Assembly (NCBI RefSeq): GCF_913773635.1
Contig: NZ_CAJYGQ010000008.1
Coordinates: 248,001-312,000, forward strand
Reading direction: 5' to 3'
Length of the DNA stretch: 64,000 nt
DNA from: an uncultured Mucilaginibacter sp.
GTDB taxonomy: Bacteria > Bacteroidota > Bacteroidia > Sphingobacteriales > Sphingobacteriaceae
Of this stretch, positions 1 through 64,000 are shown in pieces (within the stretch, counting starts at the first letter, position 1; each line of letters starts with the position of its first letter). The position numbers and the translations under genes are program-made. The notes below the pieces were generated by a model. It did no database searches and was not told where the DNA came from. It saw only the letters and a list, made by a program, of their open reading frames with translations.

Positions 1-1432
1 GTTGTATTAAAGTGTAGAATCCTTCAACAGCGTTCTCGTCACCCCATGATTCAAGGAAATGATGAGTTGGCGCTACAATGTTACAAGCAGCTGCAGTTTC
101 ATCATTGTAAGGAGCGAAAGAAACCCTTAAACGAACTTTTTTCAAGGCATCAGCAAACGCGCTGCTCTGATAATAGTTATAAACCGGGTTTGCATCCAGG
201 AAGAATACGGCGCCTACGTCACCACGTTTCATTTCTTCAACCAAAGCAACCAAATCAGCGTCGTTACCTTTGTATTGGTATGAAGGGTTATCTAAGTCAA
301 TTGTATTTCCGTAACTGCCTAAAGCTGAGTTTATGGCATTTACCAGAATTTGAACAGCAACATCATTACTACCCGAAACTACTACAGCACGGCCTTTAGC
401 GGCAGCAAGTTGTTTTGCAGCAAGCATGATAGCATTATCTGCAATGTTGTTACCTAATTTTTTAGAACCAGGTAAAGTAGTACCAGTAATTTCATTGTAA
501 AGGTTAACAAGGGCTAAACCTTCTTGCGAAACTTTAATAGGAATACGAACGTCGGCATTACTACCGGTTAAGCTCATGCCCGACTCAAACTGTATGTGAC
601 GAGACATTTTACCGCTTTTTACAGCAGCCTCATTACGTTTAGTAACATACTGGCGGGTAAATTCAGAATGCGAAATCCATGAACCCAGGAAATCAGCACC
701 AAAGCTTACTATTATATCAGCTTTATCAAAACGGTAGTGAGGTAAAACTGCTTTACCAAAGCTGTTTTGGTTAGCTTGAATGATACCGGTATATGATACC
801 GCATCATAAGTAACGTGCTTGGTTGTAGGGTACTCGGCAGCAAAAGCAGCAATTACACCTAAGGTAGATGGGCTGTTGATACTGTTAGTTACTAACCTTA
901 TTTGTTTACCGCTTGCTTTAATGGCAGCAAGTTCGGCTTTTACAAAACTATCTAACGGATTCCATCCAGTATCGCCGCCATCTTGCATAGGGCCTTTAAG
1001 ACGGCTGGTATCATACAAACCAAGCAATGAAGCTTGTGCCTGTGAACTAATACCACCCTGACCAAATAAGTCGCCAGGGTTACCTTCAATTTTAATAGGA
1101 CGACCTTCGCGGGTTTTTACCAGTATAGCCTGACCTTCAAAACTTGATACGTAGAAGTTGGCCACACCCGGAGTTACCTCTTCAGGTTTAATTAAGTAAG
1201 GAATTGATTTATGTACAGGGGCTCTTTGACAAGCTGCCAATGACACCGCGCCAATACCAAAACCAACCGATTTAAGGAAATTACGGCGTGGGGTTTTGCC
1301 AGTTAAACCGGTACCGCTCAGCACTTCCTCAATTGGCACAGGCTCAGCAAACTCGTGCTTGTTTAATTCAACAAACTCTGGTGTGTTGTTCAGCTCCTCT
1401 AAACCTTTCCAGTATTTTTTATTGCTTTCCAT
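1..1432 (-). CDS. actB: Alternative complex III molybdopterin-like/Fe-S subunit ActB (C-terminal part outside window)
   Basis: Only the first 477 codons are present; the gene runs off the left edge. The start is the ATG at 1430-1432. A short cytoplasmic-looking leader (about 45 residues, TPEFVELNKHEFAEP) precedes an atypical twin-arginine signal (RRNFLKSVGFGIGAVSLAAC), as in the 'TAT-variant-translocated' molybdopterin oxidoreductase family of Bacteroidota. The rest resembles the molybdopterin-oxidoreductase-like domain (Rossmann segments such as DIIVSFGADFLGSW). In known alternative complex III, ActB has this domain plus a ferredoxin-like domain carrying Fe-S clusters; the latter would lie outside the window. 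It takes electrons from menaquinol towards the c-type hemes of ActA. It lies 41 bases after the actA-like gene, so the two probably form one operon. Family identity is strong; function is inferred from homology and context. Confidence 0.88.
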   Translation of the reverse strand, partial: MESNKKYWKGLEELNNTPEFVELNKHEFAEPVPIEEVLSGTGLTGKTPRRNFLKSVGFGIGAVSLAACQRAPVHKSIPYLIKPEEVTPGVANFYVSSFEGQAILVKTREGRPIKIEGNPGDLFGQGGISSQAQASLLGLYDTSRLKGPMQDGGDTGWNPLDSFVKAELAAIKASGKQIRLVTNSINSPSTLGVIAAFAAEYPTTKHVTYDAVSYTGIIQANQNSFGKAVLPHYRFDKADIIVSFGADFLGSWISHSEFTRQYVTKRNEAAVKSGKMSRHIQFESGMSLTGSNADVRIPIKVSQEGLALVNLYNEITGTTLPGSKKLGNNIADNAIMLAAKQLAAAKGRAVVVSGSNDVAVQILVNAINSALGSYGNTIDLDNPSYQYKGNDADLVALVEEMKRGDVGAVFFLDANPVYNYYQSSAFADALKKVRLRVSFAPYNDETAAACNIVAPTHHFLESWGDENAVEGFYTLIQ

Positions 1433-1473
1433 TTAAGCTATATAAACTGTAAATTGCTAAGTTTCTTAATTTA

Positions 1474-2736
1474 TTAATAGTGGCATTTAGCACACTCTAA
1501 ACCGCCCATCATGGCTGCTGTCACTTTCTCGCCTTTTTTCAGCTTCTCATGAACTTCAAGCATGTTATCATAGTAAGCGTTGCCTAAGCCATTGATGTTA
1601 GTGCGTTTGTGACACTGGATACACCATTTCATGGTAAGCGGTGAGTACTGATAAACCTCTTTCATGGTTTGGATTGGACCGTGACAGTTTTGACACTCTA
1701 AGCCAGCAACTTTTACGTGCTGTGAGTGGTTGAAATAAGCCAGGTCTGGCAGGTTATGTATACGTACCCATTGAATAGGACGAGCCTTGGTAGTATCGTA
1801 CTTCTGAGTACCCGGATCGTAACCCAATGCAGTATAAATTTTCTGGATTTCAGGGGATTCGGTTTTAACCACCTTATGACAGTTCATACATACGTTAAGA
1901 GACGGGATGGTTGCATTCTTACTTTTGTAAGCACCACCATGACAGTACTGACAGTTGATTTTCATTACACCGGCGTGCAATTCATGCGAGTAAGCAATTG
2001 GCTGCACGGGCTGATATCCTTGCTGTACACCTGTGTTCCACATGGTTACCCAGTTCCAGCTACCAAAAGCAACTACACCGGCCAATACCACAAAAAATAC
2101 AAGCTTTTTATTTTTAATCAACCTTCTGAAGGTAGCAAAACGGTCAACTGCAACAACATCAGTTACTTCCTCAGCCGGAAGCAAATCTTTGCGGTTAAGC
2201 AATAAACGCTCTAGCGTACCAATAGCACGATTTAAAACCAGAATTACGATGAAAGCTACGATGATGATACCGATTAAGGCAAATACCATTGAACTGCTCG
2301 GACCGCTATCAGCAACCTCCCCGGTGGCAGCACCACCTTTTGGTTTCTCTTGCATTACTTTCCATTCTTCACGAACGTAAGTAATAATGTTGGCCACATC
2401 ACCGTCGCTTAGCTCGGTAAACACGGTCATACCAGCCTGGTTGTACTCGTTATAAACCTTAAGAGCTTTAGGATCTTTAGCAGCTATTAGAGCCTGATTG
2501 TTCTGAATCCATTTGGTTAACCACTTGTCATCAGTTTCTGAGGTCATGATAGGGCCAAGAGCCGGACCGGTAGAGCGCTGGTCTAATTTGTGACAGGCTG
2601 TACACTTGGCCTTGTACAAAGCTTCACCCTTGGCTTTATCGCCTTGGGCGTGGGCAGCAAAACTCAATGCAGTTAAGCCTGCAATAAGTAAAACCGACCT
2701 TGAAAACTGTTTAAAAAGTAATGAGATATTCCTCAT
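1474..2736 (-). CDS. actA: Six-heme membrane cytochrome c, ActA-like subunit of alternative complex III
   Basis: A 420-residue protein with a signal peptide (about 1-31). The first heme motif, CTACH (45-49), sits in a class I cytochrome c domain with a possible Met103 axial ligand. Two membrane helices follow (about 150-170 and 212-233). Five more CXXCH motifs come after them: CQYCH 262, CMNCH 283, CQNCH 348, CIQCH 372 and CAKCH 415. The C-terminal five-heme part matches ActA of alternative complex III, the quinol oxidising complex that replaces bc1 in many Bacteroidota. The N-terminal monoheme domain looks like a fused extra domain. Topology puts both heme domains in the periplasm. First gene of the operon with actB; a candidate promoter lies about 80 bases upstream. 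Confidence 0.9.
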   Translation of the reverse strand: MRNISLLFKQFSRSVLLIAGLTALSFAAHAQGDKAKGEALYKAKCTACHKLDQRSTGPALGPIMTSETDDKWLTKWIQNNQALIAAKDPKALKVYNEYNQAGMTVFTELSDGDVANIITYVREEWKVMQEKPKGGAATGEVADSGPSSSMVFALIGIIIVAFIVILVLNRAIGTLERLLLNRKDLLPAEEVTDVVAVDRFATFRRLIKNKKLVFFVVLAGVVAFGSWNWVTMWNTGVQQGYQPVQPIAYSHELHAGVMKINCQYCHGGAYKSKNATIPSLNVCMNCHKVVKTESPEIQKIYTALGYDPGTQKYDTTKARPIQWVRIHNLPDLAYFNHSQHVKVAGLECQNCHGPIQTMKEVYQYSPLTMKWCIQCHKRTNINGLGNAYYDNMLEVHEKLKKGEKVTAAMMGGLECAKCHY

Positions 2737-2820
2737 AAAGCGTATTTATACTAAGATAAGTTTTATGTTTATGATAAACGTTTACTGAAAAGGCGTAACT
2801 ATCCTCAAAATTTCAGTCCA

Positions 2821-2853
2821 CAAAAGTAAAATTTTATAAACTATGGCTGACAA
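2821..2853 (-). promoter_or_regulatory. Candidate Bacteroidota promoter for the act operon
   Basis: On the minus strand TACTTTTG (2821-2828) matches the -7 consensus TAnnTTTG exactly. A TTTG (2851-2854) lies 22 bases upstream, slightly more than the usual 19-21. The predicted transcript would have a leader of roughly 80 bases before the start at 2736. Confidence 0.4.
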
Positions 2854-3030
2854 ATTAGTGACACTTGTTTCTAATTTATAATCGTTCTAAACAAATTAAA
2901 AAAAGTGCTTAAATGGCTTAAAACAGCACATTTTCGTTTAATGTAAATAATTTTTCGCCTATTTAGACCCTTCCAAAATTGAAAATGCCAGCTTATAATT
3001 TGTTACAGCATTACATTTTTATTAAAACAG

Positions 3031-3059
3031 ACGGGGTTCCTCGTTACAAGGAACCCCGT
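3031..3059 (-). terminator. Intrinsic terminator after the deoxyhypusine-synthase-like gene
   Basis: Perfect 10-bp stem ACGGGGTTCC / GGAACCCCGT with a 9-base loop, 40 bases after the stop codon at 3100. A moderately T-rich tail follows on the minus strand. Confidence 0.75.
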
Positions 3060-3099
3060 TGCTAAAATGCAGCAATGTAAATTATACTTTTAAATAAGC

Positions 3100-4080
3100 T
3101 TATTGATTTAACAACCAAGCAAAAATCAAAGGAGCAACTATAGTAGCGTCACTCTCAACAATAAATTTTGGCGTGTTTACATCAAGTTTACCCCAGGTAA
3201 TTTTTTCATTAGGCACAGCACCTGAGTACGAACCGTATGAAGTGGTTGAGTCAGAAATCTGGCAGAAATAGCTCCAGAACGGAATGTTCTCCATCTCCAT
3301 ATCCTGGTATAGCATTGGCACCACACAGATAGGGAAATCACCGGCAATACCGCCACCAATTTGGAAAAATCCTAAGCCCTTACCTTCTGAATTTTTTACA
3401 TACCAATCGGCCAGCCAAGCCATGTATTCAATACCGCTTTTCATGGTGGTGGCTTTAATTTCGTTTTTTATAACATATGAAGCAAAGATGTTACCCATGG
3501 TTGAGTCTTCCCAACCTGGTACCACAATTGGCAGGTTTTTTTCGGCAGCAGCCAGCATCCACGAATTTTTCGGGTCAATTTCGTAATACTGCTCCAGCTC
3601 ACCGCTCAACAATATTTTGTACATGTACTCATGTGGAAAATAACGCTCACCAGCATCGTCAGCATCTTTCCATATTTTATGGATGTGCTTTTGTAAACGG
3701 CGGAAAGCTTCCTCCTCAGGTATACAAGTATCAGTAACACGATTGTAGTGATTCTCTAATAAATCCCACTCATCCTGCGGGCTCAAATCGCGGTAGTTAG
3801 GCACACGTTTGTAGTGCGAGTGCGCCACCAGGTTCATAATGTCTTCTTCAAGGTTGGCACCTGTACAGCTAATTATATCAATTTTACCCTGGCGAATCAT
3901 CTCGGCCAGCGAAATACCCAGTTCGGCGGTACTCATAGCACCGGCCAGTGTTACCATCATTTTACCGCCTTCCAGCAGGTGGGTTTCGTAACCTTTGGCT
4001 GCATCAACTAAAGCGGCAGCGTTAAAGTGCAGGTAGTTTTTCTCGATAAACTGCGATATGGGTCCCTTTGTAGTGCTCAT
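3100..4080 (-). CDS. Deoxyhypusine synthase family protein
   Basis: 326 residues from the ATG at 4080; a TTG two codons upstream is possible but less likely. The C-terminal part carries the family signature: SDSTTSYGSYSGAVPNEK followed by TWGKL aligns with the active-site region of eukaryotic deoxyhypusine synthase (SDSGARPDEAVSWGKI), so Lys298 is the probable catalytic lysine that forms the imine intermediate. GGGIAGDFPI is a likely NAD-binding loop. The eukaryotic and archaeal enzyme moves the aminobutyl group of spermidine to eIF5A/aIF5A. Bacteria have no eIF5A, and bacterial members have been linked to polyamine chemistry such as homospermidine synthesis, so the substrate here is open. 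Single gene with its own promoter and terminator. Confidence 0.88.
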   Translation of the reverse strand: MSTTKGPISQFIEKNYLHFNAAALVDAAKGYETHLLEGGKMMVTLAGAMSTAELGISLAEMIRQGKIDIISCTGANLEEDIMNLVAHSHYKRVPNYRDLSPQDEWDLLENHYNRVTDTCIPEEEAFRRLQKHIHKIWKDADDAGERYFPHEYMYKILLSGELEQYYEIDPKNSWMLAAAEKNLPIVVPGWEDSTMGNIFASYVIKNEIKATTMKSGIEYMAWLADWYVKNSEGKGLGFFQIGGGIAGDFPICVVPMLYQDMEMENIPFWSYFCQISDSTTSYGSYSGAVPNEKITWGKLDVNTPKFIVESDATIVAPLIFAWLLNQ

Positions 4081-4105
4081 GATCAATCGTTTTTTATAAT
4101 AGCCG

Positions 4106-4113
4106 CAAAAGTA
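4106..4113 (-). promoter_or_regulatory. Candidate -7 box for the deoxyhypusine-synthase-like gene
   Basis: TACTTTTG on the minus strand matches TAnnTTTG, 25 bases before the ATG at 4080. No clear TTG lies at the -33 distance. Confidence 0.35.
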
Positions 4114-4254
4114 GCTATTTTGTTTATTAAAGTTTGGCAGTATTTAAATCATTGATCAACTTCACTGTGTCAATTTTAAGCAAGGTGGGCGCATTGTATT
4201 TTATTTAAACATTTTGCTGACAAGTATGCTTATCACAGCGGCATCTTTTTTGAT

Positions 4255-4262
4255 TACATTTG
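4255..4262 (+). promoter_or_regulatory. Candidate -7 box immediately upstream of mfd
   Basis: TACATTTG matches TAnnTTTG and ends only 7 bases before the TTG start codon at 4270. Transcription would begin at or just before the start codon. No -33 TTG is evident. Confidence 0.35.
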
Positions 4263-4269
4263 CATTGTT

Positions 4270-7200
4270 TTGAATATTCGCGACATTTTAGATAGATATA
4301 AAGCCGATGACAGGGTGAAAGAACTGGCCCAGGCCATTAACAGTTCTAAAAATCCGAGGGTTCAGCTACGCGGCCTTGTAGGGTCAAGTGATGCTACAAT
4401 TGCTGTGGCATTGTACTTTTTACTGCATAAGCACCAGCTATTTATATTACCCGACCGTGAAGAGGCCAGCTACTTTCAGGCAGATCTGGAAAATCTTACC
4501 GGTAAAGAAGTACTCCTTTTCCCGTCATCATACCGCAAACCGTTTGAATTTACCCAGCCCGATAGCAGCAATGTTTTAGCGCGTGCAGAGGTATTGAATG
4601 AGTTAAACCACTCCAAAGAATACGGACAAATTATTGTTACCTACCCCGAAGCTGTTGCAGAAAAGGTCATTGACCGCTCATCGCTCGAAAAAAACACGCT
4701 TGAGATTGCAGTTGAAAATAAACTGAGCATTGATTTCATTAACGAGTTTTTAATTGAGTATGATTTTGAACGGGTTGATTTTGTATACGAGCCGGGTCAA
4801 TTCTCTATACGAGGTGGTATAGTTGATATCTTCTCCTTTTCGCATGATTTACCTTACCGGGTTGAATTTTTTGGAGATTATGTGGAGTCAATCCGCACTT
4901 TTGAAATTGAGAGCCAGCTATCATCTGAAAGGGTAAAAGCTATTACCATTGTTCCAAATGTGCAGTCGAAGTTTTTAACCGAAAACAATATTTCAATTTT
5001 GGAATATGTTGAGCGCGACACACAAGTTTGGATAAAAGATGTTCAGTTTACGCTGGATATTATCAAAGAGGGCCACAAAAAGGCCACCCAGCTTTGGAAA
5101 GCGCTCTCTGCCGACGAGAAAAACCAAAACCCTGACTGGATTGACCCTAAGTTTGCTTTTACCGATGAAAAACTCATAGCAGACCAGCTGCATGATTTTG
5201 CTGTTATTGAATTTGGCAAGCAATTCTTTTATGATGCTACGCACAGCATCAACTTTGATGTTAGGCCACAGCCATCATTTAACAAAGATTTTCAACTGCT
5301 CATTCATAACATCAAAAACAATGATGCCGAGCGTATTGAAAATTTAATTTTCACCGATTCGACCAAGCAGGTTGAACGGCTGTATGCTATTTTTGAGGAT
5401 TTGGATAAAACGGTAAAGTTTACGCCGGTTCATGTATCTATACGTGAAGGCTTTATTGACCGTGAACAAAAATTGGCTTGCTATACCGACCACCAAATAT
5501 TTGACCGCTATTATAAATATAAGCTTCGCAAAGGTTACCAGCGTACGCAGGCCATTACACTTAAAGAGCTACGCGAACTAAAGCCAGGAGATTACATTAC
5601 CCATATAGATCATGGCGTTGGCAAGTATGCGGGCCTCGAAAAAGTGGATGTTAACGGCAAAATGCAGGAGATGATTCGCCTTATTTATGCCGATAATGAT
5701 TTGCTTTATGTAAACATTAACTCGCTTAACCGCATATCTAAGTTTAGCGGCAAAGAGGGTGCAGTGCCTAAAATGAACAAACTGGGCACCGATACCTGGG
5801 AACGGTTAAAAAAAACCACAAAAAAAAAAGTTAAAGACATAGCGCGCGATCTCATTAAGCTTTACGCTATACGTAAAACTAAAGAAGGTAATGCATTTGC
5901 GCCCGATAGCTATCTGCAAACTGAACTGGAGGCCAGCTTTATTTACGAAGATACCCCCGATCAGGAAAAAGCTACTGCCGACTTTAAGCGTGACATGGAA
6001 GCCCCCCACCCTATGGATAGGCTGATATGTGGCGACGTAGGTTTCGGTAAAACCGAAGTTGCCATACGCGCTGCCTTTAAAGCAGTTGCTGATAGCAAAC
6101 AGGTAGCCGTACTGGTGCCCACAACAATTTTAGCTGCACAACACTTTAAAACGTTCTCTGACAGATTAAAAGGCTTCCCTTGCAACATTGATTATGTAAA
6201 CCGCTTTAAATCTAATAAGCAGATCAAGGATACCTTGACCAAATTGCAAGAAGGCAAGGTTGACATTATTATAGGCACCCATCGTTTGGTGAGCAAGGAT
6301 GTGAAGTTTAAAGACCTCGGCCTCATGATTATTGACGAGGAGCAGAAGTTTGGTGTAGCCACCAAAGAGAAACTGAAAGCCATGCGGGCCGATGTTGATA
6401 CCCTAACGCTTACGGCAACACCTATTCCGCGTACGCTGCACTTTTCGTTGATGGGTGCGCGCGATTTGTCTATTATATCTACACCACCGCCAAACCGCCA
6501 GCCGGTAGTAACCGAGCTGCATGTATTTAACGATAAGCTGATTAAAGAAGCCGTTGAATTTGAAATTGACCGTGGCGGACAAATTTTCTTTATCCACAAC
6601 CGTGTAGCCGATTTGATGCAGCTTGGTGGTATGATACGTAAACTGGTACCTAAAGCCCGCATTGGTGTGGCTCATGGCCAGTTAGAAGGCGACGATCTGG
6701 AAGATGTAATGTTGAAATTTGTAAACCATGAGTATGATGTACTGGTGGCCACTACCATTATTGAGGCAGGTTTGGATATACCCAACGCCAACACCATTAT
6801 AATTAATCATGCTCATATGTTTGGCCTGAGCGATTTGCACCAAATGCGTGGACGCGTTGGCCGGAGCAATAAAAAGGCATTTTGTTACTTACTAAGTCCG
6901 CCGTTATCAACCCTTACACCTGAAGCTCGCAAACGACTAAGCGCTATTGAGGAATTTAGTGAATTAGGTAGCGGTTTTAACGTAGCTATGCGCGATTTAG
7001 ACATACGCGGCAGCGGTAATCTTTTGGGTGCTGAGCAAAGCGGCTTTATTGCCGAAATTGGCTTTGAAATGTACCACAAGATACTGGACGAAGCTATTCA
7101 GGAGCTGAAGGACGAAGAATTTAAAGAAGTGTTTAAAGATGATAAGCCAAGGCCGTTTATCACTTTCACACAGATAGACACAGACATGGAAATACTCATA

Positions 7201-7623
7201 CCTGATGAGTATGTAACCAGTTTAACTGAGCGCTACAACCTTTACACCGAAATTTCAAAGCTGGAAAATGAAACCCAACTCATGGCCTTTGAAAAACAAC
7301 TGGCTGACCGCTTTGGGCCTATCCCGCCTCAGGTTACTGATTTATTTAATACCATACGCCTGCAATGGCTGGGCAAGGCTATTGGCTTCGAAAAAATATC
7401 GCTTAAAAAGAATGTATTGCGTGGCTACTTTTTAACTAATCAGCAATCGGCATATTTTGAGTCGGTGGCGTTTATGCAGGTATTGCAGTTTGTAAAAAAC
7501 AACCCACGCCGTGTTAACATGAAAGAGGTTAAAAATACACTTCGTATTAGCGTGGAGGGTGTTAGAAGTATTAACGAAGCCGTTGACTTACTGATGGAAA
7601 TTGGCATCGGAGTTCCGGCCTAA
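4270..7623 (+). CDS. mfd: Transcription-repair coupling factor Mfd
   Basis: 1117 residues, the usual length. It displaces RNA polymerase stalled at DNA lesions and recruits UvrA. Visible parts in order: an N-terminal UvrB-like region; the CarD-like RNA polymerase interaction domain (GDYITHIDHGVGKYAGLEKV, about 440-460); and a RecG-like helicase with Walker A (GDVGFGKTE, from about 588), DEEQ box (689-692), TATPIPRTL, and the translocation module (GRVGRS, RDLDIRGSGNLLG). A C-terminal TRCF domain follows. The start is TTG (4270); MNIRDILDRYK matches family N-termini and no in-frame ATG precedes it. A -7-like box just upstream suggests a very short or absent leader. Divergent from the deoxyhypusine-synthase-like gene. 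Confidence 0.97.
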   Translation: MNIRDILDRYKADDRVKELAQAINSSKNPRVQLRGLVGSSDATIAVALYFLLHKHQLFILPDREEASYFQADLENLTGKEVLLFPSSYRKPFEFTQPDSSNVLARAEVLNELNHSKEYGQIIVTYPEAVAEKVIDRSSLEKNTLEIAVENKLSIDFINEFLIEYDFERVDFVYEPGQFSIRGGIVDIFSFSHDLPYRVEFFGDYVESIRTFEIESQLSSERVKAITIVPNVQSKFLTENNISILEYVERDTQVWIKDVQFTLDIIKEGHKKATQLWKALSADEKNQNPDWIDPKFAFTDEKLIADQLHDFAVIEFGKQFFYDATHSINFDVRPQPSFNKDFQLLIHNIKNNDAERIENLIFTDSTKQVERLYAIFEDLDKTVKFTPVHVSIREGFIDREQKLACYTDHQIFDRYYKYKLRKGYQRTQAITLKELRELKPGDYITHIDHGVGKYAGLEKVDVNGKMQEMIRLIYADNDLLYVNINSLNRISKFSGKEGAVPKMNKLGTDTWERLKKTTKKKVKDIARDLIKLYAIRKTKEGNAFAPDSYLQTELEASFIYEDTPDQEKATADFKRDMEAPHPMDRLICGDVGFGKTEVAIRAAFKAVADSKQVAVLVPTTILAAQHFKTFSDRLKGFPCNIDYVNRFKSNKQIKDTLTKLQEGKVDIIIGTHRLVSKDVKFKDLGLMIIDEEQKFGVATKEKLKAMRADVDTLTLTATPIPRTLHFSLMGARDLSIISTPPPNRQPVVTELHVFNDKLIKEAVEFEIDRGGQIFFIHNRVADLMQLGGMIRKLVPKARIGVAHGQLEGDDLEDVMLKFVNHEYDVLVATTIIEAGLDIPNANTIIINHAHMFGLSDLHQMRGRVGRSNKKAFCYLLSPPLSTLTPEARKRLSAIEEFSELGSGFNVAMRDLDIRGSGNLLGAEQSGFIAEIGFEMYHKILDEAIQELKDEEFKEVFKDDKPRPFITFTQIDTDMEILIPDEYVTSLTERYNLYTEISKLENETQLMAFEKQLADRFGPIPPQVTDLFNTIRLQWLGKAIGFEKISLKKNVLRGYFLTNQQSAYFESVAFMQVLQFVKNNPRRVNMKEVKNTLRISVEGVRSINEAVDLLMEIGIGVPA

Positions 7624-7629
7624 CTTATA

Positions 7630-7674
7630 CTGCCTTTGAGCTATGGATAATAACTGATTATAGCTTAAAGGCAG
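7630..7674. terminator. Bidirectional terminator between mfd and the SGNH hydrolase gene
   Basis: 15-bp stem: CTGCCTTTGAGCTAT (7630-7644) with ATAGCTTAAAGGCAG (7660-7674), one G-U pair and a 15-base loop. It lies between two convergent genes. Confidence 0.75.
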
Positions 7675-7683
7675 CTTAATAAG

Positions 7684-8517
7684 CTACTTTTCTTTTCTCA
7701 TTACTTTAACCAACATTTCTGCAATAATCTTATTCCCTTTATCGGCCGGATGCAAACCATCGTATGTAACATCAACAGCTTCTAACGGGTATGGATAATC
7801 ATCTTTTTCGGCATTAAATGGCAAGGTAGTATAAGCAGGGTACTTGAAGTTTTTGTACTGATGCGTAACTGTATCTCTCACCCTTTTAAACTTAACAGCA
7901 TGTTTGACCGACAAACTACCTTTGTGATACAGGTCTACCACCTCAAAGTTTTCAACCCGGGCAATGGCTTTTACAGCATCGGCAAATTGCTCAAGATACT
8001 GGCCGTCTTTAGGCTTATATGATCCTCTTGCATTATTTTTATAATTGCGTATATAAACAAAATCGCCGCGTTGCATTGGCGTTATTAAAATTATACGCGC
8101 GTTTGGATTCAGGCTTCTAAGCTTATTAATTATTACCCGATAAGAACCATAAACGGTACCTAACCCTGTACTTTTTTTATAATCATTAAGGGTGCCTAAT
8201 TTACCGCCGTGTGCCCAATCATTGGTTCCTAAAAATACGGTATAAACATCGGCTTTAGTCAGTCCTAGTTTCTCAATTTCGCGGGCAATGCGTGTTATGG
8301 TCCAGCCGTTATGCCCTTGATTAGTGTAATGCACAAAAGGCAATTTTTCTGTAACACGGGTGAGGTAACCCTTTATAACCCTATTGCCCGTTTCATCAGC
8401 ATGGTCGTTAAGATAAGTAATAGAGTCGCCTATTGCGGTCCATTCTATTTTCTTTTGGGGAGCAAAAGAGGTTAATATAATACAGCAAAATAAAAGCAGG
8501 TATTTAGGAAGCGTCAT
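7684..8517 (-). CDS. Secreted SGNH/GDSL-family hydrolase
   Basis: 277 residues with an N-terminal signal sequence (about 1-20, possibly a lipoprotein-like CC pair). It shows the SGNH blocks: GDSITY with the nucleophile Ser32 (block I), the glycine of HNGWT (block II), GTNDW (block III) and DGLHP with Asp253/His256 (block V). These enzymes are esterases acting on acyl or acetyl groups, often on polysaccharides; the substrate is not evident. Single gene on the minus strand, convergent with mfd. Confidence 0.85.
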   Translation of the reverse strand: MTLPKYLLLFCCIILTSFAPQKKIEWTAIGDSITYLNDHADETGNRVIKGYLTRVTEKLPFVHYTNQGHNGWTITRIAREIEKLGLTKADVYTVFLGTNDWAHGGKLGTLNDYKKSTGLGTVYGSYRVIINKLRSLNPNARIILITPMQRGDFVYIRNYKNNARGSYKPKDGQYLEQFADAVKAIARVENFEVVDLYHKGSLSVKHAVKFKRVRDTVTHQYKNFKYPAYTTLPFNAEKDDYPYPLEAVDVTYDGLHPADKGNKIIAEMLVKVMRKEK

Positions 8518-8575
8518 AATCGTAGCATTGGTATGTAAATATAGAACACTTCAAAAAACTTTGCCTAAAAAAGCA

Positions 8576-8604
8576 AAACGCCTTTGTGGCTTACAAAGGC
8601 GTTT
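8576..8604 (-). terminator. Intrinsic terminator after the Cys-rich protein gene
   Basis: Perfect 12-bp stem AAACGCCTTTGT / ACAAAGGCGTTT with a 5-base loop, followed on the minus strand by a TTTTTT run. Confidence 0.85.
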
Positions 8605-8624
8605 CAACAACGTATAAAAATATT

Positions 8625-8966
8625 TTAATCTTGAGTAACCGGCTGGTGGTGGGCATGACAAGCCTCAGCACATTCACGGCAGGCTTCAGCACAACGCTTA
8701 CAATGATCATGTTCGTGTTTAGCACATTCATCGGCACATAAGCGGCAGGCCTCTTCGCAAATAAGTAAATATTGAAGCGCAAGACCAGAATCGCGCTGTA
8801 ATAAACGGGCTGCAAGTAAACAAATATCTGCACAATCACGGTCAAGTGTTATACAGCGTGTCATCATCTGTACATCATCTTCATGAAGGCAGGCAGTTGC
8901 GCAACTTTCACATGCCAATGCACAATTAAGCAGCTTTTGAACTAAATCTTCATGTTTCATCTCCAT
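8625..8966 (-). CDS. Four-helix bundle copper-binding protein (Csp/DUF326-like)
   Basis: 113 residues starting at the ATG at 8966 (MEMKHEDLVQKLL). It contains 16 cysteines, mostly spaced CxxC or CxxxC along amphipathic helices (CALACESCATAC, CEEACRLCADEC, CKRCAEACRECAEAC), and a His-rich end. This is the pattern of the copper storage proteins (Csp) that hold many Cu(I) ions inside a four-helix bundle. There is no signal peptide, so it resembles the cytosolic Csp3 type. A longer reading frame continues upstream to 9113, but that extension runs through the terminator of the next gene and is not conserved-looking, so it was excluded. Single gene. Confidence 0.85.
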   Translation of the reverse strand: MEMKHEDLVQKLLNCALACESCATACLHEDDVQMMTRCITLDRDCADICLLAARLLQRDSGLALQYLLICEEACRLCADECAKHEHDHCKRCAEACRECAEACHAHHQPVTQD

Positions 8967-9033
8967 ATCCGTATTTTTTAGTTTACATAACAAGATATTT
9001 TTGGTGTTGCAGGTTTTACTTTTTTTAAAAAAG

Positions 9034-9063
9034 AAGAGCCGTGATCTTATGACCACGGCTCTT
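9034..9063 (-). terminator. Intrinsic terminator after the DUF6515 gene
   Basis: Perfect 10-bp stem AAGAGCCGTG / CACGGCTCTT with a 10-base loop, followed on the minus strand by CTTTTTT. Confidence 0.85.
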
Positions 9064-9090
9064 GAAAAAAAACTACTATCACTTATCAAA

Positions 9091-10194
9091 TCACTGGTCA
9101 TCCGGCTCATCATCCGGTATTCCCGTTACCACATAAATTTTCTTTCCGTTAGCATCACGCTGCTCGTGCAGGTAAACGCCATCAGGTGTAAGCCAGTATT
9201 TTTCACCGTCAATTTTCACTTTGCGGCTGTCATCAGGTAATTCTTCAATTACGTCACCAATTTCAGGATAAACCTCGTTCTGCTGCTCGTTGCCAACTGA
9301 TGTATTATCAGTATTCAACTCACCATCTTTACCAACCACACGGTATACTAAACGGCCACTGCCATTAGTAACGGGTTGATAATATACACCGTTTGACTCG
9401 TAGTACTCAACACCATCAATAGTTATTGATTCAGCATCACTTGGCAAACGGTCAAGCTCGGCACCAACTGGCGGAGCAACTACCGTATATTGGTTATTTA
9501 AGTTTTGATAATAAAAACCATTACTGTAATAATACCATGATGAGCCCCAGTAAAACGGATAGTAACCTAAAGGCAGCGTACCGATACTTACACCAATACG
9601 TGGGTAATAATAACGGTTATAAAAGCCGCGGTAGTTGTGATAAAAACCCAGCGAAGGACGGCCGTAGTAGCCTCTCACCCCACCCCGAAAATAAGGACGG
9701 CCATAAAAAAAGCTTCTGCCGGCTGCGCCGCCGCGGTAATTATAACCCGGTCTTACGCCGTTGCGGAAACTATAAGAGCCCGGGGAGCGCCCAAAATTAC
9801 CTCGTGGATATCCAAAGCTTCCTCTTGAGTTTCTTGAACCTCCGTTAAACCTATTGTTATCAAACCTACCCCAAGAACCGAATGAAGATGAACGGTCAAA
9901 ACCATTTGGCCTTGTGCCGAAGCTTTGCCTGCCAGAGTTACCGCGTTGCTGAAAGCTACCTCCTCCTGGGTTTCCCCGCTGTGAAAAGCTGCCGCCAAAA
10001 CTCCCCCGCTGTCCGCCGCCAAAGCCGCCACGAGACCCTCCACCAAAACTGCCGCGTGATCCGCCGCCAAAACTGCCGCCGCGACCACCTCCGCCTCCGC
10101 CGCGTGCGCCACGCTGGGCATCTGCGGTAAGGGTAAACAGCACAGTTAATGCGCTTAACCCTATGCCCAACAAATATTTATTAAAATTTTTCAT
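9091..10194 (-). CDS. Secreted Gly/Arg-rich DUF6515 family protein
   Basis: 367 residues. A signal peptide (about 1-26, ending ADAQ) is followed by a long low-complexity stretch rich in Gly, Arg, Ser and Phe (repeats such as GGGSRGSFGGG, about 28-150). A Tyr-rich stretch comes next (YYGRPSLGFYHNYRGFYNRYYY). The C-terminal third has two copies of a small motif: ITIDGVEYYESNGVYYQPV and VKIDGEKYWLTPDGVYLHE. This matches the DUF6515 family, of unknown function. The low-complexity part is coded by GC-richer DNA than its neighbours, which fits its Gly/Arg content. Probably periplasmic or at the outer surface. Confidence 0.75.
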   Translation of the reverse strand: MKNFNKYLLGIGLSALTVLFTLTADAQRGARGGGGGGRGGSFGGGSRGSFGGGSRGGFGGGQRGSFGGSFSQRGNPGGGSFQQRGNSGRQSFGTRPNGFDRSSSFGSWGRFDNNRFNGGSRNSRGSFGYPRGNFGRSPGSYSFRNGVRPGYNYRGGAAGRSFFYGRPYFRGGVRGYYGRPSLGFYHNYRGFYNRYYYPRIGVSIGTLPLGYYPFYWGSSWYYYSNGFYYQNLNNQYTVVAPPVGAELDRLPSDAESITIDGVEYYESNGVYYQPVTNGSGRLVYRVVGKDGELNTDNTSVGNEQQNEVYPEIGDVIEELPDDSRKVKIDGEKYWLTPDGVYLHEQRDANGKKIYVVTGIPDDEPDDQ

Positions 10195-10342
10195 GTATGT
10201 AAAGAAAGATAATGGTATGTGCCCTTAAAGGGCGTTGTTAATCTTTCGACAGTTAAAGCAAACAAGGGTTTAACCATTAATCAAATTAAGTAGTTGCCAG
10301 AGCTTACAATTATATAAGGTGCAGATAGGTTATAAAAAACAA

Positions 10343-10371
10343 CTCCACCTTACCTTACCGGTAAAGTGGAG
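10343..10371 (-). terminator. Intrinsic terminator after the outer-membrane beta-barrel gene
   Basis: 9-bp stem CTCCACCTT / AAAGTGGAG (one G-U pair), followed on the minus strand by TTGTTTTTTA. Confidence 0.7.
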
Positions 10372-10393
10372 CATTAATGATATGTGATTATTA

Positions 10394-12844
10394 TTAGTTG
10401 CCTGACTTAACACGGCTCTTTTCGCTATCGGCACCGCTTTGGTGGCGGCGGGCCTGTATTTTAGTGTTACCAAAATTGTAGCTTAAGGTGAGGCGGGCTA
10501 CACGGGTCTCATTTTTTTGATATACATTAAAGTTTAAATTACCCTGGCGTACATTAAGGTTTTGTTCGCGAGTATTAAATACATCGCTTACAGAGAACTT
10601 CAAAGTTGCTTTCTTTTGTGCAAATGACTTGCTTATACCGGCATCTAAACCATATTGATGACCAATATGAAACAAGCCGTATGTTAATGGCGATTGGTAG
10701 TTAAATGTACCCTCAAGCTTAACTGTTTTGCTTAAGATAAATGTATTAATAGAATTACCTTGCAAAGCGTATTGACCATTGTCAATACCAGGCGATTTAA
10801 AGCCAAGGTAAAAACCTGTAATGTTGTTATTCATGCTCCACCATTTTGCCAGTTTAAAAGGCAAGCTAAGGTTGGCGTTATAAGAGTTTTGCTCGGCTAA
10901 ATTATCGCGGGTTATAAAGGTTACTTTTTGCTCGTCTATCTGGCGTGGAATTTCCACCATTACGTCGGTAGTTTTGCTGTAGCTCAGTGTTAAATTATAG
11001 GTTTTATTAAAGGTGTAAGATAACTCGAACGAATTAGTAAACTGTGGCCTTAAATTAGGGTTACCCTGCTGATAAGTATAAGCGTTTAAGATTTGTACAA
11101 AGCTGTTCAAGTCATCATAGCTTGGGCGATCAATACGGCGGCTGTAGTTTAAGCCTAAACTGTGCTTATCTGACAGCTCATGATTAACAAAAACACTTGG
11201 AAACCAGCTTAAATAATGCCTTTCATTAATGGTTGCCAAACCATTTATATCGCGCGAATCACCTTTGGAGTTAGTTTGTTCAGCACGCAAACCTGCCTGT
11301 ACTGATGTTTTTTTCCAGGTTTTGCTAAAGTTTACATAACCGGCATTAATGTTTTCGGTGTATTTATAACGGTTGGTACGTCCGGCATCGGCTACCCAAT
11401 TTCCGTTAAGTAATGAATCGGTACGTAAATCATTATCAGTTGCTACATAACTAAATTTCATGCCGGCCTCTAATTTCATGGTTTTGCCAAACGGGTTTGC
11501 ATAATCGGCCTTGTAAGTACCTATGTTAATTTTAGTAGGCAAGCTGTTACGCAACAACGATCTGGTACGCAAGGTGCTGCCATCGGCCTGAAAGAAATTA
11601 TTGATGTAGTTGTTACTTTGCCTGTTCCAAAAGTGTGAGTAGTCAACATCCATGCTCAACTCTTTACCTAAACTGTCAAATACCATACGGTTGTTAACGT
11701 TAGCAGCAAAGTTATTATAAGCTTCGCGCGAATCATTACCTGTAGTAGTTACACCGGTTTGATTTCCCTCGTTGCCACTTATAAATGTATTGTTGTTACT
11801 TAAACCATCAAACGATGAGTTGTAACCGCTTAGTTGAACACCCAATGTATTAGTTTTACTGATATCATAATCGGCACCTATTTTATAATTGTGTGAATTA
11901 CGGTTGCCCAACAGTGAAGTGTTCTCTCTAAAAAATGTATTTACGCCTGCATCATTAATAGTACGGTTTAGCACTAAGTTTTGCGGACGCTTGTTATTAA
12001 AATAACTGTAGTTACCGAAAAGATTAAGCTTGCCATCTTTATGGTTAAGATTTAAAGAGCTGCTTGCCTTATGATTTTGACCATAGCCTGCTGTGGCCGC
12101 AAAGCTTCCGTTGGTACCGCCTGCACGGTTTTTTTTCATTTTAATATTAATAATGCCGGAGTTGCCTGCAGCATCGTATTTAGCCGATGGGTTGGTGATT
12201 AATTCAATTGACTGAATGCTATTACCATCGGTTGAGCGTAAAAGCGCGGCAAGTTGTGCTGCAGACAGGTATGTTAACTTCCCGTCAATCATTACCGTTA
12301 CACCTTGTTTGCCTCTTAAGCTTATATTGTCATCTTTATCAATAGTTACGCCGGGTGCACGTTCAAGTATTTCCATAGCCGAGTTACCTGCAGCAAGTAC
12401 ACTATTTTCAACGTTCATAACCGTGCGGTCAATTTTACGCTCAATCAAAGGTTTAGTTGCTGTAACTGTAACTGCGGCAAGACTTTTGGAAGATGATACC
12501 AATTTCAGCGCCGGAACGCTTACGGTTGCGTTTGCCAGTACATTAACCGGTGCACTTACAGCTTTATCAAAACCAACAACAGTTGCCTTTACCAAATAAG
12601 TGCCGGCTGCAATGCGTTCAATTGAGTAAGCTCCCGCTTCATTGCTCAGGCTGCTTTTAACTACTGATGAGTCTTTTGCACGCAATAAGGTAACTGTAGC
12701 AAAATCGGCAGGCTTACCACTGTCTGTAATTAAACTGCCCGAAATTTTACCTGTTGGTGCTGCGGGTGAGGTTTGGGCTTGCACTGCATTACCCCCTGCG
12801 GCTAGGATGATAAAGGCAAATATTTTATAGGTTATTGATTTCAT
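10394..12844 (-). CDS. Outer membrane beta-barrel protein, TonB-dependent receptor-like (OMP_b-brl_3)
   Basis: 816 residues. Signal peptide (about 1-23); a carboxypeptidase-regulatory-like beta-sandwich (about 30-120, GKISGSLITDSGKPADFATV); a plug-like domain (about 130-235, MEILERAPGVTIDKDDNISL and GKQGVTVMIDGKLTYLS); and a long outer-membrane barrel rich in aromatic/polar alternation. The architecture matches the outer membrane beta-barrel family (PF14905) common in Bacteroidota. Ligand unknown. It is not next to a SusD gene, so it is probably not a glycan importer of the SusCD type. The far C-terminus is basic and hydrophilic, which is unusual for a barrel normally ending in an aromatic residue. 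Monocistronic. Confidence 0.88.
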   Translation of the reverse strand: MKSITYKIFAFIILAAGGNAVQAQTSPAAPTGKISGSLITDSGKPADFATVTLLRAKDSSVVKSSLSNEAGAYSIERIAAGTYLVKATVVGFDKAVSAPVNVLANATVSVPALKLVSSSKSLAAVTVTATKPLIERKIDRTVMNVENSVLAAGNSAMEILERAPGVTIDKDDNISLRGKQGVTVMIDGKLTYLSAAQLAALLRSTDGNSIQSIELITNPSAKYDAAGNSGIINIKMKKNRAGGTNGSFAATAGYGQNHKASSSLNLNHKDGKLNLFGNYSYFNNKRPQNLVLNRTINDAGVNTFFRENTSLLGNRNSHNYKIGADYDISKTNTLGVQLSGYNSSFDGLSNNNTFISGNEGNQTGVTTTGNDSREAYNNFAANVNNRMVFDSLGKELSMDVDYSHFWNRQSNNYINNFFQADGSTLRTRSLLRNSLPTKINIGTYKADYANPFGKTMKLEAGMKFSYVATDNDLRTDSLLNGNWVADAGRTNRYKYTENINAGYVNFSKTWKKTSVQAGLRAEQTNSKGDSRDINGLATINERHYLSWFPSVFVNHELSDKHSLGLNYSRRIDRPSYDDLNSFVQILNAYTYQQGNPNLRPQFTNSFELSYTFNKTYNLTLSYSKTTDVMVEIPRQIDEQKVTFITRDNLAEQNSYNANLSLPFKLAKWWSMNNNITGFYLGFKSPGIDNGQYALQGNSINTFILSKTVKLEGTFNYQSPLTYGLFHIGHQYGLDAGISKSFAQKKATLKFSVSDVFNTREQNLNVRQGNLNFNVYQKNETRVARLTLSYNFGNTKIQARRHQSGADSEKSRVKSGN

Positions 12845-13210
12845 GTTGAGTTGAGTGTGATGTTTAGTATAAATTCTTTGGCAATAGGCTTCCTACTAAA
12901 GATTTTTCAATCTTTTTTAAGTTATTAATCTTATTGATTTTTTGATTTTAAGCTTGGCCGTGCCGGTAAGCTTATGTTTTAGTATTTGTTAGTAAGATGC
13001 ATGTTAGTGGCATCTGGTTACACAAAATTTCACATTTTTTATTTGATGTGATTTTATGGTGTATTCAAAGGATTGATAGATGAATGGCAGGCGCCCTTAT
13101 TATTATAATCGGAGTAATGAGTACGCAATACAGAGAAGGTGCAAAATTATGCGTCCAGCCTGCAACTCATCATGAACATTACAGCAGGCCGGACGCAGAT
13201 TGTAGATTAT
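12845..13210. other. Intergenic region with hairpins, no gene seen
   Basis: 366 bases, very AT-rich near 12900-12950. It contains a nested hairpin at 12949-12974 (TAAGCTT/AAGCTTA arms around GGC-CGT-GCC) and the terminator hairpin of the PspC gene at 13151-13196. It must also hold the promoter of the beta-barrel gene, which I could not assign. Confidence 0.6.
13151..13196 (-). terminator. Hairpin after the PspC gene, likely terminator
   Basis: 13-bp stem GCGTCCAGCCTGC / GCAGGCCGGACGC with one mismatch and a 20-base loop, 15 bases after the stop codon. The following T-run is weak (ATAATTTTG). Confidence 0.6.
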
Positions 13211-15028
13211 TTACTGAACCTTAACGTGACGACGACGAACGACCACCGGCTTTTTTGCAGGTGCAGGTTTTGTTGTTTTAATGGTATCATCAATATATAT
13301 AGTATCGGGTGCAGTTGGTGCTGCCGGCGCCGGAGGTGGAGCTACAGCGTTATTCATCGCTTCGCCTGCATCAACTATCCCGTCATTATTAGTGTCAAGC
13401 TCCTGCGTTACCGAATCAACCGGCACAGGCACTACCTGCTCATACTTACACTTTAACCCTTCTTCGGTCATAACAAATGGCACCATTTCCGAATCCTTTC
13501 CTGAACGGCTAGGAGGCAGGCACTCATAAACGTTTATATAATTAGATATATAACGGTTTATGTTTTCATTGATCATAATAGTAGCATTCAATGGTATACG
13601 TAATGTTAACCGCACCTTTTCGTTATGCCATGCCTTATTGTTTACACGGCGTAATCTTCTGTCAAACTTTAAAACCGAATCTTGCTGCATAAATACGTAA
13701 CGGGTACTCCGGGCGTTTTCCAGGGCTGCCTCATAATCACTACCACGGGCCGAAAACTCCTGAACAAGTACAGGATATGGCACATCTGATTTTTCGATAT
13801 CAATAGTTACACTGCGCGGTTCAAGCTCATGCCTGTCGTCATCGTCAGTTAAAACCATATTTTTAAACTTGTCTTTTATTTCTAAACGAACACTGTCATC
13901 ATGTGTAAGAAACATGGCATCGTTTAACTGCAAATAGTAAACCTGACTTTTATTAGGTTTTAAGTTAGATGTTTGTGAAAAGCTTGCACCCTCTTTGAAT
14001 TCAGAAGCTGCACGTGCGCCATGATAGCCTAATATAGCAAGAGCACTAAGCCAAATAACAAAAAGCATAACACCTGCCGAACGACTGATGGCTGATGTAG
14101 AAAATACAGCACTTGATACTACGATAATAATTACGGTTAAGGGAATGATTGCTATTAAGGCTACCGCTGCACGCACCTGATTAATATGCTCGTAATTAAA
14201 AAAATTATCAGGCAGAGAAAAGCTATCGCCACCAAAAAACCAGGTAGCGCCCAAACCTACAACCACAGCTATTATACCACCAACGCAACTTAAAATTAAA
14301 GCTAAGCCTAATAACTTAATAATTACCCTACCTGCGCCACCAAAAAAGGCACCAAGATGATGAAAGAAATCACTAATAAAATCACGCGTTTTGTACACAA
14401 ACGGCCTGCTGTCATGCTTTAAACCAGCAATACGGTCGCTTACTGAACTTAATTCCGCTTCAAAATTCCGTTTAAAGCCTTGCAAGTCAAGCGGCTCACC
14501 TTTCATGGCCATCCTATCAGCGCGGGTAACTGCTTTAGGTACAATTATCCACAAAATGGCATAAAGGAATAAACCGGTACCAAAAAACACAAATGCTACT
14601 GCAAAAAACAGACGCACCCAAACCGACGGAATATCAAAGTAATTGGCAACTCCTGCACATACACCACCAATAAGATGATCTTCAGGATCGCGAAATAAAC
14701 GCCTGCTGGTAGATTGATAAGCAAACTCATTTGCAGTAAAGCTGTCAGCTGTTTCTTCGTCAATGGTTTCAAAGTCTTTAACCGATCCCATTTGCGCAAT
14801 AACATATTCAATATCCTGATCAATCACTGCCTGCCTGCCTTCACGTGCTAAAATTTCGGTAAGCATTTCGGCAATACGGTTTTCAATATCTGTTGTAATC
14901 TCTAAACTATCTGCCGAATTAAAGAAATGACGCTTTACGTCGGTCATATATTCCTTGAGCAGTTCGTAGGCCTGTTCCTCAATATGGAATACAGTACCAT
15001 TTATGTTGATGATAATTGTTTTATTCAT
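13211..15028 (-). CDS. PspC domain membrane protein with C-terminal EF-hand-like loop
   Basis: 605 residues. An N-terminal soluble region (about 1-110) is followed by a PspC domain (about 112-170, LIGGVCAGVANYFDIP then a hydrophobic stretch), which in other bacteria senses or signals envelope stress. Three more hydrophobic segments follow (about 230-260, 285-310 and 320-345), then a large soluble region with beta-strand character. Residues 545-556 (DTNNDGIVDAGE) fit the EF-hand/dockerin calcium loop exactly, followed by a Pro/Ala-rich and basic tail. It lies 28 bases downstream of a PadR regulator in the same direction, a pairing typical of Bacteroidota, so expression is probably controlled by that regulator. 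Confidence 0.85.
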   Translation of the reverse strand: MNKTIIININGTVFHIEEQAYELLKEYMTDVKRHFFNSADSLEITTDIENRIAEMLTEILAREGRQAVIDQDIEYVIAQMGSVKDFETIDEETADSFTANEFAYQSTSRRLFRDPEDHLIGGVCAGVANYFDIPSVWVRLFFAVAFVFFGTGLFLYAILWIIVPKAVTRADRMAMKGEPLDLQGFKRNFEAELSSVSDRIAGLKHDSRPFVYKTRDFISDFFHHLGAFFGGAGRVIIKLLGLALILSCVGGIIAVVVGLGATWFFGGDSFSLPDNFFNYEHINQVRAAVALIAIIPLTVIIIVVSSAVFSTSAISRSAGVMLFVIWLSALAILGYHGARAASEFKEGASFSQTSNLKPNKSQVYYLQLNDAMFLTHDDSVRLEIKDKFKNMVLTDDDDRHELEPRSVTIDIEKSDVPYPVLVQEFSARGSDYEAALENARSTRYVFMQQDSVLKFDRRLRRVNNKAWHNEKVRLTLRIPLNATIMINENINRYISNYINVYECLPPSRSGKDSEMVPFVMTEEGLKCKYEQVVPVPVDSVTQELDTNNDGIVDAGEAMNNAVAPPPAPAAPTAPDTIYIDDTIKTTKPAPAKKPVVVRRRHVKVQ

Positions 15029-15056
15029 GACGATTTATAGTTAATAGCGAGTGATT

Positions 15057-15389
15057 TTATTTTCTTCCTTCAATAGATGTTTGCACGGCAAAGGCAAGTT
15101 CCTGCCAGGTTTTATCTAATTGTTCAAGCACTCTACGGCCATCATCTGATAGCACGTAATACTTTCGCGGCGGACCCGATGTTGATTCTACCCAGTTGTA
15201 ACTGAGTAGTCCGTTATTTTTTAGGCGGGTAAGCAACGGGTATAAAGTACCCTCAACTACAAGAAGTTGTGCTTTTTTCAACTCGGCAATTATATCTGAA
15301 GCATATATCTCGCCTTTGGCAATTACACAGAGTATACAATACTCGAGTATGCCTTTTCGCATTTGGGTTTGAGTGTTTTCTACAAGCAT
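15057..15389 (-). CDS. PadR family transcriptional regulator
   Basis: 110 residues from the ATG at 15389; an ORF extends 12 codons further upstream, but that would run into the operator region. Winged-helix PadR domain: LEYCILCVIAKGEIYASDI, then the wing GTLYPLLTRLKNNGLLSY and GPPRKYYVLSDDG. PadR proteins are usually repressors of their own operon that respond to small molecules or envelope stress. It is the first gene of the operon with the PspC gene (28-base gap). Inverted repeats directly upstream (15392-15429) are a likely operator. Confidence 0.9.
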   Translation of the reverse strand: MLVENTQTQMRKGILEYCILCVIAKGEIYASDIIAELKKAQLLVVEGTLYPLLTRLKNNGLLSYNWVESTSGPPRKYYVLSDDGRRVLEQLDKTWQELAFAVQTSIEGRK

Positions 15390-15391
15390 AA

Positions 15392-15429
15392 TACAAAGAT
15401 ATATGTTTTGTATTGTATTATGCAATACA
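15392..15429. promoter_or_regulatory. Overlapping inverted repeats, candidate PadR operator
   Basis: Two inverted repeats sit just before the padR start: TACAAA-N9-TTTGTA (15392-15412) and TGTATTG-N7-CAATACA (15409-15429). They overlap by a few bases and lie where a promoter for padR-pspC is expected, so autorepression is the simplest reading. Confidence 0.5.
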
Positions 15430-15492
15430 TAGTACTAAATTATGTTAATTTTAACTTCAATACTTCCTTTTTTTAACTTTCTTGTTACTTAA

Positions 15493-15524
15493 TTTGATTT
15501 TTTCGAAATTGTAACATACATTTA
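15493..15524 (+). promoter_or_regulatory. Candidate promoter for the susC operon
   Basis: TTTG (15493-15496), a 20-base spacer, and TACATTTA (15517-15524), one mismatch from TAnnTTTG. The leader would be about 30 bases. Confidence 0.4.
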
Positions 15525-15561
15525 ATGACTATTTAATAATTAACTGATCTTATAAAAAAAC

Positions 15562-18500
15562 ATGAAGAGACTTCTACTTGTAAGTTTGTGCATGCTATGC
15601 CTGTGTGTTACACAGCTTTATGCGCAAAGTAAGACTGTTACTGGTACGGTAACAGCTAAGGATGACGGGCTTCCTTTGCCCGGTGTTTCTGTAAGTGTAA
15701 AAGGCACAACTACAGGAACTCAAGCCAACGGTGATGGTAAATTTACTATCACTGCACCTAACGGCGCAACACTTGTATTTTCGTTTATTGGCTACAAAAC
15801 GCAAGAAGTTGCAGTTGGTAGCGGTTCAACGGTAAATGTATCATTAGAAACCGCCAGTACCCAATTGGGCGAGGTTGTGATAACTGGTGCACTTGGTATA
15901 CAAAGGCCGAAAAAGGAAATTGGCTATGCGGCAACGGTAGTTAACAACGAAACCATCACTGCCGGTAACGCTGTGAATCTTGCTAACGGCCTTCAAGGCA
16001 AGGTATCAGGCTTGAATATCACATCTGCTAACAACGGTGTTTTTGAGAACGTAAAAATCAACCTTCGTGGTATACGCTCTTTAACAGGAAACAACAACCC
16101 GTTATTATTGATTGATGGTTTGCAAACTGACATCAACTACTTATCATCAATCAATCCTAATGACATTGAAAACGTTAACGTTTTAAAAGGTTCAGCAGGT
16201 GCGGCAGTGTACGGTCCGGACGCGCGTAACGGTGTGATTGTAGTTACAACAAAAAAAGGCACAAGAGATGATAAACCTGTTGTAACAGTTGGTAACTCTA
16301 CACAATTTCAAAAAATATCATTCTTTCCGAAGTTTCAAAACAGCTTTGGTAGCGGTGGTGCAGGTGAATACATCCCGTATGAAAACTGGTCATGGGGCCC
16401 TGCGTTTGATGGTTCAACTGTTGAATTAGGTCATGAACTATCTGACGGAACAGTGCAAACTACTGACTACAGTGCAAAAAATGATCGTAAAAAGTTTTTT
16501 AATACCGGTAGAATCATTCAAAATGATGTATCGATTGCTGCCAAGAACTTCTTTTTAAGCTTACAGGATGCAAACATCAATGGTATTGTTCCTGAAGACA
16601 AAAACCGCAGAACCGGCATACGTTTGAATACCAGCCGTGAGTACGGACGCTTTAAAGTAGGATTAAACACCAACTACATTCAGCAAAACTATAATGTGTT
16701 TGATGATTTGGCTATGGAAGATTATAACACAGCAAACAACGTTGGTTTGAACGGTGGTTTGATGAACCTTATCTTCAACACTCCTGCGCATGTGCCGTTA
16801 ACTTCTTATAAAGACTTCAGAAACAATCAATATGCACAGTTTAACAATTATTTCAATGATTATGGCTTAAACCCATATTTTGCAATTGATAATTGGAGAA
16901 AAGTTGGTAAACGTCAGGATTTGTTGCTTAATCTGGACATGAATTTAAAAGTTACAGATTGGTTGAACGTAACTTACCGTGCAGGTTTAAACAGCCAAAA
17001 CATTACTGAGAGAAGACTATCAGAAGGTGAAACACCTAATGCTTACGGATTAGATCGTTCATTTAAAACCATTCCAGGCCGTGCCGAAGAACGTTCTTAT
17101 TACTATCAACGGTTATCATCTGAGTTATTTGCAACATTCAACAAACAAATAAACGAAGACTTTAAGGTTGGAGCTATTTTAGGTACGTACGTACGTCAGG
17201 ACGAGTCTCGTGATACCCGCGTTGGTGCAACGCTTGTGGTTCCTGAACTTTACAACATTAGCCAAAGAGTTGGTTTGTTAACAGGGTCATCACCCTTTAG
17301 CCGTAACAGATTGTTCTCATACTACGGTACAGCTAACGTAAGTTACAAAGGTTGGGCAAATTTAGAGTTAACCGGTCGTAATGACAGAGTATCTGTTTTA
17401 GATCCGAGCAATAACTCATTCTTTTACCCTGGTGCCACAGCATCGATTGTAGTAAGTGATGCATTTGATTTCTTCAAAAACAATGATGCTATATCTTACT
17501 TCAAAATCAGGGGTGCTATAAATAAAACAGGTAACGCTGATATCGCCTCTTACCTTTTGCTACCTACTTACAATCAACCAGCCGGATATCCATTTGGATC
17601 ATTACCTGGTTATACAGCAGGTAATAGTATTACTGATGCTAACCTTAAACCTGAGTTTACTGTTAACAGTGAGTTTGGTTTTGAAATGTCGTTCCTTAGA
17701 AACCGCATCAACTTAGAGGCTACTTACTTCCATCAGAAAAATACTGATCAGATCATTCCAACCAGTATTTCTTCTGCAACAGGCTTTACCGGCTATACCC
17801 TTAACGCTGCATCATTTACTAACAAAGGTTTTGAATTAGATTTAGGCTTAACCCCAATTGTTAGAATTAAAGATGTAAGCATTAACCTAAAAGCTAACGC
17901 TACTTATAATGACACCGAAATTACTAAGATTGCTGAAGGGCTTGATGAGTTATTTATAGGTGGCTATACCAATGCTGCAAACTATGCAATTAAAGGTTCA
18001 CCTGCATTTTTGATTAAAGGTTCTGATTACAATAGAGATCCACAAGGACGTGTTATTGTAAGCTCAACTACAGGTTTACCTACGCAAAACCCAATCACTA
18101 AGCCATACGGCCGTACTTTACCAAAATGGATTCTTGGCTTAAATCCATATGTTAAATACAAAAGTTTAAACGTGTCTGCGTTATTTGAGTATAAAGGTGG
18201 TTATTATGCTTATCATAATATTGGCCCTGATATGGCTTGGACAGGTGTTTCTGAAGCATCAGCTAGCAACAACAGGCAGCCATTTGTATTCCCTAACTCA
18301 TCTATACTTGTTAACGGACAGTATGTACCAAATACAGGTGTAACACTTAACAGCCCTGAAACATTCTATACAGGCGTTTACCGTAACGTATCATCAAACT
18401 TTATTACAAGTGCAGCTGCATGGCGTTTGCGTGAGGTATCAATTACTTATGACCTGCCAGTAGCAAAACTATTCGGAAACCAAAAAGTAATTAAAGCCTT

Positions 18501-18690
18501 AAACGTTGGCTTAACCGGTCGTAACCTGGTATTATGGTTACCAAAAACTAACGTGTACACCGATCCTGACTTTACATTCCAAAATGGTGCTACAACAGGC
18601 GTAGTGTCAGGTAATACTGCAGGTATTAGTAATTCACAAATTAATCCTCCGGTTAGAACCTTTGGTGGAAACATCACTGTTACTTTCTAA
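15562..18690 (+). CDS. SusC/RagA family TonB-linked outer membrane protein
   Basis: 1042 residues. Signal peptide (about 1-21); carboxypeptidase-D regulatory-like domain (about 25-100, VTGTVTAKDDGLPLPGVSVS); TonB-dependent plug (about 110-230, including the SusC-family signature NPLLLIDGLQTD and VYGPDARNGVIVVTTKKG); then a 22-strand barrel ending in an aromatic residue (TVTF). SusC forms the outer-membrane channel that, with the SusD lid, imports glycans or peptides using TonB energy. Followed after 17 bases by susD and then a DUF1735 lipoprotein, so one operon. No hybrid two-component system, sigma/anti-sigma pair or glycoside hydrolase lies beside it, so the substrate cannot be named. Confidence 0.96.
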   Translation: MKRLLLVSLCMLCLCVTQLYAQSKTVTGTVTAKDDGLPLPGVSVSVKGTTTGTQANGDGKFTITAPNGATLVFSFIGYKTQEVAVGSGSTVNVSLETASTQLGEVVITGALGIQRPKKEIGYAATVVNNETITAGNAVNLANGLQGKVSGLNITSANNGVFENVKINLRGIRSLTGNNNPLLLIDGLQTDINYLSSINPNDIENVNVLKGSAGAAVYGPDARNGVIVVTTKKGTRDDKPVVTVGNSTQFQKISFFPKFQNSFGSGGAGEYIPYENWSWGPAFDGSTVELGHELSDGTVQTTDYSAKNDRKKFFNTGRIIQNDVSIAAKNFFLSLQDANINGIVPEDKNRRTGIRLNTSREYGRFKVGLNTNYIQQNYNVFDDLAMEDYNTANNVGLNGGLMNLIFNTPAHVPLTSYKDFRNNQYAQFNNYFNDYGLNPYFAIDNWRKVGKRQDLLLNLDMNLKVTDWLNVTYRAGLNSQNITERRLSEGETPNAYGLDRSFKTIPGRAEERSYYYQRLSSELFATFNKQINEDFKVGAILGTYVRQDESRDTRVGATLVVPELYNISQRVGLLTGSSPFSRNRLFSYYGTANVSYKGWANLELTGRNDRVSVLDPSNNSFFYPGATASIVVSDAFDFFKNNDAISYFKIRGAINKTGNADIASYLLLPTYNQPAGYPFGSLPGYTAGNSITDANLKPEFTVNSEFGFEMSFLRNRINLEATYFHQKNTDQIIPTSISSATGFTGYTLNAASFTNKGFELDLGLTPIVRIKDVSINLKANATYNDTEITKIAEGLDELFIGGYTNAANYAIKGSPAFLIKGSDYNRDPQGRVIVSSTTGLPTQNPITKPYGRTLPKWILGLNPYVKYKSLNVSALFEYKGGYYAYHNIGPDMAWTGVSEASASNNRQPFVFPNSSILVNGQYVPNTGVTLNSPETFYTGVYRNVSSNFITSAAAWRLREVSITYDLPVAKLFGNQKVIKALNVGLTGRNLVLWLPKTNVYTDPDFTFQNGATTGVVSGNTAGISNSQINPPVRTFGGNITVTF

Positions 18691-18707
18691 TTTATAATAT
18701 AGAAACC

Positions 18708-20186
18708 ATGAAAAAATTAGCATATTCTTTTTTTACCATCCTTGTATTAGGAACGGTAAGTTGTAAAAAGGATTTCTTCGATATAAACGAAAACCCTAAC
18801 TCTCCAACGCAAGTAACAAACCAGTTACTGCTTCCGCGTATACTTAATGCTACTGCAGGCCGCATGGCAACGTCTTACAACTATGCAGCATTATGGACTG
18901 GCTACTGGGCGCGCTCTGGCACATATGGCCCATCAATCGAGGAGGAATCTTACAACATCACAACTACTTTCCAGGCGGGTCAGTGGTCTGGCTGGTACGA
19001 CATTCTGTCTGATGCAGACATTATGGAGAAACAAGGTGTAACCTCAGGATCTAAGTTTTACCAGGGAGTTGCAAAAGTTATTAAGGCAATAGGCTTTATG
19101 TACCTTGTAGATCAGTACAACAACGTACCTTACAGCCAGGCATTTAAAGGACAAGGAAACCTTTTGCCTGCTTATGACAGCGGTGCAGCTATTTATGCCG
19201 ATTTACAAGTTCAGTTAGAAGCCGCAGCGAAATTATTTGCAGACGCAGAAATCACACCGGAAATCCCGACCGTTGATATTTTGTTTGGTGGCGATACTGA
19301 TATGTGGCGTAAACTAGTGAACACTCAGCGCTTAAAGCTTTTAATACACCAATCTCAAGTGGTACAAGCTGCTACAGTAACAACCGTAGTAGGCCAAATT
19401 AATGCTGATGGATCAGGTTATTTACAAGCAGGCGAAACAGCAGCTGTAAACCCGGGGTATACTATTTCGGCAAATCAATTGAATCCGTTTTGGGATGCAT
19501 ATAAAACTGATGAGCTGGGTACTTTAGTTGACGATTATAACCGAGCGAACAATTACGTCCTGAACAAATACAGAAACAATAACGATTCTCGTTATCAGTA
19601 CGTGTTTAGCCGTGCACAAACACCACTTGGTGGAAATACATACTATGGTTACAACTATGGTGAAAATGTTCCTAATAGTGCACCAAAAGCTATCAATTCA
19701 TCAGACGTTGCGGGCCCTGGTTTAGCTAAAAGCGAAACTCAAGACCAATGGCTGTTTACATCCGTAGAAAGCTTGTTTTTACAAGCTGAGGCAATGCAAA
19801 GAGGCTGGATAAGCGGTGATGCTAAATCAGAATATAATGCAGCTATTACCGAATCTTTTAATTATTTAGGAGCTCCAGGTGCAGCAACTTATATTGTGTC
19901 AAATACTGCTATCGTTAACTTTGATGCAGCTACAGACAAAGTAAGACAAATTGTTATGCAAAAATACCTTGCGTTAACAGGCATCAACAACTTTGAGGCG
20001 TATGTTGATTACAGAAGGTTGGGTGTACCAATGGATTTACCGCTATCGTTAGCAACATCGCGAGGCAGTAACATTATACCTTTGCGCCTATTATACCCGC
20101 AAGCTGAATACCAATACAATGCAGCTAATGTGGCCGCGCAAGGATCTATTAATGCACAAACTTCAACAATTTTCTGGGATAGATAA
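18708..20186 (+). CDS. SusD/RagB family outer membrane lipoprotein
   Basis: 492 residues with a lipoprotein signal (cleavage before Cys19, LGTVSCKKD). It is of the SusD-like_2 type: an N-terminal segment DINENPNSPT, TPR-like helices, and late motifs ESLFLQAEAMQRGW and FEAYVDYRRLGVP. It forms the ligand-binding lid over the SusC channel. Second gene of the SusC operon (17-base gap, no Shine-Dalgarno sequence). Confidence 0.95.
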   Translation: MKKLAYSFFTILVLGTVSCKKDFFDINENPNSPTQVTNQLLLPRILNATAGRMATSYNYAALWTGYWARSGTYGPSIEEESYNITTTFQAGQWSGWYDILSDADIMEKQGVTSGSKFYQGVAKVIKAIGFMYLVDQYNNVPYSQAFKGQGNLLPAYDSGAAIYADLQVQLEAAAKLFADAEITPEIPTVDILFGGDTDMWRKLVNTQRLKLLIHQSQVVQAATVTTVVGQINADGSGYLQAGETAAVNPGYTISANQLNPFWDAYKTDELGTLVDDYNRANNYVLNKYRNNNDSRYQYVFSRAQTPLGGNTYYGYNYGENVPNSAPKAINSSDVAGPGLAKSETQDQWLFTSVESLFLQAEAMQRGWISGDAKSEYNAAITESFNYLGAPGAATYIVSNTAIVNFDAATDKVRQIVMQKYLALTGINNFEAYVDYRRLGVPMDLPLSLATSRGSNIIPLRLLYPQAEYQYNAANVAAQGSINAQTSTIFWDR

Positions 20187-20203
20187 TATTTAAAAGATTT
20201 AGA

Positions 20204-21076
20204 ATGAAAAAGATTTTTATGTTCATATCCCTTGGTGCGTTTGCTATGGGGATGACATCTTGTTTGAAAGACAAGAATGTTGAAGACCAAAAGTATGGTA
20301 TGATAGGAGTTAATGCATTTAAAGTTGTTGCATTACCTGTTACTTCAAATACTCTTGGTTTAGTTAAGGAAAATAAAGTATCAGTAGTTAATTTCGCTGC
20401 AGTTACTTTACAGGCTGAAAATGTTGCGGATCAAGATATTAAAGTTAATTTGAGCATAGACCCCACTGATGCTGCAATTACTGCTTATAACGCTGCAAAT
20501 ACTACGCAAGTAAGTAAATTTCCTTCTAACAAATATACGTTGCCAGAAGGACTTACTGTAACTATTCCAAAAGGAAGCAGAACAGGCTATCTCAAATTAA
20601 GCGTTAATGCGCAGGATCTTTCAATATCTTCACCTTACGCACTAGCGTTTAAAATTGCTAGTGCTGATGCCGGATATAGCGTCAGTGGCAATAACAATAG
20701 CACTTTTGTTTTAATTTCTGCCAAGAATTCATATGACGGCAACTATTCTGCTGACGGTTCTTTAACCTTTCCGCCATCACAGGCAGGAAGTAACAGAAGC
20801 TGGGTACATCGAGAAAAAACCTTGACTACTATTGACGAAACTACTAGTCGTGTTGAAGCTGCTGACTTGGGTACAAGTAACTACTACATGTATCTTAAGG
20901 TAAATGCTGACAATACAGTGACAGTTACTCCAGCGCCGGGTGCAGCTACAAACACAATTCAGAATGATGGTGCTTGTACATATAACCCAACCACCAAGAC
21001 ATTTAGTCTAAATTACAAATATGTAGGCGGTACAGGAGATAGAAAGATTAAAGAAACTCTCACTTTAGTCCCATAA
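20204..21076 (+). CDS. DUF1735 (BT_3987-like) surface lipoprotein
   Basis: 290 residues; lipoprotein signal with Cys20 (MGMTSCLKD). An N-terminal DUF1735 beta-sandwich (about 55-170, with VTIPKGSRTGYLKLSVN) is followed by a C-terminal DUF4361-like region (about 178-290, YDGNYSADGSL). Such proteins often follow SusD genes and are thought to help hold substrate at the surface. It lies 17 bases after susD, is the last gene of the operon, and is followed by a strong terminator. Confidence 0.85.
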   Translation: MKKIFMFISLGAFAMGMTSCLKDKNVEDQKYGMIGVNAFKVVALPVTSNTLGLVKENKVSVVNFAAVTLQAENVADQDIKVNLSIDPTDAAITAYNAANTTQVSKFPSNKYTLPEGLTVTIPKGSRTGYLKLSVNAQDLSISSPYALAFKIASADAGYSVSGNNNSTFVLISAKNSYDGNYSADGSLTFPPSQAGSNRSWVHREKTLTTIDETTSRVEAADLGTSNYYMYLKVNADNTVTVTPAPGAATNTIQNDGACTYNPTTKTFSLNYKYVGGTGDRKIKETLTLVP

Positions 21077-21090
21077 ACTTAACGTTTAAA

Positions 21091-21118
21091 AAAGGCCTTG
21101 TAGCAATACAAGGCCTTT
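21091..21118 (+). terminator. Terminator of the susC-susD-DUF1735 operon
   Basis: Perfect 12-bp stem AAAGGCCTTGTA / TACAAGGCCTTT with loop GCAA, lying between convergent genes. Confidence 0.85.
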
Positions 21119-21139
21119 ATCATGTAACGAGTAATTATG

Positions 21140-21832
21140 TTATTTAGCCCTGTTATAATAGTTAACTATTCTAACCAAACCATCCTCCTCTCTAAAGTTT
21201 AGCTTGTTTTTATCTGTATAAGATTCAATTAAATCAGCTTTATCGTTTAAGGCCGCCAGTATGCTCTTTTTATCTTTCTTAATTTTGACCAGTTCTTGAT
21301 TACGAGAAAGGTAGTATGTATTCAAATTGTTAATCACTTTTGATGCAAGAATGGATCCACCGGTACGCTCTTCGGCAACCTTCTTTTGTATCTTTTTTAA
21401 CAATTTAACGTTACCATCACTTAACACTTCATAAAAGGTAGTTGATGTTGCTCCGTCAATGGCTGTAAAGCCATTGCGAAAAGTACGGCTGTGAACATTG
21501 CCGTTAAATGAAAAATTTAAAGTAAATTCTTTTACCGGTTTTGCGAATGCTAGCGGGGTGCCCTTATCACTCTTGAAAATCAACATATTATCCATCACAT
21601 CATATATCAAATCCATGTCTTTATAAACAGTGCCGTCTGCTAATACAGCAGTACCCTCTACCCAATCATCGTACAGGTTAGGCGTACCCTTAATTTCATT
21701 ATTCACTTTGCCAATAACGCCAAAGCCATAACCATCACTACTAATGTTTACACCCTGTTGCGCCTTAACGCCAGTTGTAAATAGTGCGATGGCTATTGTA
21801 AGTACACTCAGTTTTGTATAAGGCTTATTCAT
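21140..21832 (-). CDS. Secreted hypothetical protein
   Basis: 230 residues with a signal peptide (about 1-24, ending VKA). The mature part has mixed alpha/beta character, including a Lys-rich helix (LLKKIQKKVAEERTGGS, about 145-160) and a C-terminal segment KADLIESYTDKNKLNF. The pattern recalls periplasmic proteins of unknown function that are common in Sphingobacteriaceae. I do not recognise a domain. Single gene, convergent with the SusC operon. Confidence 0.7.
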   Translation of the reverse strand: MNKPYTKLSVLTIAIALFTTGVKAQQGVNISSDGYGFGVIGKVNNEIKGTPNLYDDWVEGTAVLADGTVYKDMDLIYDVMDNMLIFKSDKGTPLAFAKPVKEFTLNFSFNGNVHSRTFRNGFTAIDGATSTTFYEVLSDGNVKLLKKIQKKVAEERTGGSILASKVINNLNTYYLSRNQELVKIKKDKKSILAALNDKADLIESYTDKNKLNFREEDGLVRIVNYYNRAK

Positions 21833-21905
21833 AAAATTATTTTTTATATGAATATCGTAAATAAAAAAGAAGCATAATAATTATACTCCTTTTTTATTTT
21901 CATTA

Positions 21906-22202
21906 TCACCTCTCTCCTTCAGGATCTCCCTCTTTCTTCAACTGGTCTAGCGAGAGATTTGTGATACCGCCAAGCTCCTCACCTATATCGTTGTTAATAT
22001 CGGCATTATCAACTGTTGGCTCATCGTTCACTGAAACATCAACATTATTTTCAGAAGCAATGCGTTCATCTATTGCTTGCTGCTGCTCTGCAGTGTTAAA
22101 CTTCGCTGCATTTCCGTCGTTGCCTTCCTGCATATTTCCTAAGTTGGTTTCCGGATAATCGTCCTGATTAGCCGGATCATTATTTTCATTCCACTGCGCC
22201 AT
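21906..22202 (-). CDS. Small acidic, Asn-rich hypothetical protein
   Basis: 98 residues, rich in Asp, Glu and Asn with almost no hydrophobic core, so probably disordered. No signal peptide or membrane segment. Ends near an amphipathic patch (NLSLDQLKKEGDPEGER). Nothing is known about function. It lies 50 bases upstream (in transcription) of nothing obviously linked, between two secreted-protein genes on the same strand. Confidence 0.6.
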   Translation of the reverse strand: MAQWNENNDPANQDDYPETNLGNMQEGNDGNAAKFNTAEQQQAIDERIASENNVDVSVNDEPTVDNADINNDIGEELGGITNLSLDQLKKEGDPEGER

Positions 22203-22252
22203 AATATTTAACTTTTAATTAACTAACAGCAAAATCAAGACGCTGGTTTCAT

Positions 22253-24745
22253 TTAATTCACCATAAACAGGGCATTGGCAAATAGTAATTTCCCGTTTTC
22301 CCAAAATGCACGGAACAAAGGATCGTCCGTAAGGTAAACAATACTTCCACGCCCCATGTGCTCAACTCCAAAAAGTAACCCGCTGGTTAATTTCGCTTTG
22401 GCTTTGTCGCCTGCAAAGCCTGAAACATAACTATCTTTCTTTAGCGTACCAACGTTAACATTGCCATCTTCGAGGTAGTCATAAACATCATCGCCCAACT
22501 TGAGGGTGTAGTAAAATCCAGGGTAGCCATATCCTAAAGGATGCGTGTTATCAAGATAAACCTTATATATAGCACCAGGAATATTATTACGAATGGATTC
22601 CCGGTCGCGACTGTCATATGGCGCCAAGTCGGGCTTTTTTACATCCTTTTCGTTTTTTTTATCATCCTTACTTTTAAGAGAAAATCCTTTTTTATCGGCA
22701 AACTGGCTTATTGCATTACCCATTGCTATTAGTTTACCGCCATCTTCAACCCAATCCTGGAGCTTTTCTAGCGGAAAATTATTGTATCTGCCATCAGGCA
22801 ATATCACAACATCATAATCGCTCAGTTTCACACGGGTTAGATCCTGATAGCGCACTAACGATAAAGGATAATTTATTTCCTGTTCAAAGTAATGCCAAAC
22901 CTCGCCCATATCATTAGCTGATGTTCCTTCACCCGATACCAACATTACCCGTGGCTTGGTGATGTACCCTACCGCGCTTGAACCAATATCGGCGCCTTTA
23001 TCTGCAAAGCCGGTGGTGATGGGCTCAAGTATTCTGCCAGATGACGTCGCAATTTCGTTCAATACTTTATCAAAATTAGTGGGGTTATTTCCAGCACGTG
23101 TTATGATAAGCGATCCGGCCTTAAACTTCTTTCCGGCAACTTCAAATGCCTGTGAAGCAAAACGTACCTTGACACCTCGCTTAAGCAGCGCCATTAAAAA
23201 CTTTACATCTTCAGTTGATTGCCATGTGGCTACATATGCATATGCGCCAGTAGCTTGGGATGCTGGTGATTGCTCAGCGGGTGCCTTTGCAGTTACAGGT
23301 TTTATAGATTCGGTAACACCGTAAGATTGTAAGCCGTAAGCATATGGTAAAGACCACGCCGTAATATCATACGTGTTTGAGTCGGCTATAAAGGTTTTAG
23401 GCTCCAGCAAAACATTAAGCAAAGTTGCCTTAGGCTGATAAGCGTTTACAACCATATCATTCTGATTAATAGCAAAGCCTTCGGTTTTACCGTTGAAGTA
23501 ATTAAACCCCTTTGCATTCCTGTTTACACCATAACCATATTGAATCAGATTTTTATCAAACAGCTCTGCTAATTTGGCCAGCTTATCTGAATTATCGTTT
23601 TTAATTACGTAAGTTTTATAACGCCCAGGCGGGTTGTTACGCCCGTTTTCAAAATACTTTTTGTACTCATCAAGTACTCTTGAAGAGTGTTTTGAAACGG
23701 TTTCCACTGTACTCAAACCGGTAGCATTATGGTGTGCAATACGATCGGCCAGGGTTAGAGTGTCACCGCTGCGCATGATTACGGCAAGACCTCCTGCCGG
23801 ACCTCCCCCCTGCTCATAAGTCATTCCTATAGAACCATTGTACAGCGGGTAGGTGTCACCGTATGATGGATACAGCAAATCGAAAACCTCTTTTGTAAAA
23901 TATAGCCAACCATTTTTATCAAAGTAACTGGCATTAGTCTTACCAATAATGGTTTGAAATTCGCGTTGCCATGGTGTAATATCTCTATGAAATGGCTCGG
24001 CCGCAGGAGCAAAATAGTATGGATTATTATATCCCTGCTCATGAAAATCAACATGAACCTGTGGCAGCCATTTGTTATACAATGCAACACGCGCCTGTAC
24101 CTCTTTTTGTGTTTGCCATGCCCAGTCGCGGTTTAAATCAAAGTAATAATGATTTACCCTGCCACCGGGCCAAGGCTCAATGTGCTCGCGCGAAGACGGA
24201 TCAGGATTGGGTATAAGTCCGCTTGCCTGGTTGTAAAAGTTTACATAACGGTCTCGGCCATCAGGGTTCAAGCATGGATCTATTATCACCACCGTATTTT
24301 TTAGCCATGCCTGTGTACGGGTGTTAGCAGGATTAATCAAATCAAATAACGTTTGCATCGCCGCTTCACTGCTGCTGGGTTCGTTACCGTGCACATTGTA
24401 ACTTAGCCAAACAATTGCCGGTGCATTGTTTAAGCTTGACTGCAATTTGCTTAACCCTGCCAGAAAAAGGTTATGCTGCCTTATGTTTTCCAGCCGGGCC
24501 ATATTCTCCTCACTACCAACCACGGCTATCATTAAAGGTCTGCCCTCATTGGTAGTTCCGTAAGGCAGCAATCTAATGTGCTTTGATTTTTCGGCCGCAT
24601 ATTTAAAATACTCGGCAACCCGGTAATGCAGCGTGTAACGGCTACCTAACGGGTAGCCTAAAAACTGAGTCGGTGATTCGAGCTTCTGTGCAATGGAACA
24701 GCAGGCAGTACTTAAAATTAAAAGTAGCGAGTATATAAATTTCAT
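22253..24745 (-). CDS. M14 family zinc carboxypeptidase, secreted
   Basis: 830 residues. Signal peptide (about 1-19). The M14 domain has zinc ligands His119 and Glu122 (NVHGNEP) and His235 (VDFHEQG), the NPDGRDRY loop (160-167), and the probable catalytic Glu in MTYEQGGGPAGG. After a linker (about 480-500), the C-terminal part (about 590-700) looks like a class I glutamine-amidotransferase-like domain (RVMLVSGEGTSANDMGEVW, DYDVVILPDGRY). This two-part layout is common in large Bacteroidota M14 proteins. It probably trims peptides in the periplasm or outside the cell. Single gene on the minus strand, divergent from recQ. Confidence 0.9.
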   Translation of the reverse strand: MKFIYSLLLILSTACCSIAQKLESPTQFLGYPLGSRYTLHYRVAEYFKYAAEKSKHIRLLPYGTTNEGRPLMIAVVGSEENMARLENIRQHNLFLAGLSKLQSSLNNAPAIVWLSYNVHGNEPSSSEAAMQTLFDLINPANTRTQAWLKNTVVIIDPCLNPDGRDRYVNFYNQASGLIPNPDPSSREHIEPWPGGRVNHYYFDLNRDWAWQTQKEVQARVALYNKWLPQVHVDFHEQGYNNPYYFAPAAEPFHRDITPWQREFQTIIGKTNASYFDKNGWLYFTKEVFDLLYPSYGDTYPLYNGSIGMTYEQGGGPAGGLAVIMRSGDTLTLADRIAHHNATGLSTVETVSKHSSRVLDEYKKYFENGRNNPPGRYKTYVIKNDNSDKLAKLAELFDKNLIQYGYGVNRNAKGFNYFNGKTEGFAINQNDMVVNAYQPKATLLNVLLEPKTFIADSNTYDITAWSLPYAYGLQSYGVTESIKPVTAKAPAEQSPASQATGAYAYVATWQSTEDVKFLMALLKRGVKVRFASQAFEVAGKKFKAGSLIITRAGNNPTNFDKVLNEIATSSGRILEPITTGFADKGADIGSSAVGYITKPRVMLVSGEGTSANDMGEVWHYFEQEINYPLSLVRYQDLTRVKLSDYDVVILPDGRYNNFPLEKLQDWVEDGGKLIAMGNAISQFADKKGFSLKSKDDKKNEKDVKKPDLAPYDSRDRESIRNNIPGAIYKVYLDNTHPLGYGYPGFYYTLKLGDDVYDYLEDGNVNVGTLKKDSYVSGFAGDKAKAKLTSGLLFGVEHMGRGSIVYLTDDPLFRAFWENGKLLFANALFMVN

Positions 24746-24836
24746 ACAAACGTTTAACGACTACAATTTAACAATCTCTGTTTGAAAGCAAATGCTTGCC
24801 AAAAATTAATATATATGGGTATAGGACAAAATTTAC

Positions 24837-24844
24837 TTAGTTTG
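24837..24844 (+). promoter_or_regulatory. Possible -7 box just upstream of recQ
   Basis: TTAGTTTG differs from TAnnTTTG at one base and ends 8 bases before the ATG at 24853, so the leader would be only a few bases. Confidence 0.25.
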
Positions 24845-24852
24845 CAGCAATC

Positions 24853-27000
24853 ATGACTCCATCAGAGGCACTACATAAGTATTACGGCTACACACAATTC
24901 AGGCATCAGCAAGAGGCTATCATCCAAAACATATTACGAGGTAAAGATAGTTTGGTGCTAATGCCCACAGGCGGCGGAAAGTCTTTATGCTATCAGCTAC
25001 CGGCAGTTCTGCTGCCCGGTATAACCATTGTTATTTCGCCTTTAATAGCATTGATGAAAGACCAGGTTGATGCGTTGAATCTTACAGGTATACCGGCTGC
25101 CTACTTAAATTCGAGCCAAAATAGTGGTGAGCAGCAAGAAATCATCAGCAACTTAAAATCAGGTCGTATCAAACTGTTGTACCTTGCACCCGAGCGGCTG
25201 TTCAGTTCTGAAAGCAGGTTAGTAACGTTTTTAAAATCCTTACCGGTAAGCCTTATTGCTATAGACGAAGCCCACTGTATTTCGCATTGGGGTCATGATT
25301 TCAGGCCCGAATACCTGATGCTGTCTCACTTTAAAACAGAATTTCCACAAATTCCCGTAATAGCATTAACAGCTACGGCTGATAAACTTACACGCCAGGA
25401 TATTAAAGATAAGCTGGCACTTGATCATCCGGCTGAGTTTGTATCCTCTTTTAATCGTCCTAACATCAGCTACAAGGTAACCACTAAAAAAGACAGCTTT
25501 GGTCAGTTGCTTAATTTTTTAAATAGCCGCAAAGAAGACTCTGGAATTATTTATTGCCTCTCGCGTGCATCTACCGAGCAACTTGCAACCGACCTGCGTG
25601 CACAGGGCTATAATGCCGATGCCTATCATGCCGGTTTAGATACAAGTACCAAAGCCCTTAATCAGGAAAAGTTTTTGCGTGATGAGGTTAAGATAATGGT
25701 GGCAACTATTGCTTTTGGTATGGGCATAAACAAATCAAACGTAAGATACGTGGTGCATTATGATTTGCCTAAAAACATCGAGGGTTACTACCAGGAAACC
25801 GGCCGTGCCGGGCGCGATGGACTTCCATCAGAAGCATTGCTTTTCTTTTCGGCTGGTGATGCCTTTAAATTGAAGCGTTTTGCGCAGGTAGATGGCAACG
25901 AAGACCAAAGCCGCATTATGCTTAAAAAGCTTGATGATATGGTAAAGTACTGTCAACTGCAAACGTGCCGCAGGCAGTACCTCATGCAATATTTTAACGA
26001 GGATTTCCCGAACAGGTGCGGCTCCTGCGATGTATGTTTAACAGAGTTTAAAAAATTTGACGGCACTATATTAGCCCAAAAAGCACTATCGGCAGTGGCG
26101 CGCTTAGGGCAACGCTTTGGTACTAATTATGTTATTGATTTACTACGCGGATCAAGAAGTGAAAAAATACGCTCTGAACATAAACTGTTAAAAACGTATG
26201 GAATTAGCAGTGATGTAAGTAAGGCTGACTGGCAGCGCTACATTGCTCAACTTGTTAACCAAAACCTGCTGCAGGTAACAGATGATGATTATCCGGTGTT
26301 GAAGCTTACGCCCTTAAGCGATGACGTTTTAAAAGGCAACCGAAACGTTGAATTTGTTTTTGTAGAAGAGTTGGAAGACGCAGCTGCAGCACAACCCCCT
26401 GTATATGAAGCTGGTTTGTTGCAAGATTTGAAAACAGTGCGCCTAAACCTGGCAAACAAAGAAAATGTACCGGCTTACATTATACTTTCAGATGCCACAT
26501 TACTTGAGATTGCTACGTTTTTACCACAAACGCCTAATGAGCTAAGTCGTATTTCTGGCTTTGGCGAGGTAAAGCTGGTACGTTACGGAGATGCTTTTTT
26601 ACAGGCAACTTTGAGCTATTGCCACCGGTATAATTTAAAATCAAAAATTGACGAAAGGCAGAGTAAGCGGTTAGCCAAAACAAAACCAACGCGCCCCTCG
26701 GCACCTGGAGCTACTCAGCGTGAAAGTTTAAACCTGTTCCGGGCCGGAAACACAACTACAGAAATTGCTGCACAACGGCAGCTTGGCATTTCAACCATTG
26801 AAAGCCATCTTTGCACGTTTGTACAAAACGGCGAACTGGACGTTTATGAACTGGTTTCGCCTCAAAAAATGCCTGCTATAAAAGATGTTATTGAAAGTTA
26901 CGGAGCAGAGAAACTATCGCCCTTAAAGGAAATTTTAGGCGATGGTTATACCTATGGTGAAATTAAGGCTGTAATAAGCTGGATGAAACGCGAGGAATAA
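24853..27000 (+). CDS. recQ: ATP-dependent DNA helicase RecQ
   Basis: 715 residues. Unwinds DNA 3' to 5' in recombination and repair. Seen in order: Q motif region (YGYTQFRHQQ), Walker A (PTGGGKSLCYQLPA, about 36-49), DEAH box and RecQ aromatic loop (DEAHCISHWGHDFRPEY, about 140-156), helicase C-terminal domain with motif VI (QETGRAGRDG), zinc-binding cysteines (CRRQYLMQYF, CGSCDVC), winged-helix RQC, HRDC domain (about 515-595), and an extra C-terminal helix-turn-helix module (about 625-690, TTEIAAQRQLGISTIESHL). This long form with the HTH tail is usual in Bacteroidota. Monocistronic. Confidence 0.97.
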   Translation: MTPSEALHKYYGYTQFRHQQEAIIQNILRGKDSLVLMPTGGGKSLCYQLPAVLLPGITIVISPLIALMKDQVDALNLTGIPAAYLNSSQNSGEQQEIISNLKSGRIKLLYLAPERLFSSESRLVTFLKSLPVSLIAIDEAHCISHWGHDFRPEYLMLSHFKTEFPQIPVIALTATADKLTRQDIKDKLALDHPAEFVSSFNRPNISYKVTTKKDSFGQLLNFLNSRKEDSGIIYCLSRASTEQLATDLRAQGYNADAYHAGLDTSTKALNQEKFLRDEVKIMVATIAFGMGINKSNVRYVVHYDLPKNIEGYYQETGRAGRDGLPSEALLFFSAGDAFKLKRFAQVDGNEDQSRIMLKKLDDMVKYCQLQTCRRQYLMQYFNEDFPNRCGSCDVCLTEFKKFDGTILAQKALSAVARLGQRFGTNYVIDLLRGSRSEKIRSEHKLLKTYGISSDVSKADWQRYIAQLVNQNLLQVTDDDYPVLKLTPLSDDVLKGNRNVEFVFVEELEDAAAAQPPVYEAGLLQDLKTVRLNLANKENVPAYIILSDATLLEIATFLPQTPNELSRISGFGEVKLVRYGDAFLQATLSYCHRYNLKSKIDERQSKRLAKTKPTRPSAPGATQRESLNLFRAGNTTTEIAAQRQLGISTIESHLCTFVQNGELDVYELVSPQKMPAIKDVIESYGAEKLSPLKEILGDGYTYGEIKAVISWMKREE

Positions 27001-27029
27001 GTGATTGTGAATAGTTGATAAGGCCGCGG

Positions 27030-27623
27030 TCAGAACTTAATCAGGAAATCTTCTTTAACCTGGCCCGGGCGACAATATATTAATCCAAGCCAAAACAAGT
27101 TTACAGTAACAGTCACCTTGCTATGCGATTGTATTGTACGCCATGCGGCCTTGGTCAATTGGTTTTCATTGATATTGTCGGCGATGATGATGGTATCGGG
27201 CTCAATTTTATTTAAAACTTTTAAATAGTAATCAACTGCCGACTGTGGATTTGTTTTGAAATCTAAATACACCACATCGGGCAATTCAGTGCCTTTCCAA
27301 TCTTCAGCATTGCCAACACTTTTGAGAGTGAGTTGTTGGGTAAACATCGACAGCAATGCTTGCTTGTATGCCTCATGCCTGCCTAAAATCCATATTGATT
27401 GAGGGTGCGCATCAGAAACCAAACGAGCGATTAATTTGTCGGCAGCATTTAATTTTTTGCCTGCAGGTAGCTTTTTTTGAATATCGGCGTATACTTTTTT
27501 TTCCGAAAAATCGTAAATTACCTCATCAACCAGCCGGTACACAAAGGGCGAATGCAGTCCGTGCCGGTTAATTGCTTTACGCTGATGCATGAAATGGCTG
27601 AGGAAAAACTTAAAGCTAAACAT
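27030..27623 (-). CDS. Degenerate class I SAM-methyltransferase-like protein
   Basis: 197 residues. The N-terminus (NRHGLHSPFVYRLVDEVIYD) is the signature start of a Bacteroidota methyltransferase family. The expected glycine-rich SAM loop is missing: the matching segment reads SIWILGRHEAYKQALL. A later strand DVVYLDFK and DTIIIADNI keep the Rossmann pattern. The protein is probably a diverged or inactive member rather than an active methyltransferase. Divergent from the SirB1-like gene, with only about 50 bases between the starts. Confidence 0.65.
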   Translation of the reverse strand: MFSFKFFLSHFMHQRKAINRHGLHSPFVYRLVDEVIYDFSEKKVYADIQKKLPAGKKLNAADKLIARLVSDAHPQSIWILGRHEAYKQALLSMFTQQLTLKSVGNAEDWKGTELPDVVYLDFKTNPQSAVDYYLKVLNKIEPDTIIIADNINENQLTKAAWRTIQSHSKVTVTVNLFWLGLIYCRPGQVKEDFLIKF

Positions 27624-27673
27624 GGTTGTAAAAATAGTTAAAGCTTTAAAAATTGAAAGAACGAGTAGAGAAC

Positions 27674-28531
27674 ATGATTAACGAAGCTGAAATTAAGTCA
27701 CTCATCCGTTTACTGGATGACCCCGACCGCGAGATATATTCACACGTACATGACAAACTAATTTCATACGGCCCTGCGGCTATTCAATACCTTGAAAATG
27801 CCTGGGAGCAGGCCTTTGATACCATACAGCAAGATCGTATTGCCAACCTTGTACATGAAATACAATTTGGTATAGTAAAAAATGAGCTTGAATTGTGGCA
27901 ACAAAGTGGCGCATTTGATTTATTGCGCGGAGCACTTATTATTAACAAGTACCAGTATCCTGATTTAGATGAGCAAAAGGTTATTAACCAAATAGAAGAA
28001 ATAAAGCGCGATATTTGGATGCAAATGATGTTTGAGGGCAGTCCAAGTGACCAGGTAAAGCTTATTAACCATGTATTGTATAACTTGCATGGCTTTAGCG
28101 GCAATACCACCAACCATCAGGACCCTCAAAATAGTTACTTAAGCCAGGTGCTTGAAAGCAAAAAAGGCAACCAAATATCATTGGCTATCATTTATTCGGT
28201 TATTGCGCAAAAACTGGATATTCCTATTTATGGCGTTAACCTGCCCCAACACTTTATATTGGCTTATTTGGATGAATCGGCGAAGTCGGAGTTTGAAAGT
28301 GGTGTGCTGTTCTACATCAATGCGTTTAACAAAGGCTACATTTTTGGCAGGCGCGATGTTGATATGTTTTTAAAGCAATTAAACCTTAATGCCGATAAGC
28401 ATTTTTATGAACCCTGCAGTAATACCGATATTGTGCGTCGTATTTTACGCAACCTGATCAGCTCGTACGAGCAATTAGGATCAATGGAAAAAGTGCAGGA
28501 GTTGAATGAGCTATTGGCGGTTTTGCAGTAA
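27674..28531 (+). CDS. SirB1/transglutaminase-like family protein
   Basis: 285 residues from the ATG at 27674; a TTG seven codons upstream (27653) is an alternative. Contains the transglutaminase-core-2/SirB1 domain: LRGALIINKYQYPDLD (about 85-100), LYNLHGFSGNTTNHQDPQNS, then GNQISLAIIYSVIAQKLDIPIYGVNLPQHFIL with the conserved Pro-Gln-His, and an N-terminal HEAT-like stretch. The usual catalytic Cys of true transglutaminases is absent, as in many SirB1 proteins, so enzyme activity is unlikely. Function is unknown. The GNAT gene follows after 20 bases. Confidence 0.82.
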   Translation: MINEAEIKSLIRLLDDPDREIYSHVHDKLISYGPAAIQYLENAWEQAFDTIQQDRIANLVHEIQFGIVKNELELWQQSGAFDLLRGALIINKYQYPDLDEQKVINQIEEIKRDIWMQMMFEGSPSDQVKLINHVLYNLHGFSGNTTNHQDPQNSYLSQVLESKKGNQISLAIIYSVIAQKLDIPIYGVNLPQHFILAYLDESAKSEFESGVLFYINAFNKGYIFGRRDVDMFLKQLNLNADKHFYEPCSNTDIVRRILRNLISSYEQLGSMEKVQELNELLAVLQ

Positions 28532-28551
28532 ACTAAATCAAGCACACGACC

Positions 28552-29082
28552 GTGAACCTGCAACCCTTCCTTGCAATTGATAATATAGCTCTCTTACCGT
28601 TAAACGAAGCTGACTTTGATGCGCTATACGCCGTAGCATGTGATCCTGATGTATGGGCACAGCACCCTAACAAAGACAGGTGGAAGGAAGAGGTGTTCCT
28701 GACATTTTTTGAGGGAGCAATACAAAGCGGTGGGGCTTACAAAGTTGTTGATAAAACAACCGGAACCGTGATTGGCAGCACACGTTTTTATGATTACGAC
28801 GCCAATGACTCGAGCTTGTTTATTGGCTACACCTTTTATGGAACAGCATGGTGGGGTAAGGGTGTAAATCTTGAGGTTAAAGCATTGATGTTAGCTTATG
28901 CATTTCAGTTTGTTGATCATGTTTACTTTCACATCGGGGCGAACAATATCCGCTCGCAAATTGCCATTGGCCGTTTAGGCGCTATTAAAACGGGCGAGCA
29001 GGAGGTCACTTACTATGGCGAAGTTCCTAAGCTGAATTTTATGTATGGGATAGATAAAACGGCCTGGCATGCACGGCGTTAA
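28552..29082 (+). CDS. GNAT family N-acetyltransferase
   Basis: 176 residues from a GTG start. RimJ/RimL-like fold: an N-terminal LLPLNEADFDALYAVACDP, central GTVIGSTRFYDYD strand, GTAWWGKGVNLEVKALML where the acetyl-CoA pyrophosphate loop is expected, and NNIRSQIAIGRLGAIKTGE near the end. Transfers an acetyl group from acetyl-CoA to an unknown amine. Probably co-transcribed with the upstream SirB1-like gene. Confidence 0.85.
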   Translation: MNLQPFLAIDNIALLPLNEADFDALYAVACDPDVWAQHPNKDRWKEEVFLTFFEGAIQSGGAYKVVDKTTGTVIGSTRFYDYDANDSSLFIGYTFYGTAWWGKGVNLEVKALMLAYAFQFVDHVYFHIGANNIRSQIAIGRLGAIKTGEQEVTYYGEVPKLNFMYGIDKTAWHARR

Positions 29083-29170
29083 TAATGATTAGTAGAAAGC
29101 ACAAAACAAAAGCTAACCACATGCTAAAATGCTTATGGAAGTATTACCCCGATAATTAGATCACAGCAGC

Positions 29171-29497
29171 TTACTTAGTTTTTGGTATGTATCGATCATA
29201 GAAATTGCCCGTACCCTTGGCGTCAAGGCGGCCTGCAATCACCTGCACCGAACTTTTGCTTATATCCAAATCAGGTTGCAAATGGATATGCTCTCTAGCA
29301 CCAGTTGGCAAATCTGGTTCAATCTCCTGATCCAAATTGGCAAGCTCGATCAAAAGTTTGCCGAATGACCTTAACCCCTCCGGATCACCATGAATTAATA
29401 CATCCTGCCATTTTTCTAAGGAACCCTCAAATTCATCTTCGTTATTGGCGACAAAAATATCTAAGTGACCAGTGATTTTTGATTGGCTGTTATTCAT
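29171..29497 (-). CDS. Imm32-like immunity family protein (orphan)
   Basis: 108 residues, acidic. The core (GDPEGLRSFGKLLIELANLD, then REHIHLQPDLDISKSSVQVI) resembles the Imm32 family, which is found as immunity proteins of polymorphic toxins. No toxin gene lies beside it. It begins 4 bases after the stop of the upstream esterase, so it is probably co-transcribed. The family call is from memory of the motif and is moderate only; otherwise treat it as hypothetical. Confidence 0.5.
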   Translation of the reverse strand: MNNSQSKITGHLDIFVANNEDEFEGSLEKWQDVLIHGDPEGLRSFGKLLIELANLDQEIEPDLPTGAREHIHLQPDLDISKSSVQVIAGRLDAKGTGNFYDRYIPKTK

Positions 29498-29501
29498 TTT
29501 A

Positions 29502-30416
29502 TCACTTCGCCGTTAACCATCCGTTCGCATCCATCCAATGCTTACACACCTCAAACCATTCATCCTTGGTGGTTTTGTTTACCAAACCGTAACCATGACC
29601 ACCGGCCTGGTAAATATGAAGTTCGCCCTTTACACCAGCTTTAATCATGGCCTGGTAAAACATTATGCTGTTTGCAACAGGAACAGTTTTATCATCTTCT
29701 GAATGAACCAAAAACGTTGGTGGAGTTGAAGGCGTCACCTGCTTTTCATTAGAGTAAAGATTAACTTGCTCTTCAGACGGGGTTTTGCCAATAAGGTTAT
29801 CTTTTGAACCACGGTGAGTTTCGGGCCCGAAGGTAATTACAGGATAAATAAGCATACCAAAGCTGGGGCGCAAGCTTATGTTATCTTTATTATCAATAAC
29901 AGCCTTATTAAAATGCGTAACTGCGGTTGATGCTAAATGCCCACCAGCCGAAAAACCAATGATGCCTACTCTTGCTGTATCAATACCCCATTCTTTAGCA
30001 CGTTGGCGCACCAGTTGAATTGAACGTTGCGCATCCTGCAGCGGACCTATAGATTTATCCTGCATGATGGCATCGCTGGGTAAACGGTAGGTAAGCACAA
30101 ATGCTGTAACACCAGCATCGGCAAATTTCCTAGCCACGGCCCAGCCCTCATGATCAATAGCCAGGCGGGCATAACCACCACCCGGACATACAATAACGGC
30201 AGCACCATTAGCCTTGCCTTTTTCAGGAAAAAACGGTGTAAGCGCAGGATCGGTAACCATACCTACCCTGTTACCTTCATTTTTTTCAGCATAACCAGCT
30301 GGAGCAGCTTTTGAATTAGGTACACCTTTTGGATAAAGTTTTATAGCCTGGTTATTTTGCGAAAATACTGAAGCCGTGATAGTCACTGACATTAATGCAG
30401 TAAAAAATAATTTCAT
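29502..30416 (-). CDS. Secreted alpha/beta hydrolase (esterase), copy 1
   Basis: 304 residues with a signal peptide (about 1-19). Alpha/beta-hydrolase of the BD-FAE/acetyl-xylan-esterase type: oxyanion loop CPGGGYARL (about 77-85), nucleophile elbow GFSAGGH, acid in HSEDDKTVPV and catalytic His in GGHGYGL. Likely removes acyl groups from carbohydrates in the periplasm. It is clearly a paralogue of the next gene upstream, sharing the motif order and long near-identical blocks such as KSIGPLQD and ANSIMFYQAM. The Imm32-like gene follows. Confidence 0.85.
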   Translation of the reverse strand: MKLFFTALMSVTITASVFSQNNQAIKLYPKGVPNSKAAPAGYAEKNEGNRVGMVTDPALTPFFPEKGKANGAAVIVCPGGGYARLAIDHEGWAVARKFADAGVTAFVLTYRLPSDAIMQDKSIGPLQDAQRSIQLVRQRAKEWGIDTARVGIIGFSAGGHLASTAVTHFNKAVIDNKDNISLRPSFGMLIYPVITFGPETHRGSKDNLIGKTPSEEQVNLYSNEKQVTPSTPPTFLVHSEDDKTVPVANSIMFYQAMIKAGVKGELHIYQAGGHGYGLVNKTTKDEWFEVCKHWMDANGWLTAK

Positions 30417-30509
30417 ATTAAGGTTAATTGGTTTATTGCGAAGCCTAATTAACGAAACAATTATGACTTAGTAGCAAATTTTTAGCGCAAGGTTAATTTA
30501 CTTAGAACG

Positions 30510-31430
30510 TTACTTAGCAGCAAGCCAACCATTTGCATCCATCCAGCGGGTGCAGGCATCAAACCATTGTGTCCTGGTTGTTTTATTTATCAACCCAAAA
30601 CCATGACCACCTGCCTGGTATAAATGCATTTCGCCTTTAACTCCGGCCTTTACCATTGCTTCATAAAACATTATGCTGTTAGCTACCGGAACAGATTTAT
30701 CATCCTGCGCGTGTACGATGAAAGCTGGCGGGGTAGCAGCAGTTACTTGCTTTTCGGTAGAAAAGAAGTCCATTTTTTCTATAGATGGATTTTTACCCAA
30801 CAAATTTGTTTTGGAGGCACGCCGCATTTCGGGCCCGAATGTTATTGCCGGGTATATAAGTATACCAAAAGCTGGTCGTAAATTAATGCTTTCCTTATTG
30901 TCTATTACTGCGTTTCTGAAATGTGTTATAGCCATTGACGCTAGGTGCCCTCCTGCCGAAAAACCAACCACTCCTATCTTTGCTGTGTCAATTCTCCAAT
31001 CCTTAGCCCTTTGATGCAATAACTGCACGGCACGTTGCACATCCTGTAATGGCCCAATTGATTTATCGTTCATTATATCATCGCTCGGCAGGCGGTAGAT
31101 TAGTACAAAGGCGGCAACACCTATCTCATTAAATTTACGGGCCACATCATACCCTTCATGCCCTGTAGCTAAACCACTGTAACCGCCGCCCGGGCAAATT
31201 ACAACAGCGGTTCCGTTTGCTTTATTTTTCTCAAGAATAAATGGTATAAGTGTAGGCTCGGTAACCATACTCACCATATTATTATTGTTCTTTTGCACAT
31301 AACCGGCTGGAGCAGGTTTTGAATTTGGGATGCCGCCGGGGTAAAGTTTTATAGATTGGTTACCTTGGGCATGTGAGTTATGCATAGCTATGAAACAAAA
31401 AAAGCACAGGACTAAAATGGTTCTTCTCAT
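30510..31430 (-). CDS. Secreted alpha/beta hydrolase (esterase), copy 2
   Basis: 306 residues from the ATG at 31430, chosen because MRRTILVLCFFCFIAM begins a good signal peptide; an ORF extends seven codons upstream. Motifs as in copy 1: CPGGGYSGL, GFSAGGH, HAQDDKSVPV and GGHGFGL. Tandem duplicate of the gene at 29502-30416, with the same order and direction and a 93-base gap. Confidence 0.85.
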   Translation of the reverse strand: MRRTILVLCFFCFIAMHNSHAQGNQSIKLYPGGIPNSKPAPAGYVQKNNNNMVSMVTEPTLIPFILEKNKANGTAVVICPGGGYSGLATGHEGYDVARKFNEIGVAAFVLIYRLPSDDIMNDKSIGPLQDVQRAVQLLHQRAKDWRIDTAKIGVVGFSAGGHLASMAITHFRNAVIDNKESINLRPAFGILIYPAITFGPEMRRASKTNLLGKNPSIEKMDFFSTEKQVTAATPPAFIVHAQDDKSVPVANSIMFYEAMVKAGVKGEMHLYQAGGHGFGLINKTTRTQWFDACTRWMDANGWLAAK

Positions 31431-31496
31431 TGGCAGAGTGTTGATAACCAAATCTAACCCTATACTTTATAATAAGCAAGATGTGTATTGATTGAT

Positions 31497-31682
31497 TTAT
31501 GAATCTAATATTTTACGCCAAAGTTTATTCCATATTTTAACCAAGCCCCACAAAAGCAAAATGGCAGTAAACAGCAGCCACACCCCAAACGAAAAGAAAT
31601 CAAGATTAGGAGTAGGGTCCGCTTCTGAAAGCGGGTATCGACCAACAAAGAAAAACGCAACCTGAAGCAACCAGGTAAGCAA
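31497..31682 (-). CDS. Small two-helix membrane protein after prfB, possibly frameshifted
   Basis: 61 residues from a TTG start (31682), with two hydrophobic stretches (LTWLLQVAFFFVG and FSFGVWLLFTAILLLWG). The reading frame is open further upstream (to a stop near 31713) and reads RNPGEPERWLLL. In another frame an ATG at 31728, 9 bases after the prfB stop, reads MLNRLTQPG. Joining these at CCCGGG by a +1 shift gives a continuous 76-residue protein. It is probably co-transcribed with prfB. Function unknown; existence is moderately supported. Confidence 0.5.
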   Translation of the reverse strand: MLTWLLQVAFFFVGRYPLSEADPTPNLDFFSFGVWLLFTAILLLWGLVKIWNKLWRKILDS

Positions 31683-31737
31683 TAGCCATCTTTCTGGTTC
31701 TCCCGGGTTGCGTTAATCTATTTAACATTGTGGGATG

Positions 31738-32830
31738 TTAATTGCTTGGTCCGCCAAACTCCATCAGGTAAGCCTTCAGGAACTCGTTCAGGTCGCCATC
31801 TAAAACGGCCTGGGCGTTTGAGGTTTCATGATCTGTACGAAGATCCTTAACCAATTTGTAAGGATGCAGTACGTAGTTACGTATTTGTGAGCCCCACTCT
31901 ATTTTCTTTTTACTGCCTTCAATGGCATTGGTAGCTTCCATGCGCTTACGCATTTCAATTTCGTATAACTGCGATTTTAGTAAGCGAATCGCGTTATCCT
32001 TGTTCTGCAACTGCGAGCGTGACTCCTGGTTTTTTATGATAATACCCGATGGTTTGTGGTATAAACGTACGGCAGTCTCTACCTTGTTCACATTCTGTCC
32101 ACCGGCACCACCCGAACGGAAAGTTTCGAACTCAATATCGGCCGGATTGATCTCTATCTCAATGGTATCATCAACCAATGGGTACACATAAACCGATGCA
32201 AACGAGGTATGGCGCTTAGCATTAGCATCAAACGGCGATACGCGTACTAAACGGTGCACGCCGTTTTCACCTTTTAAATATCCGTAGGCAAAATCGCCTT
32301 CAAATTGCAGGGTTACGGTTTTTATACCTGCTACGTCACCTTCCTGGTAATCTTGCTCGGTAACCTTATAACCGTTTTTTTCGCCCCACATAATATACAT
32401 ACGCATAAGCATGCTGGCCCAGTCGCAACTTTCGGTACCACCTGCACCTGCAGTTATCTGCAATACGGCGTTCAGCTGATCTTCCTCGGCCGATAGCATG
32501 TTTTGGAACTCCAGATCTTCAATTACTTTTAACGATGCGTTAAACTGCTCCTGCATTTCAGGTTCGCTCACATCGCCGGCCTGGTAAAACTCGTATAGTA
32601 CGCCGGTATCTTCTACACTGGCCAACACTTTTTGATAAGCATCAGTCCAAACCTTTTTAGCTTTTATAGATGCCAGTACTTTTTCCGCCTCTTTAGGGGC
32701 ATTCCAAAAATCCGGACCAATGGTTATTTCCTGCTCCCGGGCTAGTTCTTCAAGCTTGTTATCAATGTCAAAGATGCCTCCTCAGGGAAGCTGTTCTATC
32801 CCTCAAGTCTTGTACTTGTTCTTTAGTCAT
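31738..32830 (-). CDS. prfB: Peptide chain release factor 2 with programmed +1 frameshift
   Basis: RF2 recognises UGA and UAA and releases the finished protein. The gene starts at the ATG at 32830. The first 20 codons ([20 protein letters not shown]) end in an in-frame TGA (32768-32770). Skipping one base continues as [13 protein letters not shown] for another 343 codons, giving 363 residues, normal for RF2. The recoding site is AGGAGG CAT CTT TGA C. Later motifs are SPF (recognition tripeptide, in [10 protein letters not shown]) and GGQ ([15 protein letters not shown]). Frameshifting normally lets RF2 regulate its own amount. The small membrane protein gene follows directly. Confidence 0.97.
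32768..32782 (-). promoter_or_regulatory. prfB: RF2 autoregulatory +1 frameshift site
   Basis: On the minus strand: AGGAGG (32777-32782), three bases (CAT), slippery CTT (32771-32773), stop TGA (32768-32770) and C. Layout and spacing equal the classical prfB site, with a perfect internal Shine-Dalgarno sequence. Confidence 0.95.
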
Positions 32831-32866
32831 AAAGCAAATATAGGTAAATGGTTTAGCTCAAAACAT

Positions 32867-32899
32867 AAAAAAGGCCTGCCATGTTTGGCAAGCCCTTTT
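32867..32899 (-). terminator. Intrinsic terminator after the 145-residue protein gene
   Basis: Stem AAAAGGCCTGCCA / TGGCAAGCCCTTTT with one bulge and one mismatch, followed on the minus strand by a TTTTTT run. It lies between that gene and prfB. Confidence 0.65.
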
Positions 32900-32923
32900 C
32901 TTATTATCTGCAAAGTTTATGGT

Positions 32924-33361
32924 TTAGGCAACCATCATTTGGTTAACCAGTCCGTTGAGGTCGGCCCGGTTACCATTTAGCTGAGATAGCATAGTGCCTA
33001 AAGCAAATTCTTTGGGTTGTTCACTGTTAGTTTCCTGAACCAATTGATTCATTACGGCAGGTATAAGTGAGTTTGCTGCATCGTGAGCCGCAGTCATATC
33101 AATACTGTAAAATTTGTTAAGCCTGTTAGCAAACTTATTACTCATGCTGCTTACCAGGTTTTGGTTATACGAACCAGAAAACTGGAAAAACTTAATGATG
33201 TCATTCACACGTCCCGTCTCCATCGAATTTTTCAGTACATCAATAATTGAGCTTGAAGCTTCGGTTAACACAGCCTCGCGTGATGCGGCAGGTATAACCG
33301 GGTTGTTCATAATTGCCATACCGGCATTATTTTTCACCAATAAAAAAAGTTTTTCAAACAT
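32924..33361 (-). CDS. Hypothetical cytoplasmic protein
   Basis: 145 residues, largely helical, no signal peptide or membrane segment. Notable stretches: SREAVLTEASSSIIDVLKNS, SMSNKFANRLNKFYSID and a C-terminal FALGTMLSQLNGNRADLNG resembling small helical repeats. I do not recognise the family with certainty; it looks conserved and has its own terminator. Divergent from pgi across 280 bases that carry an unusual repeat array. Confidence 0.65.
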   Translation of the reverse strand: MFEKLFLLVKNNAGMAIMNNPVIPAASREAVLTEASSSIIDVLKNSMETGRVNDIIKFFQFSGSYNQNLVSSMSNKFANRLNKFYSIDMTAAHDAANSLIPAVMNQLVQETNSEQPKEFALGTMLSQLNGNRADLNGLVNQMMVA

Positions 33362-33496
33362 GGCTTTTAATTTTTTAGCAGATTAATAAAATGTTCGGTT
33401 TATTACTTGATTTTTATCAATAAATCAAATATAACGAAACTTTGTTTTAAAAATCAAAATATCAAACAAAATATTTTGAAAATATGACAATCAGAA

Positions 33497-33564
33497 AGTG
33501 TATTAAAAACACTAAGATTTAGTGTAATTTTTACAGTAAGATTCAGTGTATTATTTACGCTAAG
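33497..33564. repeat. 24-bp periodic repeat array in the pgi upstream region
   Basis: AGTGTA occurs at 33497, 33521 and 33545, and ACNCTAAG or ACAGTAAG at 33509, 33533 and 33557, all exactly 24 bases apart. The central unit is a perfect inverted repeat ACACTAA-GAT-TTAGTGT (33509-33525). It looks like repeated operator sites for a dimeric regulator rather than a random AT-rich stretch. Confidence 0.6.
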
Positions 33565-33611
33565 CCCACCGGACCGGATAAAAAATATGATGTAAAAGTG
33601 GTTTAAAACGT

Positions 33612-33619
33612 TACTTTTG
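33612..33619 (+). promoter_or_regulatory. Candidate -7 box of pgi
   Basis: TACTTTTG matches TAnnTTTG, 22 bases before the ATG. No good -33 TTG is visible, so an activator may be needed; the repeat array ends 47 bases upstream. Confidence 0.4.
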
Positions 33620-33626
33620 GGCGTAA

Positions 33627-35288
<1,662 letters not shown>

Positions 35289-35306
35289 ACTCCCACATAA
35301 AAGAGC

Positions 35307-35338
35307 AAAAGCCAGGAACATTTAACTTCCTGGCTTTT
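35307..35338 (+). terminator. Terminator of pgi
   Basis: Perfect 12-bp stem AAAAGCCAGGAA / TTCCTGGCTTTT with an 8-base loop, followed by TTT. Confidence 0.88.
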
Positions 35339-35361
35339 TTTATGCTGATACGTTAGTAATA

Positions 35362-35398
35362 AAAAGCCAAAAGCCACTTAACGTGGCTTTTGGCTTTT
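35362..35398 (-). terminator. Terminator of the glutaminyl cyclase gene
   Basis: Perfect 16-bp stem AAAAGCCAAAAGCCAC / GTGGCTTTTGGCTTTT with loop TTAAC. It lies just after the pgi terminator, between convergent genes. Confidence 0.85.
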
Positions 35399-35449
35399 AT
35401 AAAATCAGATGATAAATATGGTATTGTAAAAATTCAGCAGGCAATGATG

Positions 35450-36520
35450 TTAAACACTTTGCTTTTTTACCACCTTTATTTGATAAGTGTGCGGCCATTT
35501 CTTTCCGGTTACAAACAGGCGTTTACCAACTGCGTCCCAGGCAATGCCGTTTAGCACTGCATCGGTGTTATTAATGCCTGCGGTAGCTTGTTGTGTAAGC
35601 GAACTTAAATCAATTCGTTTAATAACCGCACCCGTTTGCGGATCAATTACTACAATATCATCTTTTTGCCACACGTTAGCGTAAATCATTCCGTCAATGT
35701 ATTCCATTTCATTTAAATCATCAATCGGTCCTTGATCATCGTAAACGTCAATGGTACGCAGGGTGCGAAAGTTTTCCTTATCCATCACGAAAATTTGGTT
35801 TGAGCCGGTATTACAATATAAATTCTTCCCGTCATTACACATGCCCCAGCCTTCCTGCCCCTGCACAAAGCTAAATTTTGATAGCAGCTTCAATGTAGAT
35901 TTATCATACACGTAACCTGCACGTTCATGGTAAGTAAGCTGTACAATTTTGTTATCAATTACCGTAATACCTTCATTAAAGGCGTTACAATCCATCTCAA
36001 TTTTTTGCAGCACTTTGCCGTTAATGTCAGTTTTACGCAAACTCGAACGCTCTCCCTGGTCGCAGGTACCGCCATCACTTTCGTAAAATACACCGTCGCG
36101 GTATTCAAAACCTTCGGTAAATGAGGCTGTATCATGCGCAAAGGTTTTTTCAATTTGGTAAGTGTAAAGCTCCGGTGCTTTACCTGCCAGTAAATTTATG
36201 TTAGTACTTTGCTCCTGCATTTTACCATCAGCATAAATGCGTGCCGTTAACAATTTCACACCCAAACCAAGACTGGTGGTTGCCAGACTGTATGCTGTTG
36301 TATCTGTTTTTGCAATTAATCTAACCGAGTCCATAAGGTACACAATTGAGTCAACCTTATAATCAGCCGGCAGGCTAACCTTTACATCAACCTTATCGCC
36401 TTGCTTGTAGTTTGCGCCGGCATCGGGACTAATGCTTATGTCAACCGATTTATTTTTTTCGCCACAACTGTAAATCGCAAGTATGATGGTGGCTATACCT
36501 AGTATGTATTTGTTTTTCAT
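35450..36520 (-). CDS. Glutaminyl-peptide cyclotransferase-like lipoprotein
   Basis: 356 residues from the ATG at 36520. This start gives a lipoprotein signal with Cys19 (LAIYSCGEK); a longer ORF upstream would overlap the yraN gene. The C-terminal two thirds match the plant/bacterial glutamine cyclotransferase family (Glu_cyclase_2, a five-bladed propeller): FTEGFEYRDGVFYESDGG, ERAGYVYDKSTLKLL, LNEMEYIDGMIYANVWQ, and LNGIAWDAVGKRLFVTGKKWP. The enzyme makes N-terminal pyroglutamate on exported proteins. An N-terminal beta-sandwich (about 25-120) precedes the propeller. Four bases downstream of yraN, so in that operon. Confidence 0.85.
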   Translation of the reverse strand: MKNKYILGIATIILAIYSCGEKNKSVDISISPDAGANYKQGDKVDVKVSLPADYKVDSIVYLMDSVRLIAKTDTTAYSLATTSLGLGVKLLTARIYADGKMQEQSTNINLLAGKAPELYTYQIEKTFAHDTASFTEGFEYRDGVFYESDGGTCDQGERSSLRKTDINGKVLQKIEMDCNAFNEGITVIDNKIVQLTYHERAGYVYDKSTLKLLSKFSFVQGQEGWGMCNDGKNLYCNTGSNQIFVMDKENFRTLRTIDVYDDQGPIDDLNEMEYIDGMIYANVWQKDDIVVIDPQTGAVIKRIDLSSLTQQATAGINNTDAVLNGIAWDAVGKRLFVTGKKWPHTYQIKVVKKQSV

Positions 36521-36524
36521 GTAA

Positions 36525-36893
36525 TTAATATGGCGATGGCCAAAAGGCATCTTCAATGTGCTTAAGTGTATACGTTTGTTGCGGCGTAAATAGTATAGCC
36601 ACAATATCAAAACGTACCTCACCCTGGTGATTCATAATATAAATGTACTCGTCGGCCGCGCTGGCCAGCAGCTTTTGCTTACGGTTGTCAACAAAGTCTT
36701 CGGGTTCGCCAAAGCTGTTGCCGCTACGGGCTTTAACTTCGGTAAATATAATCATCCGGTCTTTATAGGCAATCAAATCAACCTCGGCTTTGCCAAAAGT
36801 CCAGTTCTCATCAAGAATTTCGTAACCGGCTGCCTCAAGGTGTGCTTTAGCAATAGCTTCGCCACGGCGGCCCAATTCATGATGTTTTGCCAT
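36525..36893 (-). CDS. YraN family (UPF0102) nuclease-fold protein
   Basis: 122 residues. Endonuclease-like fold: HHELGRRGEAIAKAHLEAAGYEI, then the PD-(D/E)XK-type core FGKAEVDLIAYKDRMIIF and TEVKAR. Widely conserved, with a poorly known role in DNA processing. It sits in an operon dnaG - small membrane protein - yraN - glutaminyl cyclase, with 1-4 base gaps. Confidence 0.9.
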   Translation of the reverse strand: MAKHHELGRRGEAIAKAHLEAAGYEILDENWTFGKAEVDLIAYKDRMIIFTEVKARSGNSFGEPEDFVDNRKQKLLASAADEYIYIMNHQGEVRFDIVAILFTPQQTYTLKHIEDAFWPSPY

Positions 36894-36894
36894 A

Positions 36895-37158
36895 TCAAAA
36901 GGGGCTATTGCTTACAGCCCAATAAATATATGCAAAAGCAGACGTAGAAATTAACAAACAGGCACAGCTACCATAAAGCATCCCCCATCCTAAATCCCGA
37001 ATTACCTTTTCTTTTAAGCTATCTAAATGGAGCAAAAGACCGATCAGTATTATGACGGATGAAAGTACTGCCATTATAAATAACTGATCACTACCGGCAA
37101 AGAATCCGAAAATTACAAAATGCACCACGAGCGTTATTATCAGGTACAGGTACTTCAT
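36895..37158 (-). CDS. Small membrane protein in the dnaG operon
   Basis: 87 residues with three hydrophobic stretches (about 3-22, 27-45 and 62-80). The start ATG directly follows the TAG stop of dnaG, so the two are probably translationally coupled. The stop lies one base before yraN. No family recognised. Confidence 0.7.
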   Translation of the reverse strand: MKYLYLIITLVVHFVIFGFFAGSDQLFIMAVLSSVIILIGLLLHLDSLKEKVIRDLGWGMLYGSCACLLISTSAFAYIYWAVSNSPF

Positions 37159-39114
37159 CTACTTTATAATTACCGATCCCAGATAATCAGAAATATGCTT
37201 CTCAATTTTTTTCATTTGCATATACTGCCCCATAATAGCATCCTGATCAACAGGGTCTTGGGCATTTTGCAGGTCTGACCGTAGTTTTTCAAGTATCTTA
37301 CTTACTTTCTGTTTTTTAAGATGGAAGATGGCACCTAATATGGTAGCCTTCATATTCAGTTCTTCGCCATGCACAAATATGCGGTGCATATTATACCAGT
37401 TTTCGCTCAGCGTATACTTGGTTGATAACATATCGACTGCCAGATCAACAATCTGCTTATCGTTGTAATGAATGAAAAACTTTTCTTCGGGCAATACCCC
37501 GTTTTCAAGCTGCTGCTTGTATAGGGCTACAAAATCTTTGCAAACGGCATTATCAAACTCAACATCGCTAAGCTCGGCAATAATGAAAGGGCCAATGTAA
37601 GTATTGGCAATGTTATCCCAATTAATGATTTGGTTGCCGTAAACCAGCAAAAGCCTGATTATTTCCCTTTCCTGATTTATACCGGTTTCTACCGGTTTTG
37701 ATACGGTTGGTTCATCATAAAAACCCGGTTCATCGGGCGGTGGCATTTCACCGTATGGGTTGCCCTCCTGGGGTGCAGATGGCAGCTGTTTTTGCTGGTC
37801 TTTTTTCGCCTTGCCCAGCTTCATCTTATTCAGCTCCGACAATAAAATGCGCTCATCAATTTGTAGTTGCTGACTGCACTCGCGTATAAATACCGATGCT
37901 TTAATTGAATCGGGTATTTTGGCAATGCTTTCAACAATTTCGCGAATTACATTTGCACGCTGTATCGGATCTGTACCAGCTTCTTTAAGCAAGATGCTGG
38001 TTTTGTAAAGAATGAAGTCTTTTTTGTTTTGCTCGATGTGGGTTTTGAAGGCATTGCTGCCAACTTTTCGCACATAGGAGTCGGGGTCGTGCCCATCAGG
38101 AAAAGACACAACTTTAACGTTCAGCCCTTCTTCCAATATAAGGTCGAGCCCTCGCAGTGAAGCCTTTATACCGGCAGCATCGCCGTCATATAATATGGTG
38201 ATATTTTTGGTGAAGCGGGATATTAAACGAATTTGCTCAACCGTAAGCGAAGTACCTGATGATGCCACAACATTCTCAATACCAGCCTGATGGACTGATA
38301 AAACGTCGGCGTATCCTTCTACCAGGTAACAATTATCATCATCACGTATAGCCTTTTTGGCAAAGTACAACCCGTACAGTACGTTCGACTTATGGTATAT
38401 TTCTGACTCGGGCGAGTTAACGTATTTTGGTACGTTTTTATCGGTTTTAAGCGTACGACCGCCAAACGCAATTACCCGGCCTGTAAAGCCATGTATTGGA
38501 AACATAACCCGGCCGCGGTAACGGTCATAAAGCTGCCCGTTATCACGCTTTACCGAAAGGCCGCTTTCAACCAAAAACTCCGGTTGATAAGCATTTTTAA
38601 TAGCCTGGCTGGTAAAGGCCTCCCATTGGTCGGGCGAGTAGCCCAACTCAAATTTTTTGATAATATCATTACTAAAACCTCGTTCCCTGAAATAGCTTAG
38701 GCCGATGCTTTTTCCTTCAGGTGTGTCCCACATGGCTTCCTGAAAAAACTTAGCTGCATAGGCGCTTACAACCATCAGGCTTTCACGGCGGTTATCAGCT
38801 TCGATGTTTTCGGGCTTATCCTGCAGTTCTTCAACTTCAATTCCGTATTTTTTGGCCAGCCATTTTAAAGCCTCGGGGTACGAAAACTTTTCAAGCTCCA
38901 TCAAAAAAGTAACCGCCGAACCACCCTTTCCGGTAGAAAAATCTTTAAAAATGCCTTTAGCCGGAGAAACGGTAAATGATGGTGTTTTTTCGTTGGCAAA
39001 CGGTGAAAGGCCTACGTAGTTGGCACCACGCTTTTTTAACTGCACAAATTCGCCAATAACCTCAACAATGTCGATGGCTTCCATTATACGGTCAATGGTT
39101 TGTTTGGTAATCAT
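37159..39114 (-). CDS. dnaG: DNA primase DnaG, zinc-ligand residues missing
   Basis: 651 residues. Makes RNA primers for replication. The N-terminal domain should hold a CHC2/CHCC zinc ribbon, but here GLSPFANEKTPSF replaces the usual GLCPFHNEKTPSF and FKDFSTGKGG replaces FxCFGCGxGG, so all four zinc ligands are lost while the surrounding pattern is intact. The catalytic region has the primase RNA-polymerase domain (YRGRVMFPIHGFTGRVIAFGG), TOPRIM motifs (LVEGYADVLS, ILYDGDAAG, DGHDPDSY) and a C-terminal DnaB-binding-like domain. The nucleotide sequence was checked and the substitutions are in frame. First gene of the operon. Confidence 0.95.
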   Translation of the reverse strand: MITKQTIDRIMEAIDIVEVIGEFVQLKKRGANYVGLSPFANEKTPSFTVSPAKGIFKDFSTGKGGSAVTFLMELEKFSYPEALKWLAKKYGIEVEELQDKPENIEADNRRESLMVVSAYAAKFFQEAMWDTPEGKSIGLSYFRERGFSNDIIKKFELGYSPDQWEAFTSQAIKNAYQPEFLVESGLSVKRDNGQLYDRYRGRVMFPIHGFTGRVIAFGGRTLKTDKNVPKYVNSPESEIYHKSNVLYGLYFAKKAIRDDDNCYLVEGYADVLSVHQAGIENVVASSGTSLTVEQIRLISRFTKNITILYDGDAAGIKASLRGLDLILEEGLNVKVVSFPDGHDPDSYVRKVGSNAFKTHIEQNKKDFILYKTSILLKEAGTDPIQRANVIREIVESIAKIPDSIKASVFIRECSQQLQIDERILLSELNKMKLGKAKKDQQKQLPSAPQEGNPYGEMPPPDEPGFYDEPTVSKPVETGINQEREIIRLLLVYGNQIINWDNIANTYIGPFIIAELSDVEFDNAVCKDFVALYKQQLENGVLPEEKFFIHYNDKQIVDLAVDMLSTKYTLSENWYNMHRIFVHGEELNMKATILGAIFHLKKQKVSKILEKLRSDLQNAQDPVDQDAIMGQYMQMKKIEKHISDYLGSVIIK

Positions 39115-39265
39115 GCGCAGCTATAGCCCTCAAAAACAAGGTAACAAAAATATACAATTATCATCGCAGATGCATATGCCTTTTGTTGTTTAATAAATAT
39201 CTAAACCTTTGTTACGTTACTCATATCCTTAACGTATATGTACTAAACCTCTTAACCAATTAATT

Positions 39266-39745
39266 ATGAAAAAATTAACTTGCATAGTGTTAGCTACGTT
39301 ATCAATGTTTATTATCTCTTGCAAAAAAGACAAGGATAACGAGCAAAAACAAGATTTTTACTTCACCGCCGATAAGAACAACGAAAAGTGGGTTGCTCAG
39401 TTTGTAGCTTTCGGAGAAAATGGTGCTAAAAATTACGTTCTGGTAGGTAACAAATTAGAGGAACATTTGAGGATCAATATAACAACCAATAGTTTGAACC
39501 AGTATGTTGTAATTGCTCCTAAAACCGAATTTATAATTACTATTGGACAGGATGCCGTTGTTGCAAGGTATATACTTGATGAGGATGCCACCAATAAGGT
39601 GAATGTAACCAGCTATGATACAACAAAGGTAATTATGAAAGGTAATTTCAATATTTACCTAAAAAAAGTAACCGGTGATAATACTTACCCTGCAACCATT
39701 AATTTTTCGAGCGGTAACTTTAAGCTAACTAAGGCTTATGATTAA
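39266..39745 (+). CDS. Hypothetical lipoprotein
   Basis: 159 residues; lipoprotein signal with Cys19 (MFIISCKKD). The mature part is beta-rich and resembles the small secreted beta-sandwich lipoproteins of Bacteroidota (FYFTADKNNEKWVA at the start, GNFNIYLKKVTGD, INFSSGNFKLT at the end, as in DUF6252-like proteins). Function unknown. Single gene between dnaG and asnS. Confidence 0.75.
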   Translation: MKKLTCIVLATLSMFIISCKKDKDNEQKQDFYFTADKNNEKWVAQFVAFGENGAKNYVLVGNKLEEHLRINITTNSLNQYVVIAPKTEFIITIGQDAVVARYILDEDATNKVNVTSYDTTKVIMKGNFNIYLKKVTGDNTYPATINFSSGNFKLTKAYD

Positions 39746-39843
39746 TATTTGTTAAGCCTTAATAACTGCTTTACACAACTTGCCCGCTGCCTCTTGTTTG
39801 TTGTATCTAAATTGTATTTTTACCGCTCAATTTTAAAAGATAT

Positions 39844-41280
39844 ATGAGTCAGCGAATTAAAATTAAAGCACTGCTGCAAACTACACCGGCAGAACAAGAG
39901 GTGAATGTTAAAGGATGGGTACGCACCTTTCGTAATAATCAGTTTATTGCTTTAAATGATGGCTCAACTAATAGCAACATTCAAATTGTTGTTGATTTTC
40001 AAAATACTGATGAGGCCCTTTTGAAGCGTATTACTACCGGTGCTGCGCTTAGCGTTACCGGTATTTTGGTAGCAAGCCTAGGCAAAGGCCAGGCGGTTGA
40101 TGTTAAAGCCACCAACATTGAAATATTAGGAGACAGCGACCCGGAAAAATACCCCTTACAACCAAAGAAACACAGTTTAGAATTTTTGCGGGAGATTGCC
40201 CACCTGCGCTTCCGTACCAATACTTTTGGTGCCATCTTTAGGGTGCGTAACAGCCTGGCATTTGCAGTACATCGTTTTTTCCAGGAGCAAGGCTTTGTTT
40301 ACCTGCATACCCCGGTAATTACAGCATCAGACGCTGAAGGCGCCGGCGAAGCATTTAAAGTAACCAACCTTGATTTGAATAACCTACCCCGTACCGAAAA
40401 CGGCGAAATTGATTATAAGCAAGACTTTTTTGGTCGTGCTACCAATTTGACCGTGTCTGGCCAGTTAGAAGGTGAGTTGGGTGCTATGGCCCTGAGTGAT
40501 ATTTATACTTTTGGCCCTACTTTCCGTGCCGAAAATTCGAACACTACACGCCACCTGGCCGAGTTTTGGATGATTGAGCCAGAAATGGCGTTTTATGATC
40601 TGGCCGATAACATGGACCTGGCTGAAGGTTTATTAAAATATGTTATTAACTATGCGCTTGAGCATAACCGCGAAGATATAGAGTTTTTAACCCAGCGTTT
40701 ACTTGATGAGGAGAAAAGCAAGCCTCAGCAAGAACGTTCAGAAATGAGTCTTTTAGAAAAACTTCAGTTTTGTTTAAATAACAATTTTGAACGTTTAACC
40801 TATACCCAAGCTATAGACATTCTGAAAGATTCAACACCTAACAAAAAGAAAAAATTCCAATATTTAATTGAAGGTTGGGGTGCCGATTTGCAATCAGAAC
40901 ATGAGCGTTATTTGGTTGAGAAACACTTTAAAAAACCGGTTATACTGACCGATTACCCCAAAGAGATCAAATCTTTCTACATGCGCCAAAATGACGATGG
41001 CAAAACTGTTGCTGCTATGGACATCCTGTTCCCCGGCATTGGTGAAATTGTAGGCGGTTCGCAGCGCGAAGAACGTTTGGAAAAACTGGAACAACGCATG
41101 GACGAGATTGGCATTCCTAAAGATGAGCTTTGGTGGTACCTTGATACCCGCCGCTTTGGAGGTTGCCCGCACGCCGGCTTTGGTTTAGGTTTTGAGCGCC
41201 TGGTGTTGTTTGTTACCGGCATGGGCAATATACGTGACGTAATTCCATTCCCGCGTTTCCCTAAAAACGCAGAGTTTTAA
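39844..41280 (+). CDS. asnS: Asparaginyl-tRNA synthetase
   Basis: 478 residues. Charges tRNA-Asn with asparagine. N-terminal OB-fold ([22 protein letters not shown]) binds the anticodon. Class II motifs: motif 1 region ([23 protein letters not shown]), motif 2 ([21 protein letters not shown]) and motif 3 ([10 protein letters not shown]). The residues following motif 2 and the lack of an Asp-type insertion distinguish it from AspRS. Monocistronic. Confidence 0.97.
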
Positions 41281-41300
41281 TTTTTAAATACCATTTTAGA

Positions 41301-41333
41301 AATGCCGTAAGCTAACGTTTAGCTTGCGGCATT
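41301..41333 (+). terminator. Terminator of asnS
   Basis: 15-bp stem AATGCCGTAAGCTAA / TTAGCTTGCGGCATT (one G-U pair), 3-base loop, followed by TTTTTATT. Confidence 0.88.
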
Positions 41334-41473
41334 TTTTATTTATATAGCGCTGCAAACCCTGACCTAAAAATGACCTAACAAAAATTGATAACGGATGTTC
41401 AATTAATACATGTTACAACATTCACTTGTTATATATACATGCTGATGCAATTGTTAAATTAAACATTATTAAG

Positions 41474-42226
41474 ATGAAAAGCTTGGAAAGTAAAGTAGCT
41501 CTGGTAACAGGAGCAGGTTCGGGAATTGGGAAAGCTGTTGCTATTGCGTATGCTCGTGAAGGGGCAGCGGTAATGGTATCTGATATTAACGAAGAGGCCG
41601 GCAAACAAACAGTTGAATTAATTGAGAAGAGTGGCGGCAAGGCATCTTTCTTTAAAGCCGATACGTCGACACCGGAAGGCAACGAAGCGTTGGTAAACAC
41701 TACGCTCGAAACGTTTGGAAAACTTGATATTGCCTGTAATAACGCAGGTATTGGTGGTGAAGCTGCTGAAACAGGCAATTACTCACTCGAAGCCTGGAAA
41801 AAAGTATTAGATATAAACCTTAACGGTGTATTTTACGGCTGTAAGTACCAGTTAACCGCTATGGAACAGAACGGCGGTGGTGCAATCATTAATATGGCGT
41901 CAATACACGGTACGGTGGCTGCACCTATGTCAAGCGCTTATACAACCACTAAGCACGCAGTTGTTGGTTTAACAAAAAATATTGGTGCCGAATATGCACA
42001 AAAGAACATTCGCTGTAATGCCGTAGGGCCGGGTTATATTGATACCCCTTTGCTTGAAAAAAATCTGAAGCCTGAACAGCTAGAAGCACTTAAACAAAAA
42101 CATCCTATAGGCCGCTTAGGCAAAGCAGAGGAAGTTGCTGAATTGGTAGTTTTTTTGAGTTCAGATAAAGCTTCATTTATTACCGGGGCTTACTACCTTA
42201 TTGATGGTGGTTACACTGCCGTATAG
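41474..42226 (+). CDS. SDR family oxidoreductase
   Basis: 250 residues from the ATG at 41474; an ORF continues 16 codons upstream but only this start fits the family. Classical short-chain dehydrogenase: cofactor loop TGAGSGIG (residues about 11-18), NNAGIG, and catalytic Ser143, Tyr156 and Lys160 (YTTTK). SDI after strand 2 suggests preference for NAD. Ends IDGGYTAV. Substrate unknown. Monocistronic. Confidence 0.93.
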   Translation: MKSLESKVALVTGAGSGIGKAVAIAYAREGAAVMVSDINEEAGKQTVELIEKSGGKASFFKADTSTPEGNEALVNTTLETFGKLDIACNNAGIGGEAAETGNYSLEAWKKVLDINLNGVFYGCKYQLTAMEQNGGGAIINMASIHGTVAAPMSSAYTTTKHAVVGLTKNIGAEYAQKNIRCNAVGPGYIDTPLLEKNLKPEQLEALKQKHPIGRLGKAEEVAELVVFLSSDKASFITGAYYLIDGGYTAV

Positions 42227-42258
42227 TTTACTACTACTTCTTTTTATATACAAGCAGG

Positions 42259-42281
42259 AGGCCGGTTATAATAACCGGCCT
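42259..42281 (+). terminator. Terminator of the SDR gene
   Basis: 11-bp stem AGGCCGGTTAT / ATAACCGGCCT around a single central A, followed by seven Ts. Confidence 0.85.
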
Positions 42282-42361
42282 TTTTTTATGATTTTAATTG
42301 ACTTGCCAATTTTAATGACAATTGCGTAAATTACACCATTAACTCTCACAAAGCGTTTTTC

Positions 42362-45300
42362 ATGAAAAAACTACTACTTCTGCTCACTGCTTTTGTGTTT
42401 ACGCAAAAACCAACCTTTGCTCAACAACAGGAGCATTTATTATGGATGCAACAGCCGTCCATATCTCCCGATGGTAAGTGGATAGCCTTTGAATACAAGG
42501 GCAATTTGTTTAAAGTTCCATCTACAGGCGGCACAGCCGTTCCGTTAACTATTAACAGCTCATATAACGGCTACCCGGTTTGGAGCCATGATGGGCAATC
42601 CATCGCTTTTGCATCTGACCGTTATGGCAATTTTGATGTTTACATTATGGCGGCCAGCGGCGGTTCGGCCACAAGGTTAACCTTTGCATCAGACCGCGAT
42701 ATTCCTTACGAATTTTCAACAGATAACCAAAAAGTATACTTTGGTACCGATCGTAATGACCTGGCATCATCAGTACGTTTTCCGAGCAACGCGCTGTTTA
42801 TGAAGTTATATAGCGTACCTGCAAAAGGCGGTCGCAGTATTATGGTAAACGCCGCAGGTATGGATAACATGCACCTGAATAAGGCCGGCGATAAAATGAT
42901 TTTCCAGGATCGAAAGGGTTATGAAGATCCCTGGCGCAAGCACCACACATCAGCCGTTACGCGCGATATATGGGTTTATGATACCGCTACCAAAGCTTAT
43001 ACCAAAGTATCTCCTTTTGTGGGCGAAGACCGTGAACCGGTTTGGGGCAGTGGCGACTCCTTCTATTACTTAAGCGAACGTAACGGTAATCAAAATTTAT
43101 TTAAGGCAAGTTTGGCAGCAGCAAACGCTCCATCACAGTTAACTAATTTTACTAAAGATCCGGTGCGCAACTTATCGCGCGCTGAAGACGGTACTCTTGC
43201 CTTTACACAATGTGGCGAATTGTACACTTTAAAAGATGGTGGTCAGCCTCAAAAAGTAAACATCAGCCTAAGTGCCGATTTTAATGGCAGCCAGGTGCAA
43301 AACATGCCCGTACGAGGCGATGCTACCGAAATTGCGGTATCACCAAACGGTAAAGAAGTTGCCTTGGTATACCGTGGCGAAATATTTGTAACATCTGTTG
43401 ATGGTAACATTACTAAACGTATTACCAATACGCCTTACCAGGAGCGTATGATACAGTTTAGTCCTGATGGGCGCTCATTGCTTTATTCAGTAGAAAATGC
43501 AGGTTCATGGGATATTTATAAAACCACTTTGGCAAGCGCAACAGAGCCTTATTTCTTTGCATCAACCACGCTCAAAACCGAGCCTGTAATTAACACTGAC
43601 AAAGAGGAATTTCAACCTGTATACTCACCCGACGGCAAGAAAATTGCCTATCTGGAAGAAAGAAATATAGTTAAGGTATATGATTTAACCACCAAAAAAA
43701 CGGTTACTGTATTGCCCCAGGGAATTAATTTCTCTTATTCAGACGGAGACCAATTCTTTTCATGGTCGCCTGATAGCAAGTATTTGTTAATACAATCAGA
43801 AGAAGGAGCTTTTGGCCGCAGTGAAATTGCCTTTGTTAAGGCCGACGGTACCGGCAAGCGCCTTAACTTAACCGAAAGCGGTTTTGATGACGGCAGACCA
43901 CGCTGGGGCATGAACGGCAAGATGATGTATTGGCAAAGCGACAGACTGGGTATGAAAAACTTATCCCGTGGCTCTCAAACTGATGTTTACGCCATGTTTT
44001 TTGATCAAACCGCATGGGATAGATTCCGCTTGAGCAAGGAAGACCTGGATATTCGTAAGCAAGAAGAGAAGCGTGACTCAACCAACAAAGCTGCCGATAA
44101 AACAACCAAATCTACCCCTAAAAATGCCAAAACTCCTGCAGGGATTGCACCATATGCTTACGAGCCAAACTTCAAAAACCTGGAAGACCGTACAGTACGC
44201 CTAACCGTTGGTTCGGCCGATATTGCAGACGACATTATGTCAAAAGACGGTGAAAAACTGTTTTATCTTGCCCGTTATGATAAAGGTTATGATTTGTGGG
44301 TAACCTCTCCACGCACTAAAGAGACCAAAGTGCTTGCCGCTCTAAATTCAGGCGGAGGTTCGCTGGAATTAACTCCTGATGGTAAGAGTTTGTTTGTGAT
44401 GGCCGGAGGCAACGTTATGAAAGTAAATGTTGATGATGGTAAGGTTACGCCTGTAAAAATAAACAGCAATATGGATTTGGATGCTGCTGCCGAGCGTGCC
44501 TACATTTTTGACCATTCATGGAAACAGGTAACTAAAAAGTTCTTCGATCCTAAATTACAGGGCGTTGATTGGAATTATTACCATAATACTTACGGTAAGT
44601 TCCTGCCACATATTAACAACAACTATGACTTCCAGGTATTGTTAAGCGAATTTTTGGGTGAGCTTAACGGCTCGCACACCGGCGGCCGCTATTCACCGCA
44701 ATTTCCTAATGCTGATGTTACTGCTGCCCTGGGCTTACTGTACGACCAAACCAAAGGCGGCGATGGCTTAGTAGTAGCCGATATAATTACCGGTGGACCG
44801 TTTGATGTGGCACGTACCAAAATGAGAAAAGGCTACATTATTGATAAAATTGACGGCGAAGCCATTACTGCTGCTGAGGATTGGACTAAATTATTAAACC
44901 GTAAGGTAGATAAATACACGCTTGTTAGTTTCCATGACCCTAAAACCAATGTGCGTTATGAGGAGAATGTAAAACCAGTAGCCCCTGGCTACGAGCGTAG
45001 CGTGTTGCTTTACAACCGCTGGACGCGAATGATGGAACACTTGGTTGATAGCCTTTCAAAAGGCCAGGTTGGCTATGTACACGTACAAGGCATGAACGAC
45101 CCAAGCTACCGCGTTACGTTTGATAAAGTGCTGGGTAAAAACTTCAGTAAAAAAGCACTGATTGTTGATACCCGTTTTAACGGCGGTGGCTGGCTGCACG
45201 ATGAGTTGGTGACTTTCCTGGGTGGTAAAAAATACATGGAGCTGCGTCCGCAAGGGCACCCTACCGAAGGCGGCGAATCATTGAGTAAATGGAACAAGCC

Positions 45301-45622
45301 AAGTTGTGTGGTGATGAGCGAAGGCAACTACTCGGATGCATTCATCTTCCCTTGGGCCTATAAAACGCTTAAACTGGGTAAGCTTATAGGTATGCCGGTT
45401 GCCGGTACAGGCACTGCTGTTTGGTGGGAAAGACAGATTGACGGCACCTTAGTGTTTGGTATACCAATGGTATCAACCTGGGGCATAGGCGACACTCATC
45501 CTACCGAAAATGCGCAGGTAGAACCTGATATTAAAGTACTGAACGAATACAGCAAATTCCTGAACGGCGAAGACCAGCAAATGGAAACCGCAGTTAAGGA
45601 GATGTTAAGCGTAGTGAAGTAA
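42362..45622 (+). CDS. Tricorn-type protease (S41 family), secreted
   Basis: 1086 residues with a signal peptide (about 1-20). Two beta-propellers of TolB/WD-like repeats (about 25-330 and 330-690, repeats such as SPDGKWIAFE, SHDGQSIAFASDR, SPDGKKIAYLE), a C1-like segment, a PDZ domain (about 800-870, GPFDVARTKMRKGYIIDKIDG) and an S41 core. Catalytic residues match tricorn: Ser771-His772 in NGSHTGG, nucleophile Ser991 with Asp992 in NYSDAF, and a Glu in TENAQVEPDI. Degrades peptides, probably in the periplasm. A Lys/Thr-rich linker lies around 570-600. Monocistronic, followed by a long palindrome. Confidence 0.93.
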   Translation: MKKLLLLLTAFVFTQKPTFAQQQEHLLWMQQPSISPDGKWIAFEYKGNLFKVPSTGGTAVPLTINSSYNGYPVWSHDGQSIAFASDRYGNFDVYIMAASGGSATRLTFASDRDIPYEFSTDNQKVYFGTDRNDLASSVRFPSNALFMKLYSVPAKGGRSIMVNAAGMDNMHLNKAGDKMIFQDRKGYEDPWRKHHTSAVTRDIWVYDTATKAYTKVSPFVGEDREPVWGSGDSFYYLSERNGNQNLFKASLAAANAPSQLTNFTKDPVRNLSRAEDGTLAFTQCGELYTLKDGGQPQKVNISLSADFNGSQVQNMPVRGDATEIAVSPNGKEVALVYRGEIFVTSVDGNITKRITNTPYQERMIQFSPDGRSLLYSVENAGSWDIYKTTLASATEPYFFASTTLKTEPVINTDKEEFQPVYSPDGKKIAYLEERNIVKVYDLTTKKTVTVLPQGINFSYSDGDQFFSWSPDSKYLLIQSEEGAFGRSEIAFVKADGTGKRLNLTESGFDDGRPRWGMNGKMMYWQSDRLGMKNLSRGSQTDVYAMFFDQTAWDRFRLSKEDLDIRKQEEKRDSTNKAADKTTKSTPKNAKTPAGIAPYAYEPNFKNLEDRTVRLTVGSADIADDIMSKDGEKLFYLARYDKGYDLWVTSPRTKETKVLAALNSGGGSLELTPDGKSLFVMAGGNVMKVNVDDGKVTPVKINSNMDLDAAAERAYIFDHSWKQVTKKFFDPKLQGVDWNYYHNTYGKFLPHINNNYDFQVLLSEFLGELNGSHTGGRYSPQFPNADVTAALGLLYDQTKGGDGLVVADIITGGPFDVARTKMRKGYIIDKIDGEAITAAEDWTKLLNRKVDKYTLVSFHDPKTNVRYEENVKPVAPGYERSVLLYNRWTRMMEHLVDSLSKGQVGYVHVQGMNDPSYRVTFDKVLGKNFSKKALIVDTRFNGGGWLHDELVTFLGGKKYMELRPQGHPTEGGESLSKWNKPSCVVMSEGNYSDAFIFPWAYKTLKLGKLIGMPVAGTGTAVWWERQIDGTLVFGIPMVSTWGIGDTHPTENAQVEPDIKVLNEYSKFLNGEDQQMETAVKEMLSVVK

Positions 45623-45633
45623 AATAATTCACT

Positions 45634-45679
45634 AATAAACGCAGAAAGCCGCTCAATTGAGCGGCTTTCTGCGTTTATT
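45634..45679. terminator. Perfect 46-bp palindrome, terminator of the tricorn gene
   Basis: The whole segment is its own reverse complement, centred between 45656 and 45657, giving a 23-bp stem with no unpaired loop beyond the few bases the turn needs. It lies 12 bases after the stop codon and is followed by TTGTTTTT. Confidence 0.8.
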
Positions 45680-45700
45680 GTTTTTAACAACATATGTTTT

Positions 45701-45792
45701 CTTGTCATTTCGAACGATAGTGAGAAATCTTGTTAATGCGGACAAGCTTTGTAGGCTGAACAGGATCTCTCACTATCGTTCGAGATGACAAG
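45701..45792. repeat. Palindromic intergenic element (MITE/REP-like), family member 1
   Basis: Arms of 34 bases: left starts CTTGTCATTTCGAACGATAG (45701), right ends ATCGTTCGAGATGACAAG (45792). They differ at three positions and enclose about 24 bases. Such GTCATT-CGA-AATCT elements are scattered in Bacteroidota genomes. It is non-coding. Confidence 0.75.
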
Positions 45793-45849
45793 TTGTAAAG
45801 AGTTATTTCAAAGAATTATGGCTATTAAACCAAATTATTCACAAACCAA

Positions 45850-47034
45850 TCAATTCCCTAATTGCTTAACAGCTATGTATGCCATTAAACCGGTGCTTAT
45901 AGCCAGCGCATCTTCATCTACATCAAATGTTGGCGTATGTACGGCTGAGGTTATGCCACGGCTTTCGTTGCGGGTACCCAAACGGTAAAAACATGCATCA
46001 GAGGCTTGTGAAAAATAAGCAAAGTCTTCGGCGGCCATCCATATGTCAAGGTCGAGCACATTTTCTTTTCCTAAATAATCTTCGGCATAAGCACGTACAT
46101 AAGCGGTTAATTTCTCTTCGTTGATAAGAAAAGGATAACCATTCCTAATCTCAAAATCGCAGCTCCCACCCATGCTTTCGGCAATGCCTTCGGCCATCTT
46201 CTTCATTTTGATGTGTGCCTCTTTGCGCCACTGCTCATCCATTGTACGAAAAGTACCCTCAAGGTAAACTTCGTTAGGAATAATGTTGGTAGCACCGTTG
46301 GCAATTACTTTACCAAACGATAGTACCGACGGACTTTTAGGATCGGCAAAGCGGCTAACCACTTGCTGCAGCGCAGTAAGTATGTGTGCAGTTATAATAA
46401 CAGGATCAATGTTTTGCTGGGGTTGTGCACCATGTCCACCTTTACCGTGCACAGTAACATAAATTTCATCAGTGCTGGCCATGTATTTACCTGCCCTGAA
46501 ACCTACTTTACCGGCATCAATTAAAGGCATTACGTGCTGCCCTAAAACAGCTTGTGGTTTAGGGTTTTCCAGCACACCTTCCTGTATCATGAGGTTGGCG
46601 CCACCGGGCAGTTTCTCTTCGGCAGGTTGAAATATCAGTTTAATGGTTCCGCCAAACTCATCTTTAAGGTTGCTTAAAATTGTGGCAGTACCCAATAACG
46701 ATGACGTATGCACATCATGACCGCAAGCATGCATTACGCCTACGTTTTTTGATTTGTATGGAACATCGTTAGCCTCTGTAATGGGCAGCGCGTCCATATC
46801 GGCGCGTAAGGCAATAACGTTTTCAGATGGCTTATTGCCTTTCAACAAACCCACAACGCCATTATTAGCCAGGCGGCTATGCGGAATACCCAGTTCGTCT
46901 AAACGTGCCTCTACATAAGCAGAAGTTTGCACCTCATCAAATGACAGCTCGGGGTTGGCGTGCAGGTGACGTCGGTAACCAACAATATTGCTGAATATAC
47001 TTTTGGATAGTTCCTGTATCTTTTCTTTAATCAT
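45850..47034 (-). CDS. M20 family metallopeptidase/amidohydrolase (M20D-like)
   Basis: 394 residues, no signal peptide. M20D-type: RRHLHANPEL (about 21-30), metal site MHACGHDVH with Cys104 and His106/His109, PAEE with Glu139/Glu140, dimerisation domain HGKGGHGAQPQQNIDP, and a late metal-ligand His in SAVHTPTFD. These enzymes hydrolyse N-acyl amino acids, hippurate or IAA-amino acid conjugates; the true substrate is not known. Overlaps the upstream SPOR gene by 4 bases (ATGA), so translation is coupled. Confidence 0.92.
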   Translation of the reverse strand: MIKEKIQELSKSIFSNIVGYRRHLHANPELSFDEVQTSAYVEARLDELGIPHSRLANNGVVGLLKGNKPSENVIALRADMDALPITEANDVPYKSKNVGVMHACGHDVHTSSLLGTATILSNLKDEFGGTIKLIFQPAEEKLPGGANLMIQEGVLENPKPQAVLGQHVMPLIDAGKVGFRAGKYMASTDEIYVTVHGKGGHGAQPQQNIDPVIITAHILTALQQVVSRFADPKSPSVLSFGKVIANGATNIIPNEVYLEGTFRTMDEQWRKEAHIKMKKMAEGIAESMGGSCDFEIRNGYPFLINEEKLTAYVRAYAEDYLGKENVLDLDIWMAAEDFAYFSQASDACFYRLGTRNESRGITSAVHTPTFDVDEDALAISTGLMAYIAVKQLGN

Positions 47035-47525
47035 TGCATATTAGGATTAGCGTCCAGTTTGGGCGGATTAATTTTTTCGGATATAATAAATAACGAAGTA
47101 AATGTACCCCGTAGCTCTTGCATGAGTTTTGATGCTTCGAGCCGCGTGCGGAAGTCGCCTGCCTTTACTTTAAAGTTAGGCTCGGCGTAATTTATGTAAG
47201 TACGTAATTCAGGGTGCATTTGCTGCATTCTGTTTTGCGCATCAAATGCACTTTTGCGATTGGGACCAATAAAAAATTGCACACGGTAACCATATGACGA
47301 TGAAAGACCGGCTCCGCGCACCATGCCTTTTGAAAGGTTGCCACGATGAGCAATAAGCGAATCAATGCGTGAATCTTTAATTACTTCAAGCTTGCCACGC
47401 TCACCTTGCTGATTTTGAGCTTGTGCCGAAAAGGCAAATAAGCAAGCGATAATACAGGCAACTAATGCAACTCCAAATTTATTATGTACTGAAGTAAAAA
47501 CTCCTTTTACTCTTTTTAAAAACAT
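47031..47525 (-). CDS. SPOR domain-containing protein
   Basis: 164 residues from the ATG at 47525; an ORF continues nine codons into the repeat element. Signal-like hydrophobic helix (about 12-35, ending AQA). The C-terminal half is a SPOR-type domain (YRVQFFIGPNRKSAFDAQNR, FKVKAGDFRTRLEASKLMQE), which binds peptidoglycan strands lacking stem peptides in division septa. It probably acts in the periplasm. First gene of the operon with the M20 peptidase. Confidence 0.8.
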   Translation of the reverse strand: MFLKRVKGVFTSVHNKFGVALVACIIACLFAFSAQAQNQQGERGKLEVIKDSRIDSLIAHRGNLSKGMVRGAGLSSSYGYRVQFFIGPNRKSAFDAQNRMQQMHPELRTYINYAEPNFKVKAGDFRTRLEASKLMQELRGTFTSLFIISEKINPPKLDANPNMQ

Positions 47526-47541
47526 CCCTATTAAATAAAAA

Positions 47542-47615
47542 CGCCATTGCAAAGTACGAAACGCTCTGATGATTTCTTTATTACAGCAGAGATTGCTTCG
47601 TACCTCGCAATGACG
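47542..47615. repeat. Palindromic intergenic element, family member 2
   Basis: Imperfect inverted repeat: left arm CGCCATTGCAAAGTACGAAA at 47542, right arm GCTTCGTACCTCGCAATGAC up to 47615. On the minus strand it begins GTCATTGCGAGG, the same head pattern (GTCATT-CGA then AATCT) as the element at 45701-45792. It lies directly upstream of the SPOR gene start. Confidence 0.6.
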
Positions 47616-47644
47616 TACTTGTGTTTTATGCTACGGTACGGTAC

Positions 47645-50600
47645 TTAAGCCCCGTGACAGTTCTTGAATTTTTTACCACTGCCGCAAGGACAAGGGTCAT
47701 TTCTACCTATTTTTTGTTCGGCACGTACCGGCTGCTGTTTTTCCTGCACAAGCTCTTCATCAGGCACACCATTGGTTTCGTGTACTAATTCGGGCTTACT
47801 CATGCGTAACTGGCGCATATCAGTACGTGGTATTGGCTGCGCCTCGTGCACCTCTTCAGGAGCCTGCTGAACCGGAATACCACCTCTGAACAAGAAGCTA
47901 ACCAGTTCCTTATTTACGTTAGCCAGCATTTGGCGGAACAATTCAAACGCTTCGAATTTGTAAACCAACAATGGGTCCTTTTGCTCATAAACAGCATTTT
48001 GTACCGATTGCTTTAACTCATCCATTTCGCGAAGATGCTCTTTCCAGGCATCATCAATAAGGTATAGCGTTACGTTTTTCTCAAACGATTTAAACACTTC
48101 CAAACCATTATTTTCAACTGCCTTTTTCAACGGCACGGCTACCTGTATACCATGTACGCCATCAGTAAACGGCACTACAATGTTTTCAATGTATTCGCCG
48201 CGGGTTTTATAAACGTCTTGCAAAACAGGGTTAGCCTGCTCGGCAATGCTTTCCATTTTACGGTGGTAGAATGCAGTTACTGTTGCAAATACCGCTTCGG
48301 TAATTTTAATAGCGTTACCACCGGTAAACTCTTCCTGTGTAACTTCCGGATCAACCGAGAATAAACGGATAATTTCCAGTTGGAAGCCTTCGTAGTTGTT
48401 AGAGTCCTTGTACTCAGTTACTACATCTTCAACCACATCATAAATGGTGTTGTTGATGTCAACATCCAAACGCTCGCCAAACAAGGCATTTTTACGCTTA
48501 GTGTAAATAACGGTACGCTGAGAATTCATTACGTCGTCATACTCCAGCAAGCGCTTACGTATACCAAAGTTGTTCTCTTCTACTTTCTTCTGCGCACGTT
48601 CTATTGACTTGGTAATCATAGAGTGCTGGATAACCTCACCCTCTTCAATACCCATACGTACCATCAGGTTAGAGATACGCTCTGAGCCAAATAAACGCAT
48701 CAGGTTATCCTCTAACGATACGAAGAACTGTGACGAACCCGGGTCGCCCTGACGACCTGCACGACCACGCAACTGGCGATCGACACGGCGCGACTCATGG
48801 CGCTCGGTACCTACAATGGCTAAACCTCCGGCTTCTTTAACGCCAGGGCCTAATTTAATATCCGTACCACGGCCAGCCATGTTGGTGGCAATGGTTACCG
48901 TACCAGCTTTACCAGCCTCGGCCACAATATCGGCCTCCTTTTGGTGCATTTTGGCGTTAAGTACGTTATGCTTAATGCCACGCAGCTTAAGCATACGGCT
49001 CAGTAATTCTGATATTTCAACCGAAGTGGTACCCACCAATACCGGACGACCGGCTTGTGTTAGCTGTACAATTTCTTCGGCCACGGCATTGTATTTTTCG
49101 CGCATGGTGCGGTAAACCAAATCTTGACGGTCATCGCGCTTAGCAACAACGTTGGTTGGTATTTCCACCACATCAAGCTTGTAAATCTCCCACAACTCAC
49201 CAGCTTCGGTTACGGCAGTACCTGTCATACCACAAAGCTTGTGATACATACGGAAGTAGTTTTGCAGCGTAATGGTAGCAAAGGTTTGGGTAGCATCCTC
49301 TACCTTAACGTTCTCCTTAGCCTCAATAGCCTGGTGTAAACCGTCAGAGTAACGGCGGCCATCTAAAATACGGCCGGTTTGCTCGTCTACAATTTTAACC
49401 TTGCCTTCGTCAACAATGTATTCAGTATCTTTTTCAAATAAGGTATAAGCCTTAAGTAATTGATTTATGGAGTGAATACGCTCTGATTTGATGGAGAAAT
49501 CGCGCATTAGCTCATCTTTTTGCGCAACTTTTTCTTCAGCGCTTAAGTCCGACTTTTCAATTTTAGCAATCTCGGTACCAACGTCAGGCATAACGAAAAA
49601 TTTAGCGTCTTCGCCCGATGCTGTAATCAATTCGATACCTTTTTCAGTCAGCTCAACCGAGTTGTTTTTCTCGTCAATAACAAAAAATAATTCAGCATCA
49701 ACCTTAGGCATTTCCTTGCCTTGGTCCTGCATGTAATAATTCTCTGTTTTTTGAAGCACGGTGCGGTTACCGCCCTCGCTCAAAAATTTAATTAAGGCTT
49801 TGCTTTTAGGTAAACCACGGTGTGCCCGTATCAAGGCCATACCGCCTTCGTCGCTACCGGTTTTACCTTCGTTTATTTGCTTTTTAGCTTCGTTTAAAGC
49901 TTTGTTAACAAAATCTTTCTGTGCATTTACCAAACGCTCAATACGTGGTTTAAGCATATAAAACTCATGCTCATCGCCGCGTGGTATTGGGCCTGATATA
50001 ATTAATGGCGTACGGGCATCATCAACCAATACCGAGTCAACCTCATCCACCATGGCAAAGTGCAGCTTGCGTTGTACCAGCTCTTCAGGTGTGCGGGTCA
50101 TGTTATCACGCAGGTAGTCAAAACCAAATTCGTTGTTGGTACCAAAAGTAATGTCAGCAAGATAGGCGTTGCGGCGGGCTTCTGAGTTAGGCTCGTGCTT
50201 ATCAATACAATCAACCGAAAGACCGTGGAACTCATACAGTGGACCCATCCACTCCGAGTCACGACGGGCAAGGTAATCGTTTACGGTTACAATGTGTACG
50301 CCCTGTCCGGCCAATGCATTAAGGTAAGCAGGTAAGGTAGCCACCAGGGTTTTACCCTCGCCAGTAGCCATCTCAGCAATTTTACCGCTGTGCAATACGG
50401 TACCACCTATAAGCTGTACATCATAATGCACCATGTTCCATTTAACCTCGTTACCGGCAGCTATCCAGCTGCTGGCATGTAAAGCTTTATCTCCCTGAAT
50501 AACCACGTTGCCTTTGCGGGCAGCCAATTGGCGGTCAAATTCAGTAGCAGTAACCTCAATGTGGGGGTTACCAGCCCAGCGGCGTGCGGTTTCTTTAACA

Positions 50601-50941
50601 ACTGCAAATGCCTCAGGTAGTATATTTAACAAGATAACTTCAAGCTCCTTGTTACGGTCTTTTTCTAATTTATCAACCTGGCTGTAAAGCTCAACTTTAG
50701 CGTTTACATCCATGTCGGGGTTAGCGTCAATATCAGCTTTAATAGCTTTTATCTGCTCGTCAATTGAAGCTAAACCTTCAGCAATTTTTTCTTTAAAGTA
50801 TATGGTTTTACCCCGCAACTCATCGTTGCTCAGGTTTTCGAGCTTGGTAAATTCGCTTTTTATTTTCTCAACCAGTGGCTGAATGCTTTTAACATCGCGT
50901 TCTGATTTGCTTCCAAAAAGCTTACTGATAAATCCTAACAT
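47645..50941 (-). CDS. secA: Preprotein translocase ATPase SecA
   Basis: 1098 residues, the long form usual in Bacteroidota (about 900 elsewhere) with insertions in the N-terminal third. Drives protein export through SecYEG. Seen: Walker A ([20 protein letters not shown]), DEAD-like box ([13 protein letters not shown]), helicase motif region ([15 protein letters not shown]), helical scaffold and wing, a linker rich in Pro/Glu, and the C-terminal zinc tail [14 protein letters not shown]. Monocistronic and divergent from purD. Confidence 0.98.
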
Positions 50942-51236
50942 AATTTTGATATAATTCGTCTCTTCAACCCAACAATTACGCCAACCCGCCCAATAGTGGC
51001 ATTATGACAGGCGCGAAGTTACGTTTTAAAAGTTTTACTTCATAGTTTGCAACAGGATAGTTAAGTTGAATGCAATGAGGGCTGATAATTGGCAAACAAC
51101 CCTAATTTGCACAACCATTAAATTCCGATGATATTACTATGACATATCTTCCATTGATGTGGCTTTTTGACAGCTAAACTCAAAAACTAATATCAGCAAT
51201 CATCTAACTCAACGCTTAAACCCTATCTTTGCGGGC
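50942..51236. other. Divergent intergenic region of secA and purD
   Basis: 295 bases with no gene seen. It holds the purD -7 box near its right end and must contain the secA promoter, which I could not assign with confidence (TAACTTCG on the minus strand near 51018-51026 is one base off consensus). Confidence 0.5.
51224..51231 (+). promoter_or_regulatory. -7 box directly upstream of the purD start
   Basis: TATCTTTG matches TAnnTTTG; only 5 bases separate it from the ATG at 51237, so transcription would start at or within a base or two of the start codon. No -33 TTG is seen. Confidence 0.45.
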
Positions 51237-52511
51237 ATGAATATCCTGATCATTGGTTCGGGCGGCCGCGAGAGCGCTTTTGCCTGGAAACTATCACAAA
51301 GTACATTGTGTGAGCAGCTTTACATAGCTCCGGGCAATGCTGGTACCGGCCAATACGGCATCAACGTTAATTTAAAAGTTACCGACTTTGAAGGCATCAA
51401 AGCTCTTGTGCTCGAAAAAGGTATAAATATGGTTTTGGTTGGACCGGAAGAGCCATTGGTAAAAGGTATTCACGATTTCTTTTTGGCCGATGAACAATTG
51501 ATGAATGTACCTGTAATTGGTCCGCAGCAAGAAGGCGCTCAACTAGAAGGCAGCAAAGATTTTTCAAAGCAGTTTATGCAACGCCATAACATTCCAACAG
51601 CTGCATCGCGCACTTTTACGCGCGATACATTGCAAGACGGCCTGGAATACCTGGCTACCCAGGGTTTGCCCATTGTTTTGAAGGCTGATGGTTTAGCTGC
51701 CGGAAAAGGCGTGCTCATTTGCACCACCTTACAGGAAGCACAACAGGAACTGGTTGAAATGCTTAACGAAGCTAAATTTGGTGATGCCAGTTCGAAAGTA
51801 GTGATAGAACAATTTTTGCAAGGGATCGAGCTTTCGGTATTTGTTTTAACTGATGGCAACAGCTACAAAATATTACCCTCTGCCAAAGACTATAAACGTA
51901 TTGGCGAAGGCGACACGGGCTTAAACACCGGAGGTATGGGGTCGGTATCACCAGTACCATTTGCCGATGAGGATTTTTTAAGCAAAGTAGAGCAGCGCAT
52001 TGTAATACCAACCGTTGAAGGTTTAAAAGCTGAAGGCATTCCATACAAAGGCTTTATTTTTATAGGCCTGATGAACTGCGATGGTGAGCCTTATACTATT
52101 GAATACAACTGCCGCATGGGCGACCCTGAAACCGAAAGCGTATTACCGCGCATTGAATCAGACTTGGTTGATTTACTTTTAGGCGTTGCCGAAGAAAACC
52201 TGATTGAAAAACAATTTACAATATCATCTAAGGTAGCAGCTACCGTAATGTGCGTAGCAGGCGGCTACCCCGGTGAGTACCTTAAAAACAAAGTAATGAG
52301 CGGCCTTGAAAACATCCGTGGCTCCATTGCTTTTCATGCCGGTACCGGTATGCAGGGCGATGACGTTATTACCACAGGTGGCCGTGTTATTGCCGTAACC
52401 TCATTACAGGACGATATGTTTACGGCCCTGCAACAAGCAACCCTTGACGCCAGCCGCATTTACTATGATGGTAAATACTTTAGAAAAGACATAGGCTTTG
52501 ACTTAATATAA
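51237..52511 (+). CDS. purD: Phosphoribosylamine-glycine ligase (GARS)
   Basis: 424 residues. Second step of purine synthesis: joins glycine to phosphoribosylamine using ATP. ATP-grasp fold: N-terminal IIGSGGRESAFAWKLSQS, VLVGPEEPLVKGIHDFF, ATP loop PIVLKADGLAAGKGVLI, and the metal/ATP site EYNCRMGDPETESVLPRI. C-terminal domain CVAGGYPGEY and GTGMQGDDVITTGGRVIAVT. Monocistronic. Confidence 0.98.
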   Translation: MNILIIGSGGRESAFAWKLSQSTLCEQLYIAPGNAGTGQYGINVNLKVTDFEGIKALVLEKGINMVLVGPEEPLVKGIHDFFLADEQLMNVPVIGPQQEGAQLEGSKDFSKQFMQRHNIPTAASRTFTRDTLQDGLEYLATQGLPIVLKADGLAAGKGVLICTTLQEAQQELVEMLNEAKFGDASSKVVIEQFLQGIELSVFVLTDGNSYKILPSAKDYKRIGEGDTGLNTGGMGSVSPVPFADEDFLSKVEQRIVIPTVEGLKAEGIPYKGFIFIGLMNCDGEPYTIEYNCRMGDPETESVLPRIESDLVDLLLGVAEENLIEKQFTISSKVAATVMCVAGGYPGEYLKNKVMSGLENIRGSIAFHAGTGMQGDDVITTGGRVIAVTSLQDDMFTALQQATLDASRIYYDGKYFRKDIGFDLI

Positions 52512-52527
52512 TATTAGCGCCAAAAAT

Positions 52528-52563
52528 AAAAATGCCACATAACTGAATGTATGTGGCATTTTT
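52528..52563 (+). terminator. Terminator of purD
   Basis: Perfect 14-bp stem AAAAATGCCACATA / TATGTGGCATTTTT with an 8-base loop. Confidence 0.88.
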
Positions 52564-52790
52564 ATTTCAGAATTGTTGCTGTAACATCTCAACAATTTAT
52601 ATAGCTTTAAACCCGTATTTGGTAATGTGTTACACCAAGCATGTTAGCTGGTTTCAGGCACATAACAGCACTGACCAAGTTCTCCCTAGTGATGTTGATA
52701 TATTACAACGTATAACGAACATTTACAAGCTTCGGCACCCTAATTTTTTCCAGGAAAATTCAGCTCTTTTCAATACAATAAACCTGTTCA
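52564..52790. other. Non-coding stretch between purD and the lipoprotein gene
   Basis: 227 bases without a convincing gene. A plus-strand ORF starts inside the purD terminator and runs into the antisense of the lipoprotein gene; it has no family resemblance. Confidence 0.5.
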
Positions 52791-53249
52791 CTACATATGG
52801 GTATTTGGAGAATCATTTGCATCAACTAAACTTTCGCCAAATTCAATAAATACTCTTTGGGAAGCAGGCATCAAGTTCTTCAAAACGTCATCTTTTTCGC
52901 CTTCTTTTATAATCTTATCTATTTTGTTAGCATCTGTATAGTAAAACACATACGTTTCATCATAGGTATCGGTTATAGCTTCATCCTCGTACATTTTAAC
53001 TTCAAAATCAACTTTGATGCTTCCACTTTGCCTGTTAACCGCTTTAGATGAGTAACTCATAGCGCAGCCAGATCCGCAACTTATGACAATAGATTGCCTT
53101 ACATTGGCCACCGGTTTATCTACAGCCTTTTTTTGCTTCATCTCTGTACTACCTTGCCCGATAGTTTTTTTATTTGAATGAGGTGTTTTATTCTCGCAAC
53201 CAACTATCAATAAGGCTGAAGCAATTAAAAGGCTATTTCTTACTTGCAT
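52791..53249 (-). CDS. Hypothetical lipoprotein
   Basis: 152 residues; lipoprotein signal with Cys18 (LLIVGCENK). A basic, Lys/Gln-rich linker (about 20-45) leads to a beta-rich domain (VRQSIVISCGSGCAMSYSS with a CGSGC pair that could form a disulfide, then KVDFEVKMYEDEAI). Function unknown. Single gene. Confidence 0.7.
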   Translation of the reverse strand: MQVRNSLLIASALLIVGCENKTPHSNKKTIGQGSTEMKQKKAVDKPVANVRQSIVISCGSGCAMSYSSKAVNRQSGSIKVDFEVKMYEDEAITDTYDETYVFYYTDANKIDKIIKEGEKDDVLKNLMPASQRVFIEFGESLVDANDSPNTHM

Positions 53250-53357
53250 CTTTAAGTTTACAAGTTATCAATTCGGTAATCTATTTGTTTTAAATAAGGT
53301 GACTGAACAAGGATTATACAGCACAGATGACGATGTATGTTTTGAGGCAAAAAAAAA

Positions 53358-53384
53358 GGCAAATCAATTGTTATTTGATTTGCC
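53358..53384 (-). terminator. Terminator of the tRNA-Met gene
   Basis: Perfect 10-bp stem GGCAAATCAA / TTGATTTGCC, followed on the minus strand by nine Ts. Confidence 0.85.
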
Positions 53385-53392
53385 CTAAATAG

Positions 53393-53466
53393 TAGCGGGG
53401 AGCAGGATCGAACTGCCGACCTTAGGGTTATGAATCCTACGCTCTAACCATCTGAGCTACCCCGCC
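53393..53466 (-). tRNA. tRNA-Met (CAT anticodon)
   Basis: 74 bases, cloverleaf read by eye on the minus strand: acceptor GGCGGGG / CCCCGCT (terminal G-U), D-stem GCTC/GAGC, anticodon loop TTCATAA, variable loop AGGTC, T-stem GGCAG / CTGCT with loop TTCGATC. The G1-U72 pair and regular D-arm suit an elongator rather than an initiator tRNA; a lysidine-modified Ile2 cannot be excluded by sequence alone. The anticodon stem shows an A31-C39 mismatch. CCA is not encoded. Confidence 0.93.
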
Positions 53467-53603
53467 GTATAAGTTCCTGTTTAAGTATCCGCTGTAACAG
53501 CGTTCCCTAAAAAGGTTTGCAAATATAGGATAATTTACTTTTCTTTAGAAAAAATGTTTAACATTTACACAACAGCCGGCAAAACCCTCTGTAAACCTGA
53601 TAT

Positions 53604-53984
53604 ATGTCCGATAAAAAAAAGTTCAACCTGGAGTATGAGATTAAATCATCTCCGCGCATTTTATATAGTTTTATAAGTGAAGCCAATGGGCTTAATCAAT
53701 GGTTTGCCGATAAAGTTGTATACCGCGATCAAACTTATACCTTCACATGGGATGATGAAGAGCAAAAGGCCAAGCTACTGGCATCAAAAGAAAATAAGTT
53801 TGTACGCTTTAGGTGGCTTGATGATGAGCCGCAATATTATTTTGAGATGGAGATTGTGCAGGACGAACTCACCAATGATGTTGCCCTGAATATTACCGAT
53901 TTTGCTACTGAAGATACAATTACCGAGCGCAAGCTGATTTGGGATAATCAAATTGATTATCTGTTTGGCGTAATTGGAGCGTAA
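53604..53984 (+). CDS. START-like domain protein
   Basis: 126 residues. Small START/SRPBCC-fold protein of the type conserved in Bacteroidota (FNLEYEIKSSPRILYSFIS, LNQWFADKV, FVRFRWLDDE, ITDFATEDTI near the end). The fold binds hydrophobic ligands, but the ligand here is unknown. Cytoplasmic. The lptF/lptG gene follows after about 110 bases. Confidence 0.85.
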   Translation: MSDKKKFNLEYEIKSSPRILYSFISEANGLNQWFADKVVYRDQTYTFTWDDEEQKAKLLASKENKFVRFRWLDDEPQYYFEMEIVQDELTNDVALNITDFATEDTITERKLIWDNQIDYLFGVIGA

Positions 53985-54060
53985 AGCTATCATTCAACAA
54001 CAGCCAATAACCCATATAATATTCATGCAACGTAACCGTTTAAGGTTCTCAGCAGCGCTG

Positions 54061-54091
54061 TTGGGTTCAATAACGTATTTACGTAACTTTG
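54061..54091 (+). promoter_or_regulatory. Promoter of the LptF/LptG gene
   Basis: TTG (54061-54063), exactly 20 bases, then TAACTTTG (54084-54091): a complete match to the Bacteroidota consensus TTG-N19-21-TAnnTTTG. The GTG start codon lies only 4 bases further on, so the transcript should start at or next to the start codon. Confidence 0.7.
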
Positions 54092-54095
54092 CTTA

Positions 54096-55514
54096 GTGAA
54101 AAAGATACACCTCTTAATTTTAAAGTCGTTTATAAGGCCGTTTGTTGTTACCTTTTTCATTGTGATGTTTGTGTTGCTGATGTTGTTTTTGTTTAAATAC
54201 ATTGACGACCTCATTGGGAAAGGCTTTCAATGGTACATCATTTTAGAGCTGATGATGTATGCGTCCATGACCAACGTGGCCATGGCCCTGCCTTTATCTA
54301 TCCTGCTATCTTCTATTATGACGTATGGCAGCCTCGGCGAAAACTATGAGCTGGTGGCTATTAAATCAGCAGGTATATCGTTGGGCCGTGCCATGTACCC
54401 TATGATGATAGTAGTGACCATGCTAAGCATAGGCGCATTTTTGTTTTCTGACTACATGCTGCCTATTGCCAATTTTAAATACTACTCGCTGTTGTATGAT
54501 GTGCGTCAGCAAAAAACTGCGTTCTTGATATCTGAGGGTGTATTTAATAACAGCTTCCCGGGCTACTCTATACGTGTAAAAAAGAAAGATGCCGACGGGC
54601 AAACCCTGCACGATGTTATGATGTACAAAAAGGAGGAGAACTCAGATAACCTCAGTGTACTTTTTGCAAAGGAAGGTGTTATGTACCGTACACCTGATGA
54701 TTTATTCTTGGTGGTAAAGTTCAAAAACGGTGTACAGTATATTGAAGAAAAAGGTAAAAACAGCTTTAATCCAAGGCAGCAATTTACTCGCCGACGCTTT
54801 GCATCTACCGAGCAAAAGTTTGACCTTTCGGGTTTCAAAATGAAGCGTACTGATGCCAGTGAATGGCGCTCTACCATACAAATGATGAATTTGAAGCAGC
54901 TTACCCTGTCGCAGGATTCGGTGGTGAAAACGCTTGCCAAATCAACCAGCAGCAACATGAGTATGATGGCGCCTTACCTAAAGTACTTCACCATGCTGCA
55001 TAAGGCACCCAAAGACGGAAACTTAAAGCCTATGCCTGCGGTTGAGCTGAAGGGCAAAGAGCTTGAAAGTGCGCTTCCACAAGCGCAGAGCGAGGCACAG
55101 TCATTAAGGGAAATGCTGCGACCTATGGCCGAGCGTTATGCCGAGGAGTCAAAAACCGTACGCAAATACTCTATTGAGTATCAAAAGAAGTTTACGCTAT
55201 CGGCAGCGTGCCTTGCATTATTTTTAATAGGTGCGCCGCTTGGCGCCATTATACGTAAGGGTGGCTTGGGTTTACCTGTTGTGGTATCAGTAATATTCTT
55301 TCTGTTGTATTACATCATAGCAACCATAGGCGAAAAATCGGCCAAAGAAGGTAGCATCTCACCAGCAATGGGTATGTGGGCAGCCATCATCATTCTTACA
55401 CCAATAGGCCTGTTTTTATCATATAAAGCTGCTAATGATTCGGTACTTTTTGACACCGAGGCTTACAAGAGGTTTTTCAATAAGTTATTTAAACGCAAGG
55501 CAGTACAAGCTTAA
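54096..55514 (+). CDS. LptF/LptG family permease (lipopolysaccharide export)
   Basis: 472 residues from a GTG start. Inner-membrane permease of the YjgP/YjgQ family, part of the LptB2FG ABC exporter that drives lipopolysaccharide to the outer membrane. Three hydrophobic helices at the N-terminal end (about 12-35, 53-75, 98-120), a periplasmic beta-jellyroll-like region (about 125-345), and three helices at the end (about 365-385, 395-415, 425-445). Monocistronic; a second family member would be elsewhere in the genome. N-terminal IHLLILKSFIRPFVVTFF matches the family, so the GTG start is well supported. Confidence 0.92.
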   Translation: MKKIHLLILKSFIRPFVVTFFIVMFVLLMLFLFKYIDDLIGKGFQWYIILELMMYASMTNVAMALPLSILLSSIMTYGSLGENYELVAIKSAGISLGRAMYPMMIVVTMLSIGAFLFSDYMLPIANFKYYSLLYDVRQQKTAFLISEGVFNNSFPGYSIRVKKKDADGQTLHDVMMYKKEENSDNLSVLFAKEGVMYRTPDDLFLVVKFKNGVQYIEEKGKNSFNPRQQFTRRRFASTEQKFDLSGFKMKRTDASEWRSTIQMMNLKQLTLSQDSVVKTLAKSTSSNMSMMAPYLKYFTMLHKAPKDGNLKPMPAVELKGKELESALPQAQSEAQSLREMLRPMAERYAEESKTVRKYSIEYQKKFTLSAACLALFLIGAPLGAIIRKGGLGLPVVVSVIFFLLYYIIATIGEKSAKEGSISPAMGMWAAIIILTPIGLFLSYKAANDSVLFDTEAYKRFFNKLFKRKAVQA

Positions 55515-55540
55515 TTGTGTTGATTTTACACAACGCCGAC

Positions 55541-55570
55541 TTGTTTGCCCTAACATATAATGTAACTTTG
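55541..55570 (+). promoter_or_regulatory. Promoter of ribBA
   Basis: TTG (55541-55543), 19 bases, then TAACTTTG (55563-55570), a full consensus match. The leader would be about 50 bases; no FMN-riboswitch-like sequence fits in it. Confidence 0.65.
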
Positions 55571-55626
55571 TTTACATAAGAGTTAACGGCCGATGCTATT
55601 TACCGGCCGCTAACCAACAACCAACC

Positions 55627-56832
55627 ATGCTAAATACGATACCTGAAGCTATTGAAGCTATAAGAGCCGGTAAAATGATCATTGTTGTAGACGATGACGA
55701 CCGTGAAAACGAAGGTGACTTTTTAATTGCCACCCGCCACGCTACCCCCGAAGCCATAAACTTTATGGCTAAACACGGCAGGGGCTTAATTTGTGCCCCT
55801 ATCACTCAGCAGCGCGCTAAAGAACTTGAACTTGAACCAATGGTTCATCACAATACGGCCACCCTCGAAACCAGCTTTACCGTTTCGGTTGACTTGCTTG
55901 GGCATGGCTGCACAACAGGCATATCGGCGTCTGACCGTTCAAAAACCAGCTTAGCGCTAATTGATCCTGCTACCAAGCCTGCTGATTTGGGCAGACCCGG
56001 ACACGTGTTTCCGTTAATTGCCAAAGATGGCGGCGTATTACGCAGAGCCGGACATACCGAAGCTGCTATTGATTTACCGGTAATGGCCGGCCTTGAACCT
56101 GCAGGCGTTATTTGCGAGGTAATGAAGGATGATGGCGAAATGGCTCGCCTTCCTGATTTACTTATAATGGCGAAAGAGCATAATTTGGTTATCATCTCAA
56201 TTAAAGACCTTATTGCCTACCGTTTACACACCGAAAGCTTAATTGAGCGCGAAGTAGCGGTGAAAATGCCAACACAATGGGGCGATTTTGAAATGATTGC
56301 CTACACGCAAAAGGACACCGGCGAACATCACCTGGCTTTAATTAAGGGCAATTGGGAGCCAGAGGAGCCTGTGCTTGTACGTGTACACAGCTCATGCGTA
56401 ACCGGCGATATTTTTGGTTCATGCCGTTGTGATTGTGGCCCGCAGTTGCATAAAGCAATGGAGATTGTTAGCGAGGAAGGCAAAGGCGTTATTGTTTACA
56501 TGAACCAGGAAGGCCGTGGAATTGGCCTTATCAACAAATTAAAAGCCTATCAATTGCAGGAAAGCGGCTTGGATACCGTTGAAGCCAACATACAATTAGG
56601 CTTCAAAATGGATCAGCGTGATTATGGTATAGGTGCACAAATAATACGTGATTTAGGTATTACTAAAATGCGCTTAATGAGCAATAACCCTAAGAAGCGT
56701 ACAGGCTTAATGGGCTACGGGCTTGAAGTTGTGGAAACGGTTCCGATTGAAATTACGCCTAATCCGCATAATGAAGCGTACCTGCTTACTAAACGCGATA
56801 AAATGGAGCACTCCATTCTGAAAAATCATTGA
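55627..56832 (+). CDS. ribBA: Bifunctional DHBP synthase / GTP cyclohydrolase II
   Basis: 401 residues, two domains. RibB part (about 1-205): [10 protein letters not shown] metal site, [18 protein letters not shown]; makes 3,4-dihydroxy-2-butanone-4-phosphate from ribulose-5-phosphate. RibA part (about 206-401): zinc cysteines in [27 protein letters not shown], and [12 protein letters not shown]; opens GTP. Both reactions feed riboflavin synthesis. Monocistronic with a consensus promoter. Confidence 0.98.
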
Positions 56833-56846
56833 TAATAAGACATCAT

Positions 56847-56880
56847 AAAAAAAGTCATCCGGTAGCGGATGACTTTTTTT
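56847..56880. terminator. Bidirectional terminator between ribBA and tamB
   Basis: Perfect 15-bp stem AAAAAAAGTCATCCG / CGGATGACTTTTTTT with loop GTAG, giving a U-run in both directions between convergent genes. Confidence 0.9.
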
Positions 56881-56899
56881 GTTTACTTTATATCTATAC

Positions 56900-59800
56900 T
56901 TACTCTTTATCCTCGTCCTGTTCATCTATAATTACCGGCGTAAAAGAACTATTATCTGCCGGTTGAGAAGTGGTTCTCCTCCCCCGCCTGAAAAGGTTTC
57001 TGAAAAACTCACCAAACGTATCAAAATCGCGCTGGTAAATTAAACCTAAACCATTTACATATTGAGGGCGATACTCGGTTGTTAATGTGTTAAGCGTGGT
57101 AGTGTTTAACGTACGATATGAAAAGCGGGCACGCAATTGCCCATCCGGACGTATCAGATACTCCGCGTTAAAATCGGCGGTGAGGTTTCTTGAATTAAAC
57201 AGGTTAGATGAGTTATTGCTGAATAAATCATTACTTCCGTTAACGTTATAAATACTTCCGTTGAGCAACACCCGATCTTTAAATAGCCGTAATGAGGCAC
57301 TTGCATCATTTTGCGACCGTATATTTAAATCAAGGCTACGGAAGTTGGTAGACTGCGCTATGTAGCTGTTCAGCTTATTAAAAAAGAACTCACTTGCAGC
57401 AGTACTTGCAGTGGTTAACACCTGCTGATTAATATTTGAGCCCGTGCCCGGCGCAAACTGCCGCCTTACAATTAAGCTTAGCGCCTGCTGGTTACGGTTA
57501 TTTACATCAGACAGGTAGGTTGCCATGTCATCCTTTATTGATGCATTAAGCGGGAAGGTAAAGTCAAAATCGATAGTGGGCTGTAACAGCGTTCTTGATA
57601 AAATGAGCTGTGCCTGCACAAGTTCCTGACGTGTACCCTGCGGAGATTGGAGCCCCGCTGCTGCATAAAGGTTAGCAATGTTAGTACGCAGCTCATAGGT
57701 GGCCTTAAGGTTAATTTCGGCGTTTGATGGATTACCCGTCCAGCGCAGCGTACCTCCCTGGTTTACCTGGAAATTTTTACTGATAAAGTTTTTAGCTGTA
57801 AATTCAAACTTACCTGATGATATTAAGAAGTCACCACGCATTTCAAAATCGCCCAGGCTGTTTATGTTAAGCTTTAGTCCGTTAGCCACACCGCGCCCCT
57901 CAAGTAAGCCCAGGTCGGTGGTTATGCGTACCACCGTTTTTTCATCAGCCGAAAGATCAAAGTTCAAAGTTACACCCTTAAATGCATTAGCTGTACTTAT
58001 TACCTTAGTGGAGTCTTTATGACTTACAAAACGTATAAAATCATATTCGTTGGCAGTGGCCGATGTATTAAGCGGAATATTAAACACGGTACCATCACCT
58101 GTTTTGGCCTTAATGTCAATCCTCATATTATCAATAGGGCCCGAAAAGCTGAAATCGCCGCTACCAAAAGCTGTACCGTAATAAAGCCTGTTATCGCGGA
58201 AGGTGGTGTTCAGCGCCATAAGGTTATTGGCACTTACCTTAATATCAAGCAACGGATTGGCAAAGTCAGACAAATCTATTTTACCGTTGGCAATACCCTT
58301 ACCACCACGCGGATCGGTTATTCGCATATCATCAATTTTGATGATGCTGTTCTCAACCGTTAACTTATCATTTATGGTATAAGGTACTTTTAAGTAATCA
58401 ACGGTTACACCGGTATTGGCTAGGGTAATTGATCCGTTTAGTTTAGGGTTTGATGACCGCCCTGTAAGTTTCATATTGGCAGATATTGTTCCCTTTACGT
58501 TTGATACCAAGTTTTTAATAAACGGAGCAAAAATGATAGCCTCGGTTTGATCCATGCGTACATCAAAGTCGAGGTTATCTCCCTCGCCTTTATCAAAGTA
58601 ATAGGCACCTGCAATATTTAAGGTCTCTAAGCCACGGTTTAATATATTCAGTTTAGCATTGGCTCGTTTTTGATCATTATCAAGGTCAGAAGCAATTTTA
58701 ACGTCACCTACATAGGTTTGGTTCATTGTTAATGAGTCAACCCGTAAATTAGCATCAACGCCTGGTTGCTTTAAAATTGAGCTCAGATTTACCTCACCGT
58801 TTAAAGCCCCATGTAAAACCACCCCGGCCGATTTGGTAAGCTGGTTGAGCGTTGCCATACTGAATTTGTCAAAGGCAACCTTTAGCTTATCCTCCGGCTT
58901 GTCTGATATAAATCCGTCAATGCGTACGTGCTGCTCGCCGTTGGTGAGTTCAAAATCTTCAATATCGGTTTTACCATTCAGGAGTCTTATACGCACCTGT
59001 TCGGTTAACTTCCATGACTGCCGCTCTAAGATAACTTCCGATGGCAGCAACTTGAGCTTAGCCGTGGTGTCTCGGCCAAATTCAACCAGGCCGTACAAGT
59101 CTAATTGGTTTGTAGCATTTTTATCAGATAGCTTTACGTTAAAATTTAGACTATCGCGCTGCAGGAAGTTTGTGATGTTTATGTCCTTAATGTAAAGACT
59201 GTCGGTAATATCAACCTTACTTAATGAAAGGTTGAGTGTAAGTAAACTATCAGCGGTGCTTTCATCCACAATGAAATCATGAAACACCATTTTGCCGTAC
59301 TTAACAGTTTTTATAAGCCCGCTGAGCGTAGCGGTCCTATCGGCCGAATTAAAGCGCCCAACGAAGGTGCCACCGTCCGGAATTTTTAAGTCGGGCATAA
59401 AAATTAACAGCAACGGATCAAGATTTTTAAGATTAAGCCTGAAATCGAAATTTTGCGGGCCTGGTGTATATATCTTGGTTTTTAACGACGGTATGTATTT
59501 TTTAGCTATTGATTTAAAATAAGACGGAAGTGTAGCCAGGTCATAGCGTCCTTTTATACTGCCATCGGCCAGGTCAGACCGTAAGCTTATTAACCTGTTA
59601 TCACCCAGGCCTTCGGCATTAAGCCTTAAAGTGTCAATAACATAATTATCATTTGGCGTAGTTATACGTACAGGATTCATTTGCACAAAGCCCTGCAAAT
59701 TATTTATGTTATCGCCCCAAAAGTTAGTTTTAACATCGGCACTAACGGTAAGGGTATCTTTTACAAACCGCAGTTTGTTTAAGTGTGCATCGCGCAGGGT

Positions 59801-61339
59801 AGCCGCAAAAGCGTAGCGCGGCATTTGCGAATTCAGGTTTACGCTGCCGTTAAGGTTAAGCTTAATGTTCCTGTCGTTAATTTTGATTTTTGCTTTAGCC
59901 AGCTGATTTTTAAAGCTACCATCAATATCAATGTTGCGGTAAGTATAGCCATCATAATCAAAGTACTTTACTTGGGCATCTAAAATGGTATTCAGGTTTT
60001 TAATATCATCGCCCTTACCATCAACTTTTGCGCTAAGCGTTGTACGGCCGAGGCTTTTGTTATCAAGCAAGGTTTGCAAATTAAAGTTAGTGGCAGCTAT
60101 TGTGCCTTTGTAAGCAGGCGTCCCCTTTGCATCAAATTTTAAGTTGATGTTTGGATCGAGCCGGCCAAGCAAGGTTTTAAACGTGCCGGCAATATTAAGG
60201 TTGTTTTGAGTACCTGTTAGCTTACCGGTATAGCTGATGTTACCGAATTTGCTGAAAATATCGGGCACCCGCAGGTTAGGCTTACCTGTAAAATGAGAAT
60301 AAAGGTAATCCAGATCTTTTTTATTAGAAGCCAACTGATTAAAGTTGAGCGCGAGGTAGGTTTTTTCCCAATCGGGCAGTCCCTTTAAGTTAAAGTTGCC
60401 CCTTATATAGGTAGCCTGGCCGGCAGTTACCGTTAAATTACGTGCCTTTATATCGTTCACCAAACCACTGGCGCGCCCGCTTAAACCCAGCTCAAAATTT
60501 GTTTTATCGAGCGAAGGTGTAAAGTATGCAATATCTTTTGACGATAGATGTGAATCTTTAATGTCAGCATCCATGCGAACTTTGTTTACAAAGTCGCTGA
60601 AATCTGAAAAAGATTTAAACCGCATTCTGAAGTAATCTTTCAGGTGTGAGTAGGGTGTAACCAATTGCAGGTTTTGCAATAAAATTTGGTTAGTGTCTAC
60701 GCGGGCGTTAACCGTAAGATTCTTTAATACAAAGCCACTGCGCTCTTCATGCAATGTAAGGTTTTGTACATTACCTTTAAATAAGTGGTTTTTTAAATCC
60801 ATTCCGGTAACCACTGTACTGAAGCGGTTCACAGCCAAGTCCTCAAAGTTTACTACGCCCGGAGTGATAATGGTATCGAGGTAGTTTTTATATCTGAACC
60901 GAAAATTGTTGATAACAATACGGCCAAAGTTAAGCGTCCATGGTTTACTTACTTTCTTAACTGTATCAGGCTTGCCACTAAAATAATCGATAACAAAATC
61001 GAGATTGGTGGTACTATCTTTCAGCTGCTTAAGTTTAAACGAACCATTATCAAGCTGAATATGCTCAAAATTAAGCTCACGGCGCTTAATGCTGTTAAAA
61101 ACCGAAAAACCTGTTAACTCAACCGTTAAACGCGGAGTTTTAAGCAAGGTGTCCTGCTGTTTGTCGAGCACGTAAAACCCCTCAAGCACTACTGATGAAA
61201 ACGGCTTAACGTAAAGGCTTTTAACATCAACCTTTGTGTGTAGTTCTTCTGATAAATACTTGGTAGCCTTTTTGGCTGCCCATGTTTGTACCGGCTTTAA
61301 TTGAAACAGTAATAACACTACACTGACAATGAGCAGCAC
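56900..61339 (-). CDS. tamB: Translocation/assembly module TamB (DUF490)
   Basis: 1479 residues from a GTG at 61339. Very large inner-membrane-anchored protein with a long beta-helical groove that is thought to carry lipids to the outer membrane. N-terminal signal anchor, then AsmA-like repeats (NGSFKLKQLKDSTTNLDF), and the C-terminal TamB/DUF490 domain (FEMRGDFLISSGKFEFTAKN, then FNAEYLIRPDGQLRARFSY near the end). The reading frame is open for 18 more codons upstream and encodes a typical start IIKKILKITLVLVLIVLLIV, but no ATG, GTG or TTG occurs there, so the true start may be ATT or ATC (61379-61384). Divergent from tsaD, overlapping its promoter if so. Confidence 0.9.
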   Translation of the reverse strand: MLLIVSVVLLLFQLKPVQTWAAKKATKYLSEELHTKVDVKSLYVKPFSSVVLEGFYVLDKQQDTLLKTPRLTVELTGFSVFNSIKRRELNFEHIQLDNGSFKLKQLKDSTTNLDFVIDYFSGKPDTVKKVSKPWTLNFGRIVINNFRFRYKNYLDTIITPGVVNFEDLAVNRFSTVVTGMDLKNHLFKGNVQNLTLHEERSGFVLKNLTVNARVDTNQILLQNLQLVTPYSHLKDYFRMRFKSFSDFSDFVNKVRMDADIKDSHLSSKDIAYFTPSLDKTNFELGLSGRASGLVNDIKARNLTVTAGQATYIRGNFNLKGLPDWEKTYLALNFNQLASNKKDLDYLYSHFTGKPNLRVPDIFSKFGNISYTGKLTGTQNNLNIAGTFKTLLGRLDPNINLKFDAKGTPAYKGTIAATNFNLQTLLDNKSLGRTTLSAKVDGKGDDIKNLNTILDAQVKYFDYDGYTYRNIDIDGSFKNQLAKAKIKINDRNIKLNLNGSVNLNSQMPRYAFAATLRDAHLNKLRFVKDTLTVSADVKTNFWGDNINNLQGFVQMNPVRITTPNDNYVIDTLRLNAEGLGDNRLISLRSDLADGSIKGRYDLATLPSYFKSIAKKYIPSLKTKIYTPGPQNFDFRLNLKNLDPLLLIFMPDLKIPDGGTFVGRFNSADRTATLSGLIKTVKYGKMVFHDFIVDESTADSLLTLNLSLSKVDITDSLYIKDINITNFLQRDSLNFNVKLSDKNATNQLDLYGLVEFGRDTTAKLKLLPSEVILERQSWKLTEQVRIRLLNGKTDIEDFELTNGEQHVRIDGFISDKPEDKLKVAFDKFSMATLNQLTKSAGVVLHGALNGEVNLSSILKQPGVDANLRVDSLTMNQTYVGDVKIASDLDNDQKRANAKLNILNRGLETLNIAGAYYFDKGEGDNLDFDVRMDQTEAIIFAPFIKNLVSNVKGTISANMKLTGRSSNPKLNGSITLANTGVTVDYLKVPYTINDKLTVENSIIKIDDMRITDPRGGKGIANGKIDLSDFANPLLDIKVSANNLMALNTTFRDNRLYYGTAFGSGDFSFSGPIDNMRIDIKAKTGDGTVFNIPLNTSATANEYDFIRFVSHKDSTKVISTANAFKGVTLNFDLSADEKTVVRITTDLGLLEGRGVANGLKLNINSLGDFEMRGDFLISSGKFEFTAKNFISKNFQVNQGGTLRWTGNPSNAEINLKATYELRTNIANLYAAAGLQSPQGTRQELVQAQLILSRTLLQPTIDFDFTFPLNASIKDDMATYLSDVNNRNQQALSLIVRRQFAPGTGSNINQQVLTTASTAASEFFFNKLNSYIAQSTNFRSLDLNIRSQNDASASLRLFKDRVLLNGSIYNVNGSNDLFSNNSSNLFNSRNLTADFNAEYLIRPDGQLRARFSYRTLNTTTLNTLTTEYRPQYVNGLGLIYQRDFDTFGEFFRNLFRRGRRTTSQPADNSSFTPVIIDEQDEDKE

Positions 61340-61380
61340 AATGAGTACCAGTACAAGCGTTATTTTGAGTATTTTTTTGA

Positions 61381-61388
61381 TAATTTTG
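61381..61388 (+). promoter_or_regulatory. -7 box of tsaD
   Basis: TAATTTTG matches TAnnTTTG, 23 bases before the ATG at 61412. No -33 TTG at the right distance. It overlaps the extended start region of tamB on the other strand. Confidence 0.4.
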
Positions 61389-61411
61389 CAGCTTTAAACC
61401 CCTGTAACCAA

Positions 61412-62413
61412 ATGCCCGTTATATTAGCAATAGAATCATCATGTGATGAAACCTCTGCAGCGGTATATGCCGATGGCAAGATGCTTAGCAACATCATAGC
61501 CAACCAAACTATACACGAGGCCTACGGGGGTGTTGTTCCCGAGCTGGCTTCCAGGGTTCATCAGCAAAACATAATTCCTGCTGTACAACAAGCAATATCT
61601 AACGCAAAAGTAAGCAAAAATGATATTGATGCGGTAGCATTTACACGTGGTCCGGGCCTGTTGGGCTCACTATTGGTAGGCGTATCATTTGCGAAGGCAT
61701 TTGCGCTGGCCCAAAACCTGCCTCTCATTGAGGTTAACCACATGCAAGCCCACATTTTGGCTCACTTTATTGATGAACCTAAACCAACATTCCCCTTTTT
61801 ATGTTTGACCGTTTCGGGCGGGCATACACAAATAGTTTTGGTGAAGGATTATTTTGACATGGAAGTAATAGGCCACACACAGGATGATGCTGCAGGCGAG
61901 GCCATGGATAAAACCAGCAAGATACTTGGCCTGCCCTACCCCGGCGGACCGCTTATTGATAAATATGCAAGACAGGGCAACCCCAATGCCTACCAATTTC
62001 CCGAACCTCAAATTCCGGGATACAACTTTAGCTTTAGCGGACTAAAAACTGCCATACTATACTTTATACAAAAAAACGAAGCTGCAGCACCTGGCTTTGT
62101 TCAAAACAATATGGCTGATATATGTGCTTCGGTTGAAAAGCGCATTGTTACCATTTTGCTTAATAAACTTACTAAAGCTGCGTTAGATTACGGTATAAAA
62201 GATGTAGCGCTTGCCGGCGGCGTGTCGGCCAATACAGGTTTAAGGCAAGGCTTACATGAATTAGGCAACAAATACAACTGGAATACTTTTGTACCTAAAA
62301 TGGAGTATTGCACTGATAATGCCGCAATGATTGCCATAGCAGGCTACTATAAATTTTTACAAAAAGATTTTACCGATCAGCATGTGGCGCCACTGGCCCG
62401 TATGCCTTTTTAA
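61412..62413 (+). CDS. tsaD: tRNA N6-adenosine threonylcarbamoyltransferase TsaD
   Basis: 333 residues. Adds the threonylcarbamoyl group to A37 of tRNAs that read ANN codons, with TsaB/TsaE. N-terminal ILAIESSCDETSAAVY, metal site NHMQAHILAH (His110, His114), VSGGHTQIVLV, DDAAGEAMDKTSKILGLPYPGG, and ALAGGVSANTGLR. First gene of a likely operon with the small membrane protein and the esterase (10- and 3-base gaps). Confidence 0.98.
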   Translation: MPVILAIESSCDETSAAVYADGKMLSNIIANQTIHEAYGGVVPELASRVHQQNIIPAVQQAISNAKVSKNDIDAVAFTRGPGLLGSLLVGVSFAKAFALAQNLPLIEVNHMQAHILAHFIDEPKPTFPFLCLTVSGGHTQIVLVKDYFDMEVIGHTQDDAAGEAMDKTSKILGLPYPGGPLIDKYARQGNPNAYQFPEPQIPGYNFSFSGLKTAILYFIQKNEAAAPGFVQNNMADICASVEKRIVTILLNKLTKAALDYGIKDVALAGGVSANTGLRQGLHELGNKYNWNTFVPKMEYCTDNAAMIAIAGYYKFLQKDFTDQHVAPLARMPF

Positions 62414-62423
62414 TATAAACACC

Positions 62424-62594
62424 ATGAGTGCACCTTCGCTTATTTTTTGGCTGATATTTGTTTTACCGCTGGTAGGATTACTGTTTTGGGTAATGAAACA
62501 AGATAAACGGAAAGGCATTACCGGACTGATAGTTTTGGCCTTAACCGTAATTATTGCCATTGTTTACATGTATGTACGTACAGGCGGAAAGTAA
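62424..62594 (+). CDS. Small two-helix membrane protein
   Basis: 56 residues from the ATG at 62424; an ORF continues 14 codons into tsaD. Two hydrophobic helices (about 6-22 and 33-51) around a basic turn (KQDKRKG). Only 10 bases after tsaD and 3 bases before the esterase, which supports a real operon gene. No family recognised. Confidence 0.6.
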   Translation: MSAPSLIFWLIFVLPLVGLLFWVMKQDKRKGITGLIVLALTVIIAIVYMYVRTGGK

Positions 62595-62597
62595 CTA

Positions 62598-63538
62598 ATG
62601 AACCGGCTCGTAGTAACCGTTTGCTTCCTTTTAATAGCTAAAGCTGGCTTTGCCCAGTTTACGGACGGACTTACACATATGCCCGATACTTCTTTTTCAA
62701 ACACCAGTGCATACCGCAATGCCATTAAAAAGTATCCTGCCATAAAACTGGTGCCCGATAGTTTGCCTGAAGATGTAAAGGCTATCAAAAATATCAGCTA
62801 CTCTAATGCAAACAAACAATCACTTTTGCTTGATGTATTTGCGCCCAAGAGGCAGCAAAAGCGCTTACCTGCAATTATAATTATACATGGCGGTGGTTGG
62901 CGTTCGGGCAACCGTATACAGCATTATGCATTGGCCCAGCAGTTGGCAAGGCAAGGTTTTGTTTGTTTTACACCGGCGTACCGTTTATCTACCGATGCAC
63001 TTTACCCTGCTGCTGTTAACGATTTAAAAGCAGCAATTGCCTGGGTTAAATCTCATGCTAAAAAGTACAATGTTGATACTAAGAAACTAAGTGTGCTGGG
63101 CTTTTCGGCGGGCGGGCAACTGGCTACCTTATTAGGAACAACTGAAAAAAACCTTATGGCCATTGTAGATATTGACGGAACGTTGGCCTTTATACACCCC
63201 GAATCGGGCGAGGGCGATGACAGCAAATCAATATCGGCAGCAACCTACTGGTTTGGCTATAACAAAACTGAAAGGCCCGACTTATGGAGGGAAGCCGCAG
63301 CGTTAACACATGTTGGCCCTCAAACACCACCTACGCTCTTTATCAACAGCTCGGTTGACCGTATGCACGCCGGCCGTACAGATTATATTGATACGCTGAA
63401 CAAATACAAAATCTACAGCGAGGTACATACTTCCCAAATTCGCCGCATACATTTTGCTTGTTTGAGCCGTGGTTTACACCAACAGTAAAGTACATTACCA
63501 GCTTTTTAAACAAGATTGCATCTGAAAAAGCTAACTGA
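62598..63538 (+). pseudogene. Secreted alpha/beta hydrolase, C-terminus frameshifted
   Basis: The uninterrupted frame gives 296 residues ending at 63488. Signal peptide (about 1-20); esterase motifs IIHGGGW (oxyanion), GFSAGGQ (nucleophile Ser); FINSSVDRMHAG (acid region). After position 63431 the frame changes: the current frame ends QIRRIHFACLSRGLHQQ, while the next frame reads FPNSPHTFCLFEPWFTPTVK and continues to a TGA at 63536-63538. That second reading matches the conserved end of the family, including the catalytic His (SPHTF). One missing T near ACTTCC explains it. So the gene is either recently broken or carries a sequence error. Third gene of the tsaD operon. Confidence 0.75.
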
Positions 63539-64000
63539 TTATTTTTTGTTAGGATCTATCATTGCAATGCGTCCATCGGGCTCGTGTTTCAGTTGGGCTA
63601 CCTTCACGTTACGCAAGTGTGTTTTTCCAGAAAGCTGCGTATCATGATAAAAAATATACCACTTGCCTTTAAACTCAACAATGGAATGATGAGTTGTCCA
63701 CCCTTCAACAGGCTGCATAAAAGTACCTGCATAAACAAACGGACCGGTAGGTTTGCTGCCAAGTGCGTAAGCTAAAAGGTGTGTATCGCCGGTTGAATAG
63801 CTGAGGTAGTACTTGCCATTATATTTATGCATCCACGAACCTTCAAAAAAACGACGGTTATGGTCTTTACCTAACAACGGTTTGCCTCCGCTATCAATAA
63901 TAACTGCATCTTTTACTTCACCGTCAAACTCTTTCATATTCGTTTTAAGCTTAGCTACCTTACAGTTTATTGCCGGTGAATCATCCTGCTGCAAATCGGT
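63539..64000 (-). CDS. Glycoside hydrolase family 43-like enzyme (N-terminal part outside window)
   Basis: Only the last 153 codons are in the window; the gene enters from the right edge. The end of a five-bladed GH43 propeller: KEFDGEVKDAVIIDSGGKP, then FFEGSWMHKYNGKYYLSYST, where the Glu is the expected catalytic acid, and GWTTHHSIVEFKGKWYIFYH with the conserved His. GH43 enzymes remove arabinose or xylose from plant polysaccharides. Convergent with the frameshifted esterase; their stop codons touch (63538/63539). Confidence 0.85.
   Translation of the reverse strand, partial: TDLQQDDSPAINCKVAKLKTNMKEFDGEVKDAVIIDSGGKPLLGKDHNRRFFEGSWMHKYNGKYYLSYSTGDTHLLAYALGSKPTGPFVYAGTFMQPVEGWTTHHSIVEFKGKWYIFYHDTQLSGKTHLRNVKVAQLKHEPDGRIAMIDPNKK

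Follow-up and report, generated by a model that had tools for sequence, protein, structure and literature searches.

According to the study that describes it (PMC4666351), AraR of Bacteroides is a repressor of arabinose genes that is released by L-arabinose, and its arabinose pocket comprises R34, R86, H131, F36, G48 and F49. The crystal of AraR with DNA reported there contains the motif GTGT-N7-ACAC, at which the contacts 'define GTGT DNA sequence motif', and the dimer covers 25 bp (PMC4666351). AraR sites are given in the same study as 21-bp semipalindromes, two of which stand in tandem before araM in most genomes, mostly 3 bp apart, resulting in a step of 24 bp (PMC4666351). The NrtR regulators of NAD metabolism belong to the same protein family and have NAD genes as targets, in contrast to the glycolysis genes linked to the sites analysed here. 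HexR and Cra are central-carbon regulators of Proteobacteria whose glycolytic and gluconeogenic targets and palindromic sites are similar to those found in this study, by analogy only; they are members of the RpiR and LacI families, respectively, and differ in this from the NrtR family.

Here, we describe an array of repeated sites in a window of 64,000 nucleotides from an uncultured Mucilaginibacter sp. As judged from sequence comparison, this array is, with a probability of about 0.8, a ladder of three operators for a factor of the NrtR/AraR family, most likely the protein encoded at G000:C6:192259-192942 of the same genome (the C6 protein). A search of openly accessible papers, judged by title and start of abstract, listed no NrtR-type regulator of glycolysis and no dedicated glycolysis regulator for these soil bacteria.

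The array between pgi and the divergent gene

The 280-bp intergenic region in question separates pgi, encoding glucose-6-phosphate isomerase (positions 33642-35288 of the window, forward strand; PF00342), from a divergent gene for a protein of 145 amino acids (32924-33361, reverse strand). The motif AGTGTA is located at 33497, 33521 and 33545, and a second mark, present as ACACTAAG, ACAGTAAG and ACGCTAAG, at 33509, 33533 and 33557, respectively, both with an exact spacing of 24 bases. Tandem Repeats Finder reported a single array at 33497-33564 with a period of 24, 2.8 copies and 75% matches, in agreement with the sequence-only reading, which had noted that each mark recurs three times at this step. 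The array consists of three 17-bp inverted repeats AGTGTA-N5-TACACT between 33497 and 33561, set at 24-bp steps and each with one mismatch. Unit 1 (33497-33513, AGTGTATTAAAAACACT, continued by AAG to 33516) is closest to the divergent gene, unit 2 occupies 33521-33537 (AGTGTAATTTTTACAGT, also continued by AAG), and unit 3 (33545-33561, AGTGTATTATTTACGCT, continued by AAG to 33564) is closest to pgi. Three sites of the intergenic region show at most one mismatch to AGTGTANNNNNTACACT. Dinucleotide-preserving shuffles of the 280 bp yielded one or more such sites in 11 of 20,000 cases and two sites in none of 20,000, and these shuffles together with the conservation in relatives rule out a chance origin.

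The perfect palindrome ACACTAA-GAT-TTAGTGT pointed out earlier is indeed present (33509-33525), formed by the junction of units 1 and 2 and not as a separate unit. The steps between units in the pgi arrays of relatives are 25 bp in 17 cases and 24 bp in nine, with single steps of 26 and 27 bp and one gap of 48 bp. Since this variation breaks the junction palindrome, the latter was discarded as the unit; GTGT-N7-ACAC, the inverted repeat contained in each repeat, is most likely the functional one. The 61 units tabulated from pgi loci have the consensus rGTGTwnnnnnwACACTAwG; they were gathered with an N7 pattern, so that N7 is built into this table and its support comes from the AraR crystal. 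Within the genus, half-sites are conserved and spacers vary. The array had also been called helix-phased, a description that does not hold, given that a step of 24-25 bp corresponds to 2.3-2.4 turns. As this step is near the 25 bp covered by the AraR dimer in the crystal, it most likely reflects the footprint of a dimer rather than helical phasing.

Conservation in the genus and beyond

The pgi gene was detected in 99 of 100 genus genomes, and 30 loci including that of the window were fetched, 29 of which had an upstream region long enough to be counted. Two or three units with at most two mismatches from GTGTWNNNNNWACACTAWG were found upstream of pgi in 17 of these 29 loci, one unit in five and none in seven. 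A strict tandem two-unit pattern is present in 49 of the 100 genomes, and the reversed pattern used as control gave no match. According to a comparison of coordinates, the tandem pattern lies directly upstream of pgi in 48 of the 49 genomes, the exception being G002:C1:1799763. The 145-aa gene is kept next to pgi in the genus, and the named relatives that carry both the array and this gene are Mucilaginibacter. In two loci (L021 and L022) prfB adjoins pgi in place of the 145-aa gene, and no unit is present; five others (L024, L029, L031, L032 and L041) have the 145-aa neighbour and no unit at up to two mismatches.

Thus, the regulator-type repeats proposed for the region between pgi and the divergent gene recur upstream of pgi in relatives. 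Conservation at this position, one half of the test suggested for them, is seen within the genus and is limited to it: the pgi upstream regions of other genera contained no exact site in any of the 30 loci fetched, and a site with one mismatch in two. From these sequences, it seems that pgi became part of the regulon only in this genus.

Operator type and tandem-motif scan

The GTGT-N7-ACAC semi-palindrome, the tandem arrangement and the 24-bp step that characterize NrtR/AraR-type operators are all found in the array, with one mismatch per unit to AGTGTA-N5-TACACT; in these three respects it is like the AraR operators of Bacteroides (BT0354, araM promoter). When GTDB genomes were scanned for the tandem motif, at least 119 loci were obtained, for which the nearest gene among the tested types was recorded irrespective of taxon. 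Among the 119 loci listed, this gene belonged to the NrtR family in 34, in 32 of them within 167 bp and in several phyla; it was pgi or the 145-aa gene in 25 and araM in 16, and in 44 none of the tested genes occurred within the DNA of the locus. Thirteen Bacteroides/Mediterranea loci were examined, of which nine adjoin an aldose-1-epimerase gene, interpreted as araM on the basis of the order of genes in L187, and two a sugar-transporter gene. When the neighbours in 16 scan loci were translated, about six loci of other phyla were seen by eye to adjoin NAD-type genes, and a Pfam check of two such neighbours identified NadA in L145 and a nicotinamidase-like protein of the isochorismatase family in L118. 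In other phyla, the tandem GTGT-N7-ACAC arrangement stands beside NrtR-family genes with neighbours of this kind.

Given that NrtR-family genes are common beside the tandem motif, the array can be regarded as a frequent, though not exclusive, signature of these regulators, and its motif is assigned by sequence to the operator type of NrtR/AraR proteins, in which a Nudix and a winged-helix domain are combined. Since NrtR relatives with other roles (NAD, arabinose) have the motif as well, it identifies the family with more certainty than the individual paralog.

Two further observations were made on repeats of this kind. In two family genomes, G146 and G109 (loci L043 and L044), a version of the array with about three copies lies between a gene for a repeated secreted protein and an amylase-like gene, both named by eye, and in G146 an NrtR-family gene is situated approximately 13 kb from it on the same contig. 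In Hymenobacter, tandem GTGTATCGACTACACT repeats (L170:3273-3354 and L185:5875-5912) are situated near a Rep_3 initiator gene, recognized by Pfam in L170 and by eye in L185; they are probably iterons and thus another use of a similar palindrome.

The candidate regulator

Searching the window's own genome with AraR of B. faecis revealed three proteins of the NrtR family, at C3:95296, C6:192280 and C10:181828. The C6 protein exceeds the Pfam cut-offs (in brackets) for NUDIX with 45.1 (21.1), for NrtR_WHD with 100.2 (27) and for AraR_C with 58.9 (23.8), and matches the AraR structure 5bs6 at 6.9e-51. By inspection its Nudix signature is degenerate, with RILYELTGL where REUxEExGU is expected (signature as given in PMC4666351). 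It keeps the AraR residues D178, K179, R180, N181, R183, K184 and R205, and thereby five of the six DNA-contact residues (K179, R180, N181, K184 and R205), the sixth, K204, being F. An alignment of 104 sequences shows the recognition helix DKRN-x-RK unchanged throughout the 61 C6-type proteins and in 36 of the 40 array-linked scan proteins, AraRs included; the other four differ at one position. The paralogs have other helices: C3, which keeps K179, R180, N181 and K204, carries S at 183 and R at 184 (DKRN-x-SR-type), and C10 differs at 178-180, 183 and 184 (HRGN-x-QR-type). In the FastTree phylogeny, the C6 orthologs form a group (support 0.72) adjacent to AraR plus C3 (0.999). At position 67, Glu is found in 28 of the 40 scan proteins, in contrast to Leu in 47 of the 61 C6-type proteins.

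While the recognition-helix residues are the same as in AraR, the pocket of the C6 protein is not. R34, R86 and H131 are kept, and F36, G48, F49 and G89 are replaced by D, D, L and R, respectively. The changes at F36, G48 and F49 make L-arabinose, from sequence, an unlikely effector. The C6 gene is not clustered with arabinose genes; it is surrounded by gapA, a sugar-dehydrogenase-like gene and two genes of kinase type. ADP-ribose was weighed as effector because position 89 is R in the window's own protein, as in NAD-type relatives; against it, 48 of the 61 C6-type proteins have Q at this position, and the C6 clade groups with AraR. The C3 gene adjoins an FGGY sugar-kinase gene, ribulokinase-like by eye, and its product is probably the true AraR.

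Full-length C6 orthologs (at least 72% identity) occur in 95 of the 100 genus genomes, with a partial one (78%) in G091; G009, G015, G018 and G065, which are 58-86% complete, gave only weaker matches to the regulator. Outside the genus, 39 of 40 genomes gave a match at 1e-30. The C6 gene itself is preceded by a site that deviates from GTGTWN5WACAC at no more than one position in all 30 genus loci and, within a 330-bp window, in 29 of 30 loci fetched from other genera, 26 of them exact. Together, these comparisons suggest that the C6 protein is most likely the regulator that binds the array.

The putative regulon

The C6 gene is located between kinA-gapA and kinB. It is divergent from kinA and gapA, which probably form one transcript, given the gap of only 10 bp between them. 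The resemblance of kinA and kinB to BadF/NagK-type kinases stays below the curated cut-offs, whereas the matches of gapA, fbp and pyk exceed theirs. The 250 bp upstream of these and other genes were scored for the site, excluding upstream regions shorter than 150 bp, which left 29 of the 30 fetched loci for pgi and for pyk, and treating genomes as unrelated, and the number expected from shuffles is given in brackets. Sites were found upstream of pgi in 23 of 29 loci (1.3), of pyk in 22 of 29 (0.4), of fbp in 18 of 30 (0.8) and of kinB in 25 of 26 (1.05), where one locus, L243, is probably the paralog kinA. As controls, prfB (0/26), fabF (0/27), rnhA (0/22) and yfcE (1/25) were scored. The kinA row (30 loci, eight with a site) also contains the paralog and was not used, and two control rows of n=2 were set aside as too small, namely dtd (0/2) and ugd (2/2, sharing the kinB site region). 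At fbp, a version with two mismatches was seen by eye in seven more loci at the place that the site has in the 18, and nothing in five.

Of the 61 tabulated units, 45 were used to construct a site model, R1. Its best match in the window's own genome is unit 1 (E 0.008), itself part of the training set, and the matches outside pgi are individually weak (E 0.06-9.7). Five of these (E 0.06 to 2.3) are recorded here for their positions: G000:C1:66711 is flanked by a glgX-like gene and an FGGY-kinase gene, C5:356387 lies before a fucose-isomerase-like gene (below the Pfam cut-off), C6:552963 before a glycosyltransferase gene and, by eye, C10:252038 between murA and a DUF4290-like gene and C13:95122 before a gene for an RNA-binding (RRM) protein.

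Promoters and the divergent gene

The -7 consensus of Bacteroidota promoters is TAnnTTTG. A -7 box of pgi, TACTTTTG, was located at 33612-33619 on the forward strand, with unit 3 centred 59 bp away from it, and one of the divergent gene, TATATTTG, at 33426-33433 on the reverse strand, 72 bp from the centre of unit 1. The divergent promoter has a -33-like box, TTTTGA (33454-33459, reverse strand), 20 bp from its -7 box. The lack of a -33 box at the pgi promoter, remarked upon in the sequence-only reading, was borne out by the consensus of 32 aligned loci, in which none is conserved. Unlike the arrangement at AraR targets, the sites of the array are upstream of the pgi -7 box.

Distances were determined in loci with at least two units, using the best TAnnTTTG box on each side, chosen blind to the 72-bp value. 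Where the divergent -7 box is perfect (21 loci), the nearest unit is without exception centred 71-73 bp from it (sd 0.56), and in 16 further loci this distance is 72-73 bp; imperfect boxes in L016 and L040, at 111 and 120 bp, were excluded from the sd. On the pgi side, the distance is 55-111 bp in 20 perfect-box loci (sd 15; up to 62 bp in 14) and 54-75 bp in 13 further loci (up to 57 bp in 11), and L013, L014 and L144, where the units number three or four, show such a short distance as well. Seven upstream regions identical to earlier ones were left out of the two further sets. Hence, the distance of the array to the divergent -7 box is more rigid than that to the pgi box, which makes the 145-aa gene at least as likely a target as pgi, and a fixed divergent side with a variable pgi side points to the addition of extra units toward pgi.

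For the 145-aa protein itself, no family was assigned. It is predicted to be all-helical, and its AlphaFold model is helical and of modest quality (mean pLDDT 76.6). A Foldseek search with this model gave no match at E ≤0.001, and a Pfam scan nothing above cut-off. Among 21 homologs, weak Pfam matches were scattered over ATPgrasp_TupA (three, best 7.2e-4), Rib_mS39_PPR (three), AHSP (three) and DUF937 (one). Elsewhere in the window, two neighbouring genes at 29502-30416 and 30510-31451 are similar to each other and alpha/beta-hydrolase-like by eye, probably as a result of tandem duplication. The prfB frame (31738-32628) begins without the usual N-terminal part. Release factor 2 is known to have a programmed frameshift, with which this absence is compatible.

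Site positions at other promoters differ. In four of the seven loci that reach the start of kinA, a perfect -7 box is present with the site centred 48-50 bp upstream; the site is at 27 bp in one and far in two. At pyk, which is without a perfect -7 box, the centre of the site precedes the start codon by 35-60 bp, and at fbp the core site begins 20-24 bp before this codon in the 18 loci with a site. The upstream positions at pgi, the divergent gene and kinA fit activation better than repression, whereas those at fbp and pyk fit repression better, and we cannot reconcile them into one sign of regulation.

Discussion

We propose that the C6 regulator would act as a dimer, using a Nudix-like domain for the effector and a winged-helix domain for DNA binding, each dimer gripping one GTGT-N7-ACAC unit with the helix Asp-Lys-Arg-Asn-x-Arg-Lys. 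Adjacent dimers would sit edge to edge at steps of 24-27 bp, near the 25-bp footprint of AraR, each turned by approximately 100-140 degrees. The same regulator is predicted to bind at its own promoter and at kinA-gapA, kinB, pyk and fbp, and, on account of these sites, the C6 protein is a candidate regulator of both glycolysis and gluconeogenesis. By analogy with AraR, a small metabolite that binds the Nudix domain might release the protein from DNA. From the positions of the sites, the protein may activate the promoter of the divergent gene and/or pgi and repress fbp, a tentative assignment to which we give slightly less than even odds.

Several points speak against parts of this explanation, among them the following: the minor-groove contact K204 is not conserved in the C6 protein; other genera are without an exact pgi site although the regulator is present, which renders the link to pgi genus-specific; and even in the genus, where the regulator is widespread, no unit precedes pgi in 7 of 29 loci and just one in 5 of 29. 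An unlikely, yet the most serious, alternative is that operators of the NrtR family serve the divergent 145-aa gene only, with pgi as a bystander. The nearly invariant distance to the divergent -7 box (71-73 bp, against 55-111 bp for pgi) and the missing units in L021 and L022, in which pgi is without the 145-aa neighbour, are in line with it. However, the pgi side is also fairly fixed in most loci, the five loci that have this neighbour and no unit are difficult to accommodate, and the same site at pyk, fbp and kinA-gapA fits a glycolytic target. That the array is bound by one of the paralogs instead, C10 or C3, is improbable. All three proteins are of one family, and C3 even keeps the K204 that C6 lacks, but the recognition helices of both differ from that of C6, no site with fewer than two mismatches exists in the 300 bp around the start of the C3 gene, and it is the C6 gene that has a site upstream in nearly all loci of other genera.

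A regulator from an unrelated family that recognizes a similar palindrome is slightly less probable still. GTGT-N7-ACAC is short, and the 44 of 119 listed tandem-motif loci without a tested gene, some of them near the plasmid Rep_3 initiator genes of Hymenobacter, would be consistent with such a protein, whereas the NrtR-family genes within 167 bp of 32 listed loci in several phyla and the presence of this very motif in the AraR crystal (PMC4666351) argue for the NrtR family. Hardly any weight falls on a neutral minisatellite or an RNA element in place of operators. The head-to-tail repetition with a fixed period could suggest one, but half-sites are kept while spacers differ across the genus, the array would lie outside the transcripts expected from both -7 boxes, and an Rfam search of 32900-33700 gave no match at gathering thresholds, on which ground an RNA element was rejected. 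Taken together, a ladder of operators bound by the C6 protein remains the preferred reading, and the class of the regulator sites, left unnamed in the sequence-only reading, can now be given as the NrtR/AraR family on the basis of the motif, the linkage in the scan and the recognition helix.

The kind of operator described here is known, the branch of the regulator is unstudied, and the set of predicted targets is new: pgi, pyk, fbp, gapA and kinase-like genes are linked to the sites, in contrast to the arabinose targets of AraR. It is conceivable, albeit rather doubtful at present, that a Nudix-type regulator serves as a central switch between glycolysis and gluconeogenesis in the Sphingobacteriaceae, unlike the NAD and pentose roles of its family, and that in Mucilaginibacter it drives two divergent promoters from an expandable ladder of 24-25-bp steps, the end of which is locked 72 bp from one of them. 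With the array, one particular protein can be named as candidate regulator, together with its putative operator sequence and a few promoters as likely targets, and the 145-aa gene is given a regulatory context. The known roles of the family concern NAD and pentoses, to which the array suggests that glycolysis may be added.
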